Part shown: piece by piece, positions 1 through 64,000 of the stretch
Position numbering within the stretch: position 1 is the first letter of the stretch
Layout: each line of letters starts with the position of its first letter
Source: Candidatus Gemmiger stercorigallinarum
GTDB taxonomy: Bacteria > Bacillota > Clostridia > Oscillospirales > Ruminococcaceae
NCBI GenBank assembly: GCA_019119495.1
Contig: DWWX01000004.1
Coordinates: 28,656-92,655 of the forward strand
DNA: 64,000 nucleotides
Reading direction: 5' to 3'
Program-made: the position numbers and the translations under genes
Notes under the pieces: generated by a model
The model's database searches: none
Told to the model about the DNA's origin: nothing
The model's input: only the letters and a program-made list of their open reading frames with translations

Positions 1-1864
1 CGGCGTGCAGAGCGAGCAGCCCGACCCCTGGCTGACCGCCAACAGCTGGGCCGAGCCCACCGACGTGACCTTCCCGGTGCAGCTGGCCGGCAAGCCGGTC
101 ACCGCCCGGCTGTACCGCCTGGACGTGACCGGCTACGAGGGCCGCACCAACACGCTGAACCTGTTTGACCTGGACACCATCGACGAGAGCATCGTCCACG
201 ACGGCATCCGGTTTGACAAGGACGACGTGGAGAAGTGCCTGACGCTGTTTTTGTACCCCGACGACTCGGACGAGGCCGGCCGCCTGCTGCGCATCTACCA
301 GCAGTACCTGATGGTCAGCGCCGGCGCCCAGCTGATCCTGGCCGAGTGCAAAGAGCGGGGCAGCGACCTGCATGACCTGGCCAAGTACGCGGCCATCCAG
401 ATCAACGACACCCACCCCAGCATGGTCATCCCGGAGCTGATCCGCCTGCTGGGCGAGGAGGGCATCGAGTTTGACGAGGCGGTGCAGATCGTCACCGACA
501 CCTGCGCCTACACCAACCACACCATCCTGGCCGAGGCACTGGAGACCTGGCCCCGCGGCTATCTGGAAAAGGTCGTGCCCCAGCTGATGCCCATCATCGA
601 GCAGCTGGACGCCGCCGCCCGCGCCCGCACCGGCAACGAGGGCCTGGCCGTCATCGACGGCGGCGGCAACGTCCACATGGCCCACATGGACATCCACTTT
701 ACCCACTCCACCAACGGCGTGGCGGCCCTGCACACCGAGATCCTGAAGAACACCGAGCTGCACGGCTTTTACGAGCTGTACCCCGAAAAGTTCAACAACA
801 AAACAAACGGCATCACCTTCCGCCGCTGGCTGCTGGAGTGCAACCCCGCCCTGACCGCCGAGATCGAGGGGCTGATCGGCCCCGGCTTCAAGAAGGACGC
901 CGCCGAGCTGGAAAAGCTGCTGCCCTACGCCGACGCCGCCACCGCGGACATCAATATTTTGCAGCAGCTTGCCCAGATCAAGGCCAAAAACAAGAAGGCG
1001 CTGTCCGACTGGCTGGCCCGCACCCAGGGCGTGCAGCTGAACTGCGAGGCGATGTTTGACATCCAGGCCAAGCGCCTGCATGAGTACAAGCGCCAGCAGC
1101 TGAACCTGCTGTACCTGATCCACCAGTATCTGGAGGTCAAGGCCGGCCACACCCCGGCGGTGCCGCTGGTCAGCATCTTCGGCGCCAAGGCGGCCCCGGC
1201 CTACACCATCGCCAAGGACATCATCCACGCGCTGCTGACGCTGTCCAGGGTCATCGCCGCGGACCCGGAGGCCAGCCAGTGGCTGCAGCTGGTGTTCATC
1301 GAGAACTACAACGTCACCGCCGCCGAAAAGCTGATCCCCGCCTGCGATTTGTCGGAGCAGATCAGCCTGGCCTCCAAGGAGGCTTCCGGCACCGGCAACA
1401 TGAAGTTCATGCTCAACGGTGCGCTGACGCTGGGCACCATGGACGGCGCCAACGTGGAGATCGCCGACCTGGTGGGCGGCGACAACATCTATATCTTCGG
1501 CGCCAGCAGCGGCCAGGTCATCCACCGCTACGCCGCCGGCGACTACAACCCCCGTGAGTGGTACGAGGCCGACCCCAACCTGCGCCGCGCCATCGACTTT
1601 TTGACCGGCCCCGAAATGCTGGCCGAGGGCCGCGAGGAGAATCTGGCCCGCCTGAAGAACGAGCTGATCGGCAAGGACTGGTTCCAGACGCTGCCCGACT
1701 TCAACGCCTACCTGGTGCGCAAGGGCCAGGCGGTGGCGGACTACGCCTTTGACCCGCTGGGCTGGACCCGCCGCACGCTGGTGAACATCGCCAAGGCCGG
1801 CTACTTCAGCTCTGACCGCACCATCGCCGAGTATGACCGGGATATCTGGCATCTGGGCGAATAA
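1..1864 (+). CDS. glgP: Glycogen/starch/maltodextrin phosphorylase, C-terminal part (5' end outside window)
   Basis: ORF runs in from the window edge. Motifs typical of GT35 phosphorylases: INDTHPSMVIPELIRLL, NNKTNGITFRRWL, KRLHEYKRQQLN, EASGTGNMKFMLNGALTLGTMDGANVEI. Confidence 0.95.
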   Translation, partial: GVQSEQPDPWLTANSWAEPTDVTFPVQLAGKPVTARLYRLDVTGYEGRTNTLNLFDLDTIDESIVHDGIRFDKDDVEKCLTLFLYPDDSDEAGRLLRIYQQYLMVSAGAQLILAECKERGSDLHDLAKYAAIQINDTHPSMVIPELIRLLGEEGIEFDEAVQIVTDTCAYTNHTILAEALETWPRGYLEKVVPQLMPIIEQLDAAARARTGNEGLAVIDGGGNVHMAHMDIHFTHSTNGVAALHTEILKNTELHGFYELYPEKFNNKTNGITFRRWLLECNPALTAEIEGLIGPGFKKDAAELEKLLPYADAATADINILQQLAQIKAKNKKALSDWLARTQGVQLNCEAMFDIQAKRLHEYKRQQLNLLYLIHQYLEVKAGHTPAVPLVSIFGAKAAPAYTIAKDIIHALLTLSRVIAADPEASQWLQLVFIENYNVTAAEKLIPACDLSEQISLASKEASGTGNMKFMLNGALTLGTMDGANVEIADLVGGDNIYIFGASSGQVIHRYAAGDYNPREWYEADPNLRRAIDFLTGPEMLAEGREENLARLKNELIGKDWFQTLPDFNAYLVRKGQAVADYAFDPLGWTRRTLVNIAKAGYFSSDRTIAEYDRDIWHLGE

Positions 1865-1899
1865 TTCCGCTGGTTTTTGCCCGCCGGCCTGCCGGGTAC

Positions 1900-1929
1900 T
1901 TGCAATCCGGGCCGGGCACAGGGTATAAT
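1900..1929 (+). promoter_or_regulatory. Sigma-A-type promoter for pulA (TTGCAA-18-TATAAT)
   Basis: TTGCAA at 1900-1905, TATAAT at 1924-1929, 18-nt spacer. Confidence 0.6.
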
Positions 1930-1955
1930 AGTACCAGTCAACAAGTAAACAGGCG

Positions 1956-1994
1956 ATCCGGACGGCTGTCGGTTGGCAGCCGCCCGGATTTTTT
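1956..1994 (+). terminator. Terminator-like hairpin in the pulA 5' leader
   Basis: ATCCGGACGGCTG / CAGCCGCCCGGAT stem (12 of 13 pairs) followed by T6, between the promoter and the pulA RBS. Confidence 0.6.
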
Positions 1995-2016
1995 GTCGGT
2001 AGAAGGAGCATGGTCC

Positions 2017-3936
2017 ATGAGAGAACAGCAGGCGGCGGCACTGCCCGCCTACACCGGGCGGGATCTGGGGGCTTCCTGGTCCAGGGAGCGCACCCTGTTC
2101 AAGCTGTGGGCGCCCACGGCGGCCGCGGTGCGGGTGATCCTGTACGCCACCGGCTCGGACGACGAGCGCGGCGCGGCGCTGTTGGGCAGCGTGATCATGC
2201 AGCCGGCCGGCCAGGGCGTGTGGCAGGCCCGCGTCCACGGCGACTGGAACGGCCGCTACTATGTCTATGCCCTGCAGTTCGACGGCACCGAGGGCGAGGT
2301 CCTTTCGGCCGACCCCTACGCCAGGGCCTGCGGCATCAACGGGCGGCGCAGCATGGTCATTGACCTGGCCGCCGCCGCGCCCGACGGCTGGGCGGACGAC
2401 CGCCGGCCCGACATCCCGCCCCACGCCCGCGCCGTGTGGGAGACCCATGTGGCGGATTTTTCCGCCGACCCGGCCGGCGGCGTGCCGGAGGCCTGGCGGG
2501 GCAAATTTCTGGGCTTTACGGCGCAGGACACCTGCCTGGACGGTGACCCGGCCAAACCCACCTGCCTGAACTACCTGAAACAGCTGGGCGTCAGCCATGT
2601 GCAGATCATGCCGATGTTTGACTTCGGCTCCACCGACGAGGCTGACCCCGACGCCTACAACTGGGGCTACGACCCGGTCAACTACAACGTCCCGGAGGGC
2701 GCCTACTCCACCGACCCCTGGCACGGCGAGGTCCGCGTGAAGGAATGCCGCGCCATGATCGCCGCCATCCACAAGGCCGGGCTGGGCGTGGTGATGGACG
2801 TGGTGTACAACCATACCTACCATGCCGACAGCTGGCTGGAGCGCACGGTGCCCGGCTACTACTGCCGCCGCACGCCGGACGGCAGCCTGACCAACGGCTC
2901 CGGCTGCGGCTGCGACATGGCCAGCGAGCGCAGCATGATGCGCAAATACATTGTGGATTCCTGCGTGTACTGGGCAAAGGAATACCATGTGGACGGCTTC
3001 CGCTTTGACCTGATGGCGCTGATCGACGCCGAGACGATGAACGCGGTGCGCGCCGCGCTGGACGCGCTGCCCGGCGGCGAGAACATTTTGATGTACGGCG
3101 AGCCCTGGATGGGCGGCGGCACCTGCATGGATACCGGCGCCCGACCCTCTGACAAAGGCGCGCTGGACGTGCTGAGCGACCGCATCGGCTTTTTCTGCGA
3201 CGGCACGCGGGACGCCATCAAGGGCGGCGTGTTCGACGCAAAGTCGGCGGGGTATGTCAACGGCGGGCTTTACTACGGCGTGCGCATTTTGCACGCGGTG
3301 GACGCCTGGCGGGACGGCGCCGACGGCTTTGCCCCCAAGGCCAGCGGCCAGGTGGTGCAGTATGTCTCCGCCCACGACAACTACACCCTGTGGGACAAGC
3401 TGAAACTGGTGGCCGGGCGCACCGGCTTTGCCGCCCCGGACGCCGACCTGCTGGCCCAGAACCGCATGGCGGCGGGCATTTACCTGACCTGCCACGGCCT
3501 GCCATTCCTGCTTTCGGGCGAGGAGTTTGCCCGCACCAAAAACGGCGACCACAACAGCTACAAGGGGCCGCTGGCCGTCAACCGGCTGGACTGGCGGCGC
3601 GCCGCCGACCTGAAACCGCTGGTGGATTTTTACCGCGGGCTGCTGGCCATCCGCCGCAGCCACCCGGAACTGTCCGGCGCGGCGGGGGAGACCGCCCCCA
3701 TCATGCTGGCCATGCCCGGCTGGCTGGTGGGCTTTGTGCTGGAAAAGGCCGGCGGAGACAGTGAGCTGGCGGTGTTCTACAACCCGGAAACGACCGTCCA
3801 GTGGGTGGATCTGCCCGCCGGCAGCTGGCGGTATCTCTGCGACGGCACCACTGCCCGGGCGGAGCCTTTTGGCGAGGTCCGGTCCGGCGGCGTGACGCTG
3901 GCGCCGGTCAGCGTGACCATCCTGGTGCGGGAATGA
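2017..3936 (+). CDS. pulA: Type I pullulanase / GH13 glycogen debranching enzyme
   Basis: YNWGYDPVNYNVPEGAYSTDP, GVVMDVVYNHTY, DGFRFDLMALID, YGEPWMGG, VSAHDNYTLWDKL. RBS AGAAGGAG before ATG 2017. Confidence 0.93.
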   Translation: MREQQAAALPAYTGRDLGASWSRERTLFKLWAPTAAAVRVILYATGSDDERGAALLGSVIMQPAGQGVWQARVHGDWNGRYYVYALQFDGTEGEVLSADPYARACGINGRRSMVIDLAAAAPDGWADDRRPDIPPHARAVWETHVADFSADPAGGVPEAWRGKFLGFTAQDTCLDGDPAKPTCLNYLKQLGVSHVQIMPMFDFGSTDEADPDAYNWGYDPVNYNVPEGAYSTDPWHGEVRVKECRAMIAAIHKAGLGVVMDVVYNHTYHADSWLERTVPGYYCRRTPDGSLTNGSGCGCDMASERSMMRKYIVDSCVYWAKEYHVDGFRFDLMALIDAETMNAVRAALDALPGGENILMYGEPWMGGGTCMDTGARPSDKGALDVLSDRIGFFCDGTRDAIKGGVFDAKSAGYVNGGLYYGVRILHAVDAWRDGADGFAPKASGQVVQYVSAHDNYTLWDKLKLVAGRTGFAAPDADLLAQNRMAAGIYLTCHGLPFLLSGEEFARTKNGDHNSYKGPLAVNRLDWRRAADLKPLVDFYRGLLAIRRSHPELSGAAGETAPIMLAMPGWLVGFVLEKAGGDSELAVFYNPETTVQWVDLPAGSWRYLCDGTTARAEPFGEVRSGGVTLAPVSVTILVRE

Positions 3937-3956
3937 CCCTGCGCCGCACAAAAGCA

Positions 3957-4006
3957 CAAAAGCGTTCCCCGCCGGCTGCGGTATGGCCGGCGGGGAACGC
4001 TTTTTG
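3957..4006. terminator. Bidirectional intrinsic terminator between pulA and lepA
   Basis: Perfect 16-bp stem AGCGTTCCCCGCCGGC/GCCGGCGGGGAACGCT flanked by AAAA and TTTTT. Confidence 0.85.
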
Positions 4007-4039
4007 TATGCTTTCGGGCTGGACGGGGCAAAACGGGCC

Positions 4040-5848
4040 TCAGCTGTCCGAGTCCAGCTTGAGGATGGCGGTGAAGGCCTCGCTGGGCAGGTTGACGGTG
4101 CCCAGCTTGCGCATCTTCTTTTTGCCTTCCTTCTGCTTTTCCAGCAGCTTTTTCTTGCGGGTGATGTCGCCGCCGTAACACTTGGCCAGCACGTCCTTGC
4201 GCATGGCCTTGACGGTCTCGCGGGCGATGATCTTGCCGCCCACCGCCGCCTGCACCGGCACCTCGAACAGCTGGCGGGGGATGTTCTCCTTCAGCTTTTC
4301 GCAGATGCGGCGGCCCTTGGCGTAGGCGTTGTCGGAAAAGACGATCAGTGAAAGGGCGTCCACCGGCTCGCCGTTGAGCAAAAAGTCCAGCTTGACCAGC
4401 TTGGACTCGTGCCAGCCTTCCAGCTCGTAGTCGTAGCTGGCGTAGCCGCGGCTGCGGCTTTTCAGCGCGTCGAAAAAGTCGTAGACGATCTCGCCCAGCG
4501 GCAGCTGGTAGTGCAGATCGACGCGGGTCTCGTCCAGGTACTTCATGTCCACCAGCACGCCGCGCTTCTGCTGGCACAGGTCCATCAGCGGGCCGACGTA
4601 GTCGTTGGGGGTGTAGATGTGGGCGTTGACGAAAGGCTCCTCCTGCTTGACGATGCGGGTGGGGTCGGGGTAGGCGGCGGGGTTGTCGATGATCTCCACC
4701 GTGCCGTCGGTCAGCGTCAGGCGGTACTGGACGCCGGGGGTGGTGGTGACCAGGTCCAGGTCAAACTCCCGCTCCAGCCGCTCGGTGATGATCTCCATGT
4801 GCAAAAGCCCCAAAAAGCCGCATCGGAAACCGAACCCCAGCGCGGCGCTGGTCTCCGGCTCAAAGCTCAAGGAGGCGTCGTTCAGCTGCAATTTTTCCAG
4901 CGCGTCCTTCAGGTCGGGGTAGTCGGCGCCGTCGGCGGGGTAGATGCCGCAGAACACCATCGGCGTCACCTCGCGGAAGCCGGGCAGCGGCTCGGCGGTG
5001 GGGTTGGCGGCCAGCGTGACGGTGTCGCCCACGCGGGTGTCCCGCACCGTCTTGATGCTGGCGGTCAGGTAGCCCACTTCGCCGGCCTCCAGCTTGTCGC
5101 AGGGGGTCAGGCTGGTGGCGCCCATGTGGCCCACCTCCACCAGCTGGAACTGGGCGCCGGTGCTCATCAGGCGGATGGTGTCGCCGGGCTTGACGCTGCC
5201 CTCGAACACCCGCACATAGACGATAACGCCCTTGTAGCTGTCGTAGATGCTGTCAAAGATCAGGGCTTTCAGCGGCGCGGCGGGATCGCCCTGGGGCGGC
5301 GGCACGTCCTTGACCACCCGCTCCAGCACGTCCCGGATGCCGATGCCCATCTTGGCCGACACCCGCGGCGCGTCCATGCAGGGCAGGCCGATCACGTCCT
5401 CCACCTCTTTGGCTGCCGCGTCAGGGTCGGCGCTGGGCAGGTCGATCTTGTTCAAGATCGGCACCACCTCCAGGTTGTGGTCGATGGCCAGGTAGCAGTT
5501 GGCCAGCGTCTGGGCCTCCACGCCCTGGCTGGCGTCCACCACCAGCACCGCGCCCTCGCAGGCCGCCAGGCTGCGGCTGACCTCGTAGGAAAAGTCCACG
5601 TGGCCGGGGGTGTCGATCAGGTTGAACTCGTATTCCTTGCCGTCGTCGGCGTGGTAGCGCATGGTCACGGCGCGGGCCTTGATGGTGATGCCCCGCTCCC
5701 GCTCCAGCTCCATATCGTCCAGGATCTGGTCCTCCATGGTGCGCTTGTCCACGCTGTCGGTCAGCTCCAGGATACGGTCGGACAGCGTGCTTTTGCCGTG
5801 GTCGATGTGGGCGATGATACAAAAGTTGCGGATGTTATCGCGTGCCAT
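4040..5848 (-). CDS. lepA: Elongation factor 4 (LepA)
   Basis: [31 protein letters not shown]-terminus, G-domain motifs and LepA C-terminal domain ([18 protein letters not shown]). Confidence 0.97.
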
Positions 5849-7025
5849 GGGCTTCCTCCAAGTCGTTCCAGATGCGTATGACCTCGCCGTTTTGCAGGTA
5901 GACCCGCGGCACCCGGCGGGAGATGCCGCAGATGATCTCGTAGTTGATGGTGCCGGTCTTTTCCGCCACCGTGTCGGCGGTGTCGGCGCCGGGGGCCGCG
6001 CCGGGGCCGAACACCAGCACCTCGTCGCCGGGCTGCACGCCGGGGATATCGGTCACGTCCACGATGGTCTGGTCCATGCACACCCGGCCCAGCACCGGCG
6101 CAGCCTTGCCCCGGATGGTCATGGCCCCCAGGTTGGACAGCCGGCGGGGGTAGCCGTCGGCGTAGCCCACGCTGATGGTGGCCACCTGCATGGGCTGCCT
6201 GGCGGTAAAGGCCCGCCCGTAGCTGACGCTTTGCCCCGGCAGCAGCTGCTTGACGTGGGTGATCACCGCTTTCAGGCGCATGGCCGGGCGCAAAGCGGGG
6301 CTGCCCACCTGGCCGCTGGGGGCAAGCCCGTACAGAATGATGCCCGCCCGCACCAGATCGCACCGCCATTCGGGGTGCAAAAGCTGGGCGGCGCTGTTGG
6401 CGCAGTGGGTCACGCCGGGGTCAAAGCCGTCGGCGCGCAGCCGGTCCACCAGCCGGGCGAACAGCGCGTGCTGCTCCTGCGTGTAGGCGATGTCGTCCCC
6501 GGTCAGGCTGTCGGCCACCGCAAAGTGCTGGAACACGCCCGCAACGCGGATGCCCGGCAGGGAATAGCAGGCCTCCATCTCGGCCGCGGCGGCGTCAAAG
6601 CCGGAGCGCAGCGCAAAGCCGATGCGCCCCATGCCGGTGTCGGCTTTTAAGTGGCAGGCCACGGTGCAGCCCGCCGCAGTCGCCGCGGCGGACAGCGCCG
6701 CCGCATACTCGCTGGAAAACAGCGTCTGGGTGATGTCCAGCGCCGCCAGCTCGTCGGCAAAGGCCGGGTCGGTGTAGCCCAGGATCAGCAGCGGTTCGGT
6801 CAGGCCGTGGCGGCGCAGTTCCCTGGCTTCGGCCAGGCAGCTGACCGCAAAGGCCGCGCAGCCTGCGGCGCGCAGCGCGTCGGCCACCGCCAGCGCGCCG
6901 TGGCCGTAGGCGTCGGCTTTCAGCACCGCGCAGACGTCGCCGCCCACGGTGCGGCGGATGAATCGATAGTTGTTCAGCAGGGCGTCCAGATCGATCTCGG
7001 CCCAGCAGTGTTTTTCAAAGCGCAT
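5835..7025 (-). CDS. alr: Alanine racemase
   Basis: [15 protein letters not shown]-lysine motif; [14 protein letters not shown]-terminal motif. Confidence 0.95.
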
Positions 7026-7028
7026 GGT

Positions 7029-7805
7029 TTACCCCTCTTGCTCTGCGCGGTCGGCGCAGTTGGCCCAATCTTTTTTGCGGCCGGTGTGGGCCGGCTTCCA
7101 GCCGTCGATGCCGCTTTGCTGCAAAGCGTGCAGCGTTTTCTGGCGGAAAGCCGGGTCCTTGCGGCTCATCCCGCGCACAAACTCTTTGGTCTCCTCCCGC
7201 ACGGTGGCGCCGTCGGCGGGGCAGCGGCTTTTGACCACCGGCAGGCCGGCGCGGCGCACCGCATGCCGGACCTCCGCCTCGGTGGCCAGGATCATGGGGC
7301 GGATCATCGTCAGTTCCCGGCGGGACAGCCAGGTCACCGGCGAAAAGCAGCCGATGCGCCCCTCCCGCCACAGGTTCATGTAAAAGGTCTCCACCGCGTC
7401 GTCCAGGTGGTGCCCCAGGGCGATCTTGTTGCAGCCCAGCTCCTTGGCCGCGGTGTGCAGCGTGCCGCGGCGCAGCTTGGCGCACAGGGCGCAGGGGTTT
7501 TGCTCCTTCCGGTAGTCGAACACCACCGGCCCGATGTCGGTGCGGCGGATCTGGTAGGGGATGCCCTCGGCGGCAAACAGGTCGGCCAGGGCGGTGTAGT
7601 CGGTCTCGACCCCGCCAAAGCAGGGGTCCAGCGTCACGGCCACCACCTCGAACGGCTCGCCCAGATAGCGGCGCAGATGCCCCAGCGCCACGGTCAGCGC
7701 CACGCTGTCTTTTCCGCCGGACACCCCCACGCAGATGCGGTCGCCCGCGGCGATCATATCGTAATCCTGCACCGCCTTGCGGACCAGACCTTCCAAACGC
7801 TGCAC
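7029..7805 (-). CDS. TtcA-like tRNA 2-thiocytidine biosynthesis / PP-loop ATPase
   Basis: PP-loop VGVSGGKDSVAL, CALCAKLRRGTLHTAAKELGCNKIALGHHLDDAVET. GTG start at 7805 chosen because AGGGGGG lies 7 nt upstream; the listed 515-aa ORF runs back through the tRNA gene. Confidence 0.85.
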   Translation of the reverse strand: MQRLEGLVRKAVQDYDMIAAGDRICVGVSGGKDSVALTVALGHLRRYLGEPFEVVAVTLDPCFGGVETDYTALADLFAAEGIPYQIRRTDIGPVVFDYRKEQNPCALCAKLRRGTLHTAAKELGCNKIALGHHLDDAVETFYMNLWREGRIGCFSPVTWLSRRELTMIRPMILATEAEVRHAVRRAGLPVVKSRCPADGATVREETKEFVRGMSRKDPAFRQKTLHALQQSGIDGWKPAHTGRKKDWANCADRAEQEG

Positions 7806-8060
7806 AGCCGCACCCCCCTGAACCATTGGTATGACACAGCGCCGGGCCGGGATACAGCCGGCGGCACCGTGATAACATGATATGCTGCGCATCAAAGTGC
7901 GGTCGCCGACCCGGCGCAAGCCGGATCGGCGTGCCGCTGCGCATAAGCGTATCACAGCCGTTTCTCGGCTATTATACCATGCCTTGGCCCACAATTCCAC
8001 TTTTTCCCGCGGCGGCGGCCAAAATTTTGTGCGCCGGGCCGTTTCCCAGCAAAAAAGGGA

Positions 8061-8089
8061 TTGACAACCGTCCGCCGGGCTGGTATAAT
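8061..8089 (+). promoter_or_regulatory. Promoter of tRNA-Lys (TTGACA-17-TATAAT)
   Basis: TTGACA 8061-8066, TATAAT 8084-8089. Confidence 0.85.
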
Positions 8090-8111
8090 TGATAAGCTGT
8101 AAAAAAGCTAT

Positions 8112-8187
8112 GCGCTTGTAGCTCAGTCGGTAGAGCAACTGACTTTTAATCAGTGGGCCCGGGTTTCGAGTACCCGCAAGCGCACCA
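8112..8187 (+). tRNA. tRNA-Lys(TTT) with encoded CCA
   Basis: Full cloverleaf: acceptor GCGCTTG/CAAGCGC, D-stem GCTC/GAGC, anticodon loop CTTTTAA, T-loop TTCGAGT, terminal ACCA. Confidence 0.96.
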
Positions 8188-8191
8188 GAGT

Positions 8192-8230
8192 TCCCCCGGA
8201 CGCGGATGTGTCCGGGGGATTTCTTTTTTG
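8192..8230 (+). terminator. Terminator after tRNA-Lys
   Basis: TCCCCCGGAC/GTCCGGGGGA stem followed by a T-rich tract. Confidence 0.8.
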
Positions 8231-8303
8231 ACTTTTCTGAGCGATCCCGGAAGGTCGTGTTTGCAGGCTGCGGCGCCGCTGAACAGGGAAGAGGAAAGAC
8301 GAT

Positions 8304-8336
8304 GAAAAAAGGGAAGCAGCCGCGGCTGCTTCCCTC
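8304..8336 (-). terminator. Terminator after rny
   Basis: GGGAAGCAGCCGCGGCTGCTTCCC palindrome with T6 on the minus strand. Confidence 0.75.
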
Positions 8337-8365
8337 TGTTTTGTCGTGCTTTTGCGGGGGCGGGC

Positions 8366-9919
8366 TTATTTGGCGTACTCGGTGGCGCGGCTCTCGCGGA
8401 TGACGCTGATCTTGATCTGGCCGGGGTAATCCAGCTCGTCCTCGATCTTTTTGGCGATGCTGCGGGCCAGCAGGACCACCTGGTCGTCGCTGACCTTGTC
8501 CGGCTGGACCAGGATGCGCACCTCGCGGCCGGCCTGCACCGCATAGCTGCTCTCGACGCCGTCGAAGCCGTTGCACAGGGCTTCCAGCGTTTCCAGGCGC
8601 TTGATATAGCTCTCCATGTTCTCGCGGCGGGCGCCGGGGCGGCTGGCGCTGATGGCGTCGGCCGCCATGATGATGAAGGCCAGCGGGGTCTTGGGCTCCA
8701 CGTCGCCGTGGTGGGCCTCCACCGCATGGATGATGGCCGGGTTCTCGCGGTATTTCTTGCAGATGTCCACGCCGATCTGCACGTGGCTGCCCTCGATCTC
8801 GTGGTCCAGCGCCTTGCCGATGTCATGCAGCAGGCCGGCGCGGCGGGCCATATTGACGTTGACGCCCAGCTCGCCCGCCATCAGGCCGGCCAGCCAGGCC
8901 ACCTCCATCGAGTGGCTCAGTACGTTCTGGCCGTAGCTGGAGCGGAACTTCAGCCGGCCGATCAGCTTGACCAGGTCGGGGTGCAGGTTGTGGATGCCCA
9001 GGTCCATCACGGCCTTTTCGCCTTCCCGCTTCATGGTCAGCTCCAGCTCGCGGCGGCACTTGTCCACCGTTTCCTCAATGCGGGCGGGATGGATGCGGCC
9101 GTCGGCGATCAGGCGCTCCAGCGCCATGCGGGCGACCTCGCGGCGGGTCTGATCAAAGCTGGAAAGGGTGATGGCCTCCGGCGTGTCGTCGATGATCAGG
9201 TCGCAGCCGGTGGCGGTCTCCAGCGCGCGGATGTTGCGGCCCTCGCGGCCGATGATGCGGCCCTTCATCTCGTCGTTGGGCAGCGGCACCACGCTGACGG
9301 TGGCCTCGCTGGTGGCGTCGGCGGCGCAGCGGGCAATGGCCTGGCTGACCATGCTGCGGGCCATGTTGTCGCACTCGTCCTTCAGGTTGGCCTGGTAGGC
9401 CGAGATGCGCATGGCCTTCTCGTGGGTCAGCTCCTCATCCAGGCGCTGCAGCAGCACGGCGCGGGCGTCCTCCTGGCTCATGCCGGCGATGGTCTCCAGC
9501 TTTTCGGTCTGGCGCAGCTTCAGCTGTTCCAGCTCGTCCAGGCGGGCCTCCACCAGCTCGGTGCGCTTTTTCAGGTCCTCTTCCTTGCGCTCCAGGGTGG
9601 CGGTGCGCTTGTCCAGTTGTTCTTCCTTCTGGTCAATGCGGCGCTCCTGGCGGGTGACCTCGGCGCGGCGGTCCTTGATCTCCTTGTCGGCTTCGGATTT
9701 CAGCTTGAAGGCCTCGTCCTTGGCCTCGATGATGGTCTCTTTGCGTTTTTGCTCGGCGGATTTGATGGCGTCGTTGACGATGCGCTTGGCTTCCTCCTCG
9801 GCAGAGCCGATCTTGGCCTCGGCAGTGCGCTTGCGGTACTGCCAGCCCAGATAAAAGCAGAGCGCCGCAGCGGCAACGGCAACAACTACCACCACCACCA
9901 ATACGATGATGGGTACCAT
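8366..9919 (-). CDS. rny: Ribonuclease Y
   Basis: N-terminal TM helix, long coiled coil, KH motif [17 protein letters not shown] domain ([10 protein letters not shown]). Confidence 0.96.
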
Positions 9920-10261
9920 GTGATTGTCACTCCTCGTAGGTCATATTTCGTAAACCATGAGGACCGCTGCCCGCGGGCGCTTTTCCAGGTCGTATCGCTT
10001 TGTCAAACTTCATTTTATAAGACGGGCACAGCAACGCCCAAAAGCCGCACGCCGCCGGCCAAACTGCACGGCGGAACTGCCGGCGCACTGCCCCCGGTGG
10101 TGCGGGCGGCAGATGCCGGCGGACGGCAAAACGGGCGCCAAAGGCCCGAAACTCTTACAAAACAATGCTGCGGCGGCTGGCCTGCTTGCGGGCCGATGCC
10201 CCGGCAAATACTCTCAGAAAGCGGCGCGCCCGGCGCAGGCGGCCCTTTGTATACTAATTTT

Positions 10262-10290
10262 ATTGTATCCGTTCGGCCGCCGATTGTCAA
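10262..10290 (-). promoter_or_regulatory. Promoter reading toward rny (TTGACA-17-TACAAT)
   Basis: Minus-strand TTGACA (10285-10290) and TACAAT (10262-10267), 17-nt spacer. Confidence 0.7.
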
Positions 10291-10433
10291 GAAATTGTTA
10301 CAATCGGTGCAGGCAGGGCTTGCAACCCACCGGCCGGCGGAGTATGATAAATGCTGTAATATGTAAAGAAATGATAAAGAAATTGTAAAAACAAGCGGGC
10401 TGCCTGCCCGCCGACACGGAAAGGACGGCTGTT

Positions 10434-12332
10434 TTGCAGGTTTCAAACTTTTTGCGCGCCCATCCCCGGCTGGTCTGGGCGGCGCAGCTTTTGCTGGCGC
10501 TGGCCGCCGCTGCGGTGGGCTGGCTGCAGCTGGAACGCTCGGCCTGGCAGGAAAACCATGTGCTTCTGGCACTGGCGCCGCAGTATATCCTGCTGGGGGT
10601 ATTGACAGTCTTTGCGGTGCCGGCGGTGGTCTATGCGCTGTGCGGCCGGTGGCATATCGCCACGGCGGCGGGCGGCGCGGCGGTCACAGTGCTGGCGCTG
10701 GTCAATTATTACGTCAAAATGCTGCACGGGACGGCGCTACTGCTGCCGGATCTGGCCAACGTGGTGACAGCCGCTGATGTGGTGGGGACATACAGCATCC
10801 GCCCCGACCCGACCAGCATCAAGATCGGGCTGTGCTTTCTGCCGGTGCTGGCCGCCGCCGCGGCGCAGTGGCTGCTGGGGCGGCCGGGGCGCAAAGGCGC
10901 GCCGCCGGCGACCTGGCGTAATCGGCTGAAACGCTGGGCGGGCTGCATACTATTGCTTATACTCCTGTTCTTTGGATATTTTGGCCCCTGGAGTATCATG
11001 CCTACAGATGTCTCAGTTTTTGCCTATGCCATTGCATTCAACTTTTATTCTTACGGATATACGCCTTCTCTGGTGTCATCTGCATTGTTGCTTTTGAATC
11101 CGGTGGTTCGACCAGCAGAATATTCGGCCGAAGCTATCGCGCAAGCTGTGATAAACCCGGAAGAATACGGTGGCTCTGTAAAATTGACAGAAAACGGCGA
11201 GTATCCAGATCTTGTTGTAATTCTGAACGAAGCGTGGTACGATCTTTCGCTGGTGACGGATCCACAGGCGGATACTGACTATATGGAGTACTTTTATTCC
11301 TTGGCAGAGGATGCGACGATGGGGTACGCGCTGGTGCCGGATGTTGGTGGCGGCACCAACCGTAGTGAATTTTCCCTGCTGGCATCGCATTCTATGACGC
11401 TGCTACCCGGTGTGACACCGTTCTCAACTATGAGTATGGAAGGGCAACCCTCTGTTGTCACCTATGTAGAATCACTGGGCTATGCTACCATGGCGGCCCA
11501 CCCGGCTGCAGCTGATAACTACCGCCGTGGCATGGCATGGCCGGCATTAGGGTTTGATTCAACCTATTTTATCGATAATTTTCGTGCTAACGCCATTCCT
11601 TACGGTAATCGAGAAGCCTATGTGACAGACACATCGGCGTATCCAACTTTTATTTCGCTGTACGAGGCCATGCCGGAAAATCAGCCCCGTTTTGCCTATC
11701 TGCTGACGATACAGAACCACGGCGATTACAACGGTTTGGATGAGTCGGAACTGCGGGTCCGTGCCGCCACAGATTTTGGGGACGATGAACATGCCGTTGA
11801 CGAGTTCTTGAGTTTGATCGACCTGGATGATGAAGCACTGAAATACCTGACCGACTATTTCACCGACCTGTACCGGACCACCGGCCGGCGGGTGGTGCTG
11901 CTGATGGTGGGCGACCATGCGCCCTACCTTGTTGACGAGCTGACCGACAGCGCGCTGACCGGGGCGGAGCGCACCATCCGCCAGCGGGCCACGCCCTTTG
12001 TGCTGTGGACCAACTATCCCGCCGAGATCCGCGTGACCACCGGCACTGCCGTGGACGCCCTGCCGGTGGTGGACCTGTGCGCGCTGCTGCCCATGGCGGC
12101 CGAGCAGGCCGGGCTGCCGCTTTCGCCCTATTACCGGTATCTTCTGGCCATGCGGCAGGAGGTCAGCGGCTGGACCAACCTGGACGGCGTGCTGCTGCCC
12201 GACGGCAGCGTTGCCGCCGATGGCGCCAACGCCGAGGCCGATGCGTGGGTGTCCGGCTACTATATGCTGGAGTATAACGCCCTGACGGCGTCCGAGCGGG
12301 TCGAGAGCCTTTTTCTGCCGGAAACAGGCTGA
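10434..12332 (+). CDS. LTA synthase-like membrane sulfatase-family protein
   Basis: N-terminal TM segments, then NEAWYDLS, GGGTNRSEFSLL, TIQNHGDYNG, VLLMVGDHAPYL. TTG start with GGAAAGGA RBS. Confidence 0.85.
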   Translation: MQVSNFLRAHPRLVWAAQLLLALAAAAVGWLQLERSAWQENHVLLALAPQYILLGVLTVFAVPAVVYALCGRWHIATAAGGAAVTVLALVNYYVKMLHGTALLLPDLANVVTAADVVGTYSIRPDPTSIKIGLCFLPVLAAAAAQWLLGRPGRKGAPPATWRNRLKRWAGCILLLILLFFGYFGPWSIMPTDVSVFAYAIAFNFYSYGYTPSLVSSALLLLNPVVRPAEYSAEAIAQAVINPEEYGGSVKLTENGEYPDLVVILNEAWYDLSLVTDPQADTDYMEYFYSLAEDATMGYALVPDVGGGTNRSEFSLLASHSMTLLPGVTPFSTMSMEGQPSVVTYVESLGYATMAAHPAAADNYRRGMAWPALGFDSTYFIDNFRANAIPYGNREAYVTDTSAYPTFISLYEAMPENQPRFAYLLTIQNHGDYNGLDESELRVRAATDFGDDEHAVDEFLSLIDLDDEALKYLTDYFTDLYRTTGRRVVLLMVGDHAPYLVDELTDSALTGAERTIRQRATPFVLWTNYPAEIRVTTGTAVDALPVVDLCALLPMAAEQAGLPLSPYYRYLLAMRQEVSGWTNLDGVLLPDGSVAADGANAEADAWVSGYYMLEYNALTASERVESLFLPETG

Positions 12333-12403
12333 CCCGGCCGGGAATTTGACCTATTTGACCGGAATCCGGTGAAAAAAGCCGCAAATTTCTGGCCGGGCCG
12401 GGC

Positions 12404-12433
12404 TTGACTTTCCACCCCGGTTGGGGATACAAT
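12404..12433 (+). promoter_or_regulatory. Promoter for the thrS leader (TTGACT-18-TACAAT)
   Basis: TTGACT 12404-12409, TACAAT 12428-12433. Confidence 0.6.
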
Positions 12434-12439
12434 ACCAGT

Positions 12440-12775
12440 AACTTCATTCCGTTTGAAAGCTGTGACGCGGACAAACGGGCGCGGATCTTCCGGGTATCAG
12501 AGAACGCCGCCCCTGCCGGCAGGGTGCTGCAAGCGGCCTGCCCGGCGGCTGCGCCTTACCACCGCGGAGCGCGGGGGAGAACCCCCGCCGGGCCCGGCCC
12601 GTTACCGCCGGAAACGAGTGGCGCGCCGCTTTGCCGGCGTGCAATTCGGGTGGAACCGTGGAGCTGACTTGTACTGCAATGGCCGCTTCATCCCGTGTTT
12701 GTGCCGGAACATCCTCCGGCGCGGAAAAACAGCGGGATGGGGCGGTTTTCTTTTGCGGCGGGGCGGCATACGGCC
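12440..12775 (+). promoter_or_regulatory. T-box leader upstream of thrS
   Basis: T-box core GGGTGGAACCGTGG (12648-12661); GGGTGCTGCAAGC-type Stem I element and candidate ACC (Thr) specifier in CTTACCACCGC; CATCCCG...CGGGATG hairpin then T-rich tract. Confidence 0.85.
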
Positions 12776-12833
12776 CGCCGCGCACACCCTGCCGGGCCCG
12801 GCCCGGCGCAACCCCAAAAGGAGGGGCCATCTT

Positions 12834-14624
12834 ATGAAGATCATCTACAAGGACGGCACCGTGGCCGAGTGCCCGAAGGAAGAGGAACTGCACGTACTGC
12901 GCCACACGGCCGCCCACATCATGGCGCAGGCCATCAAGCGGCTGTTCCCCCAGGCGGACTTTGCCTTTGGCCCCGCCACCGAGAACGGCTTCTACTACGA
13001 CGTGGACCTGGGCGACACCAAGCTGACCGACGAGGACCTGGCCAGCATTGAAAAAGAGATGAAGAAGATTTGCAAGGAAAACCTTGCCGTCAAGCCCTTC
13101 ATCCTGCCCCGCGACGAGGCCGTCAAGCTGATGGAGGAGCGCGGCGAGCACTACAAGATCGAGCACATGGCCGACCTGGCCGATGAGACCGAGTTCAGCT
13201 TCTACCAGCAGGGCGAGTACATCGACATGTGCATCGGGCCCCACCTGACCTACACCAAGGCGCTGAAAGCCTTCAAGATCACCCAGCAGTCGGGCGCTTA
13301 CTGGAAGAACGACAAGGACAACAAGATGCTGACCCGCATCAACGGCGTGGCCTTCCACAACCAGGAGGAGCTGGACGCCTGGGAGAAGCAGCAGCAGGAA
13401 GCCCGCGAGCGCGACCACCGCAAGATCGGCAAAGAGATGCGGCTGTTTATGACCGACGACCTGGTGGGCCGCGGCCTGCCGATGTTTCTGCCCAACGGCT
13501 ACACCGTCTGGCAGGAGCTGGAGAACTATATCAAGGAGAAGGAGCGCGCCCGCGGCTACCAGCACGTCATGACCCCCTGCGTGGGCACCGTCAACCTGTA
13601 CAAGACCAGCGGCCACTGGGATCATTACCGCGAGAACATGTTCCCCGCCATGGAGATGGAGGGCGAAAGCTACGTGCTGCGCCCGATGAACTGCCCCCAT
13701 CACATGATGATCTACGCCAACCGGCCCCACAGCTACCGGCAGCTACCCATCCGCATCGGCGAGATCGCCCACGATTTCCGCTACGAGTCCAGCGGCACGC
13801 TGAAGGGCATCGAGCGCGGCCGGCATTTCTGCCAGAACGACGCCCATCTGTTTGTCACGCCCGACCAGATCAAGAGCGAGGTCGCCAACGTCTGCAACCT
13901 GATCTTTGACGTGTACAAGGACTTCCACATCACCGACTACCGCTGCGTGCTGTCGCTGCGGGACCCGGCCGACAAGAAGAAATACCACGACGACGACGCC
14001 ATGTGGGAGCACGCCGAGACCGCCCTGCGTGAGGTGCTGACCGACCTGGGCATCGACTTTACCGAGGAGATCGGCGAGGCCGCCTTCTACGGCCCCAAGC
14101 TGGACGTGAACGTCAAGCCCGCCGTGGGCGCCGAGTACACCCTGTCCACCTGCCAGCTGGACTTCTGCCTGCCGGCCAAGTTCCAGCTGACCTACGTGGA
14201 CACCGACGGCACCGAAAAGACCCCCGTGGTGCTGCACCGCGCCATCCTGGGCTCTCTGGACCGGTTCATGGCCTACCTGATCGAGGAGACCAAGGGCCGC
14301 TTCCCCACCTGGCTGGCCCCCACCCAGGTCAAGGTGCTGCCCGTCAGCGAAAAGACGCTGGACTACGCCCGCCAGGTCACCGAGACGCTGGAGAACGCCG
14401 GCGTCCGCGTGGTGCTGGACGAGTCCAACGAGAAGATCGGTTACAAGATCCGCGAGGCCCAGCAGGTGGACCGTGTGCCCTATATGCTGGTGCTGGGCGC
14501 CAAGGAGGCCGAGGCCGGCAATATCTCCATCCGCAACCGCGCCGGCGAGACCACCCAGGCCAGCCTGGAGGATTTCGTCGCCCAGGTGACCGAGGAAATC
14601 CGCACCCGCGCCTACAACAACTGA
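12834..14624 (+). CDS. thrS: Threonine--tRNA ligase
   Basis: HTAAHIMAQAIKRLFPQADFAFGPATENGFYYD, RPMNCPHHMMIY; ATG 12834 with AGGAGG RBS. Confidence 0.97.
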   Translation: MKIIYKDGTVAECPKEEELHVLRHTAAHIMAQAIKRLFPQADFAFGPATENGFYYDVDLGDTKLTDEDLASIEKEMKKICKENLAVKPFILPRDEAVKLMEERGEHYKIEHMADLADETEFSFYQQGEYIDMCIGPHLTYTKALKAFKITQQSGAYWKNDKDNKMLTRINGVAFHNQEELDAWEKQQQEARERDHRKIGKEMRLFMTDDLVGRGLPMFLPNGYTVWQELENYIKEKERARGYQHVMTPCVGTVNLYKTSGHWDHYRENMFPAMEMEGESYVLRPMNCPHHMMIYANRPHSYRQLPIRIGEIAHDFRYESSGTLKGIERGRHFCQNDAHLFVTPDQIKSEVANVCNLIFDVYKDFHITDYRCVLSLRDPADKKKYHDDDAMWEHAETALREVLTDLGIDFTEEIGEAAFYGPKLDVNVKPAVGAEYTLSTCQLDFCLPAKFQLTYVDTDGTEKTPVVLHRAILGSLDRFMAYLIEETKGRFPTWLAPTQVKVLPVSEKTLDYARQVTETLENAGVRVVLDESNEKIGYKIREAQQVDRVPYMLVLGAKEAEAGNISIRNRAGETTQASLEDFVAQVTEEIRTRAYNN

Positions 14625-14652
14625 TCCATTTGGCCGCATCCCTGCCACCCAG

Positions 14653-14698
14653 CCGCCCGCCGCCCGGAAGCCTTCCGGCGCGGCGGGCGCTTTTTTTG
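14653..14698 (+). terminator. Terminator after thrS
   Basis: GCCCGCCGC...GCGGCGGGC followed by T7. Confidence 0.8.
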
Positions 14699-14757
14699 CG
14701 CGGCCGGCGCATGATCCGTGCCGGGCGGGGCATGCTAAGGGCGGAGGTGTATGTACT

Positions 14758-15057
14758 ATGACCTATCTGGATTGTTCCGCCTACGACTGCTGCCACAACA
14801 AGGGCGGCGCCTGCTGCCTGGGCTGCATCGACGTGCAGCACACCGGCGAAAACGGCGCGGTCTGCGGCAGCTACTGCTCCAACGAGGGCTACGCCAACGC
14901 CGCCACCGACAACGCCCCCGGCACCGCCGAGACCGACATCCGCTGCGACGACGAGGCCTGCCGCCATTTCAAGCAGATGACCTGCCGCGCCAGCCGCGTG
15001 CGCATCGACGAGAGCACCACCGGCCCCGCCTGCCTGACCCGCAGCGAGGGCAAATGA
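14758..15057 (+). CDS. Cys-rich DUF1540-like protein
   Basis: CSAYDCCHNKGGACCLGCIDV and CDDEACRHFKQMTCRASRVRID metal-binding-type Cys pattern. Confidence 0.75.
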   Translation: MTYLDCSAYDCCHNKGGACCLGCIDVQHTGENGAVCGSYCSNEGYANAATDNAPGTAETDIRCDDEACRHFKQMTCRASRVRIDESTTGPACLTRSEGK

Positions 15058-15372
15058 CCCCGGCAGCAGCCCGCCCGGCGGCTGCGCCGCCGGGAGACCG
15101 CCCTGCCGCTTCAGGCGCCGCCGCGCGGCGGCGCGTACATATAAGATTCGCAATTAGAAAGTTAAAGGCCGCCGGAAACCGGCAGGGGAGAAAAGCCCCG
15201 GCGGCCGGGCTTTTGCCGCGCCCTTGCCGCCCCGGCGCAGACCGCGGACGATTTTGTGGAAAATCTTCTATTTCGGATGGAAGATCCTGCTATACATTTG
15301 CCGGCGGCGTGGTATAATCGTATCTGCATTTGGTGCACTGTACTTTTACATGGATAGAGAGGTTTTTGACAT

Positions 15373-16557
15373 ATGGCATCCCTTCTTCTGCCGGTGATCT
15401 ACCTGGCGTTTATCAGCCTGGGCCTGCCGGATTCGCTGCTGGGGTCGGCCTGGCCCAGCATGGTGGGCCAGCTGGGGGCGGACCTGTCCTGGGCGGGCAT
15501 CGTATCGATGATCATCTCGGCCGGCACCATCGTTTCCAGCCTGTGCAGCGAGCGTCTCAACGCCCGCCTCGGCACCGGCGGCGTCACGGCGGTCAGCGTG
15601 CTGCTGACCGCAGCGGCGCTGTTCGGGTTTTCCACCTGCACCCGGTTCTGGCAGCTGTGCGTGTGGGCGGTGCCCTACGGCCTGGGCGCCGGCAGCGTGG
15701 ACGCGGCGCTGAACGCCTATGTCTCGCTGCACTACAAAAGCCGCCACATGAGCTGGCTGCACTGCATGTGGGGCGTGGGCGCCAGCGCAGGGCCTGTCAT
15801 CATGGGCCGGGCGCTGGCCGGCGGCAGCTGGCAGGGCGGCTACCGCATCATCTCGCTGATTCAGTTCGGCCTGACGGCGGTGCTGCTTTTGAGCCTGCCG
15901 CTGTGGAAACGCCCCGAAAAAACGCCGGAGGGCGCAGACTATACCCCGGAGCACCGCACCCTTCCCCAGCTGCTGCGCATGCCCGGCGTGCCCCAGGTGC
16001 TGCTGTGCTTTTTCTGCTACTGCGCACTGGAATCCACCGCCGGCATGTGGGCGGCCAGCTACTGCACGCTGGTGCGGGGCATCGACGCCGGCACCGCGGC
16101 CGGCTGGGCCAGCACCTTTTACCTGGGCATCACCATCGGCCGGGGCGTCTGCGGCTTTTTGACCATAAAGATCAACGACCAGAACATGATCCGCCTGGGC
16201 CAGGTGCTGATCGCCCTGGGCGTGGTGCTGGTGCTGCTGCCGGCCGGGCAGGGGGTGCTGTTTGCGGGGCTGGTCACCATCGGGCTGGGCTGCGCGCCCG
16301 TCTACCCCAGCATCATCCACGAGACCCCCACCAATTTCGGCCGGGAGGTCAGCCTGGCCATGACCGGCATCCAGATGGCCTTTGCCTACGTGGGCAGCTG
16401 CCTGATGCCGCCGCTGTTCGGCCTGCTGGCCCAGTATGTGACGCCGGCGCTGTACCCCTGGTTCCTGGCCGCGCTGCTGGCTTTGATGTTCGCCATGGCC
16501 GAAAGCCTGCACCGCCGCACCCGCGAAAAGCGCCGCGCCGTGGAAACCGGCCGGTGA
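15373..16557 (+). CDS. MFS transporter
   Basis: About 12 hydrophobic segments; GLPDSLLGSAWP N-terminus typical of MFS carriers. Confidence 0.85.
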   Translation: MASLLLPVIYLAFISLGLPDSLLGSAWPSMVGQLGADLSWAGIVSMIISAGTIVSSLCSERLNARLGTGGVTAVSVLLTAAALFGFSTCTRFWQLCVWAVPYGLGAGSVDAALNAYVSLHYKSRHMSWLHCMWGVGASAGPVIMGRALAGGSWQGGYRIISLIQFGLTAVLLLSLPLWKRPEKTPEGADYTPEHRTLPQLLRMPGVPQVLLCFFCYCALESTAGMWAASYCTLVRGIDAGTAAGWASTFYLGITIGRGVCGFLTIKINDQNMIRLGQVLIALGVVLVLLPAGQGVLFAGLVTIGLGCAPVYPSIIHETPTNFGREVSLAMTGIQMAFAYVGSCLMPPLFGLLAQYVTPALYPWFLAALLALMFAMAESLHRRTREKRRAVETGR

Positions 16558-16747
16558 CCCCCAGCCCGCCGCGTGCCGCCCGGCAGGCCGGTGAAAAAAC
16601 AAACAACAGCAAAACAGGCGCAGCCCCGCCGCGTCCGGCCAAAACCGGATGCGGCGGGGCTGCTTTGTCTGCTTTGTGCGCGGGAGCCGGGCTTTCCGCG
16701 GAATAAAATATGCCGGATCTGCGATCGGGGGAACGCGGCGCGGGCCG

Positions 16748-17005
16748 TTACCCGCGGTAGAGCTTTTTGATCTCCGGGATGGTTTTCCCCTCGGCGCGCA
16801 GGGCCTTGATCTCGGCGATGCGGGCCATGCTCTCGGCGCGGCGGTAGCGGCGGGTCAGGTTCTCCTCCGCCTGTTCAAAGGGCAAAAGGCCTTCCTCGGT
16901 GTAAAACTTCAGGGTGCTGTACCGCACGCCGGTCAACCGTACCAGTTCGCCGATGGTCACCACTTCTGCCTGCTGGATGACCTCCAGCTTCCTCTGCCGG
17001 GACAC
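16748..17005 (-). CDS. Short MerR-type HTH regulator (DNA-binding domain only)
   Basis: VVTIGELVRLTGVRYSTLKFYTEEGLLPF winged-helix motif; GTG start. Confidence 0.75.
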   Translation of the reverse strand: MSRQRKLEVIQQAEVVTIGELVRLTGVRYSTLKFYTEEGLLPFEQAEENLTRRYRRAESMARIAEIKALRAEGKTIPEIKKLYRG

Positions 17006-17014
17006 GGGGATGCC

Positions 17015-17680
17015 TCAGCAGCCGGCCGAGACCGCCGCGCCGACGGCGGGCAGCGCCATAAAGATGGTCACATAGTCGATCATGTCCTGGATGTTCCGGC
17101 CCTCCGGCTGGCGGGAAAGCGCAGCCAGGTGATCGTGCATCTGGCGCAGCTCAAAGGGGGAAAAATATTCTTTCAGGCAGCCGCTTTTGTCCAAAAGCAC
17201 CGCCACCGCGGCGGCCTCGTCCGAGATGGGGCCGTCCTCCAGCAGCTCGGCGCGCACCATGTCCACCGTATGGCCGATGGCCTCGGTGCGGGGCAGGTAG
17301 CGGGTCTGAGAATTGAACAGCCCGCCCTTTGCCTCGTCGGCCAGGCCCGCCGCGCACAGCGACTGCCCCACCGCGGCGGTCAGCTCCGCCATCGGCCGGG
17401 CGCTCAGGGAAAAGCTGTACAGGTCCACCAGCTTTTCCAGGCTGAGCGGCTTGTCCCGGTCCAGCCTTGCATACAGCGGCTGCAGGCAGGCGCACTCGGC
17501 AGGCAGCGGCGCGGTGATGCGGATGCGCTTGCCCTCCACCGCAATGCAGCCGGCCAGCCGCAGCTCGATCAGCCCGGCAGCCACCAGGCAGATCTGGCGT
17601 TCCTCGGCCAAAAGGGGGAAGGCGCCGCGGCGGTTGACCGCGCAGGCGTAGTAGCTTTGGGTGATGGAAAGGTCGTTCAT
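17015..17680 (-). CDS. Uncharacterised protein, possibly GPP34/GOLPH3-like
   Basis: ORF with RBS (GGGAGG) and ATG 17680; LLAEERQICLVAAGLIELRLAGCIAV resembles GPP34 helices (weak). Confidence 0.55.
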   Translation of the reverse strand: MNDLSITQSYYACAVNRRGAFPLLAEERQICLVAAGLIELRLAGCIAVEGKRIRITAPLPAECACLQPLYARLDRDKPLSLEKLVDLYSFSLSARPMAELTAAVGQSLCAAGLADEAKGGLFNSQTRYLPRTEAIGHTVDMVRAELLEDGPISDEAAAVAVLLDKSGCLKEYFSPFELRQMHDHLAALSRQPEGRNIQDMIDYVTIFMALPAVGAAVSAGC

Positions 17681-17984
17681 GGGAGCCTCCCTTTGGTTTG
17701 GCAGCCCGGCCGGCGGCAAAAAAAGCTGCCGCCATGCACTGACTACTTATTACTTACTACTTACGATTTAAGAATAGCATACAGGAAAACGCTTGTCAAT
17801 AGCATGAACGCAGATCCTGCCGCAGGGGACCGGCCCGGCGGCGCGGCAGAAAAGGGCGGATAAATGCAGCGGCGGGCCCCGCCCGCACGTCCCGGTGCGC
17901 CCGTGCATATGCTGGGGGCAGGGGACGGGGCATGGCCGCGGCAGTCCGCCCGGCACCCCGCCCCGCAGGAAAGGAGTGACATCC

Positions 17985-18476
17985 ATGCCCAGCACAGCAC
18001 ATCCCCCTTACTGGGGCATGACCCTGCAAAGCGGTTCCCGCGGACCGGACGTGGCGCTGATCCAGCGTTGGCTGAACGCGGCGCGCCGCCGCTGGAACGT
18101 GATCCGCCCGGTGGCGGTGGACGGCCGCTACGGCTCCGCCACCGCAACGGCGGTCAAGACCTTCCAGCAGCTGGCCGGTCTGCGCAGCGACGGCGTTGTG
18201 GGGCCGGAGACCTGGGACGCCCTGTACGAGGCCGCCGGCCAGCAGCAGACCGCCGACGACCTTTACCCCGGCGTGCAGCTGCAGGAGGGGAACCAGGGCG
18301 CGGCGGTCAAAAGCGCGCAGCAGAAGCTGCAGGCGCTGGTGCCCGCCCTGAACGCCGACGGCGAGTACGGCAGCCGCACGCGGGAGGCCGTGCGCGCCTA
18401 CCAGACCGTAGAGGGGCTGAACGCCGACGGCGTCATCGGCCCTGCGACCTGGGCCAGCCTGTTCGGCCCGGGCTGA
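17985..18476 (+). CDS. Protein with two peptidoglycan-binding (PG_binding_1) domains
   Basis: Two copies of LQxGSxGxxVxxxQxxLN...DGxYGxxTxxAVxxFQ...GLxxDGVxGPxTWxxL. Confidence 0.88.
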   Translation: MPSTAHPPYWGMTLQSGSRGPDVALIQRWLNAARRRWNVIRPVAVDGRYGSATATAVKTFQQLAGLRSDGVVGPETWDALYEAAGQQQTADDLYPGVQLQEGNQGAAVKSAQQKLQALVPALNADGEYGSRTREAVRAYQTVEGLNADGVIGPATWASLFGPG

Positions 18477-18501
18477 CGACCGGCACAGGCCGGTGCCCGC
18501 A

Positions 18502-18547
18502 GGACGCCCCGGACCCGCCGCAGCGCGGAGACGGGGCGTCCGTTTTT
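18502..18547 (+). terminator. Intrinsic terminator
   Basis: GGACGCCCCG...CGGGGCGTCC then GTTTTTG. Confidence 0.75.
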
Positions 18548-18956
18548 GTATGCCGGAAAGACGGGACAAATCAAAAACGGCGATATTGCGGCTGTTTGCG
18601 CCGCGCGGCGCTTGCCCGGCCCGGCGGATGCAGCAAAGATATAAATGTGAAACTTTGCCGCCGCCGGCCGGCCCGCCCCGGCAAAGATGTTGGGCAAAAT
18701 CTGCCGAAACAGCAGCATATCTTGGGCGCAATGCGGATGCCAGCCAAATTTTGGCGGAAGAAACCGGCAGATTGCCGCATTGACAGGGCTGTAAAGAAGT
18801 TGTAAACTATTGAAGTATAAGAATGAAGGATCAGCAGGATCAAAGACCGTCCGCCCGCGGGCCATGCCGGCGGCGATGTACGGTAGGTTCTTTTTGCGTT
18901 TCCGGCGGGCCGCCGCCGTTTGCCGCAGTTTTTACGGAAAGGAAGTTGCCCCGCCC

Positions 18957-20210
18957 ATGCACACCAAACCGCTTGCCCTGCACAAAAGGCTGCTGGCGCT
19001 GCTGCTGGCGCTTTGCCTGATGCTGACCGCTGCCCCGGTTGCGTTCGCGGAAGATCTGCGTTCCCTGGATATTTTTTATGCCAAGCAGCAGACAAGCAGC
19101 ACCTGCACGCTGGCCTCGGCGGCCATGATGATGCGCCGCCGCGCGTACTTAGACGGCCTGGACAACTGGGATACCATCACCGAGTCCAGCCTGCGCCGCG
19201 TGGCCTGGAGCTATGTCGGCCTCTCCCATGACTTTACCATGCTGGGCATCGAGGTCCAGCACGCCTACTTTGACGATGACCGCGCCGTGGAAAGCCAGCT
19301 GATCGAGCTGCTGCGCGAGCACCCGGAGGGCATCGTCGTCTACAACCGCAACTACCCCCACGCCATCCTGGTCACCGATTACACCGGCGGGCAGTTCTAC
19401 TGCGCCGACCCGTCCACCGCGGCGCCGTCGGGCCGCATCCCGCTGAGCCAGGCAACCATCACCATCTCCAGCGCGGTGTCCTACTGGTTCGTTGCCAGCG
19501 ATATCAACCGCTCCAGCGGCCTGGGCCCGGCGCTGACCGCCACCGCAGCCGCTTATCCCAGCCGCCTGCGCACCGGCGAGGCTTTTGTGCCCTCCGGCAC
19601 CATCACGTCGCCGGGCAACATCACCAGCGTGCGGCTGACGGTGCTGTCGGAGAGCGGCGAGACGGTGCAGACCGCCTCCGCCGAGCCGAACGCCCCCACC
19701 TACGACCTGGCCGGGCTGGCCAGCCAGCTCAGCTTCCAGACGCTGGGGGCCGGGCAGTACACCTTCCTGCTGACGGCGGACGATGATTTCGGCGGGCGGC
19801 TGAACCTGCGCAAGACAATGATGGTTTCCGGCAGCGACACGGTGCTGGCAAGCTATTCCGGCACGGTGCCCAGCCTGTCCAACATCAACGCCATCAACCT
19901 GACCGAGACCGGCTTTGACATCGAGTCCACCGCCACCGACACCGACGACGAGATCGTGATGGTCAGCTACTCGGCCTGGGCGGACGGCGAACAGTTTGCC
20001 CAGAGCATGCTGGGCACCCGGAGCGACAACGACACCTACACCGTCCACGTGGATGCCGAGGCGGCGGTGCTGGGCATCGACAGCTTCCTGATCAACATCA
20101 CCGCCGTGGACCGGGACGGCAACTCTGCCCGCGGCACGCTGAGCGTCAAGGTGGGCCTGGACGACAGCGAGGACACCGGCCTGGTGGCCGACCAGCAGCT
20201 GGTGCAGTAA
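18957..20210 (+). CDS. Secreted papain/C39-like putative cysteine peptidase with C-terminal beta-rich (GBS Bsp-like?) module
   Basis: Signal peptide ...LLALCLMLTAAPVAFAED, QTSSTCTLASAAMMMRR catalytic-Cys context, PHAILVTDYTGGQFYCADPS His context, C-terminal VHVDAEAAVLGIDSFLINITAVDRDGNSA. Confidence 0.7.
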   Translation: MHTKPLALHKRLLALLLALCLMLTAAPVAFAEDLRSLDIFYAKQQTSSTCTLASAAMMMRRRAYLDGLDNWDTITESSLRRVAWSYVGLSHDFTMLGIEVQHAYFDDDRAVESQLIELLREHPEGIVVYNRNYPHAILVTDYTGGQFYCADPSTAAPSGRIPLSQATITISSAVSYWFVASDINRSSGLGPALTATAAAYPSRLRTGEAFVPSGTITSPGNITSVRLTVLSESGETVQTASAEPNAPTYDLAGLASQLSFQTLGAGQYTFLLTADDDFGGRLNLRKTMMVSGSDTVLASYSGTVPSLSNINAINLTETGFDIESTATDTDDEIVMVSYSAWADGEQFAQSMLGTRSDNDTYTVHVDAEAAVLGIDSFLINITAVDRDGNSARGTLSVKVGLDDSEDTGLVADQQLVQ

Positions 20211-20245
20211 GCCCCCTGGGCGATCAGCCAGAACAAGCCAATGCA

Positions 20246-20286
20246 AGCCCCCGCAGTGCGGAAAACCGCGCCGCGGGGGCTTTTTG
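20246..20286 (+). terminator. Intrinsic terminator
   Basis: AGCCCCCGC...GCGGGGGCT then TTTTT. Confidence 0.75.
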
Positions 20287-20425
20287 CATCGCAAAACCAA
20301 AACCGCCTGCCCGGCATGGCGCACGAAATGTGAAAATTCTGCGCAGGGGCGCAGCTTCTTGCCAAGCGGGCCGCTGTGCGCTACAATATACCCGTAAGTT
20401 GATACTCGCAGGGAGGGTGCAGACC

Positions 20426-21340
20426 ATGATGTACAACCCGCAGCTGGAAACCTTTTTGTGTGTGGCGGACGCCGGCAGCTTCAACAAAGCGGCGGCCACG
20501 CTGTACATCACCCCCACGGCGGTGGTCAAGCAGGTGAACCTGCTGGAAAGCTCGCTGGGGCTGACGCTGTTCACCCGCACCCACCGTGGCCTGGTGCTGA
20601 CCGAGGCCGGCAAATCGCTGTACAAAGACGCGCGGTACATCATCCGGTACTGCAAAGCGTCGGTGCTGCGGGCCAAAAGCGCCGGCGGCGAGGAGCGGGT
20701 CATCCGCATCGGCACCTCGCCGATGACGCCGGGGCAGTTTTTGGTCGATCTGTGGCCCAAAGTCCACAGCCTTTGCCCCGACATCAAGTTTGAGCTGGTC
20801 CCCTACGAGAACACGCCGGAGAACGCGCGGGAAATTCTCGCCAACCTGGGCCAGAACATCGACATCGTGGCCGGGCCGTTTGATGCCCGCGCGCTGCAGA
20901 ACTGGCGGTGCGCGGCGCTGCTGCTGAGCCGGGAACCGATCCGGCTGGCGCTTTCGCTGCACCACCCGCTGGCCGGCAAAAAGCGGCTGACCGTGCAGGA
21001 CCTGCACGGCGAACGGCTGATGATGATCCGCCGCGGCTGGAACGGCTCAATGGACGCACTGCGCGATGACCTGGCGCAGAAGCACCCCGAGATCGAGATC
21101 GTGGATTTCGACTTTTTCAACCTGGATACCTTCAACCGGTGCGAGAACGCCAACGACCTGATGGTGGCCATCGACAACTGGAAGAGCGTCCACCCGCTGC
21201 TCAAAGTGGTGCCGGTGCGCTGGAAATTCACCATCCCCTTCGGCATCCTGCACGCGCCCACTCCCTCGCCCACGGTGGAGCGGTTTCTCGAAGCCATCCA
21301 GCAGGTCACCGGCGCCGGCGAGGAACTGCCCAAAATTTGA
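20426..21340 (+). CDS. LysR-family transcriptional regulator
   Basis: LETFLCVADAGSFNKAAATLYITPTAVVKQVNLLESSLGLTLFTRTHRGLVLTEAG. Confidence 0.92.
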   Translation: MMYNPQLETFLCVADAGSFNKAAATLYITPTAVVKQVNLLESSLGLTLFTRTHRGLVLTEAGKSLYKDARYIIRYCKASVLRAKSAGGEERVIRIGTSPMTPGQFLVDLWPKVHSLCPDIKFELVPYENTPENAREILANLGQNIDIVAGPFDARALQNWRCAALLLSREPIRLALSLHHPLAGKKRLTVQDLHGERLMMIRRGWNGSMDALRDDLAQKHPEIEIVDFDFFNLDTFNRCENANDLMVAIDNWKSVHPLLKVVPVRWKFTIPFGILHAPTPSPTVERFLEAIQQVTGAGEELPKI

Positions 21341-21421
21341 GCCTGCGCCGGATGTGCCCAAACACCCGCCGCGGCAAAAGCCGCTTGCCGGCGCGGCCGG
21401 CGCAGAAAGGAAAAATCGCCT

Positions 21422-22021
21422 ATGGAACATCCGGGAACAAAAAGACTGGAAACCGAACGCCTGCTTTTGCGGCCGTTTGGCCCGGCAGATGCGGAAAGCT
21501 GCATCCGCAACTGGGCTGCCGACCCGGCGGTCTACCGCCACATCAGCCAGGAACCGCAGACGCCGGAACAGGTGCGGGGCTGGCTTGCCGCGGCGGAGGA
21601 AGCCTATGCCAACCCGGAGACTCGGTATTGGGCGGTCGTTGAGAGAACTGGTGGGGAAGTGATCGGCGAGATTTTCGTCGATGACTTCAGCGCCCGCAAC
21701 GGCTGGTGCGAGCTGGACTGGAAAATCGGCAGCAGGTTCTGGCAAAAGGGATATGCCACCGAGGCAGCCGCCGCAGTGGCCCGCCATCTGCTGGACGCGG
21801 AGGGCTTCCACCGGATACAGGCAAAGTGTTGTGTGGAAAACCCGGCGTCTGAACGGGTCATGCAAAAGATCGGCATGACCAGGGAGGGCACCCTGCGCGG
21901 CTATTTCCGCACAAAGGACGACCGCTGGTGCGATGTGGTGCTGTACGCGCTGATTGACGGCGAGCAGCCGGAAACCGCCCCGCAAGAGGCAAAAAGGCCT
22001 TTTCCGCCTTCCCCGCAATGA
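21422..22021 (+). CDS. GNAT N-acetyltransferase (RimJ/RimL type)
   Basis: TKRLETERLLLRPF, GEIFVDDFSARNGWCELDWKIGSRFWQKGYATEAAAAV. Confidence 0.9.
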   Translation: MEHPGTKRLETERLLLRPFGPADAESCIRNWAADPAVYRHISQEPQTPEQVRGWLAAAEEAYANPETRYWAVVERTGGEVIGEIFVDDFSARNGWCELDWKIGSRFWQKGYATEAAAAVARHLLDAEGFHRIQAKCCVENPASERVMQKIGMTREGTLRGYFRTKDDRWCDVVLYALIDGEQPETAPQEAKRPFPPSPQ

Positions 22022-22043
22022 GCGCCGCCCCCATTCCATAAAG

Positions 22044-22091
22044 CAAAAAAGCACCCCGCCGGGCGGTATCCATGCCGCCCGGCGGGGTGTC
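22044..22091. terminator. Terminator between convergent genes
   Basis: GCACCCCGCCGGGCGG/CCGCCCGGCGGGGTGT stem with A6 on the + strand (T6 on minus). Confidence 0.8.
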
Positions 22092-22094
22092 TGT

Positions 22095-22427
22095 TCAGGT
22101 CTTGATAAACTTCTTGTCGGCGTCCGGCAGGCCGGCTTCGTCCGAGACATACCGCTCCGCCCGCATGTGCAGGTCGTATTTTTCCCGCAGCGCGGCGATG
22201 GTCCCCATCATCGGCGAGGCATGATGGATGTCCAGCGACGCCTGGTCCTTCCAGCTGTCGATCAGCAGAACGGTCTCCGGGTCGCTCATCGGCAAAAAGT
22301 AGTCGTACCGCAGGTTGCCATCCTCGGCGCGGATCATGGCGGCGGTGCCGCTTTGCTCCATCTCCTCGGCAAACTTGCGCGCGCTGCCGTTTGTCCCGGT
22401 GTAGTACAGATTCATGGTGATGCTCAT
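22095..22427 (-). CDS. Antibiotic biosynthesis monooxygenase (ABM)-like small protein
   Basis: MSITMNLYYTGTNGSARKFAEEM, DYFLPMSDPETVLLIDSWKDQASLDIHHASPMM. Confidence 0.8.
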   Translation of the reverse strand: MSITMNLYYTGTNGSARKFAEEMEQSGTAAMIRAEDGNLRYDYFLPMSDPETVLLIDSWKDQASLDIHHASPMMGTIAALREKYDLHMRAERYVSDEAGLPDADKKFIKT

Positions 22428-22464
22428 GGCAAAGACTCCTTTCCTGATAAATACGGGCAAATCG

Positions 22465-23469
22465 CTATTTCTTTACGTCCAGCAGGGTCACCCCCTGCGG
22501 CGGGTTGCGGTCAATGGCCCCGACGATCCGGTGGGGCAGGTACGGCTCCTCCAGCCAGGCGATGTCCTCCCCGCTCAGCCGGACATCCAGCGCGCCGGCG
22601 GCATCGTCAAAATGCGCGGCCCTGGTGGCGCCGATGATGGGTGACGCCGCCCCCTTGGCCCACAGCCACGCCAGGGCGACCTGCTGCATCTTGACGCCGT
22701 ACCGCCCGGCCAGGGTGTGCACCCGGCGCACGATCTCCATGTCCTGGGCCTCGGTGCGGTCGTACTTGCCCATGGCGGCCCGGTCGGTGCGGCTGCGGAT
22801 GGAATCCGAGTTCCAGGTCGGGCGGGTCAGATGCCCGGCGGCCAGCGGGCTGTACGGCATCAGCGAGACGTTCATCTGCCGGCAGATGGGGATCAGCTCC
22901 CGCTCGTCCTCGCGGTACAGCAGGTTGTAGTGGTTTTCCATCGCCGCAAACTGCGCCCAGCCGTGGTCGCGGGCGGCCAGCTGCATATTGTAAAACTGGT
23001 AGCCGTACATGGCCGACGCGCCGATCGCCCGCACCTTGCCGGACGCCACCAGGTCGTTCAGCGCCTCCATCGTCTCCTCAATGGGGGTGTCGTAGTCGAA
23101 CCGGTGGATAATATACAGGTCCAGGTAATCGGTGCCCAGCCGGCGCAGGCTGCCCTCGATCTCCCGGTGGATCGCCTCGGCGCTGAGCCGGCCGGGGTTA
23201 AAATAGACCTTGGACGCAATGACCACCTTGTCCCGCGCGACGTTCTTTTTCAGCGCCCGGCCCAGGTATTCCTCGCTGGTACCGTCGGAGTAGCCGTTGG
23301 CCGTGTCAAAAAAGTTGATGCCCAGCCCCAGCGCGTGCCGGACGATGGCCTCGGTGCCGGTTTCGTCCAGCGTCCAGTCGTGCATGGTGCCGGCTTTGCC
23401 AAAACTCATGCAGCCGACGCAGAGTTTGGATACCCGGATATCGGTATTGCCAAGATTTGTGTACTCCAT
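22465..23469 (-). CDS. Aldo/keto reductase
   Basis: YTNLGNTDIRVSKLCVGCMSFG, GINFFDTANGYSDGTSEEYLGRAL. Confidence 0.93.
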   Translation of the reverse strand: MEYTNLGNTDIRVSKLCVGCMSFGKAGTMHDWTLDETGTEAIVRHALGLGINFFDTANGYSDGTSEEYLGRALKKNVARDKVVIASKVYFNPGRLSAEAIHREIEGSLRRLGTDYLDLYIIHRFDYDTPIEETMEALNDLVASGKVRAIGASAMYGYQFYNMQLAARDHGWAQFAAMENHYNLLYREDERELIPICRQMNVSLMPYSPLAAGHLTRPTWNSDSIRSRTDRAAMGKYDRTEAQDMEIVRRVHTLAGRYGVKMQQVALAWLWAKGAASPIIGATRAAHFDDAAGALDVRLSGEDIAWLEEPYLPHRIVGAIDRNPPQGVTLLDVKK

Positions 23470-23640
23470 AGTCCACGCTCCTTACGTCTGTTTTCTCTTT
23501 GCGGCAATGGGGCCGGCCGCTGTGATTTGACATGATGCCAATATGTCGATGGGATACTCCTGCAACGGCGGCGCGTCGATCGCAGCAGCCGCGCCGGCCG
23601 GTACACAGGGATGCGGCCCGTCCCAGACCGGCGCTGCCGC

Positions 23641-24330
23641 TCAGCCCTCGGCGGCCTTGTTGACGCAGGCCACCGCGTTCAGGCTGCGCGGGTAGCCGAT
23701 GTAGGGCAGGCACTGGGAGACGACCCGGATCAAAAAGTCCTTGTCGTTGCCCAGGTTCATGTTGCCCTTGGCGTGGGCGGTCAGCTGGGGCTCGCAGCCG
23801 CCCTGCGCGGCCAAAAAACAGAAGGTGATCATCTCCCGCTGGGCCAGGCTCAGCCCGGTGCGGGTGTAATAGTCGCCAAAGCAGTTGGCGGCCAGCCAGC
23901 GGTTGATGTGCCCGGCTTTCCAGGCTTCCAGCATCTGGGGGCCGAAGATGTCTGCCTGCGCCTGCGCGCCTTTTTCCAGCCGGTCGTCCATCGTGGTGGT
24001 GGCCTGGGGTTCCAGCGGCAGGGCCACGCCCCGGCGGGTAAGCTCCTCGTTGGTCAAATCGAGAAACGGCCGCACCCGGCCGATGCCCAGGTAGTCCACC
24101 GCCTGGTAGACGATCTCTTTGACCATGACCGGCGTCAGCCCTGCGTCCAGCGCGCGGGGCAGCTCGGCGGCAAACTCCTCCTTGCCCTGGCAGCCCAGCA
24201 GCGTGGCCAGGATCGCCATGTGGCGGGTGACGGGTTCCAGCTGCTGGCCGGGCTCGTTCACCACCTCGTCAAAGGCAAAATGGTCAAAACGCTCGGCAAA
24301 TTCCGGGTCGGTCTCATGGTAGCTTTTCAT
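23641..24330 (-). CDS. Carboxymuconolactone decarboxylase family protein (two CMD-like repeats)
   Basis: LSLAQREMITFCFLAAQGGCEPQLTAHAKGNMNLG. Confidence 0.85.
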   Translation of the reverse strand: MKSYHETDPEFAERFDHFAFDEVVNEPGQQLEPVTRHMAILATLLGCQGKEEFAAELPRALDAGLTPVMVKEIVYQAVDYLGIGRVRPFLDLTNEELTRRGVALPLEPQATTTMDDRLEKGAQAQADIFGPQMLEAWKAGHINRWLAANCFGDYYTRTGLSLAQREMITFCFLAAQGGCEPQLTAHAKGNMNLGNDKDFLIRVVSQCLPYIGYPRSLNAVACVNKAAEG

Positions 24331-24707
24331 GGCTGCACGCTCCTTTGCTTGGTATCTGCGGCAGCTGCGCGGCAAAAGCCGGTTGGCGGCTGCCTGCCAT
24401 GTTTATTGTATCCCAAACGACGGTCTGATGTCTAATGCTTATCCGATATGCTCAGCCATACAAATTGCGTATGCATCCCGGCCCGCACGGCTGCCCGGCC
24501 GCAGAGGGAGCCCGTTTGGCCGGCATGGGACCGGCGGGGACCCGGCCGATGCGCGAAAGGCGCGAAGCGGCCGCCGCAAAAAAACTTTGCCCCCGGTGAT
24601 ACATTCCCGCCCCGGCGGACGTTATAAGGGTGAACGGACACAAAACAGGCTGGCGGCGCGGGGCAGGGAGGGCTGCCGCCCGCCGCCGGCCAAAAGGAGG
24701 GGAGCAG

Positions 24708-25226
24708 ATGGAACATCCCACACGGCCCATTGCCGACGAAGCCGCGCTGGAGCAGGCGGTGCGGCAGTACCAGGCCGAGCTGCTGCGCTATGCGGCGGGC
24801 ATCCTGGGCAATGCCGCCGACGCCGAGGACGCGGTGCAGACCGCTTTCCTCAAGCTGTGGCACAGCCGCGGCCGCCTGCGGCCGGACACCAACCTGCGGG
24901 CACTGCTGTACCGCATCACCTGCAATACGGCGCTGGACATGCTGCGCCGAGCCCGGCGGGAGGCTGCCCGCACCCCGCCCGCGGCCCCGCCGGAGACCGA
25001 CGACCCGGAAACCGCTGACCGGCGGGCGGCCCTGCGCGCCGCGCTGGACGCCCTTGCGCCCCAGGACCGGGCGCTGGTATGGGGCCAGGTGGTGGAGGGC
25101 TTGTCCTACCGGGAGCTGGCGGCCATCCACCACCGGCCGGAGCCGTACCTGCGCAACCGGTGCAGCCGCGCCAAACGCCTGCTGGCCGACCTGCTGACCC
25201 AAATGGAAGAGGAGGACTGCACATGA
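24708..25226 (+). CDS. ECF-type RNA polymerase sigma factor
   Basis: Region 2 YAAGILGNAADAEDAVQTAFLKLW and region 4 LAPQDRALVWGQVVEGLSYRELAAI. Confidence 0.88.
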   Translation: MEHPTRPIADEAALEQAVRQYQAELLRYAAGILGNAADAEDAVQTAFLKLWHSRGRLRPDTNLRALLYRITCNTALDMLRRARREAARTPPAAPPETDDPETADRRAALRAALDALAPQDRALVWGQVVEGLSYRELAAIHHRPEPYLRNRCSRAKRLLADLLTQMEEEDCT

Positions 25227-26353
25227 ACGCTGCGAACGAACGCACCCCCGGCGACGCTGCCCTGCGCCGGCAGCTGCTGGCCCTTGCCCCGCCGGAAACC
25301 GACCTGTGGCCGGGCATCGCCGCGGAGCTGGCCCGGCAGCCGTCCCGTCCCCGCTGGTCCGCCCGCCGCAGGCTGTGCGCGGCGCTGCTGGCGGCGGTAT
25401 TGCTGGCCGCTTTGCTGATGGGCGCGGCGGTGCTGCGCAGATGGGTGGTGTACGACACTGCCGCCGGTACCCTGACCATCCTGCCGGAAGGGGAGGGCTA
25501 TGCGCCCGAAGGCACCGGCGAGGACGGCAACCCCTACGCCGCCTTTGCCCCGGTGCCGTCCTGGCAGACAGATGCGGCCGGGGACGGCAGCCTGATCCTG
25601 CCGGAGACCGGGCGCACCCGCCTGCTAAACAGTGCCTGCTTTGGCCAGGCGACGGTGGAGGTGCAGGGGGATGCGGGCAGCCTGAGCTTTGGCGGCGGCC
25701 CGGCAATGCTGCAAAGCAGCGACCGGGCGGAGCTGCTGGCTGCCTGGCCCTGGGACGACGGCGTACGGCGCATGGCCGACGCCCTGCCGGAACGCTGTAC
25801 GTTTACAGCGGGCACGGTGCTGCCATACACCACGCCGCAGCAACTGGCGCAGGCCGGGCTTGCCCGGCTGGAACAGGGGGACGGCTGGGCGGCGGCTGTT
25901 TTTGACCTGCCGGAAGAGGTCAAACGGCAGGGCCGGACGCTGAGCCTGACCTATACCGGTCCGGACGGGGTGCAGGTACGGCTGAAAAGCGGCCTGAGCA
26001 GCGACTGCAGCCTGCTCTTGACCGGCAGCGAGGACCTGCAGCCCCAGCCGCTGGAGCTGGACGGCTTTGTGGGCGGCACCAGGGTCACCCGCAAAAACGC
26101 CGACGGCCGGGACGAGACCACCGTCTACCTGTGGCGGCCCATCGATCCGGTCATGCTGGACAGCAGCGCCGACGTGCTGCTGCGCCGCGCCGCCGAGGGT
26201 GCCGGCGCCGGCCCCGACACCCTGCTGGGCCAGGCCGCCGCGCTGGCCAAACCCGGCGCCGAAGAGGAACAGCGGTACCTGAGCTATACCATCACCGCAG
26301 CCGGCCTGACCGACGCCGAGCTGGACGCGCTGCTGGCCGCCCTGGCCGGCTGA
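25223..26353 (+). CDS. Membrane-anchored putative anti-sigma factor
   Basis: ATGA overlap with the ECF sigma gene; short cytoplasmic N-terminus, one TM (LCAALLAAVLLAALLMGAAVL), long extracytoplasmic domain. Confidence 0.65.
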   Translation: MNAANERTPGDAALRRQLLALAPPETDLWPGIAAELARQPSRPRWSARRRLCAALLAAVLLAALLMGAAVLRRWVVYDTAAGTLTILPEGEGYAPEGTGEDGNPYAAFAPVPSWQTDAAGDGSLILPETGRTRLLNSACFGQATVEVQGDAGSLSFGGGPAMLQSSDRAELLAAWPWDDGVRRMADALPERCTFTAGTVLPYTTPQQLAQAGLARLEQGDGWAAAVFDLPEEVKRQGRTLSLTYTGPDGVQVRLKSGLSSDCSLLLTGSEDLQPQPLELDGFVGGTRVTRKNADGRDETTVYLWRPIDPVMLDSSADVLLRRAAEGAGAGPDTLLGQAAALAKPGAEEEQRYLSYTITAAGLTDAELDALLAALAG

Positions 26354-26364
26354 CCCGCACGGTG

Positions 26365-26423
26365 CAAAACGCACAGCCGCCCGCGGCAGGGAACCCCCTG
26401 CACCGCGGGCGGCTGCGTGTTTT
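26365..26423. terminator. Terminator between convergent genes
   Basis: GCAGCCGCCCGCGG-type stem with flanking A- and T-rich tracts. Confidence 0.7.
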
Positions 26424-26481
26424 GCCGGCCGCAGGCGCCGCCCGGCTTTGCGGCGCGGGGCGGGGAAGGGCTGCCGCCCCC

Positions 26482-27183
26482 TCACGCGCCGTCCGCTTCT
26501 AGCAGTTCCCGCAGCGTTTCCAGCGCCCGCTTTTCAATGCGGGAGACATAGCTGCGGCTGATGCCCAGCCGCCGGGCAATGGCCTGCTGGGTCAGCTCCG
26601 GGCCGCCGTCCAGGCCGTAGCGCAGCGTCAGGATGCGGGCCTCCCGCGGCGGCAGCCGGGCCACCTGCGCCCGCAGGCGCAAAATGCTGTCCCGCCGCTC
26701 GCAGTCGTCCTCCATCACTGCGTCGTCGGGCAGCGTGTCGGCCAGCGTCAGCTGGCCGCTGTCGTTGCTGCCGCTTTCCAGCGGTTCCTGCAGCGAGAGG
26801 GGCGTGCCCTCCCGCCGGGTGTGGCGCAGGTGCATACGGATCTCGTTCTCGATGCACTGGGACGCATAGCTGGCAAACCGCACGCGGCGGGCCGGGTCAA
26901 AGGTGTCCACCGCCTTGATCAGCCCGATGGACCCGATGCTGACCAGGTCGTCCTGGGACGCGCTGGCCGCGTAATACTTTTTTGCCACGTGGGCCACCAG
27001 GCGCAGGTTGTGGCGGATCAGCGTGTCCCGCGCGGCGCGGTCGCCGGCCTGCATGGCGGCAAAGGCGGCGCGCTCCTCGGCGGGGCGCAGCGGCCGCGGA
27101 AAGCTGCCTGCTTCCAGGTGCAGCGCCAGGTACAAAATCTGCGAGGCCGCCGCCTGGAGAAAAATCGTCAAAATTTGCAGCAT
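26482..27183 (-). CDS. sigK: SigK-like sporulation sigma factor
   Basis: Hydrophobic N-terminal pro-sequence-like segment ...FPRPLRPAEE, IRHNLRLVAHVAKKYY, IGSIGLIKAVDTFD, LGISRSYVSRIEKRALETL. Confidence 0.82.
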   Translation of the reverse strand: MLQILTIFLQAAASQILYLALHLEAGSFPRPLRPAEERAAFAAMQAGDRAARDTLIRHNLRLVAHVAKKYYAASASQDDLVSIGSIGLIKAVDTFDPARRVRFASYASQCIENEIRMHLRHTRREGTPLSLQEPLESGSNDSGQLTLADTLPDDAVMEDDCERRDSILRLRAQVARLPPREARILTLRYGLDGGPELTQQAIARRLGISRSYVSRIEKRALETLRELLEADGA

Positions 27184-27550
27184 ACCATCACCCCCGGCAA
27201 GGATATGCGGCCCCCGGCGCCGGTATGCCTGCGGCAGCCAAAGCCCGGCCGGCGCGCGGCCCGTCCCCCGGCAAAACCACCACATTGCCCGCGGCGTTTT
27301 TGGGCAATGTGCCCGATTTTGCAAGGACGGCGGGAAAAATGACATTTCAGCGACGGTTCCGCGCCGCGCGGCAGATTTTTTGCTTGCGTTTTGCCGCGTT
27401 TGCGTTTATACTAAAAGTACAAGGAAAAGTATGCCTTTCGGCTGCTTTTCCGGGGTGCAGCCGCGGGGACCCGGCTGTCTCCGGGAGCGGGGCGCGCCCC
27501 GGTATGCCCGTGGCACCCGGCCGCGGGACACGAATGCGAGGTGGAAAAAC

Positions 27551-28153
27551 ATGAAACACATTGTCATCACCATGGCCCGCGAGTACGCCTCCGGCGGCAG
27601 CGAGATCGCCCGGATGGTCGCCGACGAACTGGGCATCCCCCTGTACAACAAGGAGCTGATCACCATTGCGGCCAAAAAGAGCGGCCTGACCGAGGAAGCC
27701 ATCGCCGCCAGCGAGAACCAGCGCAGCGGCAGCCTGATCTACAGCCTGTACATGATGGGCAACACGCTGCCCCTGGCCGACCAGGTCTACATCCTGCAGT
27801 CCAACGTCATCAAGGAACTGGCCGAAAAAGAGTCCTGCATCATTCTGGGGCGCTGCGGTGACTATGTGCTGCGCGACCGCGACAATGTGCTGCGCACCTT
27901 CGTGTTTGCGCCGCTGGAACAGCGCATTGCCTTTGCCAAGTCCCGCCCCGGCGCCAAGGACATGGCCGACCGCCTGTGGGAGACCACCCTGGCCAAGCAC
28001 GACCGCGCCCGCGCCAGCTACTACAATTACTACACCGAAAACCGCTGGGGCGAGGCCAAAAACTACGACCTGTGCCTGAACGCTGCCCTGAGCCGCGAGA
28101 CCTGCGCGCAGATGATCGTGGACGCGGCCAGGGCCATGCAGGCCAGGCTGTGA
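27551..28153 (+). CDS. Cytidylate kinase-like family protein
   Basis: IVITMAREYASGGSEIARMVADELGIPLYNKELI, CIILGRCGDYVLRD. Confidence 0.88.
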   Translation: MKHIVITMAREYASGGSEIARMVADELGIPLYNKELITIAAKKSGLTEEAIAASENQRSGSLIYSLYMMGNTLPLADQVYILQSNVIKELAEKESCIILGRCGDYVLRDRDNVLRTFVFAPLEQRIAFAKSRPGAKDMADRLWETTLAKHDRARASYYNYYTENRWGEAKNYDLCLNAALSRETCAQMIVDAARAMQARL

Positions 28154-28277
28154 CCCCGCGCGTTTTTCACTGACTTTCAGCGGCCGGGAGCCAGCCTCGG
28201 TTCCCGGCTGTTATTCTGCCCGCCCGCGGCGGATACTAAGGTACACGGCACACCATTTTCAAGGAGAGAAACGACCC

Positions 28278-29690
28278 ATGCAAGCAAACTACGACCTGAT
28301 CATCGTCGGCGCCGGCCCTGCCGGCATCTTCACCGCGCTGGAACTGCTGCGCAAAGGCAGCAGGGCCCGCATGCTGATCGTGGAAAAAGGCAAGCCGGTG
28401 GAAAAACGCCACTGTCCCAAGGCAGAGATCGGCCACTGCGTCAACTGCAAGCCCACCTGCGCCATCACCACCGGGTTTTCCGGCGCGGGGGCTTTCTCGG
28501 ACGGCAAGCTGTCCCTGTCCCACCAGGTGGGCGGCGAGCTGCCGGAGCTGATCGGCGAGGACTTTGCCCAAAGCCTGATCGACTACACCGACAAGATCTA
28601 CCTGGAATTTGGCGCCGACCCCCATGTGGAGGGCGTCTACGAGGGCGCCGAGATCAAGGACATCCGCAAGCGGGCCATCCAGGCCGGTCTGCAGCTGGTG
28701 GACTGCCCCATCCGCCATCTGGGCACCGAGAAGGCCCAGCAGCTCTACCTGAACATCCAGAATTACCTGGCGGAGCACGGCGTCGAGATGCTGTTCAACA
28801 CCGAGTGCGAGAACATCCTGCTGGAGGGCACCACCTGCACCGGCGTGCGCATCCGGGAGGCGGGCGGCGCCGAGCATGACCTGCTTGCCAAACAGGTGGT
28901 CATCGCCACCGGCCGCCGCGGCGCCGACTGGCTGGAAAAGCTGTGCGCCGAGCACGGCATCACCCACAAGCCCGGCACGGTGGATATCGGCGTGCGGGTG
29001 GAGTGCCGCAACGAGGTGATGGAGACCATCAACAGCGTGCTGTACGAGGGCAAGCTGATCGGCTACCCCCGCCCCTGGAAAAACAAGGTGCGCACCTTCT
29101 GCCAGAACCCCGGCGGCTTTGTGGCGCAGGAAAATTACGACAACGACCTGGCGGTCGTCAACGGCCACAGCTACAAGGACCTAAAAAGCAACAACACCAA
29201 CCTGGCGATTTTGTGCAGCCACAACTTTACCGAGCCTTTCAATCAGCCCATCGCCTACGCCCAAAAGGTGGGCGAGCTGACCAACATGCTGGGCGCCGGG
29301 CACATTCTGGTGCAGCGGTACGGCGATATTTTGGACGGCAAGCGCACCTGGCCGCGTGAGCTGGCCCGCGCCAACGTGCAGCCTACCCTGAAAGACGCGG
29401 TGGCCGGCGATATCACCGCCGCCATGCCCTACCGCGCCATGGTCAACATCATCGAGTTCATCAAGATGATGGACCAGGTGGTGCCGGGCTTTGCCGCGCC
29501 GGAAACGCTGCTCTACTCTCCGGAGCTGAAATTCTACTCCAACAAGGTCAAGATGGACACCGACCTGGAGACCAACCTGGCCGGCCTGCATTGCCTGGGC
29601 GATTCCTCCGGCTGGACCCGCGGCCTGATGATGGCGTCGGTCATGGGCGTGCTGATGGGCCGCAAGCTGATTGAGAACCACGGCTTTTGA
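28278..29690 (+). CDS. FAD-dependent oxidoreductase
   Basis: YDLIIVGAGPAGIFTALELL Rossmann motif; FSGAGAFSDGKLSLS; C-terminal GDSSGWTRGLMMASVMG. Confidence 0.9.
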   Translation: MQANYDLIIVGAGPAGIFTALELLRKGSRARMLIVEKGKPVEKRHCPKAEIGHCVNCKPTCAITTGFSGAGAFSDGKLSLSHQVGGELPELIGEDFAQSLIDYTDKIYLEFGADPHVEGVYEGAEIKDIRKRAIQAGLQLVDCPIRHLGTEKAQQLYLNIQNYLAEHGVEMLFNTECENILLEGTTCTGVRIREAGGAEHDLLAKQVVIATGRRGADWLEKLCAEHGITHKPGTVDIGVRVECRNEVMETINSVLYEGKLIGYPRPWKNKVRTFCQNPGGFVAQENYDNDLAVVNGHSYKDLKSNNTNLAILCSHNFTEPFNQPIAYAQKVGELTNMLGAGHILVQRYGDILDGKRTWPRELARANVQPTLKDAVAGDITAAMPYRAMVNIIEFIKMMDQVVPGFAAPETLLYSPELKFYSNKVKMDTDLETNLAGLHCLGDSSGWTRGLMMASVMGVLMGRKLIENHGF

Positions 29691-29738
29691 GGCAAAAGCT
29701 CCGCAGGCCTGAAAACGCCGCCCGCATATCGTAATAAC

Positions 29739-29766
29739 AACGCCCCGGTCATAGGACCGGGGCGTT
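29739..29766. terminator. Hairpin terminator between convergent genes
   Basis: AACGCCCCGGTC-ATAG-GACCGGGGCGTT palindrome. Confidence 0.7.
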
Positions 29767-29785
29767 CGTTATAGTATGCCAAAAG

Positions 29786-30253
29786 TCAGGGCAGGGGACG
29801 GCCGGCGCGGCGGAACATCCGGCGCACCTCGTCGGGGGTGCAGCGGAAATCCCCTTCGCCGCTGCGGCGGTAGGTGCCGGTCAGCGGGTCGCCGCCCACA
29901 TACACCGGGCGGTCCCGGCGGCTGGCGCGGGGCACCCGGATGACCACGATGCGTTTGCCCTGGCAGTCCTCCACCCGCACATGGCGGGGCTTCAGGATGT
30001 TGGCGCTGACAATGTTCGGGGCGTTGACCAGCACCCAGAAATCGTGCACCAGCTGCATCGGGTCGGGCAGCTCGATGGGGTGTAGGCTTTTGTCCGGCAG
30101 CTCCTCCACCCCCAGCAGGATCACCCCGCCCCAGGTGTTGGCAAAGGCGGAGTAGGTCTCCCAAATGCTGTGGGGCAGGCCGCCGTAGGCTTTTTTGGCC
30201 TCCAGCCGGTTGTTTTCGCGGCAGCGGCGCACGTCATAGTGCAGGTCAAACAT
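29786..30253 (-). CDS. Short AlbA_2 (Schlafen-type) domain protein
   Basis: ENNRLEAKKAYGGLPHSIWETYSAFANTWGGVILLGVEE; about 155 aa. Confidence 0.75.
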   Translation of the reverse strand: MFDLHYDVRRCRENNRLEAKKAYGGLPHSIWETYSAFANTWGGVILLGVEELPDKSLHPIELPDPMQLVHDFWVLVNAPNIVSANILKPRHVRVEDCQGKRIVVIRVPRASRRDRPVYVGGDPLTGTYRRSGEGDFRCTPDEVRRMFRRAGRPLP

Positions 30254-30281
30254 GGCAGCCTCCTTGGCGGCGGGCCGGCGC

Positions 30282-32330
30282 TCAGTCCTCGTCCAGGTCA
30301 AAGTCGCCGGGCAAAAGCAGCTCCAGCGAGGCGTCCGGGTCGGCCACCAGCCGCTTGGACTGGTTCAGGATGGCCCGCTCCACCACGTTGCGCGCCATGC
30401 GGCCGTTGCCGTTTTTGCCGGCGTCGGCGGCTTGCCGGCGGGCAAAGTAGTCTTTCAGCGGGGCCTCGCAGGCGGCGTCCAGCGCGTAGCCCTTGCCCTT
30501 TGCGATGGAGCCCGCGATCTGCCACAGCTGCTCGCCGGTATAGTCGGGGAACTCGATCTGGTTGGGGAAACGGCTGGCCAGGCCGGAGTTGGCGGTCAAA
30601 AACTGCTGCATCTCCCTGGTGTAGCCGGCCAGGATCACCACCAGGTCGTCCCGGTGGTCCTCGATGCCCTTGACCAGCGTGTCGATGGCCTCCAGACCAA
30701 AGCTGTCCTCCCGGCCGCGGTAAAGGCTGTAGGCCTCGTCGATGAACAGCACACCGCCCAGGGCGCTCTGGATCACCTGGTTGGTCAGCGGGGCGGTGTG
30801 GCCCACGTAGCGGCCCACCAGGTCGGCGCGGGTCACCTCCACCAGCTGGCCGCCCCGCAAGGCGCCGATGGCCTTGAGGTACTTGGACAAGATGCGGGCG
30901 ATGGTGGTCTTGCCGGTGCCGGGGTTGCCGGTAAAGATCATGTGCATGTTGACGCTGGCGGCCTGCAGGCCCTGGGCCTTGCGCCGCTGCTGGGCCTGCA
31001 CGTTTTTGGCAATGTCCCGCACAAAGGTCTTGACTTCCTCCAGGCCGATGATGCCGTCCAGCTCGGCTTCCACGGCGGCCACGTCGCCGCGGTACTGCTG
31101 GGGCAGCAGGTTCAAAAGGTCAAAGGGCTCGCCGCCGTTTACTGCGGCCATCAGGCGGCCGTCTGCCACTGTCAGCCGCATGGCGGTGCCGGCGGGCAGC
31201 GGTTCCTCGTGGTCCAGCACATACTCGGCAATGGCGCGGTAGGCGTCGTCGGCGTATTCCTGGATGGCGTCCACGCCGTTGGCACGGCCGTAGCGGGCGG
31301 CCAGGTGGTCCCGCACCGCCCCGTCGGCGGAAAGGGCCAGCCCGCACTGGGCGCGCACCTTCTGGGCCAGAGCGTTCAGCTCCCGCGCAGCGATGGCGTT
31401 CAGGCTTTCGGGTGTGAAGGGGGCGGTGCGGCAGATGTCGCCGGACAGCGCGTCCACAAACCGCGCGCCGAACCGCTCGGCCAGGGCCTCGGGGCCTTTG
31501 GAGGAAAAGAACACAAAGTATTTGCCGCCGGCCTGCAGCTCGCCCACCGCGCCGGGGGCCAGCGCGGTGCCCACATCCACCAGGATGCCCCGCTGCAGCA
31601 CATACCGGCTGGAAAGCGCCAGCGTGCCGTCGATGGCCAGCGTGGCCAGCATGTTCAAATAGGCCGAAGCGCAGCCCTCGTAATGGTCAAAGGCCAGGAT
31701 CTCGGCGTCCGACTGCAGCGCGGCGTACAGGTCCTGCAAAAACAGCTTTTCCTGCGCGGGGCCGGGGTAGAGCGAAAGATCCATCGTCTCGATCCTGGCG
31801 GCGGAGATCAGCCCGCGGGCGGCCAGTTCCTCGGCCACGCAGCGCAGGGCATAATGGCGGCCGGTGCCCTCGGCGCCGCACAGCAGCATGACGCTGCGGG
31901 CGCGGGCGGCGTCCGGCACGCCCATCACAAAGGGGCGGCGGAAGGCCTTGACCACCGCGCCCACAAACTCGTCCTGGCCCAGCACGCGGGTGCGCACCTG
32001 GTCCGCCAGGCCCACAAAATCGCCCCGCTTTTTGGCCGGCGCCGGCTTTTGGGGGGCGTTGTCCAGCAGGCCGTCCTTTTTCAGCGAAGCCGTCAGCTCG
32101 CTGCTCATGCGGCGGACGTTTTCCATAGTGGCGTCGGCGGCGCGGCCCACCGCGTCGGCCGCTTTGCCGGCGGCGGTGCGGCGTTTCTGGCTTTGGGCGG
32201 TCATCTCGTCCAGGGCGCGCTGCATCTCCTCCACGCTTTGGGCGGCGGCGTCCGCCTCCCGCTTGGTGGAAGCGCGGGCGGAACCCATTAGGTCGCGCAC
32301 CCAGGCGTCGTATTGGTCCTCAATGCTCAT
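30282..32330 (-). CDS. Two-module AAA ATPase (N-terminal degenerate AAA-like region + C-terminal CbxX/SpoVK-like AAA)
   Basis: C-terminal module: MIFTGNPGTGKTTIARIL Walker A, GGVLFIDEAYSLY Walker B, SGLASRFPNQIEFPDYT. N-terminal module has VMLLCGAEGTGRHYALR in place of a clean Walker A. Confidence 0.85.
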   Translation of the reverse strand: MSIEDQYDAWVRDLMGSARASTKREADAAAQSVEEMQRALDEMTAQSQKRRTAAGKAADAVGRAADATMENVRRMSSELTASLKKDGLLDNAPQKPAPAKKRGDFVGLADQVRTRVLGQDEFVGAVVKAFRRPFVMGVPDAARARSVMLLCGAEGTGRHYALRCVAEELAARGLISAARIETMDLSLYPGPAQEKLFLQDLYAALQSDAEILAFDHYEGCASAYLNMLATLAIDGTLALSSRYVLQRGILVDVGTALAPGAVGELQAGGKYFVFFSSKGPEALAERFGARFVDALSGDICRTAPFTPESLNAIAARELNALAQKVRAQCGLALSADGAVRDHLAARYGRANGVDAIQEYADDAYRAIAEYVLDHEEPLPAGTAMRLTVADGRLMAAVNGGEPFDLLNLLPQQYRGDVAAVEAELDGIIGLEEVKTFVRDIAKNVQAQQRRKAQGLQAASVNMHMIFTGNPGTGKTTIARILSKYLKAIGALRGGQLVEVTRADLVGRYVGHTAPLTNQVIQSALGGVLFIDEAYSLYRGREDSFGLEAIDTLVKGIEDHRDDLVVILAGYTREMQQFLTANSGLASRFPNQIEFPDYTGEQLWQIAGSIAKGKGYALDAACEAPLKDYFARRQAADAGKNGNGRMARNVVERAILNQSKRLVADPDASLELLLPGDFDLDED

Positions 32331-33463
32331 TGGTCGTTCTCCTCATTGGCACGGCGGGGCAGGCGGATGCGGTAAAAATTCTTGGCGCTGCAGCCGGCGC
32401 GGCCGCCGCCTGCGCAGGCGCAGGCACACGCGCAGGAAACGCAGGCGCAGGCGCACACGCAGCTGCCGTGGTGGCTGGTGTCCCGCCCGGCGCCGCCGCC
32501 GCGGGTCTCGCCGCCGCCTGCCTTGAAGCCCGGCGGCGGGTTGGAGGTATGGTAGCCTGCGGGCGGGCGGCTGCCCCGCGCCATGCGGATGTAGTTGGCG
32601 CCGTTATAGTACCAGACCCAGGCGGCCGGGTCGTAGCCGCCGCCAAAGCCGCCGCGCCAGCGGGCCGGCCGGCCGGCGTAAAAGATCGCCGCAAAAAACA
32701 GCACCACCAGCAGGGTCATCAGCGCCACCGCGCCGTCGTAGCGGCTGCCGGTGCTTTGGGGGCGGGCGGGGGTGTTTTCCTGGCCGGTCATGGCGTTGGC
32801 CGGGTCAAACACCTGCGCCGTGGTGATGGGCACCGTCACGTTGACGGTGGCGCGCTCGCCATGGGCCAGCGGGCCGAACTCCCACACCAGATAATCGCCG
32901 TCCACGCTGTGGTTGTCGGCCAAAAAGCCGTCATAGTTCCGCCAGCGCACCGTCAGGCTGTCCACGCAGATCTCGTCGAACCAGCCGGGGGTAAAGCTGA
33001 AACTGGCGGTGTCGTCGTCATTCTCGGTGAACAGATGGCTCTGGTGCACCCGGAAGCGGAAGCTGACCTCGCTCTCGCCGCCGTTCTGCGCCGCCACGTC
33101 GGGGGCGTAGTAATGGTCGTGGAAGGTCACCTGGGCATAACTGCCGCCTTCGGTCAGCAGGCTCACGTCGGCCACGGTGTCGGGGCTTAAGTTCTCGAAC
33201 TCGTCGGCATACTCGTTGGCCAGGCCGATGGTCACCCACGAGAGGGAATCCTCCGCCCCGCCGCCGATCACCTTCCAGTCGATCTCGTAGGTGATGTCGG
33301 CGCTGCCGTCCTGCCGGGGGTCCACCGTCACCACATAATTGGTGATCTCGTCGTAGTCGCCGGCGTCGGCAAAGGCGGCCGGGGCCAGCAGGGCGGCGGT
33401 CAAAAGCGCCGCCAGGGCCAGCGCCAGGCGGGCGGCCAGGCGGTGCAGGGGTCGTGTTTTCAT
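32327..33463 (-). CDS. Secreted/membrane protein with alternating Cys-X C-terminal tail (candidate radical SAM substrate or partner)
   Basis: Signal peptide LALALAALLTAALLAPAAFA, extracytoplasmic beta-rich domain, TM segment VALMTLLVVLFFAAIFYAG, tail GSCVCACACVSCACACACAGGGRAGCSAKNFYRIRLP. ATGA overlaps at both ends with neighbours. Confidence 0.8.
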   Translation of the reverse strand: MKTRPLHRLAARLALALAALLTAALLAPAAFADAGDYDEITNYVVTVDPRQDGSADITYEIDWKVIGGGAEDSLSWVTIGLANEYADEFENLSPDTVADVSLLTEGGSYAQVTFHDHYYAPDVAAQNGGESEVSFRFRVHQSHLFTENDDDTASFSFTPGWFDEICVDSLTVRWRNYDGFLADNHSVDGDYLVWEFGPLAHGERATVNVTVPITTAQVFDPANAMTGQENTPARPQSTGSRYDGAVALMTLLVVLFFAAIFYAGRPARWRGGFGGGYDPAAWVWYYNGANYIRMARGSRPPAGYHTSNPPPGFKAGGGETRGGGAGRDTSHHGSCVCACACVSCACACACAGGGRAGCSAKNFYRIRLPRRANEENDQ

Positions 33464-34848
33464 GCGTCCTCCTTCGGGCGGCGGGGGTCGCCCAGCTGGC
33501 AGAGATGTTCCATCCGTGCGCTGACGCGGCGGATGCGGCGGCAGTCGCTGCCGTTCCAGATCTTTTGCCAGGGCTGGTGCAGGATGTCCCCCAGCCCCGG
33601 CCCGGACAGCCAGCTCTGGCAGGGCAGCACGGTGCCGTCCGGCGCAACGGCCATGTTGGACAGGCAGGCCCCGCAGCTGGGGATCAGCGTAAAGCCCAGC
33701 GCCTGCAGCGTGCCTTCCGGCAGCCAGCCGGGGCTGGTAAACTCCAGCTCCATGGTGTTGTGGTCGGCCCAGGTCTTGGCGCTGCGCAGGGCGGCGGTCA
33801 GTTCTTCGGTGGAAAGCCGGGTGGCGATGCTGTCTTTCTGCACGGCGCCGCCGGCGGGGATCAGCCCGCTGCAGGTGGCATAGCGCACGCCCAGGCTGCG
33901 CACAAACTCCAGCGTGGCGCGGTAGTCCCGGTTCAGGCTGCACAGCGGCGTGTTGACGCTGACGTTCAGCCCGGCGGCCACGGCGTTGCGGATGCCGCTG
34001 ACCGTGTCCTCAAACCCCGGCGCGCCCACCAGCGCGTTGTGTACGGCGGGGTCGGCACTGTACAGCGTTACCTGCACGGCGTCCAGGCTGGCGTCGTACA
34101 GCTCACGGCAAAGGGGGGCGGTCAGCAGGCGGCCGTTGGTGTTCAGCCGGGTCACAAACCACTGGGCGGCCCGCACCAGCTTGACCAGGTCGTTGCGCAT
34201 GGTGGGCTCGCCGCCGGTAAAGGTCAGCTGCGGGATGCCTGCGTCGCGGCATTTCTGGATGACGGCCATCCACTGGTCGGTGTCCAGCTGGGGGGCCATG
34301 CCGTAGGGCTGGTGGGCGGCGTAGCAGTGCAGGCATTTCTGGTTGCACTGCCAGGCGCCGTCCTTCTGCATCGAGCTGACCATCAGGTCCATGCGGTGGG
34401 GGGCCTGCATGTGGGGGGCATACTGCCCCAGGTCCATGCGGGCCACCGGCAGCACCGGCGTGCGGCCCTGGGCAATGTCGCGGAAGGCGTCCAGCATGGC
34501 GGTCAGGTCGGCGCGGATCTGCTCGGCGGGGGTGCGGGTATAGACGGCAATGGTGTCGGCCACGGCCTGCTCCACCACGGCGTTCCACTGGCCGGGCTGA
34601 AGTTCCTGCCCCTCAAAGGGCTGCAGGGCGTCGATCAGGTTGGAAAGCAGGATCGCCCACGAGACGTTCAGCGGCAGGATATCCCGCCCGTTCAAAATGG
34701 CGACAAAGGGCACGTCCCGCCAGCCGCCGCGGCGGGGCACCAGGTGGATGCGCACCACGCCGGGCCCGCCGGGGTCCAGGGTGACATGGCGCACGGCGTT
34801 CAGCCGCTGACGGAGAAACCGGTTCTCCGCACGGGAAAGTAACGGCAT
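33460..34848 (-). CDS. Radical SAM protein with SPASM-like C-terminal Cys cluster
   Basis: CNQKCLHCYAAH (CxxxCxxC), LTFTGGEPTMRNDL, C-terminal SCGACLSNMAVAPDGTVLPCQSW...MEHLC. Confidence 0.9.
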   Translation of the reverse strand: MPLLSRAENRFLRQRLNAVRHVTLDPGGPGVVRIHLVPRRGGWRDVPFVAILNGRDILPLNVSWAILLSNLIDALQPFEGQELQPGQWNAVVEQAVADTIAVYTRTPAEQIRADLTAMLDAFRDIAQGRTPVLPVARMDLGQYAPHMQAPHRMDLMVSSMQKDGAWQCNQKCLHCYAAHQPYGMAPQLDTDQWMAVIQKCRDAGIPQLTFTGGEPTMRNDLVKLVRAAQWFVTRLNTNGRLLTAPLCRELYDASLDAVQVTLYSADPAVHNALVGAPGFEDTVSGIRNAVAAGLNVSVNTPLCSLNRDYRATLEFVRSLGVRYATCSGLIPAGGAVQKDSIATRLSTEELTAALRSAKTWADHNTMELEFTSPGWLPEGTLQALGFTLIPSCGACLSNMAVAPDGTVLPCQSWLSGPGLGDILHQPWQKIWNGSDCRRIRRVSARMEHLCQLGDPRRPKEDA

Positions 34849-35162
34849 ACAAAACACTCCAGCAAAACAAAGTCGGCCGCCGCGGCGCGCAGCCTGCCGC
34901 AGCAGGGCGGGGCGGCCGGTCATGGTCAGGGCAAGACCGGGTACAGTTTACGGCTATTATAGCATGGAATGCGCAGGAATACAACGGAAAGCCGCCGCCG
35001 CGCACCGCCCCAAACGGCGCGGAAAAGCAGCCGTGGCGGCCCCGGCGGAGACTTCCCTGTCTGGTTGGGGAATTTTGCCGCCTTGCCGCACCTGGGCGCG
35101 CCGGGAGAGGGGGGCCGCGCATTCTGCCCGGTTTTGCCGCCGGGCGTGCATCCCCCAAAAAC

Positions 35163-35199
35163 AAAAGCGCCGCCCGGCGCATTGACCGGGCGGCGTTTT
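35163..35199. terminator. Terminator downstream of ilvD
   Basis: CGCCGCCCGG...CCGGGCGGCG with flanking AAAA/TTTT. Confidence 0.75.
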
Positions 35200-35227
35200 G
35201 GTGGAATTGTTGAAAATCCCCCGCGGG

Positions 35228-36886
35228 TTATTGCAGCACCGCGCCATAGTTGGCGCTGGTGACCATGCGGGCGTAGCGGCTGAGCCAGCCGGACTTGACG
35301 TTGGGCTCCGGCTGCACATAGGCGGCTTTGCGGCGGGCCAGCTCCTCGTCGTCCACCTCCAGCGTGATGCTGGCGTTGGGGATGTCGATGGAGATGGTGT
35401 CGCCCTCCTGCACCAGGCCGATGGGCCCGCCGGAGGCAGCCTCCGGGCTGACGTGACCGATGGCCGCTCCGCGGGAGGCCCCGCTGAACCGGCCGTCGGT
35501 GATCAGCGCCACGGTGGTGTCCAGCTTCATGCCGGCCAGCGCGCTGGTGGGGTTGAGCATCTCGCGCATGCCGGGGCCGCCCTTGGGGCCTTCGTAGCGG
35601 ATGACCACCACGTCGCCGGGATGGATGCGGCCGTTGTAGATGGCGTCGATGGCCTGCTCCTCGCTGTCAAAGACGCGGGCGGGGCCGCTGTGGCACTGCA
35701 TCTCCGGCGCGACGGCGCTGCGCTTGACCACGCAGCCGTCCGGGGCCAGGTTGCCCCAGAGGATCTGCAGGCCGCCGGTCTCGCTGTACGGGTCGTCGAT
35801 GGGGCGGATGGCCTTCTTGTCCAAAATATGCGCGCCTTTAATGTTCTCGCCCAGCGTTTTGCCGGTGACGGTGGGAACATCCAGGTCCAAAAGCCCTTTC
35901 TTGGCCAGCTCGGCCTGCACCGCCGGGATGCCGCCCGCCGCGAACAGGTCGGGCATGTGGGTGGGGCCGGCGGGGGCCAGGTGGCACAGGTTGGGGGTCT
36001 TGGCGCTGATCTCGTTGAACAGTTTCAAATCCAGCGGCACGCCGGCCTCGTGGGCGATGGCCAGCAGGTGCAGCACCGTGTTGGTGGAACAGCCCAGCGC
36101 CATGTCGCAGGTCAGGGCGTTGCGGATGGACCGCTCGTTGACGATCTGCCGCGCGGTGACGCCCCGGCGCACCAGGTCCATGACAGCCATGCCGGACCGC
36201 TTGCCCAGCTGCAGCCGCTTGGCGTAGACGGCGGGGATGGTGCCGTTGCCGGGCAGCGCGATGCCGATGGCCTCGCACAGGCAGTTCATGCTGTTGGCGG
36301 TGTACATGCCGCTGCAGGAGCCGCAGCCGGGGCAGCAGTTGCAGGTGCAGTCCTCCAGCTGTGCGTCGTCGATCAGGCCCGCCTTGTAGGCGCCCACGGC
36401 CTCGAACATTTTGGACAGGCTGACTTCCTCGCCGCCGTAGCTGCCGGCCAGCATGGGGCCGCCGGAGCAGACGATGGCCGGCACGTCCAGCCGGCAGGCG
36501 GCCATCAGCATGCCGGGCACGATCTTGTCGCAGTTGGGCACCAGCACCAGGCCGTCCAGCTGGTGGGCCATGAACATGGTCTCGACGCTGTCGCAGATCA
36601 GCTCGCGGCTGGCCAGCGAATACTTCATGCCGATGTGGCCCATGGCGATGCCGTCGCAGACGCCGATGGCCGGGATCAGGATGGGCGTGCCGCCCGCCAT
36701 GCGGACGCCCGCCTTGACGGCGTCCGCCAGCTTGTCCAGGTTCATGTGGCCGGGCACGATCTCGCTGTAGGCCGAGACCACGCCGATCAAGGGGCGCTCC
36801 AGCTCCTCAGGGGTGTAGCCCAGGGCATAGAACAGGCTGCGGTTGGGCGCCCGCTCCGGCCCTTTGGTAACATTATCGCTGCGCAT
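35228..36886 (-). CDS. ilvD: Dihydroxy-acid dehydratase
   Basis: [28 protein letters not shown]-type [33 protein letters not shown]. Confidence 0.97.
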
Positions 36887-36904
36887 GAGTACAAAACCTC
36901 CTGA

Positions 36905-36947
36905 TTAAAAAGGGAGGGCAGGGGGCTTGCCGGCCGCCTGCCCTCCC
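36905..36947 (-). terminator. Terminator between ilvC and ilvD, directly before the ilvD RBS
   Basis: Perfect 11-bp stem GGGAGGGCAGG/CCTGCCCTCCC followed by TTTTTAA on the minus strand. Confidence 0.75.
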
Positions 36948-37039
36948 GGGGTCAAAAATCAAAATTTGTCACTGCCGGCGGGCCTGCGACGCTGCCGGCA
37001 ATGCCGCCTTGCAGCGCGGCAAATCTTCGCCGGGCAGGC

Positions 37040-38065
<1,026 letters not shown>

Positions 38066-38294
38066 TTACTCCTTTTTGTGAATAATTTTTAGATTATTAC
38101 AATCTGTATATTCGACGCCGAGAGGGCGGGGAACCGAAACAAAATCAGGAATGAGGAATTGGAAATGAGAAATTGCGGGCGGCCGCCGGGCTGCAAAATA
38201 AACAGGAAACGCAGCAGCCTTCCGGCAAGCCTCAGGGACCGATAGGCCTGAAGGCGGCCGGAATGACAGGCAAAGGGCGGGAAAACCGCCGGCC

Positions 38295-38879
38295 TTACCG
38301 GTTGCCTTTGGGGCCGTATGTGGGGTAGTTGATCCCGCTGACCTCCTGCACCGGTTTCTGCATGTGCTGGTGCATGCCGCCGCGCTCGATGGCGGTGACG
38401 CCGGTGCGGCACATCTCCAGGATGTTGTAATCCTGGAACATGACCAGGAAGGCGTCGATCTTGCTGGGCTTGCCGGTCAGCTCAAACACCATGCTGTCGG
38501 GCGAAAGGTCAATGATCTTTGCCTTGTAGATGCTGGCGATCTCCCGCAGCTCGGCGCGGTTGTGCACGTCGCAGGCGACCTTCAAAAGCAGCAGCTCCCG
38601 CTGCAGGCTGTTGTCCTGGTCCAGCTCAAAGATCTGGCGGGTCACTTCCAGCCGATCGGTCTGCAGAAGCAGCTGGGTGATGGAGTTCTCGTCGCCGTGG
38701 GTGGTGACGGTGATGCGGCTGATGTTGGGGTCGTTGGTGGTCGAGACCGTCAGGCTGTCGATGTTGAAGCCGCGGCGGCAGAACAGGCTGGACACCCGCG
38801 CCAGAACGCCGCTCTGGTTATCCACCAGGATGCTGATGACCCGGCGTTCGGCCGCGTCGGTTTTCTTCACAGTGGGCAT
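38295..38879 (-). CDS. ilvN: Acetolactate synthase small subunit
   Basis: RRVISILVDNQSGVLARVSSLFCRRGFNIDSLTVS ACT domain. Confidence 0.94.
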   Translation of the reverse strand: MPTVKKTDAAERRVISILVDNQSGVLARVSSLFCRRGFNIDSLTVSTTNDPNISRITVTTHGDENSITQLLLQTDRLEVTRQIFELDQDNSLQRELLLLKVACDVHNRAELREIASIYKAKIIDLSPDSMVFELTGKPSKIDAFLVMFQDYNILEMCRTGVTAIERGGMHQHMQKPVQEVSGINYPTYGPKGNR

Positions 38880-38893
38880 TGCTGGGTCCTCCT

Positions 38894-40558
38894 TTACTCC
38901 ATCATAATGTCGTTGATGTCGCCGCCGCCGGGGATCATGGGCAGCACTTTCTCGTCCTTGCCGATGCGGCAGTCGATCCAGCTGGGGCCTTTCTGCATCA
39001 TCGCGTCGGCAAAGGCGGCTTTGAACTCGGCCAGCGTCTCGCAGCGGTAGCCCTTGGCGCCGAAGCCCTCGGCCACCTTGGCAAAATCGGTGCGGCGCTG
39101 CGGGTCGGTGTTGGAGTAGCGCCTGCCGTAAAAGGCGGTCTGCCACTGGCGGACCATGCCCAGCACCTGGTTGTTGAAGATGACGGTGATGATGGGCAGG
39201 CCGTAGCTGACGGCGGTGCAGCCCTCGTTCAGGTTCATGTGGAAGCTGCCGTCGCCGGTCAGCATGACCACGCGGGCGTCGGGGCCAAGGCCGATCTGCG
39301 CGCCGATGGACGCGCCGTAGCCAAAGCCCATGGTGCCCAGGCCGCCGCTGGTGATAAAGCCGCGGCTCTTGACGTGGTGCAGGTACTGGGCCGCCCACAT
39401 CTGGTGCTGGCCCACGTCGGTGACATAGACCGCGTCGGGGCCGGCCTGGCGGCAGATCTCGTCGATCATCTGGTGGGGCTTCAGCTCGGTGTCGCTGTCC
39501 ACCGGCTTGTAGTCGTGGGCCTGCCATTCCCGGATCTGCTCCATCCAGTCCCTGTGCTCGGCGGGCTGGATGTGGGGCAGGATGGCCTGCAAAATGTAGG
39601 CCGCGTCGCCCACCAGCGCCAGGTCGATGGGGACGTTTTTGCCCATCTCGCTGGGGTCGATGTCGATCTGGATGTGCTTTGCATTGTGGGCGAAGGTGTC
39701 GGGGTTCAGCGCCACCCGGTCGGAAAAGCGGGTGCCCACGGCGATGACCAGATCGGCCTCGTCCACCGCCTTGTTGGCGGTGTAGCAGCCGTGCATGCCC
39801 AAAAGCCCCAGGTTCAGCGGCTCGCCGTAGGCCAGCACACCGGCGGCCATCAGGGTGTAGGTGGCGGGGATCTGCGCCTTGGCCAGCAGGTCGCGCAGCG
39901 GCTGGCAGCCTGCCGCGCCCCGCACGCCGCCGCCGAACACGACGATGGGGCGTTTGGCCTCGTTGATCAGCCGGGCGGCTTCCAGCACGCTGGCTTCGTC
40001 GTAGCGGGTGACGGTGCGCACCGGCTCCGGCGGCTTGGGGGCAAACTCGCAGCGGTTGGCGGTCACGTCCTTGGGGATGTCCACCAGCACCGGGCCCTTG
40101 CGGCCGCTTTGGGCAATGCGGAAGGCGGCGCGCATGGTGTCGGCCAGATCCTCGACCCGGCGGACGGTGTAGTTGTGCTTGGTGATGGGCATGGTCACGC
40201 CCTCGATGTAGGCTTCCTGAAAGCTGTCCTTGCCCAGCAGAGAGGTGGCCACGTTGCCGGTAAAGGCGACCATCGGGATGCTGTCCATGAAGGCGGTGGC
40301 AATGCCGGTGACCAGGTTGGTGGCGCCGGGGCCGCTGGTGGCCAGCACCACGCCGGTGCGCCCGGTGGCGCGGGCATACCCGTCCGCCGCATGGGACGCG
40401 CCCTGCTCGTGCGCGGTCAGGATATGCCGGATGCGGTCGGAGTTCTTGTACAATTCGTCGTACAGGTTCAGCACCGCACCGCCCGGATACCCGAAAATGG
40501 TATCCACGCCCTGCTCGGCCAGCACCTCGACAAAAATCTGGGAACCTGTCAGCATCAT
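38894..40558 (-). CDS. ilvB: Acetolactate synthase large subunit
   Basis: VDTIFGYPGGAVLNLYDEL, HEQGASHAADGYARATGRTGVVLATSGPGATN; RBS AGGAGAGG before ATG 40558. Confidence 0.96.
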   Translation of the reverse strand: MMLTGSQIFVEVLAEQGVDTIFGYPGGAVLNLYDELYKNSDRIRHILTAHEQGASHAADGYARATGRTGVVLATSGPGATNLVTGIATAFMDSIPMVAFTGNVATSLLGKDSFQEAYIEGVTMPITKHNYTVRRVEDLADTMRAAFRIAQSGRKGPVLVDIPKDVTANRCEFAPKPPEPVRTVTRYDEASVLEAARLINEAKRPIVVFGGGVRGAAGCQPLRDLLAKAQIPATYTLMAAGVLAYGEPLNLGLLGMHGCYTANKAVDEADLVIAVGTRFSDRVALNPDTFAHNAKHIQIDIDPSEMGKNVPIDLALVGDAAYILQAILPHIQPAEHRDWMEQIREWQAHDYKPVDSDTELKPHQMIDEICRQAGPDAVYVTDVGQHQMWAAQYLHHVKSRGFITSGGLGTMGFGYGASIGAQIGLGPDARVVMLTGDGSFHMNLNEGCTAVSYGLPIITVIFNNQVLGMVRQWQTAFYGRRYSNTDPQRRTDFAKVAEGFGAKGYRCETLAEFKAAFADAMMQKGPSWIDCRIGKDEKVLPMIPGGGDINDIMME

Positions 40559-40665
40559 CGTGATCCTCTCCTTTTCCTTTTGTGGTGTTATGCGGCAGCC
40601 GGCCGCCTGCACTGCCAGGCGCGGGCGGAAGCCGGCGGCGGGACCCGCCGCCATCGTGCAGAGAA

Positions 40666-40962
40666 AGAAAAACCGGCCTTTGTCTCATCGCTCTAAAGCG
40701 TTCAAGAGACAAAGGCCGGAAATAGCTCTCTGCGGTACCACTCTTGTTGGTATGCCTTTGGGCATACCCCCCTCGACGGACTTCCAACAAAGCCCTGCAC
40801 GCTAACGGGTGCTGCCGGGCCGGCCTAATCTGGCGGGCATTTCGGTCGGCCTGCTCAGGGAGGACTTCACCCGCAGCCTTGCCCGCTGCCTTGCACCTGA
40901 CCGGCAGCTCTCTGGGGGCGGTGTTGTGGGGTACTGGTTCCCGTCACTGCATTTGAATTTAT
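40666..40962 (-). promoter_or_regulatory. T-box leader of ilvB
   Basis: Minus-strand core TGGTACCGCAGAGAGC (within 40725-40743), terminator CCGGCCTTTGTCTC...GAGACAAAGGCCGG-TTTTTCTTT (40666-40719), Stem I motifs AGTA, AGAGAGC, GGTGCAAGGC and TGAA. Confidence 0.88.
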
Positions 40963-40968
40963 ACAGTG

Positions 40969-40997
40969 AATATACTGCAAAATCCGGTCAATGTCAA
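40969..40997 (-). promoter_or_regulatory. ilvB promoter (TTGACA-17-TATATT)
   Basis: Minus-strand TTGACA (40992-40997), TATATT (40969-40974). Confidence 0.75.
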
Positions 40998-41119
40998 CAC
41001 TTTTTGTGAAAATAACACATTTTGGCGGCATCTGTGCTTGCGGCGGACGGGCGGGAAGGGTATACTGGTATCGTGCTCTTGAAGCTGTGATCTCTGTGAT
41101 TTTGGGGGGAAGTACGGAA

Positions 41120-42322
41120 ATGAAACTGGAACAACTGGACCTGCGCCTGCGGGGGCTGGTCATTTTGCGGGGGCTTTTGGCCGACCCGGTCATCGGCAAA
41201 TATGCGGCCATGCTGGGCGCGGCCGGCGGCGGTGCGGCGGCGTTTGTCACCGCAGCCGCCGAGTTTGAGGCCGCGCTGTTCGACACCGGCCGCTGCTGGA
41301 CCGACTACCTGCTGGACGCCGTGCTGGAAAACGACAACATCTGCATCCGCCGCGCCGCGTCGGGCGGGGCCGGTCAGGCGGCCGAGCAGGCGCTGAGCGC
41401 AGAATTGACCGTTTTGCAGCAGGCGGGGGAGCAGGGGCTGGACGAGCTGCTGGCCGACGCGCCGCAGAACCTGCGGGATGCCTGCGCCTTTCTGCCCCGG
41501 TGGGACACCCATGCCGCCGGCTACGCCGCGGCCTATGCCGCACGCTGCGCCGAGGTGGGCAAGCGGGGGTACGGCATGTTTGCCCGCCACCATGTGTTTA
41601 CGGTGGAGGACGCCCGGCTGGTGCCGGTGCGCTGCCCCGACCCCCAGCGCCTTTCCGAGCTGCCCGGCTACGAGGCCGAGCGCGCCAGGGTCATCGCCAA
41701 CACCAAAGCCCTGCTGGCGGGGCTGCCGGCCAATAACGTGCTGCTTTACGGCGACGCGGGCACCGGCAAATCCAGCACCGTCAAGGCCATCGCCAACGAG
41801 TATGCCGCCGACGGCCTGCGGCTGGTGGAGGTGAAAAAGAACCAGCTTTATCAGATCCCCGCGGTGATGGAGTCTCTGGCGGACAACCCGCTCAAATTCA
41901 TCCTGTTCATCGACGATCTGAGCTTTTCTTCCAACGACGACGATTTCGCCGCGCTGAAAGCGATTTTGGAAGGCAGCGTGGGCGGCCGCAGCCACAACAC
42001 CGCGGTGTACGCGACCTCCAACCGCCGCCATCTGGTCAAGGAGCGGATGAGCGACCGGGAGGGCGACGACCTGCACGCCTCCGACACCCGCCAGGAGCTG
42101 ATGAGCCTGTCTGCCCGGTTCGGCCTGACGGTGACCTTCCAGCGGCCGGACAAGGCCCGGTACGAGGCCATCCTGCTGGAGCTGGCAAAGCAGTACGGGG
42201 TGCAGATGCCCGCCGACCAGCTGTACATCAAGGGCGAGGCCTTTGCCCTGCGCGCCGGCGGCCGCAGCCCCCGCGTGGCCAAGCAGTTCATCGAGCTGTG
42301 CAAGAGCGGGGTGCAGGTGTGA
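41120..42322 (+). CDS. DUF815-type ATP-binding protein
   Basis: NNVLLYGDAGTGKSSTVKAIANEYA, FILFIDDLSFSSNDDDFAALKAILEGSVGGRSHNTAVYATSNRRHLVKE. Confidence 0.88.
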   Translation: MKLEQLDLRLRGLVILRGLLADPVIGKYAAMLGAAGGGAAAFVTAAAEFEAALFDTGRCWTDYLLDAVLENDNICIRRAASGGAGQAAEQALSAELTVLQQAGEQGLDELLADAPQNLRDACAFLPRWDTHAAGYAAAYAARCAEVGKRGYGMFARHHVFTVEDARLVPVRCPDPQRLSELPGYEAERARVIANTKALLAGLPANNVLLYGDAGTGKSSTVKAIANEYAADGLRLVEVKKNQLYQIPAVMESLADNPLKFILFIDDLSFSSNDDDFAALKAILEGSVGGRSHNTAVYATSNRRHLVKERMSDREGDDLHASDTRQELMSLSARFGLTVTFQRPDKARYEAILLELAKQYGVQMPADQLYIKGEAFALRAGGRSPRVAKQFIELCKSGVQV

Positions 42323-42404
42323 CCTGCAGCAAACCTGCCCTGCGCCGTGTCCGGCTGTGCCGGATGCGGCGCTTTTTGCAGCACTTTGGATCTGTCAGAT
42401 ACCC

Positions 42405-42705
42405 TTTGGCCGTGCCGGAGCCTCCCCTGCAAGGGGAGGTGCCGCCGCGGGCGGCGGAGGGGTGCGGCGCCTGGCCCGGCCTTTGCCCCAGCGGTTTGGC
42501 AGGTGTGCCGCCGCTTTCGCAGGGGACGATGCTTGCATCGTCCCGCCAACCTTAACGGAGTGCGCACAAGGAAGCTTTGCGGCAGGCTGCTGTTTTGTGC
42601 CGTTTGCCGGTAAATCCCGCATTGCAGGGCGGGCGTTCACGCCCGCCGGGGAGGTTTGCGGCAGCGGAAGGTTCACGGCGGGCGAAATCGCCCGCCCTAC
42701 AAATC
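42405..42705. repeat. Cluster of GC-rich inverted repeats in an intergenic region
   Basis: CCTCCCCTGCAAGGGGAGG, CCGCCGCGGGCGGCGG, GGACGATGCTTGCATCGTCC, GGGCGGGCGTTCACGCCCGCC, GGCGGGCGAAATCGCCCGCC in about 300 bp. Confidence 0.65.
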
Positions 42706-42819
42706 AACCGGCGGTGCCAGCCAATCGCTTTGCCGGCAACATGCCGCTAACCTATCCGGGCCGATGAAAACCATCGGCCCCCTTCCGGGGACGCCTTCTT
42801 TGCGGCGCAGCGTTTTGCT

Positions 42820-43194
42820 TTATTTCCGCACCGCGATGCACTCGATCTCCACTTTGGCGCCCTTGGGGATGCCGGCCACCTGCACGCAGCTGCGGGCGGG
42901 GAAGGGCTGGGCAAAGGCCTGGGCGTACACCTCATTGACGGCGGCAAAGTCGTCAAGGTCGGCCAAAAACACCACCGTCTTGACCACGTCGGCCATGGTC
43001 AGGCCGGCCTCGGCCAGGATGGCTTTCAGGTTGGCCAGGCTCTGCCGGGCCTGGTCCTGCACGTCCTCCGGCATGGCGCCGGTGGCCGGGTCCACGGGGA
43101 TCTGCCCGGAGACGAACACCATGCCGCCCAGGTCCAGCGCCTGGGAATACGGCCCGATGGCCGCGGGTGCGTTTTGGGTGGAAATGACCTTCAT
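42820..43194 (-). CDS. ridA: RidA family (reactive intermediate/imine deaminase)
   Basis: KVISTQNAPAAIGPYSQALDLGGMVFVSGQIPVDP, SCVQVAGIPKGAKVEIECIA. Confidence 0.93.
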   Translation of the reverse strand: MKVISTQNAPAAIGPYSQALDLGGMVFVSGQIPVDPATGAMPEDVQDQARQSLANLKAILAEAGLTMADVVKTVVFLADLDDFAAVNEVYAQAFAQPFPARSCVQVAGIPKGAKVEIECIAVRK

Positions 43195-43277
43195 AACAAA
43201 CACGTCCTTTTTGCGCTGCAGCGCGATAGATTCATGCGGGCAGAATACCCGAAAACGGCGGAAACGTCGGCCTGCCG

Positions 43278-43727
43278 CTAGGGCGTGCGCGGCCCCCGCT
43301 TTTGGTAGACAAGGATCTCCGGGTCGCTGCCGTTGCAGCCGTACTCGCAGACCAGCAGGTGCCGCTCGTCGCCCACGATGCCGTAGCAGCGGTCATTGCC
43401 GGGGCGCTCGATCTGGTTGCCCCAGTAGATGTCCGCGTCGTTCAGCAGTTTTACCGTCCCGCCGTTTGGCAGCGGGTATTCCAGGTTGACGTAAAAGCCG
43501 TTCAGCAGGTTCAGGTCGGACACCCGCAGCTGCGGGATGCCCAGGGCGTTGAACTCGTCGATCAGCGCCTGCTTGGCGCGGGCCAGTTCCCCGGCGCCGC
43601 CGCGGCGTGCGCACTCGGCGGCGATGCACCGGCCGCCGAAAGGGCGCCCGTCCGCTGCCTCGCAGCCGCCGCAGTCCGCTTTCCGCGGGCAGCCGCCGCA
43701 GCAGTCGGCGCCGCAATAGGTCGTCAT
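43278..43727 (-). CDS. Cys-rich N-terminus (DUF3795-like) protein
   Basis: MTTYCGADCCGGCPRKADCGGCEAADGRPFGGRC. Confidence 0.6.
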   Translation of the reverse strand: MTTYCGADCCGGCPRKADCGGCEAADGRPFGGRCIAAECARRGGAGELARAKQALIDEFNALGIPQLRVSDLNLLNGFYVNLEYPLPNGGTVKLLNDADIYWGNQIERPGNDRCYGIVGDERHLLVCEYGCNGSDPEILVYQKRGPRTP

Positions 43728-43776
43728 ACAAACTCCTCCTTTTGTGGGATGCGGCTGGGATGGGGCGGCCGCCGGG

Positions 43777-44982
43777 TCATGCCCGCTCGCTGACCAGCTT
43801 GAAGCCCTCGGCGGCCAGCGCCTGGCGGATCTCCTCGATCTGGGCGGCGTCGCGGGTCTCCAGCCCCAGTTTGAGGAAGCAGCTGGTGATGGCCATGTTG
43901 GTGTCGGCCAGGTCGTACTGTACGCTGACCACGTTGGCCCCGCGGCCGGAGATGATCTCACTGACGCGGGTCAGCTGGCCGGGCTTGTCCTCCAGCGCGA
44001 TCATCAGGTTGCATTTGCGGCCGCTCATCACCAGGCCGCGGTTGATGACGCGGGAGAGGATGTTCACGTCGATGTTGCCGCCGGAGATCAGGCAGACGGT
44101 CTTTTTGCCCTGGATGGGCAGCTTGCCGTACAGCGCCGCCGCCACCGGCACCGCGCCCGCGCCTTCGGCTACCAGCTTCTGGTTTTCCATCAGCGACAAG
44201 ATGGCCGCCGCGATCTCGTCCTCGCTGACGGTGATCACCTCGTCCACGTATTTTTCCACCAGTTCAAAGGTCAGCTCGCCGGGGGTCTTGACCGCGATGC
44301 CGTCGGCAAAGGTGTCCACGGTGTCCAGCGTCTCGTAAGTGTGGTCCCGGCAGGCGCGGAACATGCTGGCAGCGCCCGCCGCCTGCACGCCGTAGACCTT
44401 CACGTCGGGGCGCAGGCTTTTGATGGCAAAGGCCACGCCGGCGATCAGCCCGCCGCCGCCGATGGGCACGATGACCGCCTCCACGTCGGGCAGCTGGTCC
44501 AAAATCTCCAGCCCGATGCTGCCCTGCCCGGCAATGACCTGCTCATCATCGTAGGGATGGATAAAGGTCATGCCGGTCTGCTGCTGCAGCTCCACCGCTT
44601 TGTCGTGGGCGTCGTCGTAGGTGCCTTTCACCAGGCAGACCTCGGCGCCCAGCCGCTTGGTGCTTTCCACCTTCATGATGGGCGCGCCGTCCGGCATGCA
44701 GACCACGCTTTTCAGCCCCATGCGGGTGGCGGCCAGCGCCACGCCCTGGGCATGGTTGCCGGCGCTGCAGGCGATGACGCCCTTGGCCCGCTCCTCCTCC
44801 GAAAGCTGGCTGATCTTGTAGTAGGCGCCCCGCACCTTGAAGCTGCCGGTCACCTGCAGGTTCTCGGTTTTCAGGTACAGGTCGCTGTCCTCGCACAGGC
44901 GGGGCGCGGCGATCAGGTCGGTGCGGCGCGCCACGTCTTTCAGCACAAAGGCGGCGTGATAGATCTTGTCCAGTGTCAGCAT
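43777..44982 (-). CDS. ilvA: Threonine ammonia-lyase
   Basis: KTENLQVTGSFKVRGAYYKI PLP motif, GGGGLIAG, C-terminal ACT-type domain. Confidence 0.94.
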   Translation of the reverse strand: MLTLDKIYHAAFVLKDVARRTDLIAAPRLCEDSDLYLKTENLQVTGSFKVRGAYYKISQLSEEERAKGVIACSAGNHAQGVALAATRMGLKSVVCMPDGAPIMKVESTKRLGAEVCLVKGTYDDAHDKAVELQQQTGMTFIHPYDDEQVIAGQGSIGLEILDQLPDVEAVIVPIGGGGLIAGVAFAIKSLRPDVKVYGVQAAGAASMFRACRDHTYETLDTVDTFADGIAVKTPGELTFELVEKYVDEVITVSEDEIAAAILSLMENQKLVAEGAGAVPVAAALYGKLPIQGKKTVCLISGGNIDVNILSRVINRGLVMSGRKCNLMIALEDKPGQLTRVSEIISGRGANVVSVQYDLADTNMAITSCFLKLGLETRDAAQIEEIRQALAAEGFKLVSERA

Positions 44983-45192
44983 GGAAAACCTCCCGGAAGA
45001 GCGGCGCGGCCCAAACCGCGCCGGAAACGATTTGACATCCTTGGGGTGTATCTGGAAATTGATTCTTCAGACAGCCCCCGGGGCGGGGCCGGAACGCCCG
45101 GCGTCTGCCCCCGGCAATATACAAAACCGCCCCGCGGAGGGAAGATCCCGGCGGGACAGTTCTTTTGCTTCGCCGTCGAAGCGATACTGTTG

Positions 45193-45224
45193 ATTATAGT
45201 TGAATGCACTTGATTCGTCAAGTG
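45193..45224 (-). promoter_or_regulatory. ilvA promoter with overlapping palindrome
   Basis: Minus-strand TTGACG-17-TATAAT; CACTTGA-TTCG-TCAAGTG (45207-45224) covers the -35. Confidence 0.6.
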
Positions 45225-45605
45225 AAAGAAATTCACCATATAGGGCGCTTTGCGCCCCGCCCGTTCAGCCCGGAACCGGGGCGGCACAAATCCTCCGCCC
45301 GCCTCTTGACAAACGCTGATGCCTTCCGCATAATAAAGAGGTAAAAAGGGAGTAGCTTGCGGCGCGCCCCGCCGTGCCGGCCTGCGTCAATACGGCATCT
45401 GCCCGCGGCCGGCTCAAAAAGCAAGACTTTTGCCATGGCAGGCTCCTGCGGGAGGCCGGCTGCGGCAAGGGTCTTTTGTTGTGTCTGCCGCCGGGCAATA
45501 CTCTCTGAAAAAATAGCATGGGTGCGCTGAGGCGTCCGGCTTTCAGCACACCGGCAAACGGGCCGGCAGGGGGTGCCACCCTGCTGCTGTGAGAGGAGTT
45601 TTTCT

Positions 45606-46727
45606 ATGGAGGCACTGTTTGGTAACGTGATCAACATTCAGTGGCAGCAGGTCGTTATGTGGGCGATCGGCGCGCTGCTGATCTACCTGGCCATCAAAAA
45701 GCAGATGGAGCCGTCGCTGCTGCTGCCCATCGGCTTCGGCACCATCCTGGTCAACCTGCCGCTGTCCGGCGCGGTGACCCAGGTCTACGAGACCGGCACT
45801 GAGGAAGGCATCCTGGACGTGCTGTTCAATGCCGGCATTGCCAACGAGATGTTCCCGCTGCTGCTGTTCATCGGCATCGGCGCGATGATCGACTTTACGC
45901 CGCTTCTGTCCAACCCCAAGCTGATGATCTTTGGCGCGGCGGCCCAGTTCGGCATCTTCTTCACGCTGTGCCTGGCCACTGCCCTGGGCTTTGAGATCAA
46001 GGACGCGGCCTCCATCGCCATCATCGGCGCGGCGGACGGCCCCACTTCCATCTTTGTGGCCAACTTCTTCCAGTCCAACTACCTGGGCGCCATCATCGTG
46101 GTGGCATACTCGTATATGGCGCTGGTGCCCATCATCCAGCCGCCGGTCATCCGCCTGGTCACCACCAAGAAAGAGCGCAGGATCCGCATGAAGTATGCGG
46201 AGAAAAACGTCTCCAAGACCACCAAGATCCTGTTCCCCATCTTCATCACCGCGGTGGCGGGCATCTTTGCCCCCCGCAGCGTGGCGCTGGTCGGCTTTTT
46301 GATGTTCGGCAACCTGATCCGTGAGTGCGGCGTGCTGGACGGCCTGTCCGAGACCGCCCAGAAGGTGCTGGCCAACCTGATCACGCTGCTTTTGGGCCTG
46401 ACCGTCGCCACCAGGATGCAGGCCGCCACCTTCCTGAACGTGCAGACGCTGATGATCCTTGGCCTTGGCCTGGTCGCCTTCATCTTCGACACGGTGGGCG
46501 GCGTTTTGATCGCCAAGCTGTACAACCTGTTCGCCAAGGAGAAGATCAACCCGATGATCGGCGCCGCCGGCATCTCGGCCTTCCCCATGTCGGCCCGCGT
46601 CATCAACAAGATGGGCCTGGAGGAGGACAACCAGAACTTCCTGCTCATGCACGCCGTGGGCGTCAACGTCTCCGGCCAGATCGCTTCGGTCATCGCCGGC
46701 GGCATGATCCTGGCCCTGTTCGCCTGA
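45606..46727 (+). CDS. Sodium ion-translocating decarboxylase beta subunit (OadB/GcdB type)
   Basis: LLLPIGFGTILVNLP, IGAADGPTSIFVANF, polytopic; conserved C-terminal GVNVSGQIASVIAGG. Confidence 0.93.
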   Translation: MEALFGNVINIQWQQVVMWAIGALLIYLAIKKQMEPSLLLPIGFGTILVNLPLSGAVTQVYETGTEEGILDVLFNAGIANEMFPLLLFIGIGAMIDFTPLLSNPKLMIFGAAAQFGIFFTLCLATALGFEIKDAASIAIIGAADGPTSIFVANFFQSNYLGAIIVVAYSYMALVPIIQPPVIRLVTTKKERRIRMKYAEKNVSKTTKILFPIFITAVAGIFAPRSVALVGFLMFGNLIRECGVLDGLSETAQKVLANLITLLLGLTVATRMQAATFLNVQTLMILGLGLVAFIFDTVGGVLIAKLYNLFAKEKINPMIGAAGISAFPMSARVINKMGLEEDNQNFLLMHAVGVNVSGQIASVIAGGMILALFA

Positions 46728-46743
46728 AGAAAGGAGCGGCACT

Positions 46744-46869
46744 ATGATCGACAATCTGTCCTATGTCATCGGCAACGCCCTGCTGGGCTGGCTGGGCGTG
46801 TTTATCGTCACCATCATCCTGATTTTGCTGGTGTACCTGTTCAACTATCTGTTCTCCAACAAATCCTGA
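46744..46869 (+). CDS. 41-aa single-TM protein downstream of the oadB-like gene
   Basis: MIDNLSYVIGNALLGWLGVFIVTIILILLVYLFNYLFSNKS; AAAGGAG RBS 8 nt upstream; below the ORF-track cutoff. Confidence 0.75.
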   Translation: MIDNLSYVIGNALLGWLGVFIVTIILILLVYLFNYLFSNKS

Positions 46870-47012
46870 TCCGCCGGCGCGGCGTCCCCCTCCAGGGTGG
46901 GCGCCGCGCCGCCTTTTTTCTGCCTTTGCGGCCGGGTGCGGGCACAAATATTTGTTGACAAAACCCCGTCGGAACGGTAGAATGGAAACAATCGTAATGC
47001 CCGGCAGGAGGC

Positions 47013-47558
47013 ATGGCCATGCAGCAGATCGACCCGGCGCTGGTCGCCCGCGCCCGCAGCGGCGACGAGTCGGCGCTTGCCGCGCTGATCGTCCGCCTGA
47101 TGCCCGCCATCCGGCGGGGTGCCGCCCGCTGCACCGTGCCCGGCCTTGACTTTGACGACGCCGTACAGGAAGGGCTGATCGGCCTGTTCGATGCGGTGCG
47201 CCATTACGATGCGGGCAAGGGCGCCGCCTTTGCCCCCTATGCCGCAGCCTGCATCCGGCATGCCCAGCAGGACGCGGCGCGGGCATCCACCCGCAAAAAG
47301 CATACGCCGCTGAACACCAGCGTGCCGCTGCCGGAGGATTCGGCCACGCCCGGCCCTGAGGAGCAGGCCATTGCCGGCGAGGCGGTGGACGAGGTGCTGC
47401 TCCGGATCCGGACGCAGCTTTCCCCGCTGGAGCGCGACGTCCTTCTCTGCACGGTGAACGGTCTCTCCCTGTCCGAGACCGCCCGGCTGCTGGGCCGGGA
47501 CGCCAGGGCGGCGGAAAACGCCCTGGCCCGCGCACGCCGCAAACTGCGCGGCCAGTGA
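47013..47558 (+). CDS. SigH-like sigma-70 family factor
   Basis: DFDDAVQEGLIGLFDAVRHYD, TRKKHTPLNTSVPLPE, ENALARARRKLRGQ, similar in layout to SigH. Confidence 0.75.
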   Translation: MAMQQIDPALVARARSGDESALAALIVRLMPAIRRGAARCTVPGLDFDDAVQEGLIGLFDAVRHYDAGKGAAFAPYAAACIRHAQQDAARASTRKKHTPLNTSVPLPEDSATPGPEEQAIAGEAVDEVLLRIRTQLSPLERDVLLCTVNGLSLSETARLLGRDARAAENALARARRKLRGQ

Positions 47559-47570
47559 CCCCCCCCCCCC
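47559..47570. repeat. C12 homopolymer directly after the sigma-factor stop codon
   Basis: TGA followed by 12 C. Confidence 0.9.
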
Positions 47571-47610
47571 TATTTTGGAACCCGGCCGTTTTGGCCAGGT
47601 CATATAACAA

Positions 47611-47720
47611 TGCCCTCAGTAGCTTAACATTCATTCAGAGCGTTGGTCCCCAACGGGTGTCTCTTTTTTACAGCAGATGCGCGTTAACCAAAGGTGTCGG
47701 TTGAAATCCTTCCGCGGGCA
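47611..47720 (+). ncRNA. Candidate structured, tRNA-like 5' leader of the zinc-ribbon gene
   Basis: TGCCCTC...GCGGGCA ends pair 6 of 7; internal GCTT...GAGC, GTTGG-TCC-CCAAC and T-arm-like GGTTGAAATCC. Does not fold as a canonical tRNA by eye. Confidence 0.4.
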
Positions 47721-47746
47721 AAACTAAAAAAGAGGAGATACCCACT

Positions 47747-48022
47747 ATGTTCGAAGACAAGACTTTAGTATGCAAGGACTGCGGCAAAGAGTTCGTCTGG
47801 ACTGCCGGCGAGCAGGAGTTCTACGCCGAGCGCGGCTTTGAGAACGAGCCCAAACGCTGCAAGGACTGCCGCGCCGCCATGAAGGGCGCCAACCGCACCG
47901 AGCGCCAGATGTACGACGCTGTCTGCGCCAGCTGCGGCAAGGCCTGCAAGGTGCCTTTCCAGCCGCGCGAGGACCGTCCGGTCTACTGCAGCGAGTGCTT
48001 TGCCAAGATGCGCCAGAACTGA
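47747..48022 (+). CDS. Zinc-ribbon domain protein (zf-trcl-like)
   Basis: LVCKDCGKEFVWTAGEQEFYAERGFENEPKRCKDCR and CASCGKACKVPFQPREDRPVYCSECF; strong RBS. Confidence 0.88.
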   Translation: MFEDKTLVCKDCGKEFVWTAGEQEFYAERGFENEPKRCKDCRAAMKGANRTERQMYDAVCASCGKACKVPFQPREDRPVYCSECFAKMRQN

Positions 48023-48156
48023 GCTTTCGGCCATTTTTGCGGCAAGCGGATAAGAAATTGAATGGGGTGCGCTGCCGCCGGGCGACCGGTGCGGCGCACC
48101 TTTTTTGACGGAACTTTGCCAGGCATTGCCTGGACTTTTGCCCCGGAGGTGGCCGC

Positions 48157-49641
48157 ATGCCAAGCCAATGCTGTCCCCGCCGCAAGGCGCTGCTGTGGTG
48201 CCTTGCGGCCGCCGCCCTGCTGCTGGCGGTCTGCTCCAAGTCGTCGCCGCTGTACCCATTGAACGACTGGATGGACGCCAACATCTTTTACACCGCCGGC
48301 AAGGCCATGATGAACGGCCAGGTGCTGTACCGGGATGTGTTTGACCACAAGGGGCCGCTGCTGTACCTGGTGTACGGCGTCGGCTGGCTGCTGCACCGCA
48401 CCGGCTTTTGGGGCGTGTGGGGCATCGAGGTGCTGGCCTTTGCGGCCTTTTTGTACGCCGGCCTGCGCACGGCCGAGCTGTTTGCCGGGCCGCTGCACCC
48501 GGCCTGGGTGCTGGTGCCCGGCGCGGCTGCGGCGTCCGGGGCGACCTTTGCCCACGGCGGCAGCGCCGAGGAACTCTGCCTGCCGCTGCTGGGCGCGGCG
48601 CTGTACGCGGTGCTGCGCTTTTTTGCCGCCCGCCCGGACCGGCGCTGCCCGCTGCCGCTGCGGCAGGCGGCCCTGCTGGGGGCGGCGGCCGGCTGCGTGC
48701 TGTGGGTCAAGTTTACCATGCTGGGGCTGTTTGCCGGCCTGGCGCTGGCACTGGCCGCGGGCTACCTGCGGGCCGGGTGGGGCGGGCGGCTGCTGCAAAG
48801 CATCGCTGCCTTTCTGGCCGGGCTGGCGGCCACGCTGCTGCCCTGGCTTGTGTATTTTGGGGCAAACGGTGCGTTGGGGGACTTTTTCGGCGTCTATTTC
48901 GGGGATAACCTGTTTTTGTACGCGGGGCAGACCAGCGGCTTTGCCCCCGGCGCCGCGGCCTTTGCGGTGGTGCAGCGGCTGTGGTGGGCCTGCCACGACG
49001 CCCCGCTGCCGGCCCTGCTGGCGGCGGCCGGGTTTGCCTGGCTGGCGGTCCGCCGCCGGGGCTGCGCGCTGGCAGCGGCGGCCATGGCGGCCTGCCTGGC
49101 CGTTACCGCCTTTGCCTTTGGCGATTACCACATCTATTACGCACTCCCGCTTTCGGTGTTTGCGCCGCTGGGGCTTGTGCCGCTGTCCGGGCTTGCCCGC
49201 CGTCTGCCGGCACTGCCGGCCCGGCTGCGCCGCGTGCTGCCGGGGGCGGGCGCGGTGCTGGCGGTTGGGTTCTGCCTGCTGGCCAGCCCCAACGCCGACC
49301 AGCTGCTGCGCCCGGCGCAGCAGCTGCCCCAGTACCGCTTTGCTGCGGACATCCGGGCGGACGGCGGGGGCACGCTTTTGAACTACGGCACGCTGGACGG
49401 CGGGTTTTACACCGTTACCGGCCAGCTGCCGCCCTGCAAATATTTCTGCGTCACCAACCTGCCGCTGGCGGAGCAGCAGCAACAGCAGGACGCCCTGCTG
49501 GCGGCCGGCGGCGTGGACTATGTGGTCACGCTAGACGCCGGGCTGGACAGCCGCTTTGCCAACTGCACGCCGATGGACGCCGTGACCTACGACGGCGGCG
49601 AGGGTCCGGTGACCTGGTATCTCTACCGCGTCACTGCCTGA
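48157..49641 (+). CDS. Polytopic GT39/ArnT-like glycosyltransferase-family membrane protein
   Basis: DWMDANIFYTAGKAMMNGQVLYRDVFDHKGPLLYLVYG and about 10 TM segments. Confidence 0.75.
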   Translation: MPSQCCPRRKALLWCLAAAALLLAVCSKSSPLYPLNDWMDANIFYTAGKAMMNGQVLYRDVFDHKGPLLYLVYGVGWLLHRTGFWGVWGIEVLAFAAFLYAGLRTAELFAGPLHPAWVLVPGAAAASGATFAHGGSAEELCLPLLGAALYAVLRFFAARPDRRCPLPLRQAALLGAAAGCVLWVKFTMLGLFAGLALALAAGYLRAGWGGRLLQSIAAFLAGLAATLLPWLVYFGANGALGDFFGVYFGDNLFLYAGQTSGFAPGAAAFAVVQRLWWACHDAPLPALLAAAGFAWLAVRRRGCALAAAAMAACLAVTAFAFGDYHIYYALPLSVFAPLGLVPLSGLARRLPALPARLRRVLPGAGAVLAVGFCLLASPNADQLLRPAQQLPQYRFAADIRADGGGTLLNYGTLDGGFYTVTGQLPPCKYFCVTNLPLAEQQQQQDALLAAGGVDYVVTLDAGLDSRFANCTPMDAVTYDGGEGPVTWYLYRVTA

Positions 49642-49763
49642 GCGCCTTGCGGTTGCGCTTTGGGTGGGGGTAGGGTATAATGATAAAAACGGCGGTCTCG
49701 GCCGCCCCGCAGGACAGGGCAAACACCGGCGCAGACAGGCGCAGAAAGGCGGTACAGCGCAGT

Positions 49764-52052
49764 ATGGAACAGGGAAAAGCATTTCTGCACCGGCACCGCC
49801 TGTGGCTTTTGTGGATCGCGGCGGTGGCGGTCTGCCTGCTGGCGCTTTTGTGGGTGCGCTATGACCTGGCCGAGCGGGTGGATGACCAGCCGGTGTACCA
49901 GATCGTCAACGACGATTATACCCGCACGGTGGCGATCCCCTCAGAGGAGGGGCTGACCCAGGCCATCCAGCTCAAGGCCGGGCAGACGCTGTACGGCGTG
50001 CGGCTGAATGTGACCAACTACGACCACGCCTTTTCCACCGGCTGGCTGACGGCGGACCTGTACCGCAGCGACGGCACCAGCCTGACCACCGGTTCGCTGG
50101 GGGCCTGGCTGCTGCGGGACAATACCTTCGAGACGGTGATCTTTGAGCAGCCCTACACCCCCGCGCAGGACGAGACGCTGGAACTGCGCCTGCATGTGGG
50201 CGGCTTCAGCGGCATGGATGTGAACATGCCGCTGGGGCTTTGGGCCAGCGACGGCCAGGTGGGCGCGATGGAGCTTTCGGAGCAGAGCGGCCCGCTGAAC
50301 GCCACGCTGGCCATCCAGTATGTGGTAAACTATTCCGGCAGCTGGTCGGGCAAAATGCTGGTGGTGCCCGGCATCCTGATCCTGGCGGCGGTGGCGGCGG
50401 TGTTCTGGCTGCTGTTTGGCCGCACCGCCCGCCCGGTGCTGGCGGTGGCGGCGGCCGGACTTTTGCTGGGCGGGGCCTTTGCGCTGGTCACGCCGGCGCT
50501 GGTGGCCCCGGACGAGTACACCCACCTGGCGGTGGCGTACCAGTACGCGGGCAGCCTGCTGGGCCAGCCCGTCACCGCGGCGGACGGCAGCGTGATCGTG
50601 CGCGCCTGCGACGCGCCCTATTTCCTGAACCAGACCGGCGATATCGGCATCTTTGCCTACAAGACGATGGGCGAGCATTTGCTGGAAGCCGGCGCCGGCA
50701 TCCCGGACACCCCCACCGGCATCCATACCGACATGACCGGCCGCATCCCCTGGCTGTATCTTGGCCAGACGGCGGGCATTTTGCTGGCGCGGACGCTGGG
50801 GCTGGGCTTTTTTGCCATGCTGACGCTGGGCCGGCTGGGCAATTTGCTGGTGTATCTGGCGCTGGCGGCGCTGGCCGTGCATCTGGCCCATCCGGGGCAG
50901 AAATGGCTGTTTGCCGCGGCGGCGCTGCTGCCCATGTCGCTGCAGCTGGCGGGCAGCCTTTCGGCGGATGCGACGGTGCTGGGCGTGGTGTTCTGCTACA
51001 CCGCGCTGTGCTTTGCGCTGCGCCACCGCGCCGCGACCCACGGCCAGCTGCTGCTGTTGCTGCTGCTGGCCGCCTGCACCGGCCCGGCCAAGGCCATCTA
51101 CCTGCCGGTGGTGCTGCTCTGCCTGCTGGTCCCGGCCGAAAACCTGGACTGGCGCGCCGGCCCCTACGCCGCGCCGCTGCGCGTCGGCCCGGTGCGGGTG
51201 CGGGGCGGCACGCTGGTCAAGCTGCTGGTGCTGGCGGTGGCGGGGTTCTGCTGGGTGCAGGCCAACCTGAGCGCCCTGCTGTATGCCACCCGCGACGTGG
51301 ACAGCGTCGGCCTGACCCGCGCGGCCGTTGCCCTGGCAACCGCCGCCGTGGTGCTGGGCATTGTATACTACAAAGTACGCAAGCGACCGCTGGGGCGGCG
51401 CATCTTCCTGGGCGTGCTGGCCGCCGGCGTTGTCATCGCCGTTCCGGTGGGCTTTTATCTGCTGACCCACATGTGGGGCGGCCTGACGCCGGAGGACCTG
51501 GTGGGCAGCATCCAGCCCAACGGCGATTCCATCTACACCTTCTCGGCGGGGTATATCTGCCGCAATTTGGGAGCTACCATCAAGCTGCTGCTGCGGTCTG
51601 TGCCGGAGCAGGGGGCGCTTTGGCTGGAGGGCCTGCTGGGCACCGCCCTGGGCGAACCCATCGTCTACCGGGTGGAGGTCAGCTGGCTGCTGGGCATCGC
51701 TTTGCTGCTGGCTTTGGCTGCCGCCGCGCTGCCTGCCGAGGGCACCCCCCGCGTGCAGGAACTTTCCGGCCGGGGACGGCTGGGCACCGCGCTGACGGCG
51801 CTGTGCGTGGTGGCGCTGACCTTCTTTGCCGCCCTCAACTGGACGCCCATCAACTACACCACCATCTTTGGCGTGCAGGGGCGGTACTGGCTTCCGGTGC
51901 TGCCGCTGGCGCTTTTGCTGGTGCACACCAACCGCCGGTGCTTTCTGCGCCGGCCGGCGGGCCGGGGCGCTGTCTACGCCATGGTCTGCCTGACATCGTT
52001 TGTCCTCCTGCAGGGATACAGCCTGTATGCATCCTGGCAGGTCACGACATAA
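49764..52052 (+). CDS. DUF2142-like membrane protein
   Basis: PALVAPDEYTHLAVAYQYAGSLLGQPV, many TM segments, C-terminal VQGRYWLPVLPLALLL. Confidence 0.8.
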   Translation: MEQGKAFLHRHRLWLLWIAAVAVCLLALLWVRYDLAERVDDQPVYQIVNDDYTRTVAIPSEEGLTQAIQLKAGQTLYGVRLNVTNYDHAFSTGWLTADLYRSDGTSLTTGSLGAWLLRDNTFETVIFEQPYTPAQDETLELRLHVGGFSGMDVNMPLGLWASDGQVGAMELSEQSGPLNATLAIQYVVNYSGSWSGKMLVVPGILILAAVAAVFWLLFGRTARPVLAVAAAGLLLGGAFALVTPALVAPDEYTHLAVAYQYAGSLLGQPVTAADGSVIVRACDAPYFLNQTGDIGIFAYKTMGEHLLEAGAGIPDTPTGIHTDMTGRIPWLYLGQTAGILLARTLGLGFFAMLTLGRLGNLLVYLALAALAVHLAHPGQKWLFAAAALLPMSLQLAGSLSADATVLGVVFCYTALCFALRHRAATHGQLLLLLLLAACTGPAKAIYLPVVLLCLLVPAENLDWRAGPYAAPLRVGPVRVRGGTLVKLLVLAVAGFCWVQANLSALLYATRDVDSVGLTRAAVALATAAVVLGIVYYKVRKRPLGRRIFLGVLAAGVVIAVPVGFYLLTHMWGGLTPEDLVGSIQPNGDSIYTFSAGYICRNLGATIKLLLRSVPEQGALWLEGLLGTALGEPIVYRVEVSWLLGIALLLALAAAALPAEGTPRVQELSGRGRLGTALTALCVVALTFFAALNWTPINYTTIFGVQGRYWLPVLPLALLLVHTNRRCFLRRPAGRGAVYAMVCLTSFVLLQGYSLYASWQVTT

Positions 52053-52119
52053 AGCATCCCGGACCGCCGGCCTGCCGGCTGCCGGCCCGGCAATCCAACT
52101 GCAAGAAAGGAACATCCCT

Positions 52120-52329
52120 ATGACTGTCCAGAGAGATACCATCATCGCCGAGATCCTGCAAAACGACCCGGAGCAGGGCTGCGTGCCCATCTTCCTGTCC
52201 ACCGGCATGCACTGCCTGGGCTGCATGGCCGCCCACGGCGAGACCGTCGCCGAGGCCTGCGCCGTCCATGGCGTGGACGTGGACGCGCTGCTGTCCCAGC
52301 TGAACGACTACTTTGCCAAGAAGCAGTAA
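52120..52329 (+). CDS. DUF1858 small redox-disulfide-like protein
   Basis: IFLSTGMHCLGCMAAHGETVAEACAVHGVDVDALLSQLN. Confidence 0.88.
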   Translation: MTVQRDTIIAEILQNDPEQGCVPIFLSTGMHCLGCMAAHGETVAEACAVHGVDVDALLSQLNDYFAKKQ

Positions 52330-52990
52330 CCCGCAGCCGCCCTGTCTGGACGCCCGGCTGGCCGCCGCCGCCAACTATGTGCGGCCCGGCCGCGCGGCGG
52401 CGGACATCGGCTGCGATCACGGCAAACTCAGCGCGTGGCTCGCGGGCAGCGGACGCTGCCCGCGTGTTTTTGCATGCGACCTGCGCCCCGGCCCGCTGGC
52501 CAAAGCCGAAAAGACCTGCGCCCCCTGGGCGGATGCGGTGGAGTGCCGGCTGGGCAGCGGGCTTTCGGTGCTGGCCCCCGGCGAGGCCAGCGAGATCATC
52601 ATCGCCGGCATGGGCGCCGAGACGATATTGGAAATTTTGGACGCGGCCCCCTGGGTGCAGGACCCGGCCTACAACCTGATCCTGGTGCCCGCCACCAAGC
52701 ACAGCCTGCTGCGGCTGGGCCTGGCCCGGCGCGGCTTTGCCCTGGCGGGCGAGACGCTGTGCCAGGCGGCGGGGCGCTGGTACACGGTGGTCAACGCCCG
52801 GTATACCGGCGAAAAGCACACCCCGGACGCCTGGTACTGCCTGGCCGGCCTGACCGAAGCCCGGCCCGGCTTTGCCGGCTACCTGGCCCAGCAGCGCCCC
52901 AAGGTGGAAAAGTACCGCCGCGGCCTTGCCCCCGGCCCGGAGGCCGACGCGGTGGACGGGCTGCTGGCCCGCCTGCGCGCCATTGGCTGA
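52313..52990 (+). CDS. trmK: tRNA (adenine(22)-N(1))-methyltransferase TrmK
   Basis: RLAAAANYVRPGRAAADIGCDHGKLSAWL; IIIAGMGAETILEIL; followed by nif3. Start codon uncertain (TTG at 52313). Confidence 0.85.
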   Translation: MPRSSNPQPPCLDARLAAAANYVRPGRAAADIGCDHGKLSAWLAGSGRCPRVFACDLRPGPLAKAEKTCAPWADAVECRLGSGLSVLAPGEASEIIIAGMGAETILEILDAAPWVQDPAYNLILVPATKHSLLRLGLARRGFALAGETLCQAAGRWYTVVNARYTGEKHTPDAWYCLAGLTEARPGFAGYLAQQRPKVEKYRRGLAPGPEADAVDGLLARLRAIG

Positions 52991-53028
52991 CGCCGGGACC
53001 CCGGTTTCGACAGGATGGAGGAAAAAGG

Positions 53029-53775
53029 ATGACTGTAACCGTACAACAGGTGCTGGACGAGCTGCGCCGCTTTGCGCCGCCGGAGCTGGCCCAGGACTGG
53101 GACAACGTGGGGCTGCTGGTGGATGCCGGCCGCCCCGTCACCGGTGTTTTGACTGCGCTGGACATCACCGCCGAGGTGGTGCAGGAGGCCGCCGCGCTGG
53201 GCTGCGAGCTGATCGTCGCCCACCACCCGGTCATTTTCCACCCCATCAAGGCGCTGGCGCCGGGGGACGTGCCCGCGCTGCTGGTGCAGAAGGGCATCTC
53301 CGCCATCTGCATGCACACCAACCTGGACGCGGCCGAGGGCGGCGTCAATGACACGCTGGCGGCCATCCTGGGCATGCGGGACACCCGGCCCTTTGCCGAC
53401 GGCTGCGGCCGCATCGGCACGGTGGACGAGACTTCCGCCGCCGCGCTGGCGGCTTTCTGCCAGAAAACTCTGGGCCCCGGCGTGCATTATGTAGAGGCCG
53501 GCCGCCCGGTGCGCTGCCTGGCCGAAGTCAGCGGCGCGGGCGGCAGCTACTGGCAGGAAGCCATGGCGCTGGGGGCCGACTGCCTGGTCACTGGCGAGGC
53601 CGCCCACCACAACGGCATCGACGCCAAACGCTGCGGTTTCGGCCTGGTGGTGGCGGGCCACTGGGGCACCGAGCACCCCATCGCCGCGGTGCTGGAAGAC
53701 CGCCTGGCGCGGGCCTTTCCCGGCCTGACGGTGGCTGCCGCAGCCGCCGACCGCGACCCGTATACCTATCTGTAA
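53029..53775 (+). CDS. Nif3-like dinuclear metal center protein
   Basis: AQDWDNVGLLVD, IVAHHPVIFHPIK, MHTNLDAAEGGVND, GHWGTEHP. Confidence 0.93.
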   Translation: MTVTVQQVLDELRRFAPPELAQDWDNVGLLVDAGRPVTGVLTALDITAEVVQEAAALGCELIVAHHPVIFHPIKALAPGDVPALLVQKGISAICMHTNLDAAEGGVNDTLAAILGMRDTRPFADGCGRIGTVDETSAAALAAFCQKTLGPGVHYVEAGRPVRCLAEVSGAGGSYWQEAMALGADCLVTGEAAHHNGIDAKRCGFGLVVAGHWGTEHPIAAVLEDRLARAFPGLTVAAAAADRDPYTYL

Positions 53776-53798
53776 CTGATTGAGAGGGAGGGACCCCC

Positions 53799-55589
53799 AT
53801 GGCGCTGGACGCCGCAACGCTGGCACTGGTGACGGCGGAACTGAACAGCCGCCTGCTGGATGCCCGCATCGACAAGATTTTTGAGCCCACCCGCGACGAG
53901 GTTCTGCTGCTTCTGCGCAGCCGCACCGATACCTTCCGGCTGCTGCTGTCTGCCCGCAGCGGTTCCGCCCGCGTCTGCCTGACCAACGAGAGCTTCGAGA
54001 ACCCGGCCACGCCGCCGGGCTTCTGCATGCTTTTGCGCAAGCACCTGACCGGCGGGCGGCTGATCGGCCTGCACATGGAGCCGGGGGACCGCATCGTCTA
54101 CTTTGACTTCCGCTGCACCAACGAGATGGGCGACCTGGTCATCAACACCCTGGCCGCCGAGCTGATGGGCCGCTATTCCAACCTGGTGCTGGTGCAGAAC
54201 GGCAGGATCATCGACGCCCTCAAGCGGGTGGACTTTGAGGACAGCGAGATCCGCCAGCTGCTGCCCGGCCTGCCCTACACGCTGCCGCCCAAGCCCGGCA
54301 AGCCGGACTTTCTCAGCATTTCCGGCGCGCAGGCGGTGGAGCTGGCCTGCCGGCGGGACCTGCCCCCGGCGGACGCCCTGACCAAAAGCATCGGCGGCGT
54401 GGGGCCGGTGGTCATGCGGGAGATCGCCTGGCGGGCCTTCGGCGGCGAGACCGCCCGCCTGGCGACCGAGCTGGACGGCGCGCAGAAAACCGCCCTGGCC
54501 GCCGCCTACGATAACCTGAAGGCGCAGCACGCCGCCGGCGGCGCCCCCGCCGCCGTGCGCCTGCCCCGCGCCGACGGCACCGACAAGCCCACCGAGTTCA
54601 GCTTTTTTGTGCCGCAGCAGTACGGCCCCGCGGCAAAGATCACCACCTACCCCTCTTACAGCGAGATGCTGGAGGACTACTACGCCACCAAGGACCGGGC
54701 CGAGCGCCTGCGCCAGAAAAGCCGCGAGCTGTACAAGGCGGTGCACAATATGCACGAGCGCGCGGTGCGCAAGCAGGCCGCCCGGCGGGAGGAGCAGGCC
54801 GCCAGCACCAAGGCCGACCGCCTGCGCCTGTACGGCGAGCTGCTGCAGGCCAACCAGTGGGCCGTGCACAAGGGCGACCGGCAGGTGACGGTGCAGAACT
54901 ACTACACCGGCGAGGAGGTCACCATCCCGCTGGACCCCCGCCTGGGCCCCAACGAGAACGCCCAGAAATACTTTAAGGACTACAAGAAAAAGCAGACCGC
55001 CGGCGAGATGCTGAAAAAGCTGCTGGTGGAGGGCGAGGCCGAGATCGAATACCTGGCCACCGTCCTGTACGAGGTGGAAAGCGCCCCCGGCGAGGCCGCC
55101 CTGAACGAGATCCGCGCCGAGCTGAAAAGCCAGGGCTACCTGAAATACTACAAGCAGCGGGACAAGCGGCAGAAGCCCGCCGATTTCCTGCGCTACCGCT
55201 CCAGCGACGGATTCGAGATCCTGGTGGGGCGCAACAACACCCAAAACGATAAGCTGACGCTGCACACCGCCCGAGGCAAGGACCTGTGGTTCCATGTGCA
55301 GAAAGCCCCCGGCAGCCACACCGTGGTGCTGAGCTACGGGCAGGACATCCCCGATACCACAAAGCAGGAGGCCGCCGAGCTGGCGGTGCTGCACTCCAGC
55401 GTGGGCGGCGGCGCAAAGGTCCCGGTGGACACCACCGAGGTGCGCAACATCAAAAAGCCCGCCGGGGCCAAGCCCGGCATGGTGGTCTATGAGGTGTACA
55501 CCACCGTCTACGTCACCCCGCGCCCCGGCCTGGAAGAACAGCTGCGCCGGAACGAGACGGCTTTCCGCAGGGACGGGGCAGGGAAGTGA
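53799..55589 (+). CDS. rqcH: NFACT family protein RqcH
   Basis: KIFEPTRDEVLLLLR, GRYSNLVLV, RSSDGFEILVGRNNTQNDKLTLHTARGKDLWFHVQKAPGSHTVV. Confidence 0.95.
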   Translation: MALDAATLALVTAELNSRLLDARIDKIFEPTRDEVLLLLRSRTDTFRLLLSARSGSARVCLTNESFENPATPPGFCMLLRKHLTGGRLIGLHMEPGDRIVYFDFRCTNEMGDLVINTLAAELMGRYSNLVLVQNGRIIDALKRVDFEDSEIRQLLPGLPYTLPPKPGKPDFLSISGAQAVELACRRDLPPADALTKSIGGVGPVVMREIAWRAFGGETARLATELDGAQKTALAAAYDNLKAQHAAGGAPAAVRLPRADGTDKPTEFSFFVPQQYGPAAKITTYPSYSEMLEDYYATKDRAERLRQKSRELYKAVHNMHERAVRKQAARREEQAASTKADRLRLYGELLQANQWAVHKGDRQVTVQNYYTGEEVTIPLDPRLGPNENAQKYFKDYKKKQTAGEMLKKLLVEGEAEIEYLATVLYEVESAPGEAALNEIRAELKSQGYLKYYKQRDKRQKPADFLRYRSSDGFEILVGRNNTQNDKLTLHTARGKDLWFHVQKAPGSHTVVLSYGQDIPDTTKQEAAELAVLHSSVGGGAKVPVDTTEVRNIKKPAGAKPGMVVYEVYTTVYVTPRPGLEEQLRRNETAFRRDGAGK

Positions 55590-55772
55590 GGGCGGGCGAC
55601 ACCCCTGAAAAAGCGGCCGCGCGCGGCCGCCCCCGATTTGTTCAAAACCAGCCTGCTGCTGCGGCAGGCTGGTTTTTTGCAGGCAAAATGCCGCCCCGCC
55701 CTGCACTGCAAAACGGGAGAGGATGGGCGCGCGGGTGGGTCAAAAAGCAGATGTAAAAACTTCGTCAAAGTA

Positions 55773-55831
55773 TTGACAAAGTCACTCCGCCGGTGTATGC
55801 TGTGCTTGTATTTAGAAGAACGTCTAAATAC
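55773..55831 (+). promoter_or_regulatory. Promoter and palindromic operator candidate for the ABC transporter operon
   Basis: TTGACA (55773-55778)-17-TATGCT (55796-55801), then perfect GTATTTAGA-AGAACG-TCTAAATAC (55808-55831). Confidence 0.7.
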
Positions 55832-55909
55832 CCGGCGCCGACCCTCTGCATCGACCGGTGCGGACGGCGATGCGCCGGCCATCCGGAACTGGCAAAGGAG
55901 GAACTTCCT

Positions 55910-56632
55910 ATGCTTCGCATCGAACATTTTTCCAAACAATACGCGCCCGGCCGCTATGCCGTGCAGGACCTGACGCTGCACGTGGCCCCCGGCGAGATCT
56001 GCGGGTTCCTGGGCCACAACGGCGCGGGCAAGTCCACCACGCTGCGGGCGGTGGCCGGCGTTCTGGATTTTACCGAGGGCGATATCATCGTTGCCGGCAG
56101 CTCCATCCGCACCCGGCCGGTGCAGGCCAAGCAGGCCATGGCGTTTTTGCCGGATAACCCCGACCTGTACGACTTCCTCACCGGCATCCAGTACCTCAAC
56201 TTTATCGCGGATGTCTGCGGCATCCCGGCGGACCTGCGCACCGAGCGCATCGCGCGCTATGCCGGGGACTTTGCCCTCACTGGCGACCTGGGCAGCCCCA
56301 TCGGCAGCTACAGCCACGGCATGAAGCAGAAACTGGCCCTGATCTCGGCTTTCCTGCGGCAGCCCAAACTGCTGCTGCTGGACGAGCCCTTTGTGGGGCT
56401 GGACCCCAACGCGGCCTATACCCTCAAGCAGCTGCTGCGCCAGCTGTGCCAGGCGGGCGGGGCGGTGTTCTTCTCCACCCACGTGCTGGAGGTGGCCGAA
56501 AAGCTCTGCGACAAGCTGGCCATCCTGCGGGCCGGTCGCTTGATCGAGGCCGGCCCCACCGCCGAGATCGTGGGCAAAAGCAACCTGGAGGAGGTCTTTC
56601 TCCAGCTGGAGCGGGAGGAGGCGGCACAATGA
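55910..56632 (+). CDS. ABC transporter ATP-binding protein
   Basis: GHNGAGKSTTLR Walker A, SYSHGMKQKLALI signature, LLLLDEPFVGLD Walker B. Confidence 0.96.
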   Translation: MLRIEHFSKQYAPGRYAVQDLTLHVAPGEICGFLGHNGAGKSTTLRAVAGVLDFTEGDIIVAGSSIRTRPVQAKQAMAFLPDNPDLYDFLTGIQYLNFIADVCGIPADLRTERIARYAGDFALTGDLGSPIGSYSHGMKQKLALISAFLRQPKLLLLDEPFVGLDPNAAYTLKQLLRQLCQAGGAVFFSTHVLEVAEKLCDKLAILRAGRLIEAGPTAEIVGKSNLEEVFLQLEREEAAQ

Positions 56633-58218
56633 AAGCCTTTCGCGCACTGGTGCGGGTCAGCATGACCGCACTGCTCAAGGCCATCGCGCCGGGCAAGGCC
56701 GGGGCGGCGCTCTCGCTGGGGCTGCTGTCCGGCGTGGCGCTGCTGATCTCGGTGCTGTACGGCGGCATCCTGGCTGTGGTGCTTGCCCCGCTGGGGGCGC
56801 TGGACCTGCTGCCCGGCTTCCTCTGCATGGTGGGGGCGGCGCTGGCCTTTCTGTTCACGGCCTTTGCGGCGGGCGGCGTGCTGTTTGCCGGCAAGGACAA
56901 CGACCTGCTGCTGGCGCTGCCCATCCCGGACTGGATGCTGCTTGCCGCCCGGCTGCTGGCTCTCTACCTGGAAAACCTGCTGGTCTTTGCCATGACGCTG
57001 CTGCCCGGTATGGTGATCTACGCGGCGTCGGGCGGCGGTGTCATGGGCCTGCTGCTGGCCGTGCCGGTGGCGGTGTTCGGCACTTTGGTGCCCACGCTGC
57101 TGGCGGCGCTGGTGGGCTGGGCCATCACCTGGGTGAGCAGCCACACCCGCCACAACGCGCTGTTTGCCAACCTGGGCTACGGCCTGCTGATTTTGGGGAT
57201 CTTTGCGGCGTCGCTGGGGGCAAACCTGTTTGCTCAGTCCACCGTGACCGAGGGCGAGAACCTTGCCCAACTGCTGCAGGGGGCGTTCACCGGCCCGATG
57301 TGGCTGTTTGGCCAGATGGGCGCGGCCTGCACCGGCGACCCGGCCGCCCTTGCGCTGACACTGGCATGCGGCGTGCTGCCGACGGCGCTGTTTGTGGCGC
57401 TGCTGCAGGGGCAGTACCGGCGGCTGCTCGCCCGCATGGGCGCCCATGTGGCCCGCAAGGCCTACCGCATGACCGCCCAGCGCAGCGCCAGCCCTATGGC
57501 GGCGCTGCTGCGCAAGGAGGCCGCCCGCTTTTTCAACACCCCCATCTACCTGTTCAACACCGGGTTTGGGCTGTTTTTGCTGGTAATCGCCACGGTGTTT
57601 GCCTGCTGGCAGGGCGAGCGGGCGCTGGCCTGGCTGGCCGCCGAGACCGGCATGGCGCTGACCGGCGCCGACCTGTACGGCGCGGCGGCGGGCACCGTCT
57701 GCATGATGCTGGCCACCGTCTCCACCTCCAGCGTGTCGCTGAGTTTGGAGGGGCGCGGCTTCTGGCTGCTGAAATCGCTGCCGGTGCCGCTGGCCGGCGT
57801 TATCCGGGCCAAGGTGTGGTTCAACGTGCTGGCGGGCTGGCCGCTGACCGCGGCGTGCATCGCGGCGCTGTGGCTGGCGCTGGGCTTTGCGCCGGCGCAG
57901 GGGCTGGCGCTGCTGGCGGTCAGCGCGGCGCTGTCGGCCTTTGCCTCGCTGGGCGGGGCGGCGGCCAATCTGCTGTTCCCGCGGCTGGACGCCGAAAATG
58001 ACACCATCGTCTGCAAGCAGTCGCTGTCGGCAATGATCGGCGTTTTGGGCGGCATGGCGCTGGCGGGGGCAGGCATCGGGCTGTACCTGGCGCTGCTGTC
58101 CGCCCTGCCGCTGGAGCTGTACCTGCTGGGCTGCACGGCGGTGCTGGCGGCGCTCAGCCTGCTGCTGGCCCGCTGGCTTGCCACCGCCGGTGTGCGCCGG
58201 CTGGCGGCGATGGGCTAG
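56629..58218 (+). CDS. ABC transporter permease
   Basis: ATGA overlap with the ATPase gene; about 12 hydrophobic segments. Confidence 0.85.
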   Translation: MKAFRALVRVSMTALLKAIAPGKAGAALSLGLLSGVALLISVLYGGILAVVLAPLGALDLLPGFLCMVGAALAFLFTAFAAGGVLFAGKDNDLLLALPIPDWMLLAARLLALYLENLLVFAMTLLPGMVIYAASGGGVMGLLLAVPVAVFGTLVPTLLAALVGWAITWVSSHTRHNALFANLGYGLLILGIFAASLGANLFAQSTVTEGENLAQLLQGAFTGPMWLFGQMGAACTGDPAALALTLACGVLPTALFVALLQGQYRRLLARMGAHVARKAYRMTAQRSASPMAALLRKEAARFFNTPIYLFNTGFGLFLLVIATVFACWQGERALAWLAAETGMALTGADLYGAAAGTVCMMLATVSTSSVSLSLEGRGFWLLKSLPVPLAGVIRAKVWFNVLAGWPLTAACIAALWLALGFAPAQGLALLAVSAALSAFASLGGAAANLLFPRLDAENDTIVCKQSLSAMIGVLGGMALAGAGIGLYLALLSALPLELYLLGCTAVLAALSLLLARWLATAGVRRLAAMG

Positions 58219-58300
58219 AACAGATCGGGGCGGGGGCAGTACCTTTGCGCCCAAAGCCTGAGCCCTGCCGCCAAATTCGTCCAAATTTCGTCCGCGTTGT

Positions 58301-58336
58301 AAAAGGTTCCGGGAGGCCGCCCGGAACCTTTTTTCT
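58301..58336 (+). terminator. Intrinsic terminator
   Basis: AAAGGTTCCGGG...CCCGGAACCTTTTTT. Confidence 0.85.
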
Positions 58337-58412
58337 TTGTACAGAGTGTGCTATGATAAAGACAAAGGAAAAACGATTTTTGGAGAATCTGTCCATAAAA
58401 TGGGAGGAAAAT

Positions 58413-60332
58413 ATGAAAAACCGCGCTGTTTTCATCCCGGTCTGCCTGCTGGCGGCCGCGCTGCTGGCAGGCTGCAGCCGTGCGGGCAGCCTGCCGGCGT
58501 CCGCCGGCCAAACGCCGGCGCCGGCATCGCCTGTCCCGGCGCAGACCGCGCAGCCGCAGGCCCCGTCCGGCTGCCCGGATTACGCCCGGGCCATGGCCGA
58601 TGCCGCCGGCCCCGGCGATATCGATCCCGCTTACACCGACGCGGACACCTGCCTGCAAAACGCCTACGCGCTGGCGGCGGCGCTGTTCCGCGGGGATGCC
58701 GGCGCCGCCGCGGCGGCCTGCGGCGTCACGGCGGAGGATCTGGCGCACACCGCCGGGGCCGCGCAGGATGACCGCTTCCCCTTTGCGGACCTGACCGGTT
58801 TGCAGGTGGAAGGCTTTGCCTTCTCCGGCGGCGGGGCAGGGGAGCCGCTGTGGCTGACCCTCTCGGTGGCGGAGCCGGGCACGACGCCGCTGCCCCAGGG
58901 GACGACCGTTTACGCGGTGGAGTTCGGCGACGGCTACTACACGGCCGCCGGCTGTGTGCAGGCGCTGGTGCCGCAGGGCAGCTACCTGCCCCAAAGCGGC
59001 GGCGCATATACCGCGGTCAGCAGCTTCCGCAACTGGGTCACCACCCAGCCCTGGCAGGATGCCGGCAGCCTGCCGCCGGTGGGGACGGCCTACTATCTGT
59101 CCGGCTTTGCGTCCGGCCGCGGGCTGGAACCTTCCGGCGGCGCCGGCAGCGGCGTATGGGATGGGGAAGTGCTGGCCGGGCAGGCGCAGGACGCGTTCGG
59201 CGTTATACCGTATTTCCTCCAGGACCGCTATGCCGCGGCCTTTAACCTGGAGGGGTACAGCGCCGTCTATGACGAGAGTACCGACACCTTTCTGCTGGCC
59301 GCCAGTCCCGGCGATACCGGCCGCAACCACCGCATGACTGCGTTCACGCAAAATGCCGACGGCACCGCCGCGCTGACCATCGCCCGCGGCGCAAACAGCC
59401 TGTGGATGGCGCCCGACCAGCAGGTGACCTACACGATGCGCCAAAACGCCGACGGCAGCTGGGCCATCCTGCGCGCCGATTGGGCCGGCGGCAGCAAAAC
59501 GCCGGAATACCAGATCTGGGACGCGGCCGTCCGCCTGGAAAACGGCCAGCCGCTGCCGGATACCCTGCCGCTGGCGGCGGACCTGACGGGGACAGCCAAC
59601 GCCGGCGGGCTGACCTGGCGGCAGGCCGCCGAACGGTTTGGCGTGCCGGAGGACACGCTGCGCGCCCTCAACCCCGACGCGCGCTGCAACCCGGACGGCA
59701 CCTTGAACGATACGCTGCTGCTGGACCCGGCCTACGCCCTGCCCGACGCCAACGCGCAGAAAATGGTGCATATCCTGGTCCCCTGGGAGGACTTCCAGGG
59801 CGGGCGCAGCTATGTGATGCCCGCCGGCCTGGACGACGCGGCCTGCATCGCCGCCGCCGAGGCGCTGGACTTCCTGTGGCACTACAATGTCCGCATCGGC
59901 TATGCGCCTGCGGAGCAGGTGGAGGACCCCAACGGCGCGGAGCTGTACCAGGCGGCGGAAGGCGCCCGCTTCACCCGCTACAGCGAGCTGAACGCCTATC
60001 TGGGATCGGTCTTTGCCCCGGAGCTGGCGCAGCAATATGCCGCCGGCGGCTACGAGGAGCAGTACCGCACCTACATCGGCTACCTGGCCGGTGAAAACGA
60101 CGAGCTGCGCTTTGGCGCAGGCGAGCGGGGCACCAACCCGCTGGTGACGGCGCAGCTGTGCACCGAGCCGGTGACGCAGCCGGACGGCAGCGTGGTGTTC
60201 GGCCTGCTGGGGCTGGAGCGGGACGCGGACCCTGCGGCGGGCGACGCCCCGGTGCGGGCGGTCTGGCACACCATCCGGCTGGTGCCGGCCGGCGACGGCT
60301 GGCGGGTGGCCGAGGCGGAACTGGCGGTGTAG
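58413..60332 (+). CDS. Lipoprotein with LysM-like motif and IseA-like C-terminal domain
   Basis: Lipobox LLAGC; WRQAAERFGVPEDTLRALNPDA; FTRYSELNAYLGSVFAPELAQQY; WRVAEAELAV end. Confidence 0.65.
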   Translation: MKNRAVFIPVCLLAAALLAGCSRAGSLPASAGQTPAPASPVPAQTAQPQAPSGCPDYARAMADAAGPGDIDPAYTDADTCLQNAYALAAALFRGDAGAAAAACGVTAEDLAHTAGAAQDDRFPFADLTGLQVEGFAFSGGGAGEPLWLTLSVAEPGTTPLPQGTTVYAVEFGDGYYTAAGCVQALVPQGSYLPQSGGAYTAVSSFRNWVTTQPWQDAGSLPPVGTAYYLSGFASGRGLEPSGGAGSGVWDGEVLAGQAQDAFGVIPYFLQDRYAAAFNLEGYSAVYDESTDTFLLAASPGDTGRNHRMTAFTQNADGTAALTIARGANSLWMAPDQQVTYTMRQNADGSWAILRADWAGGSKTPEYQIWDAAVRLENGQPLPDTLPLAADLTGTANAGGLTWRQAAERFGVPEDTLRALNPDARCNPDGTLNDTLLLDPAYALPDANAQKMVHILVPWEDFQGGRSYVMPAGLDDAACIAAAEALDFLWHYNVRIGYAPAEQVEDPNGAELYQAAEGARFTRYSELNAYLGSVFAPELAQQYAAGGYEEQYRTYIGYLAGENDELRFGAGERGTNPLVTAQLCTEPVTQPDGSVVFGLLGLERDADPAAGDAPVRAVWHTIRLVPAGDGWRVAEAELAV

Positions 60333-60412
60333 CCGCCGTCTGGGACAGCGATCTCTACCTATAATAATACAGGCCCCGCAGCCGGGCCTGTTTGCCAAAG
60401 GAGGAAACGACG

Positions 60413-61558
60413 ATGAAAAAGATTTTTGCCCGCTGTGCCGTCCCTGCCGCGGCGCTGTGCATTCTTCTGGCCGGGTGCAGCCTGCGGCCGGCCAGCTCGG
60501 CCCCGCCGGCCACCCCCGCGCCCACCCCGGCGGGGGAACCGGCCGCCACCGCCGACCCGACCCCTGCCGCGCCTACCCCTACCGCGGAACCCCCGGCGCA
60601 GCAGACGCCCGCCGCCGGCCCGGCGGCCCTGAACTATGACGAGATGCGCCCGGTGGAGGTGGGCGGCAGCACGCCCACCGGCGTGCTGGAGGGCTACTTT
60701 ACCGTCAGCAGGGACGGCAAATGGGGGCTGATCCGCGCCGACGGCACCGAGATCCTGCCCTGCCGGGCTGAAACGCCGGTGGCGCGCTGCCTGCCGCAGG
60801 GCCACTGGATGTGGAGCGTCCCCGCCATGAGCTGGGAGGAGGTGGACGCCAAAACCGCCGAGCTGGAAGCGGCCGGCGAGGCCGGCATCTGCCCGGGACA
60901 CGGGGGCGGCATGCTGTTTTTCTTCTACGACCTGGACGTGCCCGGACGGGATGTCCACGCGCTGGACCCCGGCGCGTTCCGTGCCTATTATGCCGGCGAC
61001 GGCCCCGGCGATATTGTCGAGATCAGCGACGAGATGTGGGAGACCTGCGGCGACCTGCTGCCGGCCTTTTCCGCCCATGAGGAGGGTGAGGCGGGCGACC
61101 CGGTCTATCCGGGCGACCCGGTCATCCGCGAAAACGAGGACGGCAGCGTCACCGAATATATGTATATCAGCCGGGAGGGCTGGGGCTTTGATGTCCCCAA
61201 CGCCCAGATGGCCGGGTTCTTTTACGACGAGCAGCTGGCGCCTGTCCAGATGCCCGGCGGCTGGACCTATGTGGACCGCACCGGCCGGGTGCTCTCCACC
61301 ACGGACTACTACGACCCCACCTACGCCACCGGGCCGAAGCTGTACAACGACCCGCCCTCCACCGAGCCTTACTACGCCGCCCCGCTGCAAAACGGCTATG
61401 TGGCCGTGCGCCGGGGCGATGCCTGGGGCCTGCTGGACGCAGCCGGCGCCGAGGTCATCCCCTGTGAAGAGGCGGGCGTTGCCTGGGAAGGGACTACGCT
61501 CTGGATCAAACAGGCAGACGGCTGGCACCAAAGCGAACTGCCGGCCAAAACCCCGTGA
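60413..61558 (+). CDS. Lipoprotein with WG-repeat-like segments
   Basis: Lipobox LLAGC, Pro/Ala/Thr-rich linker, SRDGKWGLIRADGTEILPC and VRRGDAWGLLDAAGAEVIPC. Confidence 0.7.
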   Translation: MKKIFARCAVPAAALCILLAGCSLRPASSAPPATPAPTPAGEPAATADPTPAAPTPTAEPPAQQTPAAGPAALNYDEMRPVEVGGSTPTGVLEGYFTVSRDGKWGLIRADGTEILPCRAETPVARCLPQGHWMWSVPAMSWEEVDAKTAELEAAGEAGICPGHGGGMLFFFYDLDVPGRDVHALDPGAFRAYYAGDGPGDIVEISDEMWETCGDLLPAFSAHEEGEAGDPVYPGDPVIRENEDGSVTEYMYISREGWGFDVPNAQMAGFFYDEQLAPVQMPGGWTYVDRTGRVLSTTDYYDPTYATGPKLYNDPPSTEPYYAAPLQNGYVAVRRGDAWGLLDAAGAEVIPCEEAGVAWEGTTLWIKQADGWHQSELPAKTP

Positions 61559-61659
61559 AAGAAGAATGCCGCCAGTCCGCAGCACCCCTTACCGTGCAGC
61601 ACGGCCCATGGAGAGGGGCCAGAATACCTACGACTCTATCATACAAGGAGGAAGAAGAT

Positions 61660-62757
61660 ATGCGTACCCTGCTTTGCCTGCTTTTGGCGGCGCTGGTGCT
61701 GACCGGCTGCGCCGCCCGGCCCCGATCGGGCGCGGAAACGCCGACCGCTGCGCCGTCTGCCTCCGCTGCCGAACCCACACCGGACGCTGCCCCGCAGCCC
61801 ACTGCCGAACCGGCCCCGGCGCCTTCGCCCGCCCCGGCAGCTGCCATGCCGCCGGAGGTGCCGCTGGAAACGTGGGCTGCTGCCATGCCCCGGCAGCCCG
61901 AATATACCATCGCCACGGCGGAGGCGGCCATCGACCGCCGCGACGCGCGCATCGCCTGGCCGGAGGGCCTGACGCTGTACATGGCCCCCTGGACCGGCAC
62001 GCTGGAGGAGGCCGCGGCCGCCTACGGCATCCCGCTGGAGACGCTCACAGCCCTTAACCCGGACGCGCAGCGCCAGGACCTGGGCAACGGGATGTCCGCC
62101 TATACCGATCTGAAACTCAGCGACGGCCCCTGCGAACTGCCCCGCGAGCCGGTCAAGCTGGTGACGGTCAGCACCCCGTGGGTGGAGTTCCGCGCGGAGC
62201 AGAGCAACACCTACGAGGTCCCCGCCGCCCTGGACGACCAGGCGGCCGCCTGCCTGGCCACCGCCTATGACTTTATCCAGGAGCACGCCCGGATGCACGT
62301 CGGCATCGATCCGTCGGAGCCGCTGGCGGACGGCCCCTGGTACGCCAGCACCGACGGCGCGCTGTTCACCCGCTATACGGATCTGGAGCAGTATCTGCTG
62401 ACCATCTTTACGCCGGAAAGCTGCGATGCCTACCTGGGCGGCCCGCTGCCGGCGGACACAGAGAGTTACAGCTACAGCGGCGGCTATTACTACCGGGGCG
62501 AGGGAGACCGCATCTGTTTTGTGACGGGGGACAGCGGCAGCTTTATCGGTTACTGCGGCGCCGTTTATACCCGGCCCGAACTGCAGCCGGACGGCAGCCT
62601 GCTGTTCTGGCAGATCGAGCTGACCATAGAGAGCGAGGACTTTGCCGGCTGGGCCGAGGACAGGACGTATACGCCGGACACCGCCTGCGCGGTTCCGGTG
62701 CGCCTGGTGCCCACCGACGCCGGCTGGCGCGTGGCGGAAGTGAGCGCGCTGGGGTAA
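61660..62757 (+). CDS. Lipoprotein, paralogous to 58413-60332 (LysM-like + IseA-like)
   Basis: Lipobox LTGC; EEAAAAYGIPLETLTALNPDAQ; FTRYTDLEQYLLTIFTPESCDAYL; WRVAEVSALG. Confidence 0.68.
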   Translation: MRTLLCLLLAALVLTGCAARPRSGAETPTAAPSASAAEPTPDAAPQPTAEPAPAPSPAPAAAMPPEVPLETWAAAMPRQPEYTIATAEAAIDRRDARIAWPEGLTLYMAPWTGTLEEAAAAYGIPLETLTALNPDAQRQDLGNGMSAYTDLKLSDGPCELPREPVKLVTVSTPWVEFRAEQSNTYEVPAALDDQAAACLATAYDFIQEHARMHVGIDPSEPLADGPWYASTDGALFTRYTDLEQYLLTIFTPESCDAYLGGPLPADTESYSYSGGYYYRGEGDRICFVTGDSGSFIGYCGAVYTRPELQPDGSLLFWQIELTIESEDFAGWAEDRTYTPDTACAVPVRLVPTDAGWRVAEVSALG

Positions 62758-62946
62758 GCCCTGCCTGCAATATAAAACCGCAGCCCGTTCTGCGCCGGCA
62801 GAACGGGCTGCGTGTGTATGCGGCGGACCGTCGGCCGGGCAGCCGACGCAGGGCGGCGAAGGGAGCGCGGCATTGACTGTTTGCATAGATACTGTTAATA
62901 TGGAAACTATCAATAGGGGAGCCGTATGGTACGTGGAGGAGATGAC

Positions 62947-63210
62947 ATGGAGACAGGAGTCCTGCAGATCAAAGAGTATGGCCGCATCGAGATCACGCTG
63001 CGCCAGCAGATGGACGCCCGCGGGATCACCCGCAACCGGATGGCACGCATGATCGACGTGCGGTACGAGGTCATCGACAAATGGTACAAGGGGACGGTCG
63101 AGCGCATCGACGCCGATATCCTGGCAAGGCTGTGCTTTGTTTTGGGGTGCGGCGCGGGGGATCTGATCCGCTATATTGCCCGCGCGGACAGCGAGGCCGC
63201 ACCGGGCTGA
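62947..63210 (+). CDS. Small Cro/C1-type HTH protein
   Basis: LRQQMDARGITRNRMARMIDVRYEVIDKWYKG...ARLCFVLGCGAGDLIRY. Confidence 0.8.
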   Translation: METGVLQIKEYGRIEITLRQQMDARGITRNRMARMIDVRYEVIDKWYKGTVERIDADILARLCFVLGCGAGDLIRYIARADSEAAPG

Positions 63211-63408
63211 CGCCTTTTGGCGGCAAAAACTGAGCCGCCCGCCTGTCAAGTGCCTGCATCACCAAAAATTGCGAAAAAAATTTTGCTAAAATGCAAAAAA
63301 ACACTTGCAACGCCGGGCGGCGTGTGGTAATATAATACACGGCTGCGAACGGCGTGTGTAGAACATCCGTTCCACACAGGCCACGATATGCGTTGATGCG
63401 GGAGGTTG

Positions 63409-63431
63409 CCGTGCGCTGAGCACGGGTTTTT
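63409..63431 (+). terminator. Terminator-like hairpin inside the rpsJ leader
   Basis: CCGTGC-GCTGA-GCACGG-GTTTTT. Confidence 0.55.
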
Positions 63432-63666
63432 CCGCGGAGTATGTCCGATCTTAGAACCGGGCGAAAGAATTACGAATGCGAAGGGATACGTACGGCGCTG
63501 CATTCTGCGGCACGGACCAATGTCCGATCGGCTTTGCGGGAGATTCTTTCCGGGAGAACTGCGTCTGCGGTTCACCGGCTTTTCTCATGCAAAGGGGTTG
63601 AACACCCGGTAGCGTGTGTAGTTTATCGGCTCGCCTAAGGCAAACAATTTTCAGGAGGCGAATGTA

Positions 63667-63978
63667 ATGGCAGTCAAAGAGAAAATCAGAATCCGTCTGA
63701 AGAGCTACGATGCATCCCTGATCGATGCGGCTGCGGCCAAGATCGTGGAGACCGCGAAGCGCACCGGCGCCCGCGTGTCCGGCCCGATCCCCCTGCCCAC
63801 CGACAAGGAAGTGGTCACGATCCTGCGTGCCGTCCACAAGTACAAGGACAGCCGCGAGCAGTTCGAGTCCCGCACCCACAAGCGTCTGATCGACATTCTG
63901 AAGCCGTCCAACAAGACGGTCGAGGCTCTGATGAGCCTGCAGCTCCCCGCTGGCGTCGACATCGAGATCAAGCTGTAA
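63667..63978 (+). CDS. rpsJ: 30S ribosomal protein S10
   Basis: [49 protein letters not shown]. Confidence 0.98.
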
Positions 63979-64000
63979 GCGATCCTTTACATTATAATAC

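Follow-up and report, generated by a model that had tools for sequence, protein, structure and literature searches.

A conserved gene pair linking a radical SAM/SPASM enzyme to a membrane protein with a Cys-Ala tail, its candidate substrate

The window analysed here is a 64,000-nt stretch of the genome of Candidatus Gemmiger stercorigallinarum. On its minus strand, a gene at 33460-34848 encodes a radical SAM/SPASM (Twitch-like) enzyme, identified from its ORF, Pfam matches, an AlphaFold2 model and a 38-homologue alignment, which we regard as the candidate modifier of the tail described below. The ORF starts with an ATG at 34848 and stops at 33460 (462 aa), while an alternative in-frame ATG lies upstream at 34923 and would give 487 aa. 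This gene (34848-33460) overlaps by ATGA with a second minus-strand gene (33463-32327) for a 378-aa Cys-tailed membrane protein, the candidate substrate, defined by its ORF and its membership of one homologous family. The initial annotation had proposed these two ORFs with their overlap, a radical SAM Cys motif and SPASM cysteines in the first product and a full-size membrane protein rather than a short precursor as the second. All of these were confirmed: the ATGA overlap was present, the enzyme contained CNQKCLHC and matched Pfam Radical_SAM (2.3e-19) and SPASM (1.6e-8), and the partner proteins of this family were 310-480 aa long and Cys-rich in the tail only. The tail-protein gene itself overlaps by ATGA with a gene at 30282-32330 (minus strand) for an AAA+ ATPase (SpoVK/CbbX/EccA-like), which on the basis of this overlap is co-transcribed with it in the window. 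Clustering of neighbouring ORFs placed the AAA+ gene in close relatives only, and we excluded this genus-level neighbour as a system component because it was found in just 6 loci. A terminator-like hairpin (35168-35195, minus strand; consensus match only) lies 3' of ilvD, between this upstream gene and the cassette, which suggests separate transcription of the cassette.

The window membrane protein terminates in CVCACACVSCACACACAGGGRAGCSAKNFY, and its tail downstream of the transmembrane (TM) helix reads CVCACACVSCACACACAGGGRAGCSAKNFYRIRLP. Cysteine is confined almost entirely to this end, with nine of the ten residues in the last 48 positions versus one in the first 330. The Cys-X tail proper, CVCACACVSCACACACAGGGRAGC, covers residues 335-358 (32390-32461, minus strand) and is followed by a C-terminal extension, SAKNFYRIRLP... 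(residues 359-378; 32330-32389, minus strand), which carries a possible recognition follower of the form S/T-x-K-D/N-F-Y. All 24 Cys-X residues were identical in two congeners whose whole proteins are ~70% identical to that of the window, and the same stretch had accumulated 9-11 synonymous codon changes and zero amino-acid changes. Fixation of the tail residues while synonymous sites vary indicated strong selection on the tail at the amino-acid level.

The tail recurred in 124 tails among the matches listed, which usually contain 6-10 cysteines, mostly separated by a single Ala and preceded by units such as CASS, CAHSS and CVS. Their consensus end is CACACA-(GG/SS/GS)-GRAGC, then S/T-x-K-D/N/E-F-Y and ~20 further residues; S/T at +1, K at +3 and D/N/E at +4 were each present in 124 of these 124 tails. 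Conservation of CACA and GRAGC was partly imposed by the search pattern, but that of K at +3 and S/T at +1 was not. Strict Cys alternation is confined to the last 6-8 residues before GGG; further upstream, intervals of 3, 4 and 5 between cysteines (VS, ASS, AHSS) depart from it. The follower is absent in one distant group, in which the tail ends SSGGCT, so that recognition cannot everywhere depend on it.

The remainder of the protein comprises three predicted elements, all on the minus strand. A signal peptide or first hydrophobic segment occupies residues ~1-33 (33365-33463; hydropathy peak 13-31, predicted helix 5-31) and is followed by an extracytoplasmic beta-sandwich at residues ~35-215 (32819-33361) that is DUF2207-N-like and was modelled confidently by AlphaFold2 (pLDDT mostly >93). 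The same model and hydropathy placed a TM helix at residues 242-264 (32672-32740), with basic residues after it and a disordered tail. In fold, the beta-sandwich is similar to ribophorin I and to the N-domain region of M1 aminopeptidases. Among the matches listed, the tail proteins form one homologous family of ~120 members whose N-terminal regions cluster and align throughout, and this single cluster ruled out several unrelated membrane proteins sharing the tail. Among the matches listed, 98/98 full-length members had a hydrophobic segment at the N-terminus and one or more TM segments after it, with exactly one TM in 91 and a more basic charge after the TM in 86. Together, the N-terminal segment, the later TM and the rise in charge predict that the domain lies outside and the tail inside. 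The initial annotation had called the protein secreted with a TM helix; the membrane anchor stands, whereas secretion does not, the tail being predicted to lie in the same compartment as the enzyme, the cytoplasm.

The Pfam DUF2207 N-terminal domain was matched by 5/48 homologues (E down to 8.8e-6), and a zinc ribbon sited in the linker was found in 5/48. The window protein gave no match to DUF2207 (PF09972), and on sequence grounds it is a distant relative of DUF2207 rather than a member. The two groups share the TM helix and a low-complexity Gly/Ser C-terminal region, with a homologous N-domain in the 5/48 homologues. However, canonical DUF2207 proteins are mostly 590-720 aa long and, where readable, their ends are mostly Gly-rich and Cys-free (GGGFSGG...GGGGAF/SW). 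As a control, 30 loci of canonical DUF2207 proteins contained neither a neighbouring enzyme of this family nor a Cys tail, which ruled out the Cys tail as a general DUF2207 trait.

Pfam Radical_SAM and SPASM were both matched by 38/38 enzyme homologues, which are 43-83% identical to the window enzyme. Invariant in their alignment were CX3CX2C (C168, C172, C175; 34324-34347, minus strand), C392 and C410. C395, missing in a few homologues, and C450 were each present in at least 90% of the 38; with C392 and C410 they lie in the SPASM/Twitch region (33499-33675, minus strand), and this pattern fits a predicted single auxiliary Fe-S cluster. Distant homologues have, as read from their sequences, an apparent full SPASM motif, CX2CX14C ... 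CX2CX5CX3C. In the AlphaFold2 model of the window enzyme (pLDDT 92), residues ~20-126 (34471-34791, minus strand) form a predicted E-E-E-E-H-H-H arrangement that resembles the PqqD-type RiPP recognition element (RRE). Profile comparison with PqqD gave hhalign probabilities of 28% (window group) and 61% (a distant group), which are weak scores in the expected register, and we therefore describe this predicted domain as RRE-like rather than as a proven RRE.

The closest solved structures by profile and fold were all RiPP maturases: SkfB, SuiB, CteB and PqqE. SkfB was the best match by profile (E 1e-20) and also by fold, and its C333 and C351, which flank a beta-hairpin, align with C392 and C410 of the window enzyme. 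Considering that anSME as well as PqqE is among the relatives, the chemistry does not follow from the fold. None of the curated NCBIfam radical SAM families was reached; TIGR04055 came nearest, scoring 88.7 bits where the cut-off is 500. Neither the enzyme nor the tail protein is covered by a curated family.

Recurrence of the tail was assessed with a DNA pattern encoding CACAxxGRAGC and a reversed pattern as control. The pattern matched 8/391 genomes of the class and the control none. At least 120 stretches matched in a named genome collection, and translation of the 120 matches listed showed that 107 were real tails, including one (L060) that is genuine but truncated where its stretch ends; the other 13 were chance matches (Methylobacterium, Cupriavidus, Planctomycetota and others) with no Cys-X tail on translation. 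In viral contigs a single pattern match was found, with no strict tail. Carriers among the matches listed are mainly uncultured Lachnospiraceae, Oscillospiraceae and other Clostridia, many from the gut, with further tails in some Bacilli, Acholeplasmatales and Eggerthellaceae MAGs.

Starting from the tail, a search of the fetched loci with the window enzyme found a radical SAM homologue near 103 of the 124 tails among the matches listed, with tail and enzyme on the same strand in 101 of these 103 pairs. For the named-genome subset, the enzyme lay within the fetched stretch for 89 of the 108 tails listed, and the tail gene started -32 to +63 nt from the enzyme stop in 79 of the 84 upstream pairs. 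Whole-genome searches for the 19 tails that had no enzyme in the stretch and for two similar cases recovered it everywhere except in four genomes, of which three break at a contig end; in the fourth (L058, G1055) the tail gene is N-terminally broken. Two expectations of the initial annotation were thus borne out: similar GGGRAGCS tails, which it had expected in other clostridial genomes, were found at 107 loci or more, and a radical SAM gene is consistently adjacent. The outcome that it had named as contradicting its reading, tails mostly without such a neighbour, did not occur.

Starting from the enzyme gave the same pairing. A Cys tail was found in 19/20 enzyme-bearing genomes, and the contig of the remaining one stops within the Gly-rich region, at the expected start of the tail. 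Five of 120 genomes of the family carried the enzyme, the same five known to have the tail protein, and of ten enzyme-bearing genomes in a class scan seven showed the tail exactly and two a variant, GGRVGCSERGY, the last being the genome cut at a contig end. A phylum-wide profile search yielded ten more enzyme-bearing genomes, 10/10 with Cys-tailed proteins; because this search used the enzyme alone, tail recurrence there was not imposed by the pattern. Several of these tails are distant, with very C-terminal endings such as CVSCACACVSCACACACAGGGGAGCARKF or SSCACACACACASSGGCT, and distantly aligning enzymes of other classes still lie beside Cys-tailed, DUF2207-like membrane proteins ending in GGGGAGCARKF or SSGGCT. 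The distance matrices of enzyme and tail protein were correlated at r = 0.90, a value to which shared species history contributes and which 0 of 999 permutations matched. Clustering of all neighbouring ORFs detected no third conserved gene, only the enzyme and the tail protein recurring, and in particular no conserved protease, exporter or other transporter, or immunity gene. The arrangement varied in two genomes: the enzyme and tail genes are on different contigs in G576, and the tail gene is interrupted in G692.

A dedicated enzyme of the RiPP-maturase type that pairs with one tail and nothing else is best explained if it modifies that tail, and we consider the tail very likely to be its substrate, which supports the enzymatic reading offered by the initial annotation. 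Probably, then, the two genes constitute a substrate/enzyme cassette in which a full-size membrane protein stays in place and has its tail modified by a dedicated enzyme. The membrane protein would insert with the beta-sandwich outside and with both the Gly/Ser-rich linker and the (Cys-Ala)n tail on the cytoplasmic side. There the enzyme would grip it through its RRE-like N-terminal domain, and the site of contact in most members is probably the SxKDFY follower at the C-terminus. This role of the follower in recognition we put forward tentatively. The enzyme would generate a 5'-deoxyadenosyl radical and place several modifications along the alternating Cys-X stretch, while its auxiliary cluster may ligate substrate thiolates. 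Thioether cross-linking is favoured because of the nearest relatives and the cysteines, although we give thioether chemistry on the tail only an even chance; the likeliest product would be a thioether ladder or hairpin that joins sulfur to backbone carbons of Ala, Ser or Gly around the GGGRAG turn. The modified tail would then stay held at the membrane as a cytoplasmic module instead of being cut off as a peptide.

The same enzyme could modify the tail without forming thioethers, by epimerising every second residue into an alternating L/D chain, by Cys dehydrogenation or by some other change of little mass. Such chemistry would suit the strict alternation of the last 6-8 residues before GGG and the 1,3 pattern in which PoyD-type radical SAM epimerases work (PMC8326336), and the kinship with anSME and PqqE leaves room for it. 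We nevertheless judge it unlikely, with the sactisynthase SkfB as the nearest relative by both profile and fold. Against epimerisation in particular stand the Cys spacings of 3, 4 and 5, which break the alternation, and the SPASM/Twitch cluster of the window enzyme, a feature that proteusin epimerases lack (PMC8326336).

A second alternative is that the tail is left unmodified and binds a metal or an Fe-S cluster, the enzyme acting on another substrate or only helping to load the tail. The CxC repeats do resemble metallothionein-type metal ligands, and the zinc ribbon that some members carry in the same linker shows that the region can bind metal. Yet a plain metal site would need no dedicated RiPP-type radical enzyme, and this reading is further rendered improbable by the one-to-one co-occurrence, in both directions, of one enzyme family with one tail and by the finding of no other conserved candidate substrate nearby. 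More improbable still is an oversized RiPP precursor from which the modified Cys tail would be cleaved for export as a bioactive peptide. It would accord with an enzyme of the RiPP-maturase type and with the C-terminal position of the tail, the usual place of a core peptide, but the neighbourhoods hold no conserved protease, transporter or immunity gene. Moreover, the N-terminal domain is conserved, folded and extracytoplasmic, unlike a leader, and the tail is nearly invariant, unlike the diversifying cores of antibiotics. Modification of a retained tail thus remains the reading that we prefer.

A radical SAM enzyme with an adjacent substrate is a kind of system already known, and comparison with characterised examples delimits what differs here. 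QhpD is a radical SAM/SPASM enzyme that forms thioether links in the gamma subunit of quinohemoprotein amine dehydrogenase. By description, it resembles the present enzyme in cross-linking cysteines within a protein that stays functional and is not a natural product, but its target is a soluble periplasmic subunit with other partner genes and no (Cys-Ala)n tail. The SkfB/SkfA system shares the radical SAM barrel, one auxiliary cluster (predicted in the window enzyme) and cysteines flanking a beta-hairpin, and SkfB has an RRE where the window enzyme has its predicted RRE-like domain; however, SkfB is only ~19% identical in the fold alignment, its third ligand pair (CXC) was not seen in the window enzyme, and SkfA is a short exported killing peptide, whereas the cassette has no exporter or protease. 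CteB/SCIFF and SuiB, high-ranked fold matches, are likewise radical SAM/SPASM enzymes; they carry an RRE and act on Cys-rich or short peptides, but they have short precursors and two auxiliary clusters, and SCIFF is no repeat tail on a membrane protein. The short Cys-rich precursor peptide that is the hallmark of sactipeptide and ranthipeptide loci was not found adjacent to the enzyme, where the 310-480-aa membrane protein stands in its place. Known sactipeptides contain 1-4 thioethers and form a hairpin in which the donors are N-terminal to the acceptors (PMC8326336); the tails, with 6-10 cysteines and mostly Ala between them, have a layout unlike this.

A survey of the open-licence PMC literature yielded no paper on the tail, on DUF2207 with radical SAM, on CxCxC with radical SAM or on membrane-anchored RiPP substrates. 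A substrate of this form, in which a low-complexity Cys-Ala tail belongs to a membrane protein that is full-size and retained, appears to be undescribed there. Since RiPP mining tools seek short precursors, a membrane-protein substrate of 310-480 aa is easily overlooked. On balance we lean slightly towards a widespread class of membrane proteins in which a cytoplasmic poly-(Cys-Ala) tail is made by a dedicated radical SAM enzyme into a multiply cross-linked or otherwise backbone-altered module that works at the membrane. RiPP chemistry would then serve a structural, protein-level purpose and not the making of a secreted peptide. If the tail is cross-linked, radical SAM enzymes would be put to a new use here, equipping a membrane protein of anaerobes with a permanent module. 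For the relatives of DUF2207 this would also be a first functional handle, and an enzyme that places many modifications in a simple repeat would be useful for peptide engineering. As to the role of the tail protein, our mildest guess is that it responds to redox state or metals in the envelope. In Streptococcus mutans, a DUF2207 protein influences how the cells tolerate acid and peroxide and how they form biofilms (PMC10457818), which makes an envelope-stress role conceivable, as a lead only across so distant a relationship. The enzyme/tail pair is small and self-contained, and many Clostridia of the gut and rumen carry the cassette, among them a cultured one, the type strain Gemmiger formicilis ATCC 27749.

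Some genomes pair two tail proteins with a single radical SAM enzyme (loci L031, L050, L017 and L120), the second being either a tandem neighbour or a divergent extra copy, which suggests that one enzyme serves several tails. The tail gene of the enzyme-bearing genome G692 (positions 2663-5598 of locus L160) is interrupted by ~1.9 kb of sequence foreign to the gene, and the coding stretch DYEATTDFPPNIQYLQIGVANSDFTLL is repeated on both sides of the interruption, a layout as after insertion of a mobile element.

Among canonical DUF2207 proteins of clostridia (30 control loci, L178-L207), a conserved Gly-rich C-terminus of the form GGGFSGG...GGGGAF or ...GGGGSW was common; the Cys-X tail apparently substitutes for it in the branch linked to the radical SAM enzyme. 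In distant cassettes (L174-L177), the tails terminated exactly at SSGGCT or GGGGCT and the gene order was inverted, with the tail gene preceding the enzyme; two more conserved genes followed the cassette in L174-L176. The cassette was also found in MAGs assigned to Eggerthellaceae (Actinomycetota; L062 and L097), suggesting either horizontal transfer or a binning error.

In the window, the tail gene overlaps by ATGA with a gene for an AAA+ ATPase of the SpoVK/CbbX/EccA type (30282-32330, minus strand), which carries an extra AAA-like region at its N-terminus and adjoins the cassette in only six loci. Immediately upstream of the cassette lies a block of branched-chain amino-acid genes, named from sequence as ilvD, ilvC and acetolactate synthase subunits (35228-40790, minus strand).

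Follow-up and report, generated by a model that had tools for sequence, protein, structure and literature searches.

Most of what is known about radical SAM maturases concerns small peptides that are secreted. DUF2207 proteins, such as SMU.243, have a large extracellular N-terminal domain, a transmembrane (TM) segment and an intracellular Gly/Ser-rich C-terminal stretch, and the S. mutans DUF2207 protein affects stress tolerance and biofilm (PMC10457818). The nearest precedent for the locus described here comes from a 2025 survey (Microb Genom, PMC12452194), in which Cys-tailed TIGR04222 membrane proteins are proposed as MNIO substrates.

We analysed a stretch of DNA of 64,000 nucleotides (the window) in which a membrane protein carries a C-terminal tail of alternating Cys and Ala and the neighbouring gene encodes a radical SAM/SPASM enzyme. 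The comparisons presented below give strong reason to believe that this enzyme acts on the tail and modifies it, and they suggest that the two genes make up an undescribed modification system. A literature search, with most subscription journals outside its range, found no paper describing the tail motif, the top string matches being unrelated; combined-term searching gave nothing relevant, and no database family naming the pair was found.

Table 1. Positions of the genes and protein features at the locus, counted from the first letter of the window.
Feature	Position	Strand	Remark
Short protein with Schlafen/AlbA_2 domain (E 1.8e-10)	29786-30256	-	Downstream of the AAA+ gene
AAA+ ATPase, SpoVK/CbbX/EccA-like C-terminal module	30282..32330	-	ATG overlaps stop of the tail gene
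Gene of the 378-aa tail protein, which has a signal peptide, ectodomain, TM helix, linker and Cys tail	32327..33463	-	
Residues 334-364, SCVCACACVSCACACACAGGGRAGCSAKNFY: the conserved Cys-Ala tail, a putative substrate site	32372..32464	-	
The 18 residues first noticed, SCVCACACVSCACACACA (334-351)	32411..32464	-	ORF translation, exact map
Predicted TM helix, residues 241-263	32675..32743	-	
Ectodomain, about residues 34-230, beta-rich, weakly DUF2207-like	32774..33364	-	
Radical SAM/SPASM enzyme	33460..34848	-	ORF open from 34923; start codon set at 34848
Enzyme N-terminal domain, predicted RRE-like	34429..34848	-	Model, fold alignment, weak PqqD match

The Cys-Ala tail and its carrier protein

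A sequence-only reading of the window had described two back-to-back nine-residue Cys units followed, after GGG, by one more Cys. All 18 residues are present and map exactly to the positions in Table 1, within the context ...HHGSCVCACACVSCACACACAGGGRAGCSAKNFY... of the translated minus-strand ORF 32327-33463, and the additional Cys is C358. The division into nine-residue units describes this species and its closest relatives; elsewhere homologues vary by C-X dipeptides and have Ser interruptions, which rules out a tandem nine-residue repeat as the conserved unit. Of the two steps that the sequence-only reading suggested looking for, nine residues and two, the latter is the one by which homologues differ. 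Loss of Cys spacing in homologues, named there as a sign against the reading, was looked for and not seen in the last four Cys-Ala units or the Cys of GGGRAGC. Homologous arrays comprise 4-7 consecutive C-X units, optionally preceded by SSC, HSSC or VSC units (interruptions SS, HSS and VS), and the total number of Cys per tail ranges from 5 to 10 with a mode of 8. What varies is the part before a final stretch, CACACACA, that is fixed in homologues. The (C-X)4-7 run leads into CACACACAGGGRAGC[ST]xK[DN]FY, which hardly varies although its codons are diverse; in the last units, Ala separates the Cys almost without exception.

A whole-protein similarity search of 61 genomes recovered the tail protein in 31, counting its own genome, and all 31 belong to one genus. 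The tail was present at 30/30 genus loci examined, and 29 other genus genomes have a tail of the same kind in the same frame. When one genome from each species was scanned at the DNA level for C.C.CAGGGRAGC, at least 120 stretches matched, the true number of loci being larger; the matches listed fall in Lachnospiraceae, Oscillospiraceae, other Clostridia, Bacilli/Acholeplasmatales and Eggerthellaceae. The letters of the pattern are invariant by construction in loci chosen with it, and our claims are based on sets not picked by their tail and on positions outside the pattern. At such positions, among the matches listed, Cys and Ala occupy -2/-1 in 150/150 and Lys occupies +15 in 99%, counts that are not independent events since some genus members occur twice among the loci and genomes cluster by genus.

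The 39-nt core takes 29 distinct DNA forms among 30 genus members and 122 among 123 others (matches listed). With core DNA sequences nearly as numerous as genomes, it is the amino acids that are conserved, not a DNA repeat. Such codon diversity, together with the same-frame tails of 29 other genomes, rules out a frame artefact, and also the assembly error of which the sequence-only reading had warned. Ectodomains show a median identity of 30% across homologues, versus the near-fixed tail core. In class I, to which the window's enzyme belongs, the tail gives way to a further conserved segment and then to a variable stretch about 8-40 residues long.

In an AF2 model of the tail protein the ectodomain has pLDDT mostly >90 and a fold resembling ribophorin I and the M1 aminopeptidase N-domain; a Gly/Pro linker then leads to a disordered tail. 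Many Lachnospiraceae members have a zinc-ribbon-like module between the TM helix and the tail. Mean net charge in homologues is -3.3 before the TM helix and +1.5 after it, with the post-TM side more positive in 104 of 116. Because of this charge bias the tail should be cytosolic, and we predict from sequence that it is the cytosolic C-terminal end of a membrane protein. A surface-attachment role, which had been proposed as one option for the tail, is disfavoured by the same bias and by the placement of the tail after a signal peptide, an ectodomain and a single TM helix.

No Pfam or NCBIfam model matched the tail protein above cut-off. DUF2207 (PF09972) scored 12.6 bits for the window protein (cut-off 24.4 bits), and at E<=0.01 its profile picked up 6 of 56 homologues, the best with E 0.0015, all under the Pfam gathering cut-off; similarity at this level points to a related architecture, with family membership not confirmed. 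TIGR04222 (NCBIfam cut-off 43 bits) gave no match to the window protein and an under-cut-off score of 22 bits (E 1e-4) to one partner of a class III enzyme, a group defined below.

The radical SAM/SPASM enzyme and its pairing with the tail

The enzyme gene is directly upstream of the tail gene, and its TGA overlaps the ATG of the latter (ATGA). Both its core (Radical_SAM, PF04055; 70.5 bits, cut-off 29.5) and its SPASM region (PF13186; 35.0 bits, cut-off 21.5) exceed the Pfam cut-offs, placing the product among radical SAM/SPASM enzymes. Alignment of 60 sequences showed an invariant CxxxCxxC (C194/C198/C201, P0001 numbering) and more invariant Cys. The CxxCx5CxxxC part of the SPASM domain is present in classes II and III and lost from class I enzymes, the window's included, which have an invariant Cys in NTPLC instead. 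A profile search against solved structures ranked SkfB first (E 4.9e-22), then tetraether synthase, PqqE, BtrN, SuiB and others. SkfB was also first (E 2.8e-15) in a fold search with a model of pLDDT 93, where SuiB, BlsE, CteB and PqqE were likewise among the leading hits, and the fold alignments with the RiPP maturases SkfB, SuiB and CteB are near full-length. The N-terminal region is modelled as a beta-strand/three-helix unit whose only Pfam match, PqqD, is weak (E 0.12); a profile search of this domain alone against the PDB gave nothing useful. From the model, and weakly by sequence, we predict that it is RRE-like. None of the NCBIfam maturase equivalogs (SkfB, PqqE, StsB, PapB, WgkB and others) reached its cut-off, the best scores being 88.5 versus 500 bits and 82 versus 381 bits. 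Class II and III enzymes are likewise under the equivalog cut-offs, and no Pfam or NCBIfam family names the enzyme.

Among the matches listed there are 151 tail ORFs, 22 of them too near a locus edge to judge. The enzyme gene adjoins 128 of the 129 judged: 121 times upstream on the same strand, 5 times downstream and twice divergently. In several loci of this set, two or three tail genes share a single enzyme gene. The single exception (L060, minus strand 3631-4446) comes from a genome record of 1.7 Mb that lacks the enzyme, and its tail ORF has no signal peptide; a remnant or an incomplete genome may be the explanation. Enzyme and ectodomain distances correlate (Mantel r 0.91, 92 pairs), as they would if the pair travels together, and shared ancestry alone would also give such a correlation.

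Samples at three taxonomic levels bear on the same association. In the class sample of 246 genomes the enzyme is in 5 and the tail pattern in 4, all among those 5; in the fifth genome (G291, L157/L169) the tail gene is broken at a contig end and CACACAGGGRVGCS is on another contig. The enzyme gene of G291 has an in-frame TAA, and the other contig has a variant core, CACACAGGGRVGC. In the order sample, enzyme and tail occur in the same 8 of 31 genomes. The phylum sample, 399 genomes searched with the enzyme as only bait, gave 15 further homologues at 33-44% identity. An adjacent membrane-protein ORF was found at all 15, and CACACA-type tails were read in 14, the other being masked. Ten of these homologues form class II, whose tails are of the type CVSCACACVSCACACACA and, in eight, run in full to an ending GG[GR]GAGC; in the remainder, the locus end truncates the L188 array and the region of L186 is masked. 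The other five form class III, in which the tail is the C-terminus and reads CACACACACASSGGCT, CACACACACAGGGGCT or CACACACAGGGGCT.

A (CA)4 DNA pattern matched 18 of the same 399 genomes. Fourteen are enzyme genomes, and the only enzyme genomes without the pattern are the two with the cut and the masked tail. The matches in the other four are hexanucleotide repeats with no homologous tail, mostly Gln-Ala on the opposite strand. Genuine (CA)4 tails in this sample are found only in enzyme genomes. TGYGCN hexanucleotide repeats that mimic (CA)n DNA, as in L201, L203, L211 and L214, are a trap for motif scans.

Around the loci, no other gene family is shared. Peptidase and transporter or exporter genes are not conserved nearby, and neither is any metal transporter, chaperone or regulator gene. 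As with RiPP maturases, a putative dedicated substrate is encoded beside the enzyme; the short precursor with leader, the peptidase and the exporter of a classical RiPP cluster are missing, and the partner is a membrane protein of 300-500 aa, not a short precursor peptide. The AAA+ gene is conserved after the tail gene at each of the 30 genus loci, as well as in Fournierella, but not elsewhere, a distribution that rules it out as a general partner and makes it probably a lineage-specific accessory. One class II tail ORF (L198, minus strand 876-2735) continues stop-free into a TM segment and a TPM domain (E 3.7e-7), either as a fusion or as an overlapping second gene. Class III loci have a third gene after the enzyme gene (L189 2422-3315, L190 2478-3401), one of which weakly matches the toastrack DUF4097 (E 0.005). 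We rejected a mobile element as the source of the enzyme gene: no plasmid record carries it, and the lone 'phage' record appears to be bacterial DNA that carries this operon. That record (L234; MT837216.1, 7415 bases; 'UNVERIFIED: Bacteriophage sp.') has the enzyme, the Cys-tail protein and the AAA+ gene, and looks like mislabelled bacterial DNA because its tail sequence matches that of locus L011.

Proposed modification of the tail and its alternatives

We propose that the tail of the membrane protein would be the substrate of the enzyme encoded immediately upstream. The enzyme, which combines a predicted RRE-like domain at its N terminus with a CxxxCxxC SAM-radical core and with an auxiliary cluster region of SPASM type, would bind the tail in the cytosol. 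Through a 5'-deoxyadenosyl radical, the Cys thiols of (Cys-Ala)n would become intramolecular thioethers, sactionine- or ranthionine-like, and the product would be a rigid, stapled tail kept on the membrane-anchored protein, with no released peptide. In sactipeptides and ranthipeptides, the thioether joins Cys sulfur to an alpha, beta or gamma carbon. In favour of the proposal we count the adjacency and co-occurrence of the two genes, the loci where several tail genes share an enzyme gene, the ATGA overlap, the invariant tail positions that the scan pattern does not contain, the relation to SkfB and other maturases, and the prediction that the tail is on the cytosolic side, where the enzyme is. 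Counted against it are the loss of CxxCx5CxxxC in class I, the weak sequence support for an RRE, the one locus (L060) without the enzyme, and the lack of a peptidase or transporter.

As to the chemistry, sequence, structure prediction and gene neighbourhood together lead us to favour Cys thioethers, with some reserve. A thioether-modified strand was one of three options in the sequence-only reading, beside a metal-binding strand and the surface-attachment tail, and it is the best supported of the three because an enzyme related to thioether-forming maturases adjoins the tail in essentially every genome; the nearest solved relatives of this radical SAM/SPASM enzyme include thioether formers. 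The fold does not fix the reaction, because SkfB, SuiB, PqqE and anSME differ in chemistry on similar folds.

Radical SAM maturases with epimerisation-type reactions exist, and the enzyme might alter the tail by some such other radical reaction, for example by epimerising alternate residues of (Cys-Ala)n. An alternating L/D strand or helix would result, its Cys free for metal or disulfides. Dipeptide-wise variation of the array and the near-exceptionless Ala fit a rule acting on every second residue, but the closest structures include the thioether formers SkfB and CteB rather than known epimerases, and the most conserved residue is Cys, the classic thioether donor. We consider a reaction of this type unlikely.

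We find it harder to credit that the tail is a metal or Fe-S array (Zn, Cu, Fe-S), with the radical SAM protein assembling or using the site and the peptide left unchanged. The CxCxCxC spacing is metallothionein-like, and the zinc-ribbon-like module that precedes the tail in Lachnospiraceae members would be in keeping with metal. Conservation nonetheless extends beyond Cys to Ala, GGG, RAG and K, which exceeds what metal binding needs, and the loci lack a conserved metal transporter, chaperone or regulator gene. Because Ala, GGGRAG and Lys are near-invariant, a site of enzyme recognition and reaction fits better than a loose metal site.

It is very improbable that the modified tail serves as precursor for a peptide set free by a cut at GGG or by proteolysis, the membrane protein acting as the leader of a RiPP. 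A Gly-rich stretch does come directly after the array, and the class III tail is the end of its protein; against release, no peptidase or exporter gene recurs, and the class I tail is succeeded by its conserved segment and variable stretch. Functionless repeat slippage or misassembly can be dismissed, for although TGYGCN hexamer repeats occur in other genomes and array length varies by dipeptides, the idea is refuted by codon diversity (29/30 and 122/123 distinct core DNA sequences, matches listed), and the same core peptide occurs in Oscillospiraceae, Lachnospiraceae, Bacilli and Eggerthellaceae.

Returning to thioether formation by the adjoining enzyme, the locus apparently represents RiPP-type radical SAM maturation directed at the tail of a membrane protein. 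For the role of the modified tail we can only guess at a membrane scaffold or a function in stress or redox. It is conceivable, and we put it forward tentatively, that radical SAM enzymes repeatedly modify Cys-Ala dipeptides of cytosolic tails in at least two phyla, giving a rigid and permanent appendage that is multiply cross-linked or alternates in L/D configuration. If our proposal is true, radical SAM chemistry would also reach tails that cellular proteins keep permanently, here in common gut Clostridia. The pair would be a compact two-gene system with chemistry open to in vitro testing, and it would tie DUF2207/TIGR04222-like membrane proteins to unannotated SPASM enzymes, both of them orphan groups.

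Comparison with described systems

Like the TIGR04222/MNIO system (PMC12452194), the pair combines a large ectodomain, a low-complexity Cys-containing C-terminal tail and an adjoining gene for a RiPP-type modifying enzyme. In that system the enzyme is an MNIO and the association is loose, a third of genomes being without it, whereas here the enzyme is a radical SAM/SPASM protein and the association is near-obligate. The TIGR04222 tail is Ser/Gly-rich with scattered Cys and predicted to be periplasmic; the tail described here is a fixed Cys-Ala array predicted to be cytosolic. With DUF2207 (PF09972) proteins the tail protein shares weak Pfam similarity and the layout of ectodomain, TM segment and intracellular tail, but it is set apart by its fixed Cys-Ala array and by the pairing with a radical SAM enzyme.

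On the enzyme side, SkfB, the maturase of the sporulation killing factor sactipeptide (PDB 6efn), has the same radical SAM core, SPASM-type domain and N-terminal domain. Identity to SkfB is 19%, however, SkfB acts on a small peptide that is secreted, and its NCBIfam model scores 40.5 bits, far under the cut-off of 300. SuiB and CteB are high-ranking fold matches over most of the enzyme, yet SuiB, CteB and PqqE are only 13-18% identical to it and have other substrates, and the PqqE equivalog score is not reached.
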